Assembly (NCBI GenBank): GCA_003136355.1
Contig: PLED01000070.1
Coordinates: 1 to 34,436 of the forward strand
From: Vulcanimicrobiota bacterium
Lineage (GTDB): Bacteria > Vulcanimicrobiota > Vulcanimicrobiia > Vulcanimicrobiales > Vulcanimicrobiaceae
DNA: 34,436 bases
Reading direction: 5' to 3'
In this document: piece by piece, positions 1 through 34,436 of the stretch
Position numbering within the stretch: the first letter of the stretch is position 1
Layout: every line of letters begins with the position of its first letter
Notes under the pieces: generated by a model
What the model was told of the DNA's origin: nothing
The model's database searches: none
Seen by the model: only the letters and a program-made list of their open reading frames with translations
Position numbers and translations under genes: made by a program

Positions 1-2
1 AC

Positions 3-434
3 CACCTCGTGCAAAACGTCGCCGACGCCCAGGATCTCACCCAGGAAGCCTTCATCAAGGCTCTACAGCACCAGGAGCAGCTCAAGGACGAGCAAAAAGC
101 GGCTCACTGGATGTCGCGAATCGCCACCAACACGGCGATTGACTTTCTGCGGCGCAGCCGCCGCGCGCCGTTTTGTGAACTCGATGAGGCCCCCGAAAGC
201 CATGCGGAGAGCCCCGAGCAGATTTTGCTGCGCTCGGAACATCGGGAGTATCTGGAAGATGGTTTGCGCCTTCTCAGCGCCCGCGAACGGGCCGCTCTCC
301 TCATGCGCGATGTGGAAGGTCTGCCGGCGGACGAGGTGGCCCAACGGCTCAATTGCTCCAAAGCCACGGTGCGTTCCCACATCGCCAACGGACGCACCAA
401 GTTCCGCCGGTACATGGAAAAAAGGAAGCGGTAG
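3..434 (+). CDS. ECF-type RNA polymerase sigma factor, 5' partial
   Basis: Extracytoplasmic-function sigma-70 factor that would direct RNA polymerase to a small regulon. The reading frame is open to the left edge, so the start lies outside. The visible 144 codons hold the region-2 signature DAQDLTQEAF, with a following W-x-x-R-I-A-T-N-x-A-x-D-x-L-R-R helix. After a variable linker come region 4 and its helix-turn-helix (LSARERAALLMRDVEGL, then EVAQRLNCSKATVRSH). A zinc-finger anti-sigma start follows 4 bases after the stop, the usual sigma/anti-sigma pairing. Together with that neighbour it looks like an Acidobacteria-type unit, unlike the rest of the window, and it faces the opposite way to the aro operon. 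Family assignment is secure; the source organism is inferred. Confidence 0.88.
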   Translation, partial: HLVQNVADAQDLTQEAFIKALQHQEQLKDEQKAAHWMSRIATNTAIDFLRRSRRAPFCELDEAPESHAESPEQILLRSEHREYLEDGLRLLSARERAALLMRDVEGLPADEVAQRLNCSKATVRSHIANGRTKFRRYMEKRKR

Positions 435-438
435 AACA

Positions 439-575
439 ATGAGACATCCCAATCAGGCAACCTTGGCGCTGCACGCCGGCGGTGACCTCGGGCCCTTCGC
501 CCGGTGGTTCACCTCCAGGCATGTCGCCCGGTGCGAGAATTGCCGCGAAGAGGTCGCCGCCTTCGATGACCGCGT
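439..575 (+). CDS. Zinc-finger anti-sigma factor N-terminus, truncated at a join
   Basis: Starts at the ATG at 439, four bases after the sigma-factor stop, with AAGGAAG upstream as ribosome site. The first 43 or so residues read as a zf-HC2-type anti-sigma domain: H-P-N-Q-x-x-L-A-L-H-A-G-G-D, then H-V-A-R-C-x-x-C-R-E-E-V, giving the His...Cys-x-x-Cys zinc site. This 'LALHAGGDLG...ARC..CR' start is one I associate with Acidobacteria. After about position 575 the frame stays open to 699 but only as the antisense of aroB, so the real protein (its remaining domain and any membrane helix) is missing. I read it as a gene cut by a chimeric join, not a functional short protein. Confidence 0.75.
545..575. 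other. Probable chimeric join between two genomes
   Basis: Left of here the + strand encodes a good anti-sigma factor ending around CREEVAAF. Right of here the - strand encodes a good aroB whose sequence is convincing up to about GGDLFAA. Both genes make sense only through the same short stretch, about 20-25 bases around gaagaggtcgccgcc, and neither continues past it. Two unrelated genes meeting tail-in-middle over a shared short word is the typical mark of an assembly join. A real recombination event at microhomology is the alternative. Confidence 0.7.
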
Positions 576-1122
576 GCTTCACCATCTCCGCCAAGCCTTC
601 GCGCATGTTGCGGTAGGGCAGCGTCGCGAGCGCGTCGATGTGCGCGAAAACGGCAACCGGGTTCGAAAACGTGCCGGCGAGGTTCTTTCCCTCGGGTAGA
701 TCGACGCCGGTTTTCCCGCCGATGGCAGCGTCGACCATCGCGACGAGCGAGGTTGCGACGTGCGCATACGGCACGCCGCGCATATACATCGAAGCCGCAA
801 ATCCGAAGAGGTCGGACGATACGCCGCCGCCGATGCCCAAAACGAGCGTCTTCCGGTCGGCGCCGCTGCGCAGCAGCGCGCGAAGCACATCTTCTACGGT
901 CGAAAGGCGCTTGCGCCGCTCTCCGAGTCTTGCGGGAATGAATGCGAGGCGGTCGCGTACGCCGTTGGTGAGCTCGTGCCCGTACGAGACGACGTTCGCG
1001 TCGCAGAGCACGACGAATCGGCCGCCTTGCCGCGCGAGAAAGTCCGTCAGTGCCGCGCGAACCGACGGCGCGACAACGATCGGATAACCGAGATCGTGAT
1101 TCTCCGAGCCGAGGGCGCTCAC
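547..1122 (-). CDS. aroB: 3-dehydroquinate synthase, C-terminal half missing
   Basis: Second step of the shikimate pathway: NAD- and metal-dependent conversion of DAHP to 3-dehydroquinate in the cytoplasm. The GTG start at 1122 overlaps the aroK stop (GTGA). About 192 of the usual ~350 residues are present: the NAD-binding stretch GIGGGVSSDLFGF, the ATSLVAMVDAAIGGKTGVD segment and the LAEMVKHAVI helix with the first metal ligand Glu. The two metal-binding histidines of the C-terminal domain are absent because the sequence changes to antisense anti-sigma DNA near 547-565. The open frame continues to 349 but that tail (residues APGDMPGGEPP onward) is not AroB-like. The truncation is best explained by the join at 545-575; the native gene is presumably intact. 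Confidence 0.88.
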
Positions 1123-1637
1123 AGCAGTTCTTTCGGAAGTTGCTCGATGATGGCGGTCACGAGCTTGGCCGACGTTTTTCCACCCGCCTCGACGATGAGG
1201 TCCGATTGCCGGTAGACGGAAACGCGACCGGTATAGAGTCCTATGATTTTTGAGTTTTTCGGATTCGCCCCCAGGAGCGGCCGGACTCGCTTCGCGCTTC
1301 GCACGCGTTTAATTGTATCCTCGAGCGAGAGGTAGAGCCAGACGCTAAACGTTTTCGCTTTCACGACATCGAGCGTCGGCGGATGGGTGACCGCGCCGCC
1401 GCCCAGTGCGATGACGCCCGGCTGCTCGTCTTCAACCGTTTTTTGCAGAGCAGTCAGTTCGAAGTTGCGGAACGCGGCTTTGCCGAGGCGATCGAAGATG
1501 ATATCGATCGGACCATGCTCTGCCATGATAAGCGCGTCGAGATCGAAGAAGCGAACGCCCAAACGGTTTGCCAGTTTTTTTCCGATGGTCGTCTTGCCCG
1601 CGCCCATGAAGCCGTTGAGGGCAATGTGCCGTCTCAC
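1119..1637 (-). CDS. aroK: Shikimate kinase
   Basis: Phosphorylates shikimate with ATP in the cytoplasm. At 172 aa it has family length. The Walker A loop GFMGAGKTT is at residues 9-17, the D-x-D pair (D32, D34) and the FRNFE shikimate-contact Arg/Glu are near 56-60, GGG is at 79-81, and an Arg-rich lid (KRVRPLL) is near residues 115-122. The GTG start at 1637 overlaps the aroC stop (GTGA) and its own stop overlaps the aroB start in the same way. Translation of the three genes is therefore probably coupled in the order aroC-aroK-aroB. Nothing odd apart from the non-ATG start. Confidence 0.96.
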   Translation of the reverse strand: MRRHIALNGFMGAGKTTIGKKLANRLGVRFFDLDALIMAEHGPIDIIFDRLGKAAFRNFELTALQKTVEDEQPGVIALGGGAVTHPPTLDVVKAKTFSVWLYLSLEDTIKRVRSAKRVRPLLGANPKNSKIIGLYTGRVSVYRQSDLIVEAGGKTSAKLVTAIIEQLPKELL

Positions 1638-2797
1638 GCCTCGGTGGGAGAGCGATCGAAAAGGGCTTCCGCCGCAGCTTTGCTGCGCACCAGATTCTCG
1701 AGCGTCTCTTCTATCGAATCGCCGCCGAATTTTTCGAGTATCGGCTCAACGAGCGCCAGACGCACCATCGCCTCGCCGACAATCGCCGCGGCCGGCACCA
1801 CGCAAACGTCGCTGCGCACAACCGTCGCAGGCGCGGTCGTCATCTCTTGGAGGTTGACCGACGGCAGCGCGCGCACGAGCGTCGGAATCGGCTTGACGCT
1901 CACGCGCAGCATGATCGGCTGCCCGTTGCTCATCCCGCCCTCGATGCCGCCTGCGCGATTGCTCGTGCGCACGACCCGATCTTCATCTAAAGCAAACGGA
2001 TCGTGCGCGGCTGAGCCGGGGCGCGAAGCGACGTCGGCCCCGAGACCGACCTCGACGGCCTTTACGGTTTGCATGCCCATCAGCGCGCCTGCCAGCACAC
2101 CATCGAGGCGCGTGTAGGGCTGGCGATTGCTGCCGATGCCGACCGGCATGCCGTCCACCCGTACAATATATTGACCGCCGAGCGTGTCACCGGCGGCCTT
2201 GGCTTTGTCGATCTCTTCGATCATGGCGCGCTCGGCGTTCGGGTCCGGACAGCGCACATCGCTTTTCTCGACATCTTCTTGTGAGAAATCATCGATGTCG
2301 CCGGCTTCTACCGGTCCAATGCGATGTACGTACGACCGGGTGGTAATTCCGAGCGCCTGCAAAAACTGCGCGCAAATCTCGCCCAGGCAAACGCGCATCG
2401 CCGTTTCGCGCGCACTGGCTCGCTCGAGCACGTTGCGCAAGTCGCGCTGCCGGTATTTTAGTGCACCGGCGTAGTCGGCGTGCCCGGGACGCGGATTGGT
2501 CAGCTCCTTGCCGTGGCCGGTCACCGGGTCCATCAAATCGCGGTTGTTCTTATAGTCGCGATTCCGAATCATGACCGCGATCGGCGAGCCTAGCGTATAC
2601 GACCCGCGCAAGCCCGCCAAAAACTCGACTTGGTCGAGTTCGATCTTCATCCGCTTCCCGCGGCCGTAACCACCCTGACGGCGCGCAAGAACCGCATCGA
2701 TCTGCTCGACGTCGATGCGCAGCTTAGCGGGCAATCCGTCGAGGACGCCAATAAGCGCCGGGCCATGCGACTCGCCGGCGGTTAGATACCGGAACAT
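1634..2797 (-). CDS. aroC: Chorismate synthase
   Basis: Last shikimate-pathway step: FMN-dependent elimination of phosphate from EPSP to give chorismate. ATG start at 2797; 387 aa, normal length. Family signatures are present: AGESHGPALIGVLDGLP at residues 7-23, the RRQGGYGRG flavin/substrate segment near 39, NPRPGHADYAGALKY, the RNVLERASARETA signature, and the GSAAHDPF motif in the C-terminal half. First gene of the aroC-aroK-aroB operon. The 66 bases between it and the upstream DUF2442 gene (same strand) show no clear terminator or promoter, so read-through from upstream cannot be excluded. Confidence 0.97.
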   Translation of the reverse strand: MFRYLTAGESHGPALIGVLDGLPAKLRIDVEQIDAVLARRQGGYGRGKRMKIELDQVEFLAGLRGSYTLGSPIAVMIRNRDYKNNRDLMDPVTGHGKELTNPRPGHADYAGALKYRQRDLRNVLERASARETAMRVCLGEICAQFLQALGITTRSYVHRIGPVEAGDIDDFSQEDVEKSDVRCPDPNAERAMIEEIDKAKAAGDTLGGQYIVRVDGMPVGIGSNRQPYTRLDGVLAGALMGMQTVKAVEVGLGADVASRPGSAAHDPFALDEDRVVRTSNRAGGIEGGMSNGQPIMLRVSVKPIPTLVRALPSVNLQEMTTAPATVVRSDVCVVPAAAIVGEAMVRLALVEPILEKFGGDSIEETLENLVRSKAAAEALFDRSPTEA

Positions 2798-2863
2798 CCG
2801 GCTGTTTTAGCGGCTGCGACTCGCCTCACCCGCCAAGCCGGCGACACTACGGAGGCGCAGGCG

Positions 2864-3271
2864 CTAGCGTTGCACGCGTTTTTTTGGCCGTCCGCCCTTT
2901 GCGCCATTTCGTCGAGCAGCTCGCACCTTGGCCCGCGACGTCGAGCTACCGGCGCGGGCGTATGGGTCTTCTCCCAGAACCGCGAGTCGAAGTAAGCCGA
3001 ACGCCGATATGTGAATGTCATACGCGTCTATATCGAACGACCTGTGATCGGCACCTAGCCTAAGCGATTTCATCATCGCTTTTGGAACCGTCCGAAGCGT
3101 GCCGATCCACTTTCGAGGAATTATTACCCGCACTTGGTTCGGCATCGTTATCGTTAGCGTGTCATATTCCACTTCGTAAGAAATGCCAATTGGAGCGCGT
3201 CGAAATTTCTCTGCGCCGACTGTACGAGCCCTGGCTATCCCTTCATCATCGAATCCGATCGCCCTGACCAT
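2864..3271 (-). CDS. DUF2442-domain protein, possible antitoxin partner
   Basis: 135 aa from the ATG at 3271, chosen because a strong GGAGGA ribosome site sits 6-7 bases upstream; an in-frame ATG at 3301 lacks one. The central part reads like DUF2442: a beta-strand stretch (YDTLTITMPNQVRVIIP), then R-K-W-I-G-T-L and an end-of-domain D-I-H-I-S-A-F-G-L-L-R. The C-terminus is a basic, disordered-looking tail (RRNGAKGGRPKK), a feature seen in DUF2442 proteins that may bind DNA. The upstream DUF4160 gene overlaps its start by 26 bases. DUF4160/DUF2442 pairs recur in bacteria and are suspected toxin-antitoxin-like modules; no biochemical function can be read from the sequence. Confidence 0.72.
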   Translation of the reverse strand: MVRAIGFDDEGIARARTVGAEKFRRAPIGISYEVEYDTLTITMPNQVRVIIPRKWIGTLRTVPKAMMKSLRLGADHRSFDIDAYDIHISAFGLLRLAVLGEDPYARAGSSTSRAKVRAARRNGAKGGRPKKRVQR

Positions 3272-3506
3272 GATACTTCCTCCAAAATTGCCAACAGGCA
3301 TCCAGCCGCCGGATCACCACCTCTCGCGCACGGCGGATGTCAGATCTCTTCATCCCTCGTCCGGCGTCCTCTAAAGTCACTTCGTCTCTGCCTAGCCGAA
3401 TTTTTACTGAGCCGTAATTACTGACTACATGAACGTGCGGAGGCGCATGATCATCGACGTGAACCAGGATACGGAATTCTCCCTCGCGAGGCCGCAGCTC
3501 CGGCAT
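3246..3506 (-). CDS. DUF4160-domain protein, possible toxin partner
   Basis: 86 aa from the ATG at 3506 (protein begins MPEL, as DUF4160 proteins usually begin MP). The open frame extends to 3560 and the start has no strong ribosome site, so the N-terminus is uncertain. The core fits DUF4160: a short strand (FRILVHVDD), then H-A-P-P-H-V-H-V, then a strand pair (SVKIRLGRDEV) and a C-terminal helix ending W-x-x-W/F-R-K-Y-H. The H-x-P-P-H-x-H-V cluster is the family's hallmark and could be a metal or catalytic site. Its 3' end overlaps the DUF2442 gene by 26 bases, so the two are certainly co-transcribed. Confidence 0.72.
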   Translation of the reverse strand: MPELRPREGEFRILVHVDDHAPPHVHVVSNYGSVKIRLGRDEVTLEDAGRGMKRSDIRRAREVVIRRLDACWQFWRKYHGQGDRIR

Positions 3507-3562
3507 ACATGATACCCAACGCGATGGGTTTTTGCAACCGCCGCGTCGACGCATCTCCACGA

Positions 3563-4603
3563 TTATTTGGTAGACCTCCCTACGATATGCGGAGTAATCA
3601 GAAAGACGACTTCATCACGCTGATGGGTCCGCTGACGCTCCTGAAAGAGCTTGCCCAGTACCGGAATCGACGAAAGACCCGGGACCCGCGTTACCGATTC
3701 GGAATCGATATCACGGAGGAGCCCGCCCAGTACAATCGTTTCGCCATCTCGGACGCCCGGCATCCGCACCTCGACCGGATCCTCGACGCTGCACAAATTC
3801 TCAGAAAGTGCATCGCGCTCGCTGAGAGCCGCATACAACGTCGTCGTCTTGCCGCTTCCCGTAGGGCCGGCCGCGACGATAAACCCGTACGGCGCTTTGC
3901 ACGCCTTCTGGAGAGCATCGTAATACTCACCCGGAATATTCAGCTGATCAAGACGCGGGGTTTGAACGTGGTCCGCCAGCAGCCGTATCGCGAGCTTTTC
4001 ACCCGCTATTGTCGGAACCGAACTGACGCGCGCATCGAAGGAGCTGCCATTCACTTCGAGGTTGTACCGGCCGTCTTGCGGCTGTCGTTTATCGGCGATG
4101 TCCATTCCGGCTAGGAGTTTGACCCTTGAGACAACCTGCGCAAAAAGCTCCGGCGTTATTGCTCTGCAGAAATGCAGGATGCCATCGACGCGTTGTCTGA
4201 CGCGTCCTCCATCTTCGTATGGTTCGATGTGCACGTCCGATGCGTTCGCAATTGCTGCAGCGCGTAGGATATCGTTTGCGACCGCAACCGCGGGCGGTTC
4301 GATGACTCCGCGATCGGGCAGGGGAATCGGATCATGGTAGATGCGTTTGAGGCGCTGGCGGATCGCGTCGCGCGGCGCCTCCAGCGCGTGGACTTGCATT
4401 CCGGTAACGAAGCGTATTTTTTCGACGGTGTCGAGCGCGCCCGCATCGGGCACAGCGACCGTTAATTCGTTCCCGACGCTCGAAAGCGATAGGACATCAT
4501 GCCCCAAAGCGAGAGCCCGCGGAATTTTCCGGAGCGCATCCGTTTCAACCGGAACGGATGCTACATCGATAGCTCGAGCGCTATCAAAGTCTTTAAGAGC
4601 CAC
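3563..4603 (-). CDS. Hybrid ORF: GspE/PilB-type ATPase front fused to secretin tail
   Basis: From the GTG at 4603 (AGGGG ribosome site upstream; the frame is open to a TTG at 4690). Residues about 1-95 are a T2SS_E N-terminal domain (DALRKIPRALAL, LTVAVPDAGALD, RFVTG). Then comes the ATPase core with ASDVHIEP, the RLL...P segment and Walker A GPTGSGKT at 246-253, up to SVEDPVE at 272-278. A GspE/PilB should then continue with the LRQDPD Walker B and GEIRD motifs. Instead the frame passes at once into RDGETIVLGGLLRD, VPGLSSIPVLGKLF and EVVFLITPHIV, the C-terminal barrel end of a GspD/PilQ secretin. With no Walker B and no secretin channel it cannot work as either parent. A deletion between neighbouring gspE and gspD genes, or an assembly collapse, best explains it. 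No other secretion gene is nearby. Confidence 0.85.
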   Translation of the reverse strand: MALKDFDSARAIDVASVPVETDALRKIPRALALGHDVLSLSSVGNELTVAVPDAGALDTVEKIRFVTGMQVHALEAPRDAIRQRLKRIYHDPIPLPDRGVIEPPAVAVANDILRAAAIANASDVHIEPYEDGGRVRQRVDGILHFCRAITPELFAQVVSRVKLLAGMDIADKRQPQDGRYNLEVNGSSFDARVSSVPTIAGEKLAIRLLADHVQTPRLDQLNIPGEYYDALQKACKAPYGFIVAAGPTGSGKTTTLYAALSERDALSENLCSVEDPVEVRMPGVRDGETIVLGGLLRDIDSESVTRVPGLSSIPVLGKLFQERQRTHQRDEVVFLITPHIVGRSTK

Positions 4604-4770
4604 ACCACGACCCCTTCGAAAGACTATTAGCCTGCGTTCGCTAACGCCAACGCATGATAAAGATGTATCACATGTCGACTCGTTGAGCAATCTCCCGGCA
4701 ACAAAAACGCGTGGTCTTTATTTCCCAGGCCATCTTGACGGATTCTGGGCATGCCTTTTGTGGTATGTAG

Positions 4771-4779
4771 TTATCCACA
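4771..4779 (+). promoter_or_regulatory. Perfect DnaA-box consensus at the lipid-kinase start
   Basis: TTATCCACA matches the strict DnaA-box consensus and abuts the ATG at 4780. It is the only exact copy I noticed in the window, so this is not an origin. The 176-base gap 4604-4779 otherwise holds only a loose TTGACG at about 4736 and TATGTA near the box, spaced too far apart for a confident promoter. Confidence 0.35.
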
Positions 4780-5643
4780 ATGCGTGAAGTCACGATTATC
4801 TGCCGTCTGAAGTCTCGTAATGGCCTGGCGTTCTATCAGCGCCTCCACGACGAGTTGCCGAAGCGCGGGATTCGCATCGTGGCGGCGCAAACCGTTAAGA
4901 AGCGCAAAGATTTCATTCGCGCTATTCGGGCAGCCGTAAAATCCCGCGTGGAAACCATCGTGGTCGTCGGCGGAGACGGCTCGCAGACGGCAGCGGTCGC
5001 CCAAATCGCGCATAGCAAATCCACGCTCGCCGTGGTTCCCGCCGGCACCGGTAACAGCTTCGCCCTGGGCCTCGGAATCAAAGATTTCGAAACGGCTGTT
5101 GAGGTCATCGCTACCGGCCGCGAGCAACGCATCGACGTGGGCGTTGTCAACGGGACCTATTTTGCAAATTTTGCGACGCTGGGGCTTACCGCCGATGCCG
5201 CCGAAACGACTCCGCCCCTAAAGCAACTGTTGGGGCCAGTCGCATACGGGTTGGCTTTTCTGCGCGATCTCCTCAAGAGCAGGCCGTTCCAGATGCACGT
5301 GACGTGGAAAGGCGGCGATCTCAGAATCAAAACGTACCAGGCAATCGTTGGAAACGGCCGTTACTTCGGTTGGCAGGCCCTAACTCCCGATGCCGGCGTC
5401 CGTAGCGGCGAGCTCGTTTTTCTTGCAGTCGAAGACGTATCGAAGGCCGATGCACTCAAAACCAGCGCCGCGCTCCTGCGCGGAGACCAAACGAAACTCG
5501 AAGGAGTCCATTACTTCTCCGCGCGCAAGATCGATATCCGCACCAAACCCAGGCAGCGGCTCGACATCGACGGCCATTCTTTGGGCAAGACACCCGCAAA
5601 GTTTAAAGTCGAGCCCGATGCGTTGCGCGTGCTGGTGCCTTGA
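4780..5643 (+). CDS. Diacylglycerol kinase-family lipid kinase
   Basis: 287 aa with the DAGK catalytic fold: the nucleotide-binding GGDGSQT at residues 64-70 and the VPAGTGNSFA signature near 85-94. These are followed by the C-terminal beta-sandwich half with YQAIVGNGRYFG and DG(E/V)-type segments (DIDGHSLG). Family members (YegS/DgkB/BmrU-like) phosphorylate diacylglycerol, sphingosine-type or undecaprenol-like lipids from ATP at the membrane face; the substrate cannot be read here. The next gene, a PAP2 phosphatase, overlaps it by four bases (TTGA). A kinase/phosphatase pair on membrane lipids is therefore a fair inference. The ATG at 4780 agrees with the family start. Confidence 0.9.
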   Translation: MREVTIICRLKSRNGLAFYQRLHDELPKRGIRIVAAQTVKKRKDFIRAIRAAVKSRVETIVVVGGDGSQTAAVAQIAHSKSTLAVVPAGTGNSFALGLGIKDFETAVEVIATGREQRIDVGVVNGTYFANFATLGLTADAAETTPPLKQLLGPVAYGLAFLRDLLKSRPFQMHVTWKGGDLRIKTYQAIVGNGRYFGWQALTPDAGVRSGELVFLAVEDVSKADALKTSAALLRGDQTKLEGVHYFSARKIDIRTKPRQRLDIDGHSLGKTPAKFKVEPDALRVLVP

Positions 5644-6254
5644 GCCGCACAGCCGAATACTACGTCGCCGCTGCCGTTCTTTTCGTCGCGTTTATCGCGC
5701 TCGGCGAGTTGGTCACGCGCAAACCGGCGTTGCGCGTAGACTCGGCCGCGCTTTTCCACGCGCGCGCAACACCGTTGGCACGCTTCTTCACCTTCTCCGG
5801 CCGTTGGGTCTTCATTACCGCCGGCTTTGTCATGGCGACGTTCATTTTCAGGCACGAGCATCGTGGCGTGATCATTCCGGCTTTGCTCCTCATCTCACAG
5901 ATTCTGACGCAAACGTTGGCCGAGCTCTTCAAGGCGCACTACCGTCGCGTGCGGCCCGAGTATTGGGTCATTGGGCTGGATATCGGAAAATCGTATCCGA
6001 GCGGGCATGCGGTGACGGCTATGGTCTACTTCTGCGGATGGGCGTTCGTGGTCGCGTTCAGCGCGCTCGCGCCCGATCTCAAATACGCGTTGGTCGCACT
6101 GCTCGTTGCCTGGGCCGTCTGTGTGGATTGGTCGCGGCTCGCGCTCGGCGCGCATTACCTCACCGATATCGCCGGCGGCACACTCCTGGGCTCGGCGTGG
6201 ATCTGCGCCGTGCTCGGCGCCGTGCATCAATTCGCGCTGGCGCACGCGCCCTAG
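5640..6254 (+). CDS. PAP2-family membrane phosphatase
   Basis: 204 aa, mostly hydrophobic, with about five to six transmembrane segments. All three motifs of the PAP2 acid-phosphatase family are intact: K98-x6-R105-P106, P120-S-G-H123 and S165-R-x5-H172-x3-D176, with the two catalytic histidines. It likely dephosphorylates a lipid phosphate (phosphatidate, PG-phosphate or undecaprenyl pyrophosphate) on the outer face of the inner membrane. The TTG start overlaps the stop of the lipid kinase, so translation is probably coupled. The end overlaps the convergent gene 6251-6685 by four bases. Confidence 0.92.
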   Translation: MSRTAEYYVAAAVLFVAFIALGELVTRKPALRVDSAALFHARATPLARFFTFSGRWVFITAGFVMATFIFRHEHRGVIIPALLLISQILTQTLAELFKAHYRRVRPEYWVIGLDIGKSYPSGHAVTAMVYFCGWAFVVAFSALAPDLKYALVALLVAWAVCVDWSRLALGAHYLTDIAGGTLLGSAWICAVLGAVHQFALAHAP

Positions 6255-6685
6255 GCGCGCTGTTTACTCTCGGTCGAGCCGCGTTCGATCAAGCTCTTGG
6301 TCAGAAAGACCAGACCCGCCATTTGGATCCACTCAGAGAGAATATTGCCGTAGACTTGGCCCCACTTGGAATTGGTCGGGCTGTGCCAAAAAACGATGGC
6401 CCACACCACCCCGGTAACGGCCAGGAACACGAGCAGCGAATGCTCGTGCAAGAATCCCGCGAGGCCGCCATGGCGGCGTGCGATTTTCCGGCTCTCGTGC
6501 GAACCGCGTTCGAGCAAAAACTTCGTGCCCAGAATGATCACCACCGAACCCGACCAGTCGGCGATCGCGTTGCCGAAGAACTGTCCGATGTGCGTATTCG
6601 GATCGCTGAAGCAATACAGCACAAACCACAGCGCGAAAATGGCGACCGTGACAATGCTCAGCCCATGCGCGCGAAAAATTTGCAT
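6251..6685 (-). CDS. Small membrane protein made of two repeated units (DUF6766-like)
   Basis: 144 aa with about four transmembrane helices. Residues ~1-70 and ~71-144 are two versions of one unit: an opening H-G-L-S or H-S-L-L before a hydrophobic helix, then a loop, G-N-x-(I/L)-(A/S)-(D/E)-W, a second helix, and an identical close, L-x-T-K-x-L-(L/I)-E-R-G-S-x-E-S-(R/K). The close and general layout resemble DUF6766, usually annotated with one unit; that link is from memory. ATG at 6685, one base before the stop of the VOC gene, so it is the last gene of the ftsA-ftsZ-VOC run. Function unknown. Confidence 0.75.
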   Translation of the reverse strand: MQIFRAHGLSIVTVAIFALWFVLYCFSDPNTHIGQFFGNAIADWSGSVVIILGTKFLLERGSHESRKIARRHGGLAGFLHEHSLLVFLAVTGVVWAIVFWHSPTNSKWGQVYGNILSEWIQMAGLVFLTKSLIERGSTESKQRA

Positions 6686-7099
6686 TTACTGCCCCGTGAC
6701 GTACCGGTGGTGCGTTAGGTAGCAAACCTCGAGTTTGTTGCCCTCGGGGTCGTCGCAAAAGGTCGCGTAGTAGCCGCTGTAATCCATTGGCCCGTCAATA
6801 TCGCCCGCGCCCGCCTTCCGCAGCGCTGCGGTAACGCGGTCGACCTGCTCACGCGATGTCGCGTGAAAGGCGATTCGGTTGGCATTCGGCACAAAATCCG
6901 GGTCGACGGTGAGGCCGATGAATTCGTCGTTCGCCTCCCAGTGCTCGCGCCTCCAAGTGGGCTCGTCGTCGGGAAACAGCTCTTTCACGCGCACGAAGCC
7001 GAACTCAGCCAAAAGCGTATCGTAAAAGCGAGTCGCGGCTGCAACATCTCTGACCCGCAAGTCGACGTGACTAAATAAGCGTTGCCCCGCGCCGTTCAC
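6686..7099 (-). CDS. VOC-superfamily (glyoxalase/bleomycin-resistance fold) protein
   Basis: 137 aa. It starts with the typical F-S-H-V-D-L-R-V-R-D strand and a FYDTLLAEFGF helix/strand, and ends with YYATFCDDPEGNKLEVCYLTH, where D-P-x-G-N-x-(L)-E carries the usual metal ligand Glu. N-terminal His, mid-protein His (IAFHA) and C-terminal Glu are consistent with a metal site. Members include glyoxalase I, dioxygenases and fosfomycin/bleomycin resistance proteins, and no substrate can be assigned. The GTG at 7099 lies 9 bases after the ftsZ stop. It may thus be read from the fts transcript. Confidence 0.85.
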   Translation of the reverse strand: MNGAGQRLFSHVDLRVRDVAAATRFYDTLLAEFGFVRVKELFPDDEPTWRREHWEANDEFIGLTVDPDFVPNANRIAFHATSREQVDRVTAALRKAGAGDIDGPMDYSGYYATFCDDPEGNKLEVCYLTHHRYVTGQ

Positions 7100-7108
7100 A
7101 CGGAGCCG

Positions 7109-8182
7109 TTAGCCGCGATAGCGCAGGAAGGCCGGAACCTCGATGTCGTCCATGTTCACCGGCGAAACCGCGTCGAAGCGCGTGTCGGCGAAATTGAACG
7201 ACGCCTGCGAGCGCCCGTAGCCGCGCTGCGAACCAAAGCCCGCCGCCAGCACCGTGACGCGCACTTTGCCCGTCATGGTCGGATCGATGCTCGCGCCGAA
7301 GATGATCTGCGCATCGCCGTCAACGGCCCGGCTGATCATCTCAGCGGCCTCGTTGACTTCGTACATCGCCATGTCGGCGCCGCCGGTGATGTTGAAGATC
7401 ACGCCGCGGGCGCCTTCGATGGTCGTCTCGAGCAGCGGCGAGGCGATCGCCTTTTGCGCCGCATCGGCCGCGCGGTGCTCGCCCGTTCCTTCACCGATGC
7501 CCATCATCGCGGTGCCCGCATCGGTCATCACCGTCTTCACGTCGGCGAAGTCGAGGTTGATGAGCCCCGGCTGCGTGATCAAATCGGAGATTCCGGCAAT
7601 GCCTTGACGCAGCACGTCGTCGGCGTACGCGAAGGCTTCGTTGAGCGGCGTGCGCTTTTCGATCACTTGCAGGATGCGCTCGTTGGGGATGGTGATCATC
7701 GTGTCGACTTTGGGCTCGAGCTCGGCGATGCCGTTCTCGGCGACTTGCATGCGCTTGCGGCCTTCGAACGCGAACGGCTTGGTGACCACCGCGATCGTCA
7801 ACGCGCCTGCGTCGTGCGCGAGTTCGGCGATAACCGGCGTCGCGCCGGTTCCCGTGCCGCCACCCATACCAGAAGTAATAAAGACCAGATCCGCGCCTTC
7901 CAGAATCAGCGCAAGGTCTTCGCGTGAGTCTTCGGCCGCTTCGCGCGCCAGGACCGGGTTCGCGCCGGCGCCCAGGCCCCGCGTCAGACCCGTGCCGATC
8001 TGCACAGTATTTTCGGTCAGTGAATTGCGGAGCGCTTGCACGTCGGAGTTGACGGCATAAAACTCCACGCCGGTCAGTCCGGCTTCGATCATGCGATTGA
8101 CTGCGTTGCATCCGCCGCCGCCGACGCCGACCACTTTAATCGTCGCCGCATGCTCGGGTACGTAGCGCTTCGCTTCAGCCAT
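7109..8182 (-). CDS. ftsZ: Cell-division GTPase FtsZ
   Basis: Tubulin homologue that polymerises into the division ring. 357 aa from the ATG at 8182, chosen because AAGGAG lies about 10 bases upstream; the frame also has an ATG at 8209. The GTP-binding tubulin signature GGGTGTG is at residues 107-113, GGGGCNAVNRM near 21-31, and the T7 synergy loop NLDFADV at 209-215 carries the catalytic Asp pair. The C-terminal peptide DDIEVPAFLR, which docks FtsA and other partners, is present. The linker before it is short, roughly 25-30 residues. It follows ftsA by 17 bases, the classic order. Confidence 0.97.
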   Translation of the reverse strand: MAEAKRYVPEHAATIKVVGVGGGGCNAVNRMIEAGLTGVEFYAVNSDVQALRNSLTENTVQIGTGLTRGLGAGANPVLAREAAEDSREDLALILEGADLVFITSGMGGGTGTGATPVIAELAHDAGALTIAVVTKPFAFEGRKRMQVAENGIAELEPKVDTMITIPNERILQVIEKRTPLNEAFAYADDVLRQGIAGISDLITQPGLINLDFADVKTVMTDAGTAMMGIGEGTGEHRAADAAQKAIASPLLETTIEGARGVIFNITGGADMAMYEVNEAAEMISRAVDGDAQIIFGASIDPTMTGKVRVTVLAAGFGSQRGYGRSQASFNFADTRFDAVSPVNMDDIEVPAFLRYRG

Positions 8183-8199
8183 GGTAGTCGTCTCCTTAT

Positions 8200-9414
8200 T
8201 TAGTTCCATAGATCGCCCAGCCACGAGCGGAATTTGCCGAACATCGACGGGCTGCGTTTGACGTAGCGGTGGTTTTCAGTCCCGCCGTTGGGACCAAAGA
8301 GAAGTAAACCGATAGCGGTGGCATATTCGGGCTGCTTCATCGCATCGGTGAGGCCGCCGATCGCGTCGGGCGTGCCGACACGCACCGGCAAACCGAAGAC
8401 CTCTTCTGCCAGCGGCTCGATGCCTTTGAGATGTGCGCCGCCGCCGGTCAACACGATCTCTCCCAAGACCAAATCGCGCGGCACGTTTTCGATGATCTTG
8501 GTCTTGCACATCCTGAACGTTTCGATGACGCGCGGCACGACAATTTGGCGCAGCTGCGAACTCGCTGACTCCCGCGTGCTGCGGCCGTCGAGCGTCTTAA
8601 CCGGGAAAAATTGCTCCTCTGACTCAGGCGGCCCCGAACCGTAGACGCGTTTGATCTGCTCGGCTTCGCCCGCGGTCGTCTTCAGTCCGAGCGAGATATC
8701 ATTGGTCAGAATGTTCCCGCCGATCGGAATCGTCGCCGTGTAGATCGCGCCGCCGCCGCTATAAACGGCGATGTCCGTCGTGCCGCCGCCGATGTCGAGC
8801 AGCACCACGCCGACCTGTTTTTCTTCAGGCAGCAGCGTCGCGGCTGAACTGGCCAGCGGCTCGAAGACCAGTCCCGATGCCTCGAGCCCCGCGCGATGCA
8901 CGCATTTCAGAACGTTGGTGATGAACGAGGTGCCGCCGGTGATGATGTGCGTGTCGACCTCGAGGCGCCCGCCGGCCATGCCGATCGGATCCTCGACGCC
9001 GTCCTGCCCGTCTACGGTAAAAAAGCGCGGTAGCGCGTGAACGATTTGGCGATCCGCAGGGACACTGATGATTTTGCTGGCTTCAACCACGCGGTGGACA
9101 TCATTGCTGCTGACCTCGCGGTCTTCGTTCTGCACGGCCACGACTGCGCGGTTATTGGTGCTGCGGATGTGCTCGCCCGTGATGGCTACGTAGACGTCGC
9201 CGATGTGGACTCCGGCCATGCGTTCGGCCTTTTCTGTCGCCGCTTCGATGGACTTGATGGTCTCCTCGAGGTCGGTAACGACCCCCTTACGCATTCCCAG
9301 CGAAGGCGCTTCGCCGAAGCCGATAATCTCCAAGCCTTGGGGTCCGTCGGAGGCGACAACAGCGCACGTCTTAGTCGTGCCTATGTCTAGCCCCGCAACG
9401 GTGCCGTGCTTCAT
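8200..9414 (-). CDS. ftsA: Cell-division protein FtsA
   Basis: Actin-like ATPase that tethers FtsZ to the membrane. 404 aa from the ATG at 9414, with GAGGGG seven bases upstream. Actin-fold motifs: phosphate 1 (AGLDIGTTKT at residues 7-16), the 1C/SHS2 region with VYVAITGEHI, phosphate 2 (VVLLDIGGGTTDIAVY) and the adenosine loop (EIVLTGGGAHL). The C-terminus ends in an amphipathic stretch MFGKFRSWLGDLW, the expected membrane-targeting sequence. It begins the ftsA-ftsZ run. ftsQ is on the same strand but separated by two small genes on the other strand. Confidence 0.96.
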   Translation of the reverse strand: MKHGTVAGLDIGTTKTCAVVASDGPQGLEIIGFGEAPSLGMRKGVVTDLEETIKSIEAATEKAERMAGVHIGDVYVAITGEHIRSTNNRAVVAVQNEDREVSSNDVHRVVEASKIISVPADRQIVHALPRFFTVDGQDGVEDPIGMAGGRLEVDTHIITGGTSFITNVLKCVHRAGLEASGLVFEPLASSAATLLPEEKQVGVVLLDIGGGTTDIAVYSGGGAIYTATIPIGGNILTNDISLGLKTTAGEAEQIKRVYGSGPPESEEQFFPVKTLDGRSTRESASSQLRQIVVPRVIETFRMCKTKIIENVPRDLVLGEIVLTGGGAHLKGIEPLAEEVFGLPVRVGTPDAIGGLTDAMKQPEYATAIGLLLFGPNGGTENHRYVKRSPSMFGKFRSWLGDLWN

Positions 9415-9508
9415 CCGCGATCCCCTCAAGCCCAATATATTGTGGCCCGCCTGCCTAAACCCTACAACGTATAGAGGTTTGTGGCAAGGGCCCTGAACGA
9501 CTGAAACC

Positions 9509-9553
9509 CACAGGTTTGAGCGGCGGCGCCGCCCTCCTTGCGAGCAACCTGTG
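9509..9553. repeat. Inverted repeat in the ftsA upstream region
   Basis: Arms CACAGGTT (9509-9516) and AACCTGTG (9546-9553) flank 29 bases that contain a GC palindrome GGCGGCGCCGCC. It lies in the 214-base divergent gap 9415-9628 between ftsA (-) and the small secreted-protein gene (+), so it could be an operator or mRNA structure. I see no convincing -35/-10 pair there. Confidence 0.4.
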
Positions 9554-9628
9554 CAGCGGTGTGGAGAAAAGGCGGAAAAGTTGGTAGAATCCCATGCTAA
9601 GACTACTCGGCGCTTTGATGGAGTTTTC

Positions 9629-9934
9629 GTGCGAACAATTAGCCTGCTAGCTTTCATCGCGGCTCTGGCCGCGCCCGCGGTTGCGGCTCAAACAACAACG
9701 ACCACGCGAACCGCCGTTACGAATCCTGCGCAACTACCTGACGGCACCTACACCGGGGTCGTGCAAAAAGTGATCGACACCAAAGACGTCGTCGTTAAAC
9801 TTTCCAACGGTGCCCAAGCGACGCTAAAAACCGCCAAGGACAACGTTGACTTCACGAAATGCCAGACCAATCAATCGATCCGGTTCTCGGTGATCAACGG
9901 TCTGGTTGCGGTGTACGCACCCGAATCTCCGTAA
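9629..9934 (+). CDS. Small secreted protein of unknown function
   Basis: 101 aa from the GTG at 9629, preceded by GGAG; this start gives a clean Sec signal peptide (MRTISLLAFIAALAAPAVAA, cut likely after AAA/AVAA at ~20). The mature part begins with a Thr-rich stretch and then has a compact all-beta pattern: DGTYTGVVQKVIDTKDVVVKL, SNGAQATLK, then SIRFSVINGLVAVYAP. That alternation suggests a small OB- or SH3-like barrel. One Cys. It lies on the strand opposite to and between ftsA and ftsQ. No family recognised. Confidence 0.65.
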   Translation: MRTISLLAFIAALAAPAVAAQTTTTTRTAVTNPAQLPDGTYTGVVQKVIDTKDVVVKLSNGAQATLKTAKDNVDFTKCQTNQSIRFSVINGLVAVYAPESP

Positions 9935-9953
9935 GAAAACAACGAACAAATAA

Positions 9954-9981
9954 CGGGCCTTTCGGCGTTGCGGGAGGCCCG
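9954..9981 (+). terminator. Weak hairpin after the small secreted-protein gene
   Basis: CGGGCCT (9954-9960) can pair with AGGCCCG (9975-9981) around a 14-base loop, 20 bases after the stop. There is no T-run behind it, so termination is uncertain. Confidence 0.35.
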
Positions 9982-10024
9982 AAATACTTCCCGTCGGCCA
10001 GCGCGTTTTCAGACTCGCAACACT

Positions 10025-10327
10025 ATGCTAAATTTCTGCCCAATCTGCGGCTTCGAATCCCCGCCCGGTAGCCGTCCAGCTTACGGAACTGATGGCGGGT
10101 CATTTGATATTTGTCCATGCTGCCGCTTTCAATACGCGGTTACAGATGGTATCAAAGGCTGGACATTCGAATCCTGGCGCAGAAAATGGATTATCCAGGG
10201 TGCACAAATGAATTCTTTGGCATCGGCACCCGCCGGATGGAGCGCAGCAAAGCAATTGCTAAACATTGGGATTGACCTGGCAGCGTACCGTTCTGAAAAC
10301 AACATCGGCTCCGTCAAAGACGACTAG
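10025..10327 (+). CDS. Cysteine-rich CPCC-type small protein
   Basis: 100 aa from the ATG at 10025. The N-terminal half has two Cys pairs, CPICGF at residues 4-9 and C-P-C-C about 25 residues later (SFDICPCCRFQYA), followed by W-T-F-E-S-W-R-R-K-W. This fits the Cys-rich CPCC family, probably a structural zinc knuckle. The rest is a short helical tail. CPCC proteins are of unknown role and are often found as orphans near toxin or immunity genes. Here it ends 12 bases from the 3' end of ftsQ (convergent). Start 10025 is preferred over 9968 because the conserved part begins there. Confidence 0.68.
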   Translation: MLNFCPICGFESPPGSRPAYGTDGGSFDICPCCRFQYAVTDGIKGWTFESWRRKWIIQGAQMNSLASAPAGWSAAKQLLNIGIDLAAYRSENNIGSVKDD

Positions 10328-10339
10328 AGGAGCCTCGCG

Positions 10340-11083
10340 CTATCTGTATTTAACCACAGGCGTTGCGGGGGCGCGCAGATCGATCGCAGCAATCTTCTTC
10401 CCCGCGGTTTGAGACAAGATTGGCCCGATCAACGAAATCTTGCGCGCGAGATCCTCGTCGTCTCCGCCCAGCAGTATTTGCACGCCGCGCGGCGTGACCG
10501 CTATCAAATCACCAAATCTGTCGTAGCGCATAGATTCCACGATAACGTGCGCGCCTTCCAGCTGGTCGTAGTCGTCGCGAAGCCGGACGGCGCGTTCATC
10601 CTTCACGTCTTTCCCGGGCGCGAGGGGTTGAATATTCACGATAAATTGCGGGAGGGTCGGACCCGCCTCAAAATCGAGAACTCGCAGGTCGCGGTCTACG
10701 ACGATCTTCTTGGTGCCGGATCGAATGAGCGCAAACGGATGACGTTCGCGTACGACGATTGAGACCGATGCCGGGAACGCGCGCCGGATCGTCACGTTGC
10801 CGATGTCGGGTATCTTTCCAACCCGGTCTGCGACGGCGCCCATATTTTGCAGCCAAACGTTTATACGCCGGTTGATCGCCGCGTGATGAAGAATATCTTT
10901 CGTCGTGACCCGGTGGTTCCCGATGACGACAATTTGGTGCGCACGGAATCCGGGCCACGTCGTGGCATAGTATCCGCCCAGCCCAACGACCGCGACGAAA
11001 AGGACGAGCAAGATCCAAAACGGCCTCAAACGGTCGGCGGCCGAGCGTTTGCGCCTGGCGACGGGCTTACGCGGACGCCTCAT
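10340..11083 (-). CDS. ftsQ: Cell-division protein FtsQ/DivIB
   Basis: Bitopic divisome protein. 247 aa: a basic cytoplasmic N-terminus (residues 1-20), one transmembrane helix about 22-43, then the POTRA domain (FRAHQIVVIGNHRVTTKDIL through VTIRRAFPASVSIVVRERHP) and the FtsQ beta domain to the end (PRGVQILLG, AAIDLRAP). The ATG at 11083 overlaps the stop of the HAD gene (ATGA). It belongs to the dnaE-HAD-ftsQ run and points towards ftsA-ftsZ. No murC/murG/ddl neighbours are present, so this is a partial division cluster, not the classic dcw order. Confidence 0.9.
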   Translation of the reverse strand: MRRPRKPVARRKRSAADRLRPFWILLVLFVAVVGLGGYYATTWPGFRAHQIVVIGNHRVTTKDILHHAAINRRINVWLQNMGAVADRVGKIPDIGNVTIRRAFPASVSIVVRERHPFALIRSGTKKIVVDRDLRVLDFEAGPTLPQFIVNIQPLAPGKDVKDERAVRLRDDYDQLEGAHVIVESMRYDRFGDLIAVTPRGVQILLGGDDEDLARKISLIGPILSQTAGKKIAAIDLRAPATPVVKYR

Positions 11084-11883
11084 TGCAGCACATATCGTTC
11101 AATGGCTTCGGCGACGCCGTCGTTAGCAACGTCGGCTACGACCGCATCGCTGACCGCGCGAAGCTCCGCCGGCGACGATCCCATCGCAACGCCGAAACCG
11201 GCGGTGCGCAAAAGCGGTACGTCGTTCCAGGAGTCGCCGATTGCCATGGTCGCTTCCAGCGGAACGCCGATGGTCCGCGCGACCAGCTCGAACGCTTTGC
11301 CCTTATCAACGTTCGGATCCATCACTTCGATGAACCAGGAGATGCTGCGCGTCACGTACGCGCGGTTGCCCATGGCCTGCCGCACGCCGTCGATTTCGCG
11401 ATCGACCACCTCCGGTTCTGCGATGATGCAGGCTTTGGTTGCATCGCTGAATCGAAACTCCTCGGCCAATGAGGGCACAACGATCGGTTCCGAGTCCGCC
11501 AGCCGCGCATAAAAATCCGAATAGCGGTTGCGCTCCTCGCAATAATAGCGGTCGTTCTTATAGAGCTGCACGTGCAGGCCGCGAGACTTCGCATAGGCTG
11601 CGACTTCCAGCGCCGCGGCATTCGGTAACGGTGTGTCGAGCAGTACCTTATCTTCCGCCGGATCGACGACGGCGGCACCTTGATAGCAGATAATCGGCGT
11701 CTCGAAACCGAGCCCGCGCGCGAAAGGAAGCGCGGCGCGGAACATGCGCCCGGTCACGATGCATCCTTGTACGCCTTGCTCGCGCATCGCAGCGATGGCT
11801 TGGGCGACACGCGGCCGGATCTGCAGCTCCTTGCCGATGAGCGTGCCGTCGAGATCGAACGCGACCAACTGCGGGCGCGTCAG
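11080..11883 (-). CDS. Cof-type HAD-IIB phosphatase
   Basis: Haloacid-dehalogenase-fold hydrolase, probably acting on sugar phosphates or nucleotides. Motif I DLDGT follows 9 residues after the chosen start and carries the nucleophile Asp. Motif II is VTGR, motif III is the Lys of VDKGKAFE, and motif IV is AIGDSWNDVPLL. A type-IIB cap lies between II and III. The start is unusual: no ATG or GTG is available near the conserved N-terminus. A CTG at 11883 overlapping the dnaE stop (CTGA) fits the operon's overlap habit; a TTG at 11868 is the alternative. About 267 aa, the usual Cof size. Coupled to dnaE before it and ftsQ after it. Confidence 0.9.
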   Translation of the reverse strand: MTRPQLVAFDLDGTLIGKELQIRPRVAQAIAAMREQGVQGCIVTGRMFRAALPFARGLGFETPIICYQGAAVVDPAEDKVLLDTPLPNAAALEVAAYAKSRGLHVQLYKNDRYYCEERNRYSDFYARLADSEPIVVPSLAEEFRFSDATKACIIAEPEVVDREIDGVRQAMGNRAYVTRSISWFIEVMDPNVDKGKAFELVARTIGVPLEATMAIGDSWNDVPLLRTAGFGVAMGSSPAELRAVSDAVVADVANDGVAEAIERYVLQ

Positions 11884-14800
11884 GTCGGCAGGCCTTCTTG
11901 TACGTTTCCGGCGCCGACGATGCGTTCGAGCTCGAGCTTCACGCGGTAGTCCGCCGCAATGCCGCGCGCGAGTCTCTGCGTGCGGTCGCCGACGCGCAAC
12001 ACGAGCGGGACCGAACCCGGCCATTCATCCAAAATCGCCACCAGGCGATCGACTTGATCCCGCTGGGTCACGTTCACGTGCCAGCCGGGCGCACGGGCCG
12101 GAGCGGCAGGCCGTTCGAAGGCCGACACGTCGCTCACCGCGATCGTCGTTTCCATCGGACCTTCTTGACCGACGGGTCCGCCGACGCGTTCGCGCGTACG
12201 CAGCCGCCCCTTGACAACCAGAATTTTGTCGGCCTCGAAAAAGCTTTGAACTTGCGCGTAGATCTTCGAAAAGACGACGGCTTCGACGCTCCCGGTCATA
12301 TCTTCGATCGTCGCGATCAAAATTTGCTGACCGGCTTTGGTGAGCGTGCGCCGTACGCCTGTCACCATGCCCGCGACGCTAACGAATGTATCGTCTTCAC
12401 GCTGCCGCAAATCTTTAACGGGAACAGCTCCGGTGCGGGCCAGCGCTTCGGCTATATCCGCCAGTGGATGTCCCGAGACAAAGATTCCAAGCGTCTCCTT
12501 TTCCCACTGCAGCATTTGCAGCGTCGTCGGCGGTGCGACAGACGGAAGCGACGGCGCGAGTCCTTCGACCGAACTCGGATCGCTTTCGCCGAAGAGCGAG
12601 GCCTGCCCGAGCTCGGCGTCTCGCGTTTCGGCGGCGGCAATGCGCAGCGCAACATCGAGCGCGGCCATCTTCTGCGCGCGGTTTCCCGGCAAACAATCCA
12701 GCGCACCGCACTTTATCAGCGACTCGAAGACGCGTCGGTTCACTTGTTTTCCGTCGACGCGGCGCGCAAAGTCGAAGAGATCGACGAACGGTCCGTTTTT
12801 GTCGCGCACCTCCAGAATCACGCGAACCGCGCCTTCGCCTACCCCTTTGATGGCGGAGAGTCCGAACCGCACCTCGCCGTTGACCACGCCGAAGTCGATC
12901 AGCGAGGCGTTCACGTCGGGCGGCAGCACGGCGATGCCGATGTGTTTGGCTTCCTCGATGTATTCGACGAGCTTGTCGGTGCGGTCACGCACTGACGTCA
13001 TCAGCGCGCTGAAATACGGCAGCGGGTGGTTGGCCTTGAGAAATGCCGTCTGATAGGCGATCCACGCATATGCCGCCGCGTGCGCTTTGGGAAAGCCATA
13101 GCCGGCGAACGGCTCGATGTAAGCGAAAATTTCCGCCGCTAACTTCTCGGTGATGTCCGAGTGCTGCTTGGCGCCTTCGATGAATTTCTTGCGGTAGACC
13201 GGGATCTTCTCTTTCTGCTTTTTGCTCATGACCTTGCGTAACTCGTCCACCTCGCCCATTGAGAATCCGGCGACGTTACGCGCGATCTCCATGATCTGTT
13301 CCTGATAGCAACCGACCCCGTATGTGTCGGACAAGATCGATTCCAACTTCGGATGCAAATATTTCGGCTTGGTGCGCCCGTGCTTGGCGTTGATGTACTG
13401 CGGGATCCATTCCATCGGACCGGGCCGGAAGAGCGCGACGAGCGCGATGATGTCTTTGAATTCGTTCGGGCGAAGCTCGGTGCAGACACGCACCATGCCC
13501 TCGGATTCCAGCTGAAAAACGCCGATCGTATCGCCGCGGCTGAGCATGTCGTACGTGCGCTTGTCGTCGTCGGCCATCTTGGCCAAGTCGAATTGAGGGT
13601 CCGACGTACGCTTGATTTCATCGACTGCATTTTTCATAACGGTCAAGTTGCGCAACCCCAGGAAGTCCATCTTGAGCAGGCCGATACGTTCGACCCACTC
13701 CATGTCGTACTGGGTATTGATACCGGTATCGCTCTTTGCAAGGGGCGCATAATCGATCAGCGGTCCGGCCGAAATCACAACACCCGCCGCGTGCGTCCCG
13801 GCGTTACGCGCTAAGCCTTCGATCGATTTCGCGGTATCGAGCCACTTCCGCATCTCCGGTGATCCGCGATAGAGCGTTTTTAGCTCGGGAATTTGCTCCA
13901 GTGCTTGGCCGATGGTTAACCCAGTCGGGCCGGACGGAATCATTTTGGCAACGCGATCCACGTCGGGAAGCGGAACGCCGAGTGCGCGTCCCGCGTCGCG
14001 TACCGCCGCGCGAGCCGCCATCGTGCCGAAGGTCACGATCTGCGCAACGCGATCCTCGCCGTATTTTTTCGAGACGTAGGCGATCACTTCATCCCGCCGC
14101 TCGACGCAAAAATCGGTGTCGATATCGGGCATCGAGATGCGGTCCGGATTCAGGAATCGTTCAAAGAGCAAATTGAACTTCAGCGGATCGAGGTCGGTGA
14201 TATGCAGGCAGTACGAAACGACCGATCCCACCGCCGAACCGCGGCCCGGCCCGACCGGGATGTCGTTATCGCGCGCGTACTTGATGAAATCCCAAACGAT
14301 CAGGAAATATGACGCGTAGCCCATCTTGTTGATGATCGAGAGCTCGTAGTCCAACCGCTCGCGAAGCGCCGCATCCCCGCTCGCGCGCTCCGCGCCGTAG
14401 CGCTCGATCAGGCCCGTCTCGCAGAGCTCGAGCAGATATCCTTCGGCGGTCTTCTCTTGTAACAAGTCGTCTTGCGGCACCGGAAACTCGGGCACGTTGA
14501 AGACGCGCTCCGGAATTCGGATGTCGACGCGCTTGGCGATTTCCTCGGTTGCGTCGCAGGCTTCGGGCAGATCGGCCCACGCCGCGCGCATCTCGTCGTT
14601 CGACTTGACGTAAAACTCGTCGGAGTAAAACTTCATGCGGTTCGTATCCGCGACGGTCTTTCCGGTGCCGATGCACAGTAGGACGTCATGCGCGGCCGCG
14701 TCTTTGCGTTCGAGATAGTGCGAATCGTTGGTCGCGACGATCGGCAGACCGAGCTCTTTCGAGATTTTGACGATGCCGGGATTAATCGACTCTTCCTCGG

Positions 14801-15329
14801 GCATGCCGTGGCGCATCATCTCGAGATAAAAGCGATCCCCGAAGATATCCGAGTACGCCTTCGCATTGTTTTTGGCGGTTTCGTAGTCGTTGCGAAGCAG
14901 CGGCGCGGCCACCATTCCCGAGAGGCAGCCTGAAAGCGCGATCAAGCCTTCGTTGTGCTTGGCCAGCAGCTCCATGTCGATGCGCGGTTTGTAATAATAG
15001 CCTTCCAGAAAACCTTTGGAAACCAGAGCGCTTAAATTCCGGTAGCCGATGAAGTCGGCCGCGAGCAGCGTGATGTGCGCTTCTTCGCGCGCGGTCCGAT
15101 CGAGCCGGCCGCGCGGCGCCAGGTACGCTTCGCAGCCCAATATCGGCGTGAGGCCGTGCTCGCGCGCGGCGTAGTAAAATTCCATCGCGCCGTACATCAC
15201 GCCGTGGTCGGTCAACGCGATCGCGGGGCTTCCGTTTTCAGCGGCGCGCCGGCACAGTTCGGAGATGCGGCACGCTCCGTCCAACAAAGAGTATTCACTG
15301 TGGACGTGCAGGTGGACGAATTGATTCAC
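11880..15329 (-). CDS. dnaE: DNA polymerase III alpha subunit
   Basis: Replicative polymerase, 1149 aa, normal length for DnaE1. The N-terminal PHP domain opens with HLHVHSEYSLLDGA at residues 7-19 and has DHG at 41-43. The catalytic palm has PGRGSAVGS near 361 and P401-D-I-D-T-D-F407, with D402 and D404 as metal ligands; the third Asp is likely in KMDFLGLRNL. Then come the fingers (YQEQIM, GFSMGEVDELRK), beta-binding region, HhH (SAIKGVGEGAV) and a C-terminal OB domain (VAGMVTGVRRTLTK...TIEDMTGSVEAVVF). It heads an operon with a HAD phosphatase and ftsQ. Start MNQFVHLHVH is the standard one. Confidence 0.97.
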   Translation of the reverse strand: MNQFVHLHVHSEYSLLDGACRISELCRRAAENGSPAIALTDHGVMYGAMEFYYAAREHGLTPILGCEAYLAPRGRLDRTAREEAHITLLAADFIGYRNLSALVSKGFLEGYYYKPRIDMELLAKHNEGLIALSGCLSGMVAAPLLRNDYETAKNNAKAYSDIFGDRFYLEMMRHGMPEEESINPGIVKISKELGLPIVATNDSHYLERKDAAAHDVLLCIGTGKTVADTNRMKFYSDEFYVKSNDEMRAAWADLPEACDATEEIAKRVDIRIPERVFNVPEFPVPQDDLLQEKTAEGYLLELCETGLIERYGAERASGDAALRERLDYELSIINKMGYASYFLIVWDFIKYARDNDIPVGPGRGSAVGSVVSYCLHITDLDPLKFNLLFERFLNPDRISMPDIDTDFCVERRDEVIAYVSKKYGEDRVAQIVTFGTMAARAAVRDAGRALGVPLPDVDRVAKMIPSGPTGLTIGQALEQIPELKTLYRGSPEMRKWLDTAKSIEGLARNAGTHAAGVVISAGPLIDYAPLAKSDTGINTQYDMEWVERIGLLKMDFLGLRNLTVMKNAVDEIKRTSDPQFDLAKMADDDKRTYDMLSRGDTIGVFQLESEGMVRVCTELRPNEFKDIIALVALFRPGPMEWIPQYINAKHGRTKPKYLHPKLESILSDTYGVGCYQEQIMEIARNVAGFSMGEVDELRKVMSKKQKEKIPVYRKKFIEGAKQHSDITEKLAAEIFAYIEPFAGYGFPKAHAAAYAWIAYQTAFLKANHPLPYFSALMTSVRDRTDKLVEYIEEAKHIGIAVLPPDVNASLIDFGVVNGEVRFGLSAIKGVGEGAVRVILEVRDKNGPFVDLFDFARRVDGKQVNRRVFESLIKCGALDCLPGNRAQKMAALDVALRIAAAETRDAELGQASLFGESDPSSVEGLAPSLPSVAPPTTLQMLQWEKETLGIFVSGHPLADIAEALARTGAVPVKDLRQREDDTFVSVAGMVTGVRRTLTKAGQQILIATIEDMTGSVEAVVFSKIYAQVQSFFEADKILVVKGRLRTRERVGGPVGQEGPMETTIAVSDVSAFERPAAPARAPGWHVNVTQRDQVDRLVAILDEWPGSVPLVLRVGDRTQRLARGIAADYRVKLELERIVGAGNVQEGLPT

Positions 15330-15373
15330 TGGCTCGCGCAGTTCGTCGCGCCCGCGGGAAAACCGTGTAGCTT

Positions 15374-15494
15374 GCCCCCTTGCCTAGTCTTGCGGGGCAT
15401 GCCTCGGCCGAGCGATTAACCATGCTGCCGAAGTCCTGAGCGAAGTCGATGGGGAGGCCCGAGGTATGGCCCGCAAGACTAAGGTCATGGGGGC
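15374..15494. repeat. 121-base imperfect inverted-repeat element
   Basis: Left arm 15374-15409 and right arm 15456-15494 are near-perfect inverted copies of one another, about 36-39 bases each. The longest uninterrupted match is the core TAGTCTTGCGGG and the rest differs by single-base changes and small gaps. The 46-base middle contains CGAAGTC twice, in the setting CCTGAGCGAAGTCGATGG. That word resembles a hairpin motif I recall from dispersed intergenic repeats in environmental genomes. It fills most of the 196-base gap between the divergent dnaE and sdhA, so it is not a normal terminator. A REP/MITE-like element or a large regulatory cruciform is more likely. Confidence 0.7.
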
Positions 15495-15525
15495 CGAGCG
15501 GCGGGAGTAGTATAAAGAAGGTCAC

Positions 15526-17211
15526 GTGATCAAGCACGATGTCGTGGTCATCGGTGGCGGTCTGGCCGGCATGCGCGCCGCCGTGGAAGCGGCCGAGCGC
15601 GGGGCCGACGTTGCCATCGTCAGCAAGATGCACCCGGTCCGCAGCCACTCCGGCGCGGCCCAGGGCGGCATCAACGCCGCTTTAGGCAATACGGCCGAGG
15701 ACACGCCCGCAAACCACGCCTTCGACACCGCCAAGGGCTCCGATTACCTGGGCGACCAGGACGCCATCGAGGCCATGTGCGACGACGCGCCCCGCCAGAT
15801 CATCTGGCTGGAGCACCGCGGCTGCATCTTCTCGCGCCTCCCCGACGGCAGGCTGGCGCAGCGCCCCTTCGGCGGCGCCGGCTCGCCCCGCACCTGCTAC
15901 AGCGCCGACGTCACCGGGCTGGTTATCTTGCACACCCTCTGGGAGCAGCTCGAGCGCTTCAACGTCAAAGTCTACGAAGAGTATTTTTGTACGGCGCTTT
16001 GCACCGAGGACGGAGTCGGCACCGGCGTCGTCGCGTACAACATGCGCAACGGCCAACTGGAACTGATTACCGCTAAAGCCACGATCTTCGCCACGGGCGG
16101 ATGCGGCCGCATGTACGCCAAGACGACCAACGGCTACGCCTCGACAGCTGACGGCCTGGGCATCGCGTTTCGCGGCGGCCTGCCGATCATGGACATGGAG
16201 TTCGTCCAGTTTCATCCGACCTCGCTCAAAGAAAACGGTGTGCTTCTTTCGGAAGCGGCGCGCGGCGAAGGTGCGCATTTGCTGAACTCACTCGGCGAGC
16301 GCTTCATGTTCAAGTATGCGCCCGAAAAAGGCGAACTCGCTTCGCGCGACGTGGTATCGCGCGCAGGCTGGACCGAGATCATGCAAGGCCGCGGGATCGA
16401 CGGCTGCGTGCTGCTCGACTTGCGCCATCTCGGACGCGAGAAGATTCTCGAGCGCCTGCCGCAGATTCGCGAACTTGCGCTCGACGCGACCGGCAAAGAC
16501 GCCATCGACACGCCCATCCCGATCTTACCGGGTATGCACTACACCATGGGCGGCATCGAGACCGACAAATTCGGAGCGACGCGCATTCCGGGAATCTATG
16601 CCGCCGGCGAAGCGGCTTGCGTTTCCGTGCACGGCGCCAATCGTCTAGGCGGCAACTCGCTGCTCGAGACAATCGTCTTCGGCGCGCGCTCGGCCAAGCA
16701 CGCCTGCGAGTATATAAAGGAAATCGGCGACGTGCGGCCGTCGGAGCGCACGCTCAAAGCCGAGCAGGAGCGCATCGACCGCTGGCTTTCCAAGAACGAA
16801 GGTGTGCGCGCTCCGCAGATTCGCGCGCAGATGAACAAAACGATGAGCGAAAACGTCTTCATCTTCCGCAACGAAAAAGAGCTAACGAAAGCGGTCGACG
16901 ACCTGCTCGAGATTCGTAAAACGTTTGACCGCGACGTCTACGTGATGGATAAATCCAAAACGTTCAATACCGACCTGGTCCACGCCATGGAAGTCGACTT
17001 CTTGATCGACGCGGCCATGTGCGTCGCCAACGGCGCGCTCGCCCGCAAAGAGTCCCGCGGCGCGCAAGCACGCACCGATTATCCCGAGCGCGACGACGAA
17101 AACTGGATGCTCCATACGCTAGCGTGGCGCCAAGACGGGCAGAACCCGCGCCTCGATTACTCCCGCAAAGTAACCATCACCAAGTGGGCGCCGACCGTGA
17201 GATCGTACTGA
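15526..17211 (+). CDS. sdhA: Succinate dehydrogenase/fumarate reductase flavoprotein subunit
   Basis: FAD-binding catalytic subunit oxidising succinate to fumarate (or the reverse). 561 aa from the GTG at 15526, with GAAGG just upstream. The N-terminal dinucleotide fold is VVVIGGGLAGMRAA (residues 6-19), then SHSGAAQGGINAAL with the likely FAD-linkage His. The FATGGCGRMY segment, the FVQFHPTS substrate loop, E-A-A-R-G-E-G, and the catalytic Arg/His region HYTMGGIETD to HGANRLGGNSL follow. The TGA stop shares one base with the sdhB ATG (TGATG). Roughly the first 145 codons use GCC, CCC and CAG more heavily than the rest, a visible change of codon habit near 15960. Confidence 0.96.
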   Translation: MIKHDVVVIGGGLAGMRAAVEAAERGADVAIVSKMHPVRSHSGAAQGGINAALGNTAEDTPANHAFDTAKGSDYLGDQDAIEAMCDDAPRQIIWLEHRGCIFSRLPDGRLAQRPFGGAGSPRTCYSADVTGLVILHTLWEQLERFNVKVYEEYFCTALCTEDGVGTGVVAYNMRNGQLELITAKATIFATGGCGRMYAKTTNGYASTADGLGIAFRGGLPIMDMEFVQFHPTSLKENGVLLSEAARGEGAHLLNSLGERFMFKYAPEKGELASRDVVSRAGWTEIMQGRGIDGCVLLDLRHLGREKILERLPQIRELALDATGKDAIDTPIPILPGMHYTMGGIETDKFGATRIPGIYAAGEAACVSVHGANRLGGNSLLETIVFGARSAKHACEYIKEIGDVRPSERTLKAEQERIDRWLSKNEGVRAPQIRAQMNKTMSENVFIFRNEKELTKAVDDLLEIRKTFDRDVYVMDKSKTFNTDLVHAMEVDFLIDAAMCVANGALARKESRGAQARTDYPERDDENWMLHTLAWRQDGQNPRLDYSRKVTITKWAPTVRSY

Positions 17212-18167
17212 TGGCTCAAGTCAAACTCGACATCTTTCGCTACGACGAAGCCGTCGACGCCGTGCCGCATCGCGACACAGTCGAAATCGACGTCCCCATT
17301 ACGATGACGGTGCTCGATGCGCTCGAAACTGCTAAAGCCGAAGTCGACGGCTCGATCAGCTTCCGCCGTTCGTGCCGTTCGGCGATCTGCGGTTCGTGCT
17401 CGATGAACATCAACGGTGTGACCGGGCTGGCCTGCAAGACGCCGTGCAAGAGCGTCATGAACGACGACGGCGTCATCCAGATCGATCCGATGCCGAATTT
17501 CCAGCCGATGAAAGATCTCGTCGTGCACATGGACCCGTTCTGGGACAAATACACGCGCCTCAAGCCTTACCTCCAGCCGGCCGACCGCGACGAAGACCAC
17601 GAACTCGAGCGTCGCGTGAGCCCGGCGGACATGAAGAAACTCGTCGATGCGGCCAACTGCGTGATGTGCGCCACCTGTTACGCACTCTGCCCAGTCGTCA
17701 GCGTCGATCCGTCGTTCGCGGGCCCTGCAGCTATTGCGTACGCGTACCGCTTCATCGAAGACGTCCGTGACGGCAAGAGAAAAGAGCGCCTGGCACAGAT
17801 CAATGAAGATTATCTCTGGCTGTGCGCGCACTGCTACGCATGTTCGTACTGTCCCAAGCACGTCGATCCGCACGACCGCATCGTCGACGTCAAACGCGCC
17901 ACGATACAAGAAGGCGTGATGATGGACCACCCCGGACCGCGGCACGCCCTGGTCGTCAACAGGACGATCAAGAAGACCGGTATGCTCGCCGAGACCGAAG
18001 TCATTCTAGGCACCGTCGGCCGCTTCAATTTCCGCGCTCAGTTGAAAGTCGCTCCGCTCGGCTTACGTATGGCCGTCAAGGGCAAGATGCCGCCTCCGTT
18101 CCTCAAGCCGATCCCCAAGGCCGACGAAGTCCGCACGATTTTCGAATCGCTGGAGGTTCCGACATGA
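17211..18167 (+). CDS. sdhB: Succinate dehydrogenase/fumarate reductase iron-sulfur subunit
   Basis: 318 aa from the ATG at 17211, longer than the usual ~240 because of a C-terminal extension after the second cluster motif. Twelve cluster cysteines are seen. C55, C60, C63 and C75 are the [2Fe-2S] ferredoxin domain; C150, C153, C156 and C160 form C-x2-C-x2-C-x3-C-P; C205, C208, C211 and C214 form C-x2-C-x2-C-x2-C-P. Classical SdhB has one cysteine fewer in the last two motifs and so carries [3Fe-4S]. The extra Cys suggests two [4Fe-4S] clusters, as described for type-E enzymes (Sulfolobus). It passes electrons from SdhA to the CCG subunit, with which it overlaps (ATGA). Confidence 0.94.
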   Translation: MAQVKLDIFRYDEAVDAVPHRDTVEIDVPITMTVLDALETAKAEVDGSISFRRSCRSAICGSCSMNINGVTGLACKTPCKSVMNDDGVIQIDPMPNFQPMKDLVVHMDPFWDKYTRLKPYLQPADRDEDHELERRVSPADMKKLVDAANCVMCATCYALCPVVSVDPSFAGPAAIAYAYRFIEDVRDGKRKERLAQINEDYLWLCAHCYACSYCPKHVDPHDRIVDVKRATIQEGVMMDHPGPRHALVVNRTIKKTGMLAETEVILGTVGRFNFRAQLKVAPLGLRMAVKGKMPPPFLKPIPKADEVRTIFESLEVPT

Positions 18168-19114
18168 GCAGTACGCTTCTGCCCGAAGAGCAAGCCACCG
18201 ACTCTCACCGCCATTCCAAGAGTTCGGAGATGCGGCGCTACGGCTTCTTCCCCGGCTGCGTCGCCAAAGAGTCGTGCAAAGAGCTCTTCAACTCGACGAT
18301 GCTGCTGGCCGACAAGCTCGGCATCGAACTGATCGAACTCACGGCGGCCTCGTGCTGCGGCGCGTCGGTCGTCAACGACACGAACCGCGATATCGCGCGT
18401 GTGCTCAATGCGCGCACGTACGCGCAAGCCGAGGCGCTCGGACTTGACGACGTCATCACGATCTGCTCCACCTGCACCGGCCATATGCGCGCCGCCAACA
18501 TGGAACTGCTCGAGAGCGAAGAGCGCATGAACCAAGCGAATTCGATTCTCGGAAAGTTCGGCGCGAAGTATGAAGGCAGCGTCATGGTCCGCCACCTGTT
18601 GTGGCTGCTCATCGACGACATCGGTTTGGACAAGCTGAGCAGCATGGTCGTGCGCCCGCTCAACGGCTTACGCGTCGCGCCCTTCTACGGCTGTCACATC
18701 ATCCGGCCCGAGAAAGTCAACGGCTGGGAGTCCGCGCGTAATCCTCATTCATTGGAAGACATCATCACCGCAATCGGCGGCGAGCCGATTGATTACGCGG
18801 GCAAGACGCGCTGCTGCGGGTTCCACATCCAGCTCGAAAAAGACGGCGTTGCGACGTCGATGGTCGGCCAGAACATGCGGATAGCAAAAGATCGCGGCGC
18901 CGAAGCCGTTATTACGCCGTGCCCGCTCTGCCACTTAGCGCTCGACGGCTATCAGCAAGATGCCGCCGCGCGTTGGGGCCGCACCGATTTGCCGACATTC
19001 CATCTTCCGCAGCTGGTCGCGCTCGCGCTGGGCGTTCCCGCCGAAAAACTCGGGCTGAACAAGCACCTGATCGATCCGCGCACGATTCTTGTCGAACGCG
19101 AACTGATCGCCTAA
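18164..19114 (+). CDS. CCG-domain (HdrB-like) membrane-anchor/quinone subunit of type-E SQR
   Basis: 316 aa from the ATG at 18164 (ATGA overlap with sdhB). Two cysteine-rich CCG domains are complete. The first is C32, C64-C65, C101-x2-C104; the second is C177, C217-C218, C253-x2-C256. There is no long hydrophobic anchor segment. The family is heterodisulfide-reductase subunit B-like. In type-E succinate:quinone oxidoreductases or methylmenaquinol:fumarate reductases this protein (SdhE/SdhC/MfrE in various naming schemes) replaces the usual cytochrome b membrane anchors and may bind a non-cubane [4Fe-4S] cluster. No cytochrome b subunit follows, supporting a three-gene SdhAB-CCG enzyme. Direction of catalysis cannot be decided. 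Confidence 0.92.
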   Translation: MSSTLLPEEQATDSHRHSKSSEMRRYGFFPGCVAKESCKELFNSTMLLADKLGIELIELTAASCCGASVVNDTNRDIARVLNARTYAQAEALGLDDVITICSTCTGHMRAANMELLESEERMNQANSILGKFGAKYEGSVMVRHLLWLLIDDIGLDKLSSMVVRPLNGLRVAPFYGCHIIRPEKVNGWESARNPHSLEDIITAIGGEPIDYAGKTRCCGFHIQLEKDGVATSMVGQNMRIAKDRGAEAVITPCPLCHLALDGYQQDAAARWGRTDLPTFHLPQLVALALGVPAEKLGLNKHLIDPRTILVERELIA

Positions 19115-19120
19115 AAGCGA

Positions 19121-19148
19121 AAGCGCCCGGCGTGAATTGCGGGCGCTT
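19121..19148. terminator. Hairpin between convergent genes, probable bidirectional terminator
   Basis: AAGCGCCCG (19121-19129) pairs fully with CGGGCGCTT (19140-19148) around a 10-base loop. It begins six bases after the stop of the CCG subunit. Leftward transcripts would meet a CTTTTAG tail after the stem, rightward ones have none, so it fits the - strand genes best. Confidence 0.6.
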
Positions 19149-19172
19149 GGATCGGTCACCGATAAAAAGCTC

Positions 19173-19436
19173 CTAGACGCTGGCGAGTTCTCGCTCCCGC
19201 ACGACGACATCGACCGAAACGACGCGTTCGGCCGGGATCTCGATGCGCTCTCCGTCATAATGCACGAGCGGCAAGCCGTCCTGTAAGCGCGCCAGCATGC
19301 GGTTGCGCGTGAACTGCGCCATCTGCGCCTGGTTAAAGCCCTCGGTCACGACGCGCCCGTCGTCCAAAGTAATGGCGAGCTCCGCGGGAAAATGCCTCAA
19401 TTGCCCTACCTCCGAACGCGGCAAATATACCCGCAC
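19173..19436 (-). CDS. Small hypothetical protein
   Basis: 87 aa, ATG at 19436. No family recognised. It reads as a compact alpha/beta protein: strand (MRVYLPRS), L-R-H-F-P-A-E-L-A-I-T-L-D-D-G-R-V-V, a helix (NQAQMAQFTRNRMLARLQ) and a closing strand pair (HYDGERIEIPAERVVSVDVVV). No Cys, no signal peptide, no membrane helix, so it is probably cytoplasmic. It is 10 bases downstream of the next small gene on the same strand and is read towards the sdh operon terminator. Its codon use is like its neighbours, which supports it being real. Confidence 0.6.
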   Translation of the reverse strand: MRVYLPRSEVGQLRHFPAELAITLDDGRVVTEGFNQAQMAQFTRNRMLARLQDGLPLVHYDGERIEIPAERVVSVDVVVRERELASV

Positions 19437-19446
19437 CCGGCGCTTG

Positions 19447-19605
19447 CTACTCCTGTTCCTCAGCCTCGGCGGCGACGATCTCCGGGTTCTGTCTGCGATC
19501 GTAGCGTTTCTTGGTCTTATGTGCGCCGGCCGGACGGAGGTTCACCGCGGGCCCCAGCGGTGGCTTGATCTTGGCTTTGCGGCGACGTTTACGCTTGGCG
19601 GCCAT
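19447..19605 (-). CDS. Very basic small protein
   Basis: 52 aa from the ATG at 19605 with GAAGAGA upstream; the frame extends to 19677 but the extra residues look unlike protein. The sequence opens with A-A-K-R-K-R-R-R-K-A-K-I-K-P-P and ends acidic (AAEAEEQE). The strongly basic front and acidic tail suggest a nucleic-acid- or ribosome-associated protein, but no family is recognised. It is co-directional with the 87-aa gene 10 bases downstream. A chance ORF cannot be fully excluded. Confidence 0.5.
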   Translation of the reverse strand: MAAKRKRRRKAKIKPPLGPAVNLRPAGAHKTKKRYDRRQNPEIVAAEAEEQE

Positions 19606-19676
19606 GGACGAATCTCTTCGACCGGGGCCATCCCGGATGCTTGCGGAACGCTCGGCGCGTGATAGCCCTCGTCCCA

Positions 19677-21125
19677 ATGCTCGAGGAAACTCGCCGGCTC
19701 ACCCATAGTGTCGCCCCTGAGTGGGTAGCGCTTTCCGCGCGGGCCAAGGGTCTCGCACCCGGTTCGTACCTCGAAGGCGAGGAGTGGATTTCGGGGCCAT
19801 GGGCGGTACTCTACGCGGTCAACCGCTACATCCGCACGCTGCAACGCACCGCGGGCGAGCTGCCGCCGCTGAATTCACAGAGCCTTCGCACGGCAGGGGG
19901 TGTGACAAGCGCGCGAGTTTTCCCTCACGACCTGTACGATCGCATTCTGCTGCAAGGCGTCACCGCGGACGTAGTCCTCAACAGCAGTCCACTTTCATTT
20001 ATCCACCCATCGAGCGACTCGAAAAACGTCCTCGTGCTCGGCGCCGGAAATATATCGAGCATTCCCGCGCTCGATGTGCTCTACAAGATCGTCGCCGAGC
20101 GCGCGCGTTGTATTCTAAAACTCAGTCCCGTCAACGACTATCTGCGGCCGGTTTTGGAGCGAGCTCTCGCGCCGTTCGTCCGCGCCGGCAGATTACGTTT
20201 CGTTTCCGGCGACGCCGAATGTGGCGCGCGTCTTTGCACCGGCGACACGATCGACGAAATACACGTTACGGGCAGCGCGGCGACTTTCGCAGCTATTCGC
20301 GCAGTCGCTCCGCACAAACGCATTACCGCCGAACTCGGCAGCGTCACGCCGACGATCGTGATTCCCGGCGATTGGAGCGAAAGCGACCTGCGATTTCAAG
20401 CCGAAAGCATCGCGACCCAAAAAGCGCACAATGCGGGCTTCAACTGCATCGCAGCCCAGGTGCTGCTGGTTCCGCGGGAATGGCCGCTGAAAGAGCGACT
20501 CCTCCAAGAGGTCGAACGCGTTTTCGACGAGCTGGAGCGGCGGCCCGAATATTATCCGGGCGCAACGCAACGGCGCACTGCCTCGGCCGGCGCGGAGTCG
20601 CAACTCCGCAGCATCGCGCGTCTCGACGCGCATGCAGCGACGGGTGCATTCCAAACCGAAGCTTTCTGCGGCGTTTTGTTCAGCGTCGAACTTCCGGGCG
20701 ATACGCACACGTTTTTGCGCGACGCCGTTGCATTTGCCAACGATCGCCTCTACGGAACCCTCGGCGCCAACCTCATTGTCTCTCCCCAGACCGAACGCTC
20801 GATCTCCCGCGCAGTTGCCGATGCGACCTCCGAGCTGCGTTATGGATGCGTCGCGGTCAACGCGTGGGCCGGCCTTGGATATTTCTTAACCGAAACACCC
20901 TGGGGAGATTACCGCTCGCAGGGTGAGGGTCTCGGCGTCGTGCACAACTCCTACTTGCTCGCCAACACGCAGAAAAGCATCGTCCGCGCACCGTTTAGGC
21001 CGCTCACAAAGCCGCCGTGGTTTGTCACCAATAAAAAACAGGCGCGTCTGGGCCGCCTGCTCTGCGATTTCGAAGCGGCGCGCACGCCGCTGAATGCCTT
21101 GCTCGTAATTTTAGCCGCGATGTGA
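19677..21125 (+). CDS. Divergent aldehyde-dehydrogenase-family protein
   Basis: About 482 aa from the ATG at 19677; TTG at 19641 and GTG at 19659 are in-frame alternatives, none with a good ribosome site. The ALDH layout is clear: a V-L-N-S-S-P-L type segment, a cofactor loop L-K-L-S-P-V-N-D (canonical KP-S/A-E), then HVTGSAATFAAIRA. Next come ELGSVTPTIV holding the general-base Glu, and HNAGFNCIAAQVLLVP with Cys 257 as nucleophile. The usual ELGGK and GQ-x-C are altered to ELGSV and GFNC, so this is an off-branch subfamily and its aldehyde is unknown. The last 15 bases overlap the convergent VOC gene. Confidence 0.85.
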   Translation: MLEETRRLTHSVAPEWVALSARAKGLAPGSYLEGEEWISGPWAVLYAVNRYIRTLQRTAGELPPLNSQSLRTAGGVTSARVFPHDLYDRILLQGVTADVVLNSSPLSFIHPSSDSKNVLVLGAGNISSIPALDVLYKIVAERARCILKLSPVNDYLRPVLERALAPFVRAGRLRFVSGDAECGARLCTGDTIDEIHVTGSAATFAAIRAVAPHKRITAELGSVTPTIVIPGDWSESDLRFQAESIATQKAHNAGFNCIAAQVLLVPREWPLKERLLQEVERVFDELERRPEYYPGATQRRTASAGAESQLRSIARLDAHAATGAFQTEAFCGVLFSVELPGDTHTFLRDAVAFANDRLYGTLGANLIVSPQTERSISRAVADATSELRYGCVAVNAWAGLGYFLTETPWGDYRSQGEGLGVVHNSYLLANTQKSIVRAPFRPLTKPPWFVTNKKQARLGRLLCDFEAARTPLNALLVILAAM

Positions 21126-21512
21126 GCGCTCCGCGGAGCCGTTCTGCACCGAGAGCTCCCAGCGGTAGCCGTCGGGATCGTGGAACCACAGTCCCATATG
21201 CGGCGAGCCAGGCGCTTCGGGACCGATCTCGTCGCCCGGATCCTCGAGGTCGACGCCGTTCTTGCGCAGTTCCTCCAGTGCAGCGTGCAAGTCACGCATG
21301 TTTTGCACGTGAAATGACATGTGCTCCATGACCTGCGGTTCGGGCTTTCCTTTAAAGAGCGCGATCGTGATCGCGTCGTTGCTGACGGCGATGCCGTCTT
21401 CGAAACGAAAGATCTCCTTCAGATCGAAGTTCCCGGTCCAAAATGTCGCGCTGAGCTCCGGGTCTTTAACCGCCAGCGAGAAATGCCCGACGGATCCGAG
21501 CGCAACCGGCAT
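21111..21512 (-). CDS. VOC-superfamily protein
   Basis: 133 aa, ATG at 21512. One VOC module pair: VGHFSLAVKDPELSATFWTGNF at the front, then MEHMSFHVQNMRDLHAALEELRKNGVDL, and the closing GLWFHDPDGYRWELS with D-P-D-G and the metal-ligand Glu. Two His (H10 of the first strand and His of SFHV) plus that Glu could bind a metal. Its ATG shares one base with the stop of the P1-peptidase gene (TGATG), so the two are coupled. It is unlike the other VOC protein at 6686-7099 except for the fold. Substrate unknown. Confidence 0.85.
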   Translation of the reverse strand: MPVALGSVGHFSLAVKDPELSATFWTGNFDLKEIFRFEDGIAVSNDAITIALFKGKPEPQVMEHMSFHVQNMRDLHAALEELRKNGVDLEDPGDEIGPEAPGSPHMGLWFHDPDGYRWELSVQNGSAERSHRG

Positions 21513-22657
21513 CAGTGGACGCCCGCTGCGTGCAGCATATCCAGTACGCGATCCGTGGGAAGACCATAAACCGTGACTCCGCCTTTACCCGTCATTGTCT
21601 TCGCGCTGAATAACGCATCGTAGATCGCGTATTCCGTCGCCTCGGCTGTAGCCCGGTACAGAGCATTCAGTACGGACGTATCGGTAACGATCGGGACGGG
21701 CGGCGCTTTTACTTCAAAATCTCCCGTGCGCGCAAACGAGTATCCCGTGCTGAAAGCGATAAAGAGATCGCCGCTGCCGACATCGCTCGTGAGCCCGGTG
21801 CGCGACATGCCCATGCCGGCGCGCAGGGCGATCGCTCGCAACTGCCGCGAATCCAGCGGCGCATTGGTTGCGACCACAATGATAATGCTGCCGGACGCCA
21901 TGCGGCCGTGCAGCGTCACCCGCTTCGGAAAGACCATCTTGTATTCGTTGCGCAGCGATTCGCCAACGGGGACGCCGGCGATCGTCAATTGCTCGCGCGT
22001 CGAACCGGTATTGTCGTTCACGAGCACGCCGACCGTGTAGCCTCCGAGATCCGCCGGAAGTACGCGCGACGCCGAGCCGATGCCGGCTTTGAATCCGAAT
22101 GCTTTCATCCCGGTGCCCGCGCCGACGCTACCGCGCGCAAACTGGCCGGTCTTCGCCGAGTCTAGTAAGTCGACGACGTCTTGCGCGCCGATCGCGCGCG
22201 CTTGGATGTCGTTTAAAAGTTGATCGTCGCATTCCGCGACAACAGGCAACGGCACATCATCGCGCACGCCGACCTGCGGATGCTGTTGGATCATCCAACT
22301 GATCACGCCGTCGTCGGCACGACCGACGTCCAGCGTATCGGTCAGCACGATCGGTTCCTCAAGATAGCCTGCTTCGTTGACCCAGTGCGTGCCTGTCATC
22401 TCGCCGTTTCCATTAAATGAAAGCGCATACGCGGAGACTTTATGGTTCCAAGGGTCGGCGTCGGGTAAAATCGCGGTCGCTCCCGTGCGAATCGAGGCAC
22501 CTTCGACTTTTGTCACATTGCCGACCGCGACGCCCGGCACATCGGTGATGCCGTCGACGGGTCCGGACGGGTAAAATCCCACGTGAAACGGCACCGCAGC
22601 CGAGGCGGCGGCGGCGGCGCTAAACAGGCACAGCAGGGCAAAGACGGCGAATCTCAC
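21512..22657 (-). CDS. P1-family (DmpA/BapA-type) secreted aminopeptidase
   Basis: 381 aa from the GTG at 22657. A Sec signal peptide fits residues 1-21 (cleavage near A20-A21-V), so the enzyme is exported. The S58/P1 fold begins GITDVPGVAVGNVT at 36-49, has NDNTGST, and carries the conserved self-cleavage site G256-S257 within ASGSIIIVVATNAPL. In DmpA/BapA the new N-terminal Ser is the nucleophile for aminopeptidase, D-esterase or beta-peptidyl activity. The downstream VOC gene is coupled to it. Only 50 bases separate it from pckA on the other strand, so their promoters must overlap the genes or each other. Confidence 0.93.
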   Translation of the reverse strand: MRFAVFALLCLFSAAAAASAAVPFHVGFYPSGPVDGITDVPGVAVGNVTKVEGASIRTGATAILPDADPWNHKVSAYALSFNGNGEMTGTHWVNEAGYLEEPIVLTDTLDVGRADDGVISWMIQQHPQVGVRDDVPLPVVAECDDQLLNDIQARAIGAQDVVDLLDSAKTGQFARGSVGAGTGMKAFGFKAGIGSASRVLPADLGGYTVGVLVNDNTGSTREQLTIAGVPVGESLRNEYKMVFPKRVTLHGRMASGSIIIVVATNAPLDSRQLRAIALRAGMGMSRTGLTSDVGSGDLFIAFSTGYSFARTGDFEVKAPPVPIVTDTSVLNALYRATAEATEYAIYDALFSAKTMTGKGGVTVYGLPTDRVLDMLHAAGVH

Positions 22658-22707
22658 CGTTCACGTTTTAGCCCGAATCACTCTTTCTGCCCTGCAGGGA
22701 GCACCCT

Positions 22708-24276
<1,569 letters not shown>

Positions 24277-24368
24277 CGAATCTTTAACCGTCGCTAATCC
24301 ATTTCTCAGAACCTTTGGGGCACCCATTCGTTACGATAGCGACATCACTCGCTCCCAAAGGAGTCCTC

Positions 24369-24779
24369 GTGTTTAGTTTTCGTTCACTGCTTGTGCCGGC
24401 GGCCTTGGCAACCGCGCTCGCAGTCCCGGCCATCGGCTTCGCGCAAGTGCAGCCGGCAGCCGCGCAAAATCAGCAACAGTCGGGATCGCAGCGCCACCAC
24501 GGCGGCTTCGGGTTCCTGAAAGACCTCAACCTGACCCCGCAACAGCAGACGCAGATCGATCAGATTCGCCAGCAGTACCGTCAAGCGCATCCCAAGGGCA
24601 GCGCTCGCGATCCGCAGGCCATGAAAGACATGCGCGACAAGATGATGGCCGTTCTGACCCCCGCGCAGCAAGCGCAGCTCAAGGCCGACATGCAAAAGCG
24701 TCGCGCCGAGTACGGCCAAGGCCGCAACGGCAACGGACGGAACAGCTTCCCGCAACCGTCGCCTTCACCGGTCGTTTAA
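24369..24779 (+). CDS. Periplasmic Spy/CpxP-like LTXXQ protein
   Basis: 136 aa from the GTG at 24369, preceded by AAAGGAG seven bases away. The first ~25 residues are a Sec signal peptide with a likely cut after GFA or the next Ala. The mature protein is Gln/Ala-rich, with two copies of the family motif, LTPQQ (in LNLTPQQQTQIDQIRQQY) and LTPAQ (in AVLTPAQQAQLKADM), separated by a basic helix. Spy/CpxP family members are helical periplasmic chaperones or envelope-stress sensors; there is no kinase/regulator pair here. A strong terminator follows directly. The 92-base gap before it (24277-24368) shows no clear promoter. Confidence 0.85.
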   Translation: MFSFRSLLVPAALATALAVPAIGFAQVQPAAAQNQQQSGSQRHHGGFGFLKDLNLTPQQQTQIDQIRQQYRQAHPKGSARDPQAMKDMRDKMMAVLTPAQQAQLKADMQKRRAEYGQGRNGNGRNSFPQPSPSPVV

Positions 24780-24799
24780 GCGACCCCGAAGAATACCGG

Positions 24800-24833
24800 C
24801 GGAGCTATCGCAGCGCGATGGCTCCGTCTTTTT
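24800..24833 (+). terminator. Strong intrinsic terminator
   Basis: CGGAGCTATCGC (24800-24811) pairs with GCGATGGCTCCG (24815-24826), one T-G wobble, a three-base loop, then TCTTTTTAT. It ends the transcript of the Spy-like gene. The ATG at 24818 lies inside the stem, which argues against it as the start of pfk. Confidence 0.9.
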
Positions 24834-24847
24834 ATGCCGAAGAGCCA

Positions 24848-26101
24848 ATGCTGATGAGCACCCAGACGCTCGGCATCCTCGTTGGCGGCGGCCCCGCGCC
24901 GGGCATCAACGGCGTCATCGCCTCGGCCACAATCGAGGCCGTAAATAGCGGTTTGCGCGTGATCGGAATTTACGACGGCTACCATCATCTCGCCAAGGGC
25001 GAAACATCCTACGTTACCGAGTTGCGCATCGAAGACGTCTCGCGCATCCATGCAACCGGCGGCTCGATTTTGCGCACGTCGCGAACGAATCCCGCTAAGG
25101 ACGATGCGACGCTCCAAAAATGCATCGGCGCGCTTCGCTCGCTCGGCATCCGCTACCTGATGGCGATCGGCGGCGACGACACCACCTACGGTGCGACACG
25201 CATCGCCGAAGCAACCGCCGGCGGCATCGGCGTAGCGACGGTGCCAAAAACCATCGATAACGATCTTCCCCTGCCCGACAACGCGCCGACGTTCGGCTTT
25301 GAGACCGCGCGCTCCGTCGGGACCGGCATCATCGAAAGCCTGATGGAGGACGCGCGCACGACCGTGCGGTGGTATCTCGTCGTTAGTATGGGCCGAAAAT
25401 CCGGCGCGCTTGCGCTGGGCATGTGCAAAGCCGCCGGCGCGACTCTGGCCGTCATCCCCGAAGAGTTTCCGGATGCCGAGCTCGATCTGCAAGTTGTCGT
25501 GGACACGATCGTCGGCGCAATCGTAAAGCGCGTCGCGAACAACCACGGATACGGGGTCGCCATCGTCGCCGAAGGAATTGCCGAAAGACTCTCCGCGGAA
25601 AAGCTCGCCGCGCTCGAAAATGTCGCTCGCGACGCCTACGGCCACGTACGATTGGCCGATGTGCCAATTGGCACAGTCTTACGCGACGCCGTGCGCAAAA
25701 GTTTAGACGACATCGGTGTGACAGCAACGATCGTTACCAAAGATATCGGTTACGAACTGCGCTGCGCCAAACCGGTCCCATTCGACGTTGAGTATACGCG
25801 GACGCTCGGCTACGGCGCGGTGCGGTATCTTTTAAACGGCGGCAGCGGAGCACTCATCGCGCTTTCAGGCGGACGCGTCGTTCCCGTTCATCTGTCCGAG
25901 CTACAGGATCCAGATACGGGACGCGTGCGCGTACGCATGGTGGACGTCACGACCGAGTCTTACGAAGTCGCGCGCAACTACATGATCCGGCTCGAGCCCG
26001 AGGATCTGCAGGAGCCGCGCCTTTCACAGGTTGCCGGTCATACCAATCTCACGCCGGCGCAGTTCCGCGAGCGCTTTGCCCGCGTGGCACGAGCCGTTTA
26101 G
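24848..26101 (+). CDS. 6-phosphofructokinase, motifs of the PPi-dependent type
   Basis: 417 aa from the ATG at 24848 (ATG at 24854 is as likely; 24818 is inside a terminator stem). The PFK fold is clear: GILVGGGPAPGINGVI at residues 9-24, GGDDTTYGA at 108-116, VPKTIDNDLPLPDNAPTFGFETA at 132-154, and the SMGRKSG loop. ATP-dependent enzymes have GGDGS and PGTIDND. The Asp in place of the Gly (GGDD) and the Lys of PKTIDND are the known signature of pyrophosphate-using enzymes and related group-III PFKs. A PPi-PFK would be reversible and fits beside pckA, but phosphoryl donor is an inference. The long C-terminal domain (~190-417) is normal for the group. Confidence 0.93.
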   Translation: MLMSTQTLGILVGGGPAPGINGVIASATIEAVNSGLRVIGIYDGYHHLAKGETSYVTELRIEDVSRIHATGGSILRTSRTNPAKDDATLQKCIGALRSLGIRYLMAIGGDDTTYGATRIAEATAGGIGVATVPKTIDNDLPLPDNAPTFGFETARSVGTGIIESLMEDARTTVRWYLVVSMGRKSGALALGMCKAAGATLAVIPEEFPDAELDLQVVVDTIVGAIVKRVANNHGYGVAIVAEGIAERLSAEKLAALENVARDAYGHVRLADVPIGTVLRDAVRKSLDDIGVTATIVTKDIGYELRCAKPVPFDVEYTRTLGYGAVRYLLNGGSGALIALSGGRVVPVHLSELQDPDTGRVRVRMVDVTTESYEVARNYMIRLEPEDLQEPRLSQVAGHTNLTPAQFRERFARVARAV

Positions 26102-26119
26102 GGGAATCATACGTAGCGT

Positions 26120-27223
26120 ATGCGCCCCGCGCTTTACGCTTTTTCGCTTGTCATCGCGCTCTTGGGTGCGACTCCGACGGTTCAATCCGGCTTCTCCATC
26201 CAACACATTGCAACCGTCGACGGCGCGCGCGAACTCGCTGCCGCCCCAAACGGTGATCTTTTCGTCGGCACGTCGGGTCAGGACATCTATATCATTCCCC
26301 ATGCCGATGCCGCGGGATCCGCGGGCGCGCCTCGTGTTTTCGCGCATTTCGACGACTCGCCGGCGGCCGGCGTCGCTTTCTCAGACGGCGCGCGCTGCGT
26401 CGGTACGCAGTTCGCGGTTTGGCGCATCGCATACCGCAGCGGCGATCTGCGCGCGCGTTCGGCTCCCCAAAAACTCGCCTCGGTACGAACGTCGGGCATG
26501 GCGCGCGATCACGTCACGACGTCGGTAGCGGCTGCCAAGGGCGTTTTGTACGCGAGCGTCGGATCGTCGTGCAATGCCTGCCGTCCCGACGTCGATGCAA
26601 CGCGCGCGACGGTCGGTCGCGTCGCCGGCGGTATGTACCAAGTCATCGCAAGAAATATCCGCAACGCGATCGCGCTGACCGCGAATGAAAACACCGGATC
26701 GATTTGGGCGGGCGTCGCCGGGCAAGACGAGCTCGCCGCCGGTCATCCGTACGAAATCTTCGACGACATCAGTTCACACGCGCTCGTCGCCGACTATGGC
26801 TGGCCGTCGTGTTACGAAAACCATCGTGGAAGCGGCTGCGGCGGAGTGGCCGTCGCGCGTGTCGTTTTTCCGGCGTACGCGACGCCAATCGGCGCGGTCT
26901 TTTATCCGCAGAATCCGGCCGGGCGGTACGTTTTTCCGGCGAAGTTCCGAGGCGGCGCATTCGTTACGCTGCACGGCTCGTGGCACGGACCGCCCTACGT
27001 GGCGCCAGCGGTCGTCTTCGTGCCGATGCGCGGCGATTTCCCCGCAACCGGAGTCGATTGGAACGATCCAAACAAGCAATGGACCCAATTTGTGGGCGGC
27101 TATCAAGACGACGGATCTCAGCAGCGTATCGGCCGACCCACCGGCATTACCGTCGGACCTCAAAGCGATATATTCCTCGCCGACGATGCGACCGGCGCGA
27201 TTTACCGCATCCGGCCAAAATAA
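26120..27223 (+). CDS. Secreted beta-propeller sugar-dehydrogenase-like protein
   Basis: 367 aa from the ATG at 26120; signal peptide over residues 1-23 or so. It is a soluble PQQ-type aldose/sorbosone dehydrogenase relative by its propeller motifs: A-R-N-I-R-N-A-I-A-L-T, W-A-G-V-A-G-Q-D-E-L, the VADYGWPSCYE segment, G-A-F-V-T-L-H-G-S-W-H-G-P-P, and R-P-T-G-I-T-V-G-x3-D-I-F-L-A-D-D-A-T-G-A-I-Y-R-I at the end. A C-x-x-C (CNACRP) and other Cys may form disulfides. Whether it binds PQQ is not certain. The ATG lies in the right arm of a perfect 6-base hairpin (26108-26113 with 26117-26122), with the AGGGGAA ribosome site before the hairpin. Confidence 0.85.
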   Translation: MRPALYAFSLVIALLGATPTVQSGFSIQHIATVDGARELAAAPNGDLFVGTSGQDIYIIPHADAAGSAGAPRVFAHFDDSPAAGVAFSDGARCVGTQFAVWRIAYRSGDLRARSAPQKLASVRTSGMARDHVTTSVAAAKGVLYASVGSSCNACRPDVDATRATVGRVAGGMYQVIARNIRNAIALTANENTGSIWAGVAGQDELAAGHPYEIFDDISSHALVADYGWPSCYENHRGSGCGGVAVARVVFPAYATPIGAVFYPQNPAGRYVFPAKFRGGAFVTLHGSWHGPPYVAPAVVFVPMRGDFPATGVDWNDPNKQWTQFVGGYQDDGSQQRIGRPTGITVGPQSDIFLADDATGAIYRIRPK

Positions 27224-27239
27224 CGGGTACAAACGCCGC

Positions 27240-27425
27240 ATGGCTGAGATTTTTGGAACCGGCGGCGATCCCGTCGACGTCGGCGGCGAATACGAATGTT
27301 CGGAGTGCGGCTTCCGCCGCAAGCTGAACAAAGGCGAAACGTTTCCCCCGGACCATCACCCCGAAAAGCCCTGGACCCTTTACTTAGCTTCCGAGGAATT
27401 GCCGGCTCAACAAACCTCCGGCTAG
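27240..27425 (+). CDS. Small C-x-x-C protein
   Basis: 61 aa from the ATG at 27240. A single ECSECGF knuckle at residues 20-26 is followed about 17 residues later by P-D-H-H-P, which could complete a Cys2His2 metal site in place of the usual second C-x-x-C of a zinc ribbon. The rest is polar. It lies 16 bases after the sugar-dehydrogenase-like gene and 43 bases before the lipocalin-like gene on the same strand. No family recognised. Confidence 0.6.
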   Translation: MAEIFGTGGDPVDVGGEYECSECGFRRKLNKGETFPPDHHPEKPWTLYLASEELPAQQTSG

Positions 27426-27468
27426 AACCAGGCAGGCGCTTTCTCCCCTAGAAGCGTAGGCGGAAGTC

Positions 27469-29103
27469 GTGCTAGATGCCGACACCGCTGACAATGTTGC
27501 GCGGGCCCTCTGGACGCAAAGTTTCGATCCGTCGACTTTAGAGCCGCGGACTGCCGAGTTCGTCAACAGCGCGAAAAACTCGAAAGTGGCGTTCGGCCAG
27601 CGTATGCGCGGCTATCTCCAAGATCTCAAAAAGCGCTCGATCAGCTTCGTGCCGAGCTGTGCCCGTCGCTACGAATATTTTATCGAACATTGTGCGGAAC
27701 TGTCGGCCCAGCAAGCCTATGTGATGTCGAATCTGTTGGGCAGCGACACCGTCGAAGGTTACGAACTGCTGGGCGAGACGGCCGGCTTGCAGTTTCCGCG
27801 CGACCATCGCGTCTTCTTGAAGTATCAGGTCGGCTGGCATTTTTTCGTTGGCACCGCGAAGGGCGTGAACGGAAAGACCTACAGCGCCGAGCTCATGTTT
27901 TGGCAGTGGGCGCTTCTTCCGCCACCGGTCGCAGCGCGCTTTGGTTTGAGCGACATCGAAAACCAGGTCATGGAAATGCACCTGGCCGTTACCGAGGAAG
28001 GCGGGCGTCACTACCGCGCCGCTCCGTTGTTGGTCGCTGGAACGACGGGCTTAATTGACGTTCGCGACGATCCGTTTAAATGGACGATCGGAAAGAACAG
28101 CATCGAAGCGCAGCAGAGTGGCGATCTCTTTCCGCTCCACCTGCAAGCCAAAGGATGGGACCGCGGCACGGGCGACCACGCGGAGCTCGCAATCGATCTG
28201 CGGTTTTCAAAGGGCAAGGGCATCTTGCTCCAAGGCGGCAGCGGTTGTTCACCGTGCTGCGCCGGGATCGGAACGCTGTATTACTCCATCCCCGGATTAG
28301 TTCTCGAGCCCGGCAGTTGGCTTGAAACCGACGGGAACCGCGTGGAATTGCAATCCGGAATATTCTGGATGGATCATCAATGGGGCACCGGTTTCTTGCC
28401 TTCGGGCGCACCAATGAGCGCGCCGCTACGCGCCGCTTCCGTGTTGGCCACACCGAGCCCGGGCGGCTGGGACTGGTTTCCATTGCAGTTCGACGATAAT
28501 TACGAGATCACGGTGGCGGCCATGCACGCGCAAGCGAATTCCAAGTTCTATTTTCAAACGGGCCCCGAACCGCCCGGCGTGATGACAGTTCCGGTGTCAG
28601 GAAAGCTGATGGACCCACAGGCCGTAACCAGTGACCTCAAAGGGACGCTCAGCGTCACAGAGTGGGTGAAAGCCACGCATTCCAACGATGCCGCTTATCC
28701 GCCGACGGGAACGTGGTATCCCAATCGCTGGGAGTTTACGTTTGACGATCCCGCTCCCAGCCATCTGCGAAACGTGATCATGACTCCGCTTGTCGCCGGC
28801 GGCCAAATGGGCTACTTCGCAAATGGCGCCGAATACTTGGAAGGCGGGACCAAACTCAGCAGCCCGGACGGACGTCAGATCGGCACGAGCTTTGCCGAAG
28901 CCACGAACTACGCGAACACGCAGGCGTTCCAAGCAAAGTTGGCCGGACTGCCCGCGGACGAGACGACGATGAGACTCTTGAAACGGCCGGTGCCGTCGGC
29001 GCTCGATAAGCTCGCGGCTCTGCTGTATACGATTTGGCCGCCAAATGCTAAGGAACTGAAACGCGTCCTCGATTGCTGCTCCAAGAACGGACTCTCCCAA
29101 TGA
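27469..29103 (+). CDS. AttH/CrtC-like lipocalin-fold protein
   Basis: 544 aa from the GTG at 27469 (GGCGGAA upstream). The second half carries what I recognise as the AttH/carotenoid 1,2-hydratase (CrtC) lipocalin pair: GTLYYSIPGL, SGIFWMDHQWGTGFL, then WDWFPLQFDDNYEITV and later TGTWYPNRWEFTF. In the family the W-x-D-H-x-W-G motif is nearly invariant; members act as hydratases or lipid-processing proteins. Two vicinal Cys clusters (GCSPCC near residue 265 and DCC near 537) are odd. The N-terminal ~100 residues are not recognised. No signal peptide is visible. Its TGA overlaps the next S9 gene (ATGA). The exact activity is not assignable. Confidence 0.7.
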   Translation: MLDADTADNVARALWTQSFDPSTLEPRTAEFVNSAKNSKVAFGQRMRGYLQDLKKRSISFVPSCARRYEYFIEHCAELSAQQAYVMSNLLGSDTVEGYELLGETAGLQFPRDHRVFLKYQVGWHFFVGTAKGVNGKTYSAELMFWQWALLPPPVAARFGLSDIENQVMEMHLAVTEEGGRHYRAAPLLVAGTTGLIDVRDDPFKWTIGKNSIEAQQSGDLFPLHLQAKGWDRGTGDHAELAIDLRFSKGKGILLQGGSGCSPCCAGIGTLYYSIPGLVLEPGSWLETDGNRVELQSGIFWMDHQWGTGFLPSGAPMSAPLRAASVLATPSPGGWDWFPLQFDDNYEITVAAMHAQANSKFYFQTGPEPPGVMTVPVSGKLMDPQAVTSDLKGTLSVTEWVKATHSNDAAYPPTGTWYPNRWEFTFDDPAPSHLRNVIMTPLVAGGQMGYFANGAEYLEGGTKLSSPDGRQIGTSFAEATNYANTQAFQAKLAGLPADETTMRLLKRPVPSALDKLAALLYTIWPPNAKELKRVLDCCSKNGLSQ

Positions 29104-31157
29104 TACGCACGCTCATACTTCTTCCGCTTGCATTTCTTGCAGCTTCCGCGACCACGCCGGCGGCCCAGCGCGTGCTGACATTCGAGGACTTGCGTCGCGT
29201 CGTCACGGTGAGCCAACCGCGTATCTCTCCGAACGGAGAGCAGATCGTGTACGTGCGTTCCAAAGTCGATTGGAAGGCCGACCGCAACCGCTCGGAGCTC
29301 GTGCTCGTCAACGTCGACGGCACCGGCGCGCGGACGCTCACCCACAGCCGAATCGGCGTGAGCAATCCGCAGTGGTCGCCCGATGGCACGCACTTGGCTT
29401 TCCTCGCTTCTCTCGAAGCCGGCAAGCCCGCGCAACTCTTTGCGATGCCGATGAACGGCGGCGACTCACTCCAGCTAACGACGAATAAGGCTGGCGTACA
29501 AGATTACGCCTGGCGTCCCGACGGCAACGCGCTGGCGTATATCTCCGACGATGATCCGGCAAATCAGAAGGCGCTCGACAAGCATCTCGACGCTGTCGTC
29601 ATCACCGATAACGACTATCTCACGCGCGAAGCGACACAATCGGCACACCTGTGGCTTGTCGATGCATCTGGCGGCGCCGCGAATCGTCTCACGTCGGGAA
29701 CGTGGAGCGTCGTAAAGGGGACAGCGCCCGTCTGGGCACCTGACAGTTCAAAAATCTATTACCAACGCCAGCCGGATCCGATTTTTGCGCACTTCGTTTC
29801 CCAAACGACGTACGCGTACGACATACGGTCGAAGGCGAGCGCCGACCTTGGGTTCGGAGTCGACTCAGATCCGAAGGTTGGTAGCAGCAATTCAGGTAGC
29901 CTAAACGGAGTGACTGGCGGACCCTTGATCGCGGTAGCCAAGCCTCGGCACGGCACACTCTTTCTTCAAAACGACCTCTCGATACGCTCCTTAAGCGACG
30001 GCCACGAAGTTTTTAACAGCAGCGCCGACGTGGACCGCAACGTCCACTCCTACTTCTGGTTAGGCCCAGACCTCATCGTAAGCACCGCAAACGGCGTTCG
30101 GAGCGTCGCGTTTCGGGTTGGGACCCTGAATATGTCCAACGGAACGGTAAATGGCCCGCGCCGTCCTGGATGGGCAGCTGCGCTCGGCATCTTTTCTGAT
30201 TCCCCGGTCGATTTTTCCGGCGATGCAACCGCCAGCACAAACGGAGCGATCGCATTTGTGGGTTTGCGCCGCGATCGGCCGGCCGAGATTTACTACCTTC
30301 CGCCCGGCTCATCAACGGCGACGCAAATCACCAATGAAAATGCCTGGATGAGCGACTTTGCGATCGCGCGATCCGAAGCATTCGAGTGGCAAACCGACAT
30401 GGGCTCGAAGGCCGTCGGCGTTCTAACGTATCCCGTCCACTATGTGGCGGGACAAAAATATCCGCTAGTGCTCGATATCCACGGCGGTCCTGTCTCCACG
30501 TCAACCTGGGATATGGTGGGCCTCGAAGGCCTGTCGCTCGTGCAAATTCTCGCGGCGCACGATTACTTCGTTTTCCGTCCGAATTATCGCGGCAGCGACA
30601 ATATGGGTGACGCGTTCTTGCAAGGGATCGTAGGCGACATGGCCAGCGGGCCGGGACGCGACAACTTGGCGGCAGTCGCTGCGCTACGGGCGACCGGCAT
30701 GATCGACGAATCGCGGATCGGTGTTTCGGGCTGGTCCGGTGGCGGGCTGCAAACGTCGTGGCTGATCGGCCATGCGAACTTCTGGCGAGCCGCCGTCATG
30801 GGCGCAGCCGTCACGGACCAATACCAAAAGGCCGTGCTTTCCGACATCAACGAACCGTTCAATCAAGCCTTTTTCAATGTGCTGCCGTTCACGCCGGCGG
30901 GCCGGGCTGCATACGCAGCCGAGTCGCCGATTACGTTCGTCGACAACGTAAAAACGCCGACGCTGATTCTCAGTGACACGCGCGATCAGCGCGTTCCCGT
31001 CTCGCAGGCATACACATTTTATCATGCGTTGCGCGATCGCGGCGCGACCGTAAAATTCACGGCCGTCCCGCGTTACGGCCATTTCCCCACCGATCCCGTA
31101 GGACGAGAAATAACACTGCGCGCCTGGGCCGGCTGGTTCGATCGGTGGATGAAATGA
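29100..31157 (+). CDS. Secreted S9-family prolyl-oligopeptidase-like peptidase
   Basis: 685 aa from the ATG at 29100, which overlaps the previous stop and opens with a signal peptide (residues 1 to ~22). A TolB-like propeller (repeated W-x-P-D-G-x-x-L motifs) is followed by the alpha/beta-hydrolase domain: D-I-H-G-G-P, P-N-Y-R-G-S, the nucleophile in GWSGGG (S546), D629 in SDTRDQRVP and H661 in RYGHFP. These are the S9 catalytic triad. Such enzymes cut short peptides, often after Pro or release dipeptides. The next gene is a paralogue that overlaps its stop (ATGA); exact substrate unknown. Confidence 0.95.
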   Translation: MIRTLILLPLAFLAASATTPAAQRVLTFEDLRRVVTVSQPRISPNGEQIVYVRSKVDWKADRNRSELVLVNVDGTGARTLTHSRIGVSNPQWSPDGTHLAFLASLEAGKPAQLFAMPMNGGDSLQLTTNKAGVQDYAWRPDGNALAYISDDDPANQKALDKHLDAVVITDNDYLTREATQSAHLWLVDASGGAANRLTSGTWSVVKGTAPVWAPDSSKIYYQRQPDPIFAHFVSQTTYAYDIRSKASADLGFGVDSDPKVGSSNSGSLNGVTGGPLIAVAKPRHGTLFLQNDLSIRSLSDGHEVFNSSADVDRNVHSYFWLGPDLIVSTANGVRSVAFRVGTLNMSNGTVNGPRRPGWAAALGIFSDSPVDFSGDATASTNGAIAFVGLRRDRPAEIYYLPPGSSTATQITNENAWMSDFAIARSEAFEWQTDMGSKAVGVLTYPVHYVAGQKYPLVLDIHGGPVSTSTWDMVGLEGLSLVQILAAHDYFVFRPNYRGSDNMGDAFLQGIVGDMASGPGRDNLAAVAALRATGMIDESRIGVSGWSGGGLQTSWLIGHANFWRAAVMGAAVTDQYQKAVLSDINEPFNQAFFNVLPFTPAGRAAYAAESPITFVDNVKTPTLILSDTRDQRVPVSQAYTFYHALRDRGATVKFTAVPRYGHFPTDPVGREITLRAWAGWFDRWMK

Positions 31158-33103
31158 TGCTTCTCGCGGAAAGCACGCCGCCCGCGCTGACGCTGAAGCT
31201 ATCCGATCTTCGCAAGACCGTTAGCGTCGGCTCGCCCACGATAACACCAGACGGAAAGAATGTCGCCATCATCGTGCGGCGCAACGACTACGACAAGGAC
31301 CGCACGCAGGCCGACGTCGTGCTTGTCAACGCGCGCACTCGCGCGGCTCGCACTCTGCTTCACGACGTCACCGGGTTGGGTCAGATCGATTGGTCGCCCG
31401 ATGGCTCGCAGCTCGCCTACATCGCGCAGGGCATTGTCGACCCCGATGATCCCGCGTCGGACAAAACCTCACAGATATTCCTTCTGCCGATGAACGGCGG
31501 CGAGCCGTTTCAAGTCACGCACGAAAAGATGGGCGTGGACGCATTCGACTGGCGCCCCGACGGGCACGCCTTTGCCTACAGCGCGCATACCGAAGCGCCC
31601 AACGCGGCGGCGATTAAGGCGCACGACGACGCGTTCGACGTGACCGATGAAGCCTGGACTGACCAGGCGGCTCCGACGCCGGAATATCTCTACCAAATTA
31701 TGAGCTCCGGCGGAAAATCGCAGCGCATCGGCGGCTGGACATGGCGAGTCGGAGGCGGCTTCACGTATGCGCGCGACGGCCGGAGCGTATTTGTGACGCG
31801 CATCACGGATGATCGGCATCCGAACCGTTACCTATCGCGACAGATTATCCGGGTGAACGTTGCGTACGGCGCCTACCAACCGCTCCCGCAACTCTCAATG
31901 ACGCAAAGCGATCCCGTACGCGGGTCTTCCGGACAGATCGCGTTCGCGTTTGCCAACCCGCGCGGGACGATGCAGACAGAGATCGCGCTCGCCGACGCCG
32001 CCGGCACGCACCCGCGCAGCATCACGGTCCGGCTCGATCGCAACGTCGCAGGCGCCTCGTTCCTGCCGGGCGGTTCACTCTTGCTGACGGCGAACGACGC
32101 CACCCAGCGCCGGCTTTTCCGCATTTCTCCGGCAGGCGCGGTCACGACGGTTCCGATCGGCAACATCAGCGCGGGCGGATCGAGCGTTTCCAAGAACGGC
32201 ACGATCGCTTTCACGGGCACGACGCCCGCTCATCCGGCCGAGCTCTATGTGCTTTGGCCTAACGCTCGCGCGCCCGTTCGGCTGACGAACTACAACGGCT
32301 GGATCGCACGTTACCAACTCGGAGTCACGCGTCCGGTAATTTGGCGCACATTTGACGGACTAACCGCCGACGGCGTGCTCACCTCGCCGCCGGCGTCCGT
32401 CAAACGCTCGGGCCGAGCTCCGCTGGTGCTCTACATTCACGGCGGCCCGACCTCGGCATCGACGACGGCATATTCCGGTTTCGTCCAAGTCATGGCCGCG
32501 CACGGCTGGTACGTCTTCCAACCGAATTATCGCGGCAGCGACAACTTGGGCCTGCGCTATGCGCGCACGACGGTGCCGCACATCACCAGCGTTCCCGCGC
32601 GTGATATTGAAGCGGGTCTCGCGCGCGTTCTGGCTACTGCGCCGATCGACACCAACCGCATCGGCGTATCGGGATGGAGCGAAGGCGGACTCATGACGTC
32701 ATGGCTGATCGGAAACGATCGCCGCTGGCGCGCGGCGGTCTCCGGCGCGGCGGTCAACGATTGGGTGCAGTACGATTCAATGAGCGACTCTAAGGACTTC
32801 GCCCCGCAGTTCATCGGCAAATCGCCCTGGTCGAGCCCTTCCGAATACAATCTTTACGAAGCCGAGTCGCCGCTGAGCTACGCTTCCAACGTTCGAACGC
32901 CGACATTGATCATGAGCGACGCCGGCGACTTCAGGGTGCCGACGCCGCTGGCCTATGAGTTCTACCATGATGTCCGGGCTACGGGAACGCCTGTCCAATT
33001 CGTTGTCTATCCGGTGGTGGGGCATTTCCCGCGCGATCCCGTACGTATCGAAGACATCTACCGCCGCTGGGAGGCTTGGTTCGTGAAGTATTTGGGATCG
33101 TGA
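31154..33103 (+). CDS. S9-family prolyl-oligopeptidase-like peptidase, second copy
   Basis: 649 aa from the ATG at 31154. Same plan as the previous gene: TolB-like propeller (IDWSPDGSQLAYIAQG, FDWRPDGHAFAYSAH) then hydrolase with YIHGGP, PNYRGSDNLG, S509 in GWSEGG, D592 in SDAGDFRVP and H624 in GHFPRDP. It is clearly a tandem paralogue. It lacks the clear signal peptide of its partner (N-terminus MMLLAESTPPALTLKL), so it is probably cytoplasmic while the partner is exported. The stop overlaps the next small membrane gene (GTGA). Confidence 0.94.
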   Translation: MMLLAESTPPALTLKLSDLRKTVSVGSPTITPDGKNVAIIVRRNDYDKDRTQADVVLVNARTRAARTLLHDVTGLGQIDWSPDGSQLAYIAQGIVDPDDPASDKTSQIFLLPMNGGEPFQVTHEKMGVDAFDWRPDGHAFAYSAHTEAPNAAAIKAHDDAFDVTDEAWTDQAAPTPEYLYQIMSSGGKSQRIGGWTWRVGGGFTYARDGRSVFVTRITDDRHPNRYLSRQIIRVNVAYGAYQPLPQLSMTQSDPVRGSSGQIAFAFANPRGTMQTEIALADAAGTHPRSITVRLDRNVAGASFLPGGSLLLTANDATQRRLFRISPAGAVTTVPIGNISAGGSSVSKNGTIAFTGTTPAHPAELYVLWPNARAPVRLTNYNGWIARYQLGVTRPVIWRTFDGLTADGVLTSPPASVKRSGRAPLVLYIHGGPTSASTTAYSGFVQVMAAHGWYVFQPNYRGSDNLGLRYARTTVPHITSVPARDIEAGLARVLATAPIDTNRIGVSGWSEGGLMTSWLIGNDRRWRAAVSGAAVNDWVQYDSMSDSKDFAPQFIGKSPWSSPSEYNLYEAESPLSYASNVRTPTLIMSDAGDFRVPTPLAYEFYHDVRATGTPVQFVVYPVVGHFPRDPVRIEDIYRRWEAWFVKYLGS

Positions 33104-33387
33104 TCGCCGGCGATATCGTTCACTACCTGACGATCATGGTCGCCGCTGGCGTGGCCCTGGCGGTCTTCGGTATGTTCTACAGAGGTATTGAAGGCGACAA
33201 GATGTGGAATGCAGGCCTGCTGATTGCGGTCTTCGGAGTCTTCAGCCAGGAATGGGTTCTGCATGCGCCGCCGTGGCCCGCGCCGGTGATCATTACGGGC
33301 ATCATCGCGCTACTGCTGTTCGTTCGCTTGCTCGGCGTCGTTCCGGCGCTCAATCAACCGGTTTCCAATCTCTGGAAGAACCGCTAG
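33100..33387 (+). CDS. Small membrane protein
   Basis: 95 aa from the GTG at 33100, the GTGA overlap with the S9 stop, which suits the operon pattern; a TTG at 33076 is the alternative. About three hydrophobic segments (IVHYLTIMVAAGVALAVFGMF, NAGLLIAVFGVFSQEW, ITGIIALLLFVRLLGVV) and a short basic C-terminus. No family recognised. Position as last gene of the lipocalin/S9/S9 set suggests a shared membrane-linked task, but this is only inference. Confidence 0.65.
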   Translation: MIAGDIVHYLTIMVAAGVALAVFGMFYRGIEGDKMWNAGLLIAVFGVFSQEWVLHAPPWPAPVIITGIIALLLFVRLLGVVPALNQPVSNLWKNR

Positions 33388-33455
33388 TCCGGCAAAGCTG
33401 CCTACCTCGCTAAACCCGTCCGCCGTCGTGATAGAATGCGGATGGAGAATCCGCG

Positions 33456-33989
33456 ATGGCAACGACGATACAGTCAGACAAACCGGAGATCGAGCTGCTC
33501 GACGGCCGAGCTTACCCCAAGGTGAGCCCCAAGGCCCGCCACTCAGGCGTTCAGGGAGAACTCTGGAGGGTCATTCAGGACATGGCCGGCGATTGCGGCT
33601 TTGCCCGAACAGAATGGCGCTTCAAGATTGGCCGCGCCGACGACACGAATACGACGTTCGTTCCCGACGTCGGCTATGTTTCGTTCGAACGTCTACACGA
33701 GATCCCGGAAAAGGAGCGCGACGAGCCCCCTTTTGCACCGGATATTGCCGTCGAGGTGCGCTCGCCTTCAGATAACCTTGCCTTCCTCCGGCGCAAGATC
33801 GAACGCTATCTGCAAACCGGAAGCGTACTGGTTCTCGTCGCCGATCCGGATAAGCGCACCATTGCCGCGCATGACCCGCACGGTGTGCGTAACTATGCCA
33901 CCGGCAATCGCTTCGAACATTCGGCCGTGCCTTGGCTTACGTTTGACGTTGCCGTTATTTTTGCGAAGTTGGACTTGCTGAAAGATTAA
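33456..33989 (+). CDS. Uma2-family (DUF820) putative endonuclease
   Basis: 177 aa from the ATG at 33456 (GGAGA ribosome site 7 bases upstream, within the loop of a GCGGAT/ATCCGC hairpin at 33438-33454). It has the Uma2 restriction-like fold: P70-D71 in VPDVGYV, E100 in AVEVRSPSD, and K114 in RRKIERYL, equivalent to the PD-(D/E)xK pattern. Uma2 proteins are common in high-GC and cyanobacterial genomes and have no settled role. It is followed at once by a terminator shared with the convergent rRNA operon. The upstream 68 bases include a TAGAAT-like -10 at about 33433. Confidence 0.85.
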   Translation: MATTIQSDKPEIELLDGRAYPKVSPKARHSGVQGELWRVIQDMAGDCGFARTEWRFKIGRADDTNTTFVPDVGYVSFERLHEIPEKERDEPPFAPDIAVEVRSPSDNLAFLRRKIERYLQTGSVLVLVADPDKRTIAAHDPHGVRNYATGNRFEHSAVPWLTFDVAVIFAKLDLLKD

Positions 33990-33992
33990 GAA

Positions 33993-34018
33993 AAGCCCGG
34001 TGATTTCTCACCGGGCTT
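33993..34018. terminator. Bidirectional terminator between uma2 and the rRNA operon
   Basis: An 11-base perfect stem (AAGCCCGGTGA with TCACCGGGCTT) around the loop TTTC. On the - strand it is followed by TTTTCTTAA, a good tail for the rRNA transcript; on the + strand by CTTAC, weaker. It ends 12 bases from the 5S gene. Confidence 0.88.
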
Positions 34019-34030
34019 CTTACATCTAAT

Positions 34031-34144
34031 CTGGCGCCGACCTACTTTCGAGGATCCTTGCGAATCGACTATCATCGGCGCAGGCGGGCTTAACTGCCGT
34101 GTTCGGGATGGGAACGGGTGGTGCCCCGCCGCTATGAGCGCCAG
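34031..34144 (-). rRNA. rrf: 5S ribosomal RNA
   Basis: On the - strand the sequence starts with CTGGCGCTCATAGCGGCGGG and holds the conserved CACCCGTTCCCATCCCGAAC and CGGCAGTTAAG blocks, then CGAAAGTAGGTCGGCGCCAG. The terminal CTGGCGC and GCGCCAG pair as helix I. About 114 nt, usual length. Boundaries within two or three bases. Confidence 0.97.
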
Positions 34145-34240
34145 AAACTTGATCCTCACCGCGATGGCGAGCCGGAGCTCGAACCGATCGCGGCGAGAAA
34201 GCTACATAGAGAAGAACTTCCAGTGCCGAAGCGCATGAAG

Positions 34241-34436
34241 TGAATCAAAAATTCCGGGCGATTAGTACCGGTCAGCTACACACCTTGCGATGCTTCAACC
34301 TCCGGCCTATCAACGTGGTAGTCTACCACGACCCTTCACTCTTACGAGTTCGAGATCTCATCTTGAAGTCAGTTTCACGCTTATATGCTTTCAGCGTTTA
34401 TCTGGTCCGAACATAGCTACCCGGCTATGCCCCTGG
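34241..34436 (-). rRNA. rrl: 23S ribosomal RNA, 3' end only
   Basis: The - strand carries the conserved 3' end of 23S: GTTCGGACCAGATAAACGCT, GAAAGCATATAAGCGTGAAA, CAAGATGAGATCTCG, TGGTAGACTACCACG, GATAGGCCGGAGG and GACCGGTACTAAT. The gene runs out of the window at 34436; about 196 nt of ~2900 are visible. The 3' boundary is set 20 bases past TACTAAT by comparison with E. coli and may be off by a few bases. The 96-base gap to 5S (34145-34240) shows no tRNA. Confidence 0.96.

Follow-up and report, generated by a model that had tools for sequence, protein, structure and literature searches.

The left end of a Vulcanimicrobiota contig: an almost certain assembly chimera between host aroB and acidobacterial DNA

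Interspecies chimeric contigs are known from de Bruijn-graph metagenome assemblers (PMC7299287), and have been discussed in terms of 'chimeric nodes' (PMC8171044). For Stordalen Mire, the metagenomes from each habitat were assembled jointly by the CLC assembler (PMC6786970). The window considered here, the whole stretch of DNA analysed, comprises bases 1-34436 of contig C84 (34,688 bases) in assembly G000, which totals 2.52 Mb in 111 contigs and is 96.6% complete. The left edge of the window is the end of the contig, while the right edge falls 252 bases short of the opposite contig end. At that right end lie 5S and 23S rRNA genes (30-146 and 242-689 on the minus strand of L049, which spans C84 34000-34688); rRNA genes are an ordinary site for a contig to break.

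The closest described counterpart of the host locus is the aroC-aroK-aroB-priA cluster of the same genus, which we compared in five genomes that are at least 94% complete (G001, G002, G003, G005 and G006) and in a sixth that is 56% complete. In each of the five, a 359-residue aroB is followed by priA, although in G003 it lies inside a longer mechanically called ORF. The window shares the order and sequence of this cluster from base 546 rightwards; however, where the relatives have a complete aroB and priA, it carries foreign DNA. The earlier note had placed aroC, aroK and aroB with the main contig, and the gene order of the relatives from 546 rightwards bears this out.

On the minus strand, aroC (chorismate synthase, 1634-2797; Pfam Chorismate_synt, E 3.6e-109) and aroK (shikimate kinase, 1119-1637; Pfam SKI, E 1e-36), both also identified by the gene order of the relatives, lie tightly upstream of aroB, which begins at 1122. 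Host aroB is present only as its 5' part (546-1122, minus strand), amounting to about 194 of 359 codons. This portion of 3-dehydroquinate synthase keeps the N-terminal domain (DHQ_synthase, E 1.4e-37) and lacks the C-terminal domain, which in the protein of a relative is matched by DHQS_C at residues 176-315. The match between the window's aroB and that of the relatives stops at about residue 194-195, and in DNA alignments with all five of the more complete genomes it begins exactly at window base 546 and runs rightwards, a result repeated with larger stretches of four of them; the aroB part is missing in the sixth, 56% complete genome. The apparent aroB ORF extends from 1122 to 349 on the minus strand, but its last stretch (349-545) is a false 3' end, the antisense of the foreign piece. 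A search of two acidobacterial genomes with the host aroB fragment gave no match at E<=0.001. Colinearity with G002, G006 and G003, interrupted by some gaps, extends along most of the remaining contig, and bases 546-34436 are therefore soundly assigned to the host.

Along this colinear part, the window also differs from its relatives around 3752-3756, where G002, G003 and G005 have a further 9.3-9.6 kb that separates genes for a pilB-type ATPase and a secretin and contains pilT-, pilC-, prepilin-peptidase-, pilM/N/O-like and other genes. A search of the assembly did not recover this DNA at any other place. The join creates a fusion ORF (3563-4690, minus strand, 375 aa) in which the N-terminal part of a pilB/GspE-type ATPase (T2SSE) runs in frame with the end of a secretin domain, and which should not be read as a functional gene. 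Since the arms here have only about 2-5 bases in common, unlike those of the left-end misjoin, the sequence favours a real deletion, and the join is probably this rather than a k-mer misjoin; alternatively, it may be an assembly skip. The alignment with G006 omits window 2848-4755 entirely, and the genus may therefore have lost the pil locus on more than one occasion. A segment of about 1.6 kb at 27472-29116 is absent from the corresponding place in G002, where its flanks are just 10 bases apart.

The counterpart of the foreign piece is an ECF sigma/anti-sigma operon of Bryobacterales acidobacteria, represented by PMTR01000063.1 (L045) and PLZX01000318.1 (L032). The plus-strand ORF at 3-434 encodes an ECF sigma factor (Pfam Sigma70_r4_2, E 1.7e-14; Sigma70_r2, E 1.3e-12) that has lost its 5' end at the contig end. 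When the sigma protein was compared with named genomes, 16 of 17 loci belonged to Acidobacteriota, mostly Bryobacterales/Solibacter MAGs, with a best amino-acid identity of 90%; the fragment is equally 90% identical to the proteins of L045 and L032. Matches to the piece occur in 214 of 237 genomes of that acidobacterial family, at 88-90% only in the first two. Two of the nearest acidobacterial MAGs are 'palsa' isolates, and the sample may come from Stordalen Mire. The left piece was absent from all six same-genus host genomes searched, one of which has a 77-base, 76% match of the piece to a sigma paralogue. Searches with the two sides taken separately, as had been proposed, thus led to Bryobacterales on the left and to the host genus on the right, and the acidobacterial resemblance previously noted for the anti-sigma start agrees with the sigma loci. 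By these comparisons, bases 1 to about 550 can be attributed to a Bryobacterales acidobacterium and not to the host.

The sigma gene is followed on the plus strand by an anti-sigma-like ORF, whose start codon at 440 lies 6 bases 3' of the sigma stop codon and whose protein begins MRHPNQATLALHAGGDLGPFARWFTSRHVARCENCREEVAAFD. In L045 the intact gene (3437-3997) encodes 187 residues, whereas the copy in the window is cut after about 43 codons. The earlier note likened this protein to the zf-HC2 family. Its position after an ECF sigma gene fits such a role, as does an H-x3-C-x2-C motif (HVARCENC) in the intact homologue, which also has a hydrophobic stretch; but the family label itself did not hold, as the 187-residue protein matched neither zf-HC2 nor any other Pfam family at E 0.01. 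The window and the acidobacterial operon are identical over 336-569 in the case of PMTR01000063.1, and they differ in that the operon has the anti-sigma-like gene complete, followed by a 384-residue gene.

Comparison with L045 base by base divides the left piece in two. Bases 336-569, which hold the end of the sigma gene and the first anti-sigma-like codons, are identical at 234 of 234 positions, and beyond 569 identity collapses (12/31 from 570, then 27/100). Bases 1-335, which hold the rest of the sigma gene, are only about 83% identical to L045 and about as far from L032; mismatches to L045 number 57 in 3-335 and none in 336-569. The differences between L045 and L032 are spread about evenly, also along 336-569, which implies that this stretch is not unusually conserved. 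Bases 1-335 thus probably come from another, third acidobacterial lineage, which would make the left end a three-source mosaic overall. Alternatively, the switch at 335/336 may reflect a natural recombinant within the acidobacterium.

The host and foreign matches overlap at 546-569 in a word of 24 bases, CGAAGAGGTCGCCGCCTTCGATGA, in line with the 20-25 shared bases at about 545-575 that had been estimated from the window alone. The word is exact in L045, and three same-genus sequences (L003, L004 and L005) match it at 22 of 24 positions, against 9-12 of 45 immediately to its left, which shows that the two-sided fit is not due to chance. The length of 24 bases is inferred from these relatives (22/24) and not seen in the host, whose own copy is hidden. 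The last 23 bases of the word occur once in the assembly, even with one mismatch allowed. Each gene breaks off at the point where the other starts, and both can be followed sensibly as far as 546-569 but no further. The G+C content is 0.62-0.65 on either side with no shift at the junction, so the join is invisible by composition. Given the base composition of the window, chance alone would produce about 0.4 shared 24-mers for two genomes of 2.52 Mb and 7.4 Mb, and about 50 when the host genome is set against 1 Gb of other DNA; a word of this kind is therefore unremarkable in a complex metagenome.

The same two-genome join would result if a chimeric molecule, formed by library ligation or by a PCR template switch, and not an assembler error, had made it. 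Template switching can also act through short homology, but ligation requires no shared word, and here a 24-base stretch fits both sides. A foreign piece of up to 545 bases with an apparent further switch of source is also better explained by a walk through an assembly graph, and we consider a chimeric molecule very unlikely.

The true continuation of the host locus is found on another contig of the assembly. The 3' half of aroB was matched nowhere else in the assembly, and priA picks up again at base 2 of C40. On a single contig of the relative G005 (L092), C40 aligns to 2878-9656 and C84, from its base 546, to 2142 and lower positions, with 735 bases between them, which identifies C40 as the true neighbour; C40 is also colinear with G002. 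The host locus is thus an ordinary one, and the foreign bases occupy an assembly gap.

This arrangement bears directly on the proposal of a real horizontal transfer, in which acidobacterial DNA recombined into the host chromosome within aroB and truncated it. The DNA as assembled would indeed have such an appearance. However, the rest of aroB has not been moved but is absent, and an intact priA opens another contig, which is what a gap would produce. Two genes are cut by the foreign piece, which is terminal on its contig; the event would have destroyed the sole aroB found in the assembly, and it would have to be very recent, as 234 bases are 100% identical to those of an acidobacterial MAG. 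We therefore give horizontal transfer next to no credence, and it is improbable in the extreme that this lineage truly gained acidobacterial regulatory DNA in recent times in place of the 3' half of its aroB. A close relative with the window's left-end arrangement was sought on both sides of the junction and was not found.

Taken together, our data leave little doubt that the left end is an interspecies metagenome assembly chimera, produced by an ordinary k-mer misjoin and not by biology. The earlier note had described it as a chimera of two genomes and proposed a k-mer-sized misjoin; the first is confirmed by the Bryobacterales affinity of the left side and the synteny of the right side with same-genus genomes, and the second is supported by the two taxa, the 24-base word and the continuation at C40. 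The closeness of the junction to a contig end also favours an assembly chimera. We infer that the join arose from this shared word while a k-mer assembler was working at small k. In this mechanism the assembler would have been building the host contig towards the left, through aroB, when it met the word at 546-569. A co-occurring Bryobacterales acidobacterium has the word in its anti-sigma-like gene as well, and the assembler would have passed into that genome. It would then have walked up to 545 foreign bases, probably with one more switch, between acidobacterial variants near 335/336, before it stopped. The real continuation, the 3' half of aroB and then priA, lies in about 0.73 kb that was not assembled, beyond which comes C40.

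The significance of this finding is for quality control only. The earlier advice that bases 1 to about 550 should not be used to characterize the organism was right in that they are foreign, but the limit should be extended, and we suggest that bases 1-569 be masked. If they are left unmasked, an ECF sigma/anti-sigma pair will be wrongly assigned to the organism, and databases will take up a shortened AroB whose tail is spurious (ORF 349-1122). C84 and C40 can be linked over the gap of about 0.73 kb, which restores the order aroC-aroK-aroB-priA.

A misjoin of this kind is already known (PMC7299287; PMC8171044). As in the published de Bruijn chimeras, two genomes are joined via a short shared word into a multi-species contig. 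The published accounts stress sequence that is common to related species, whereas in the present case the organisms are unrelated and the word is short enough to be shared by chance.
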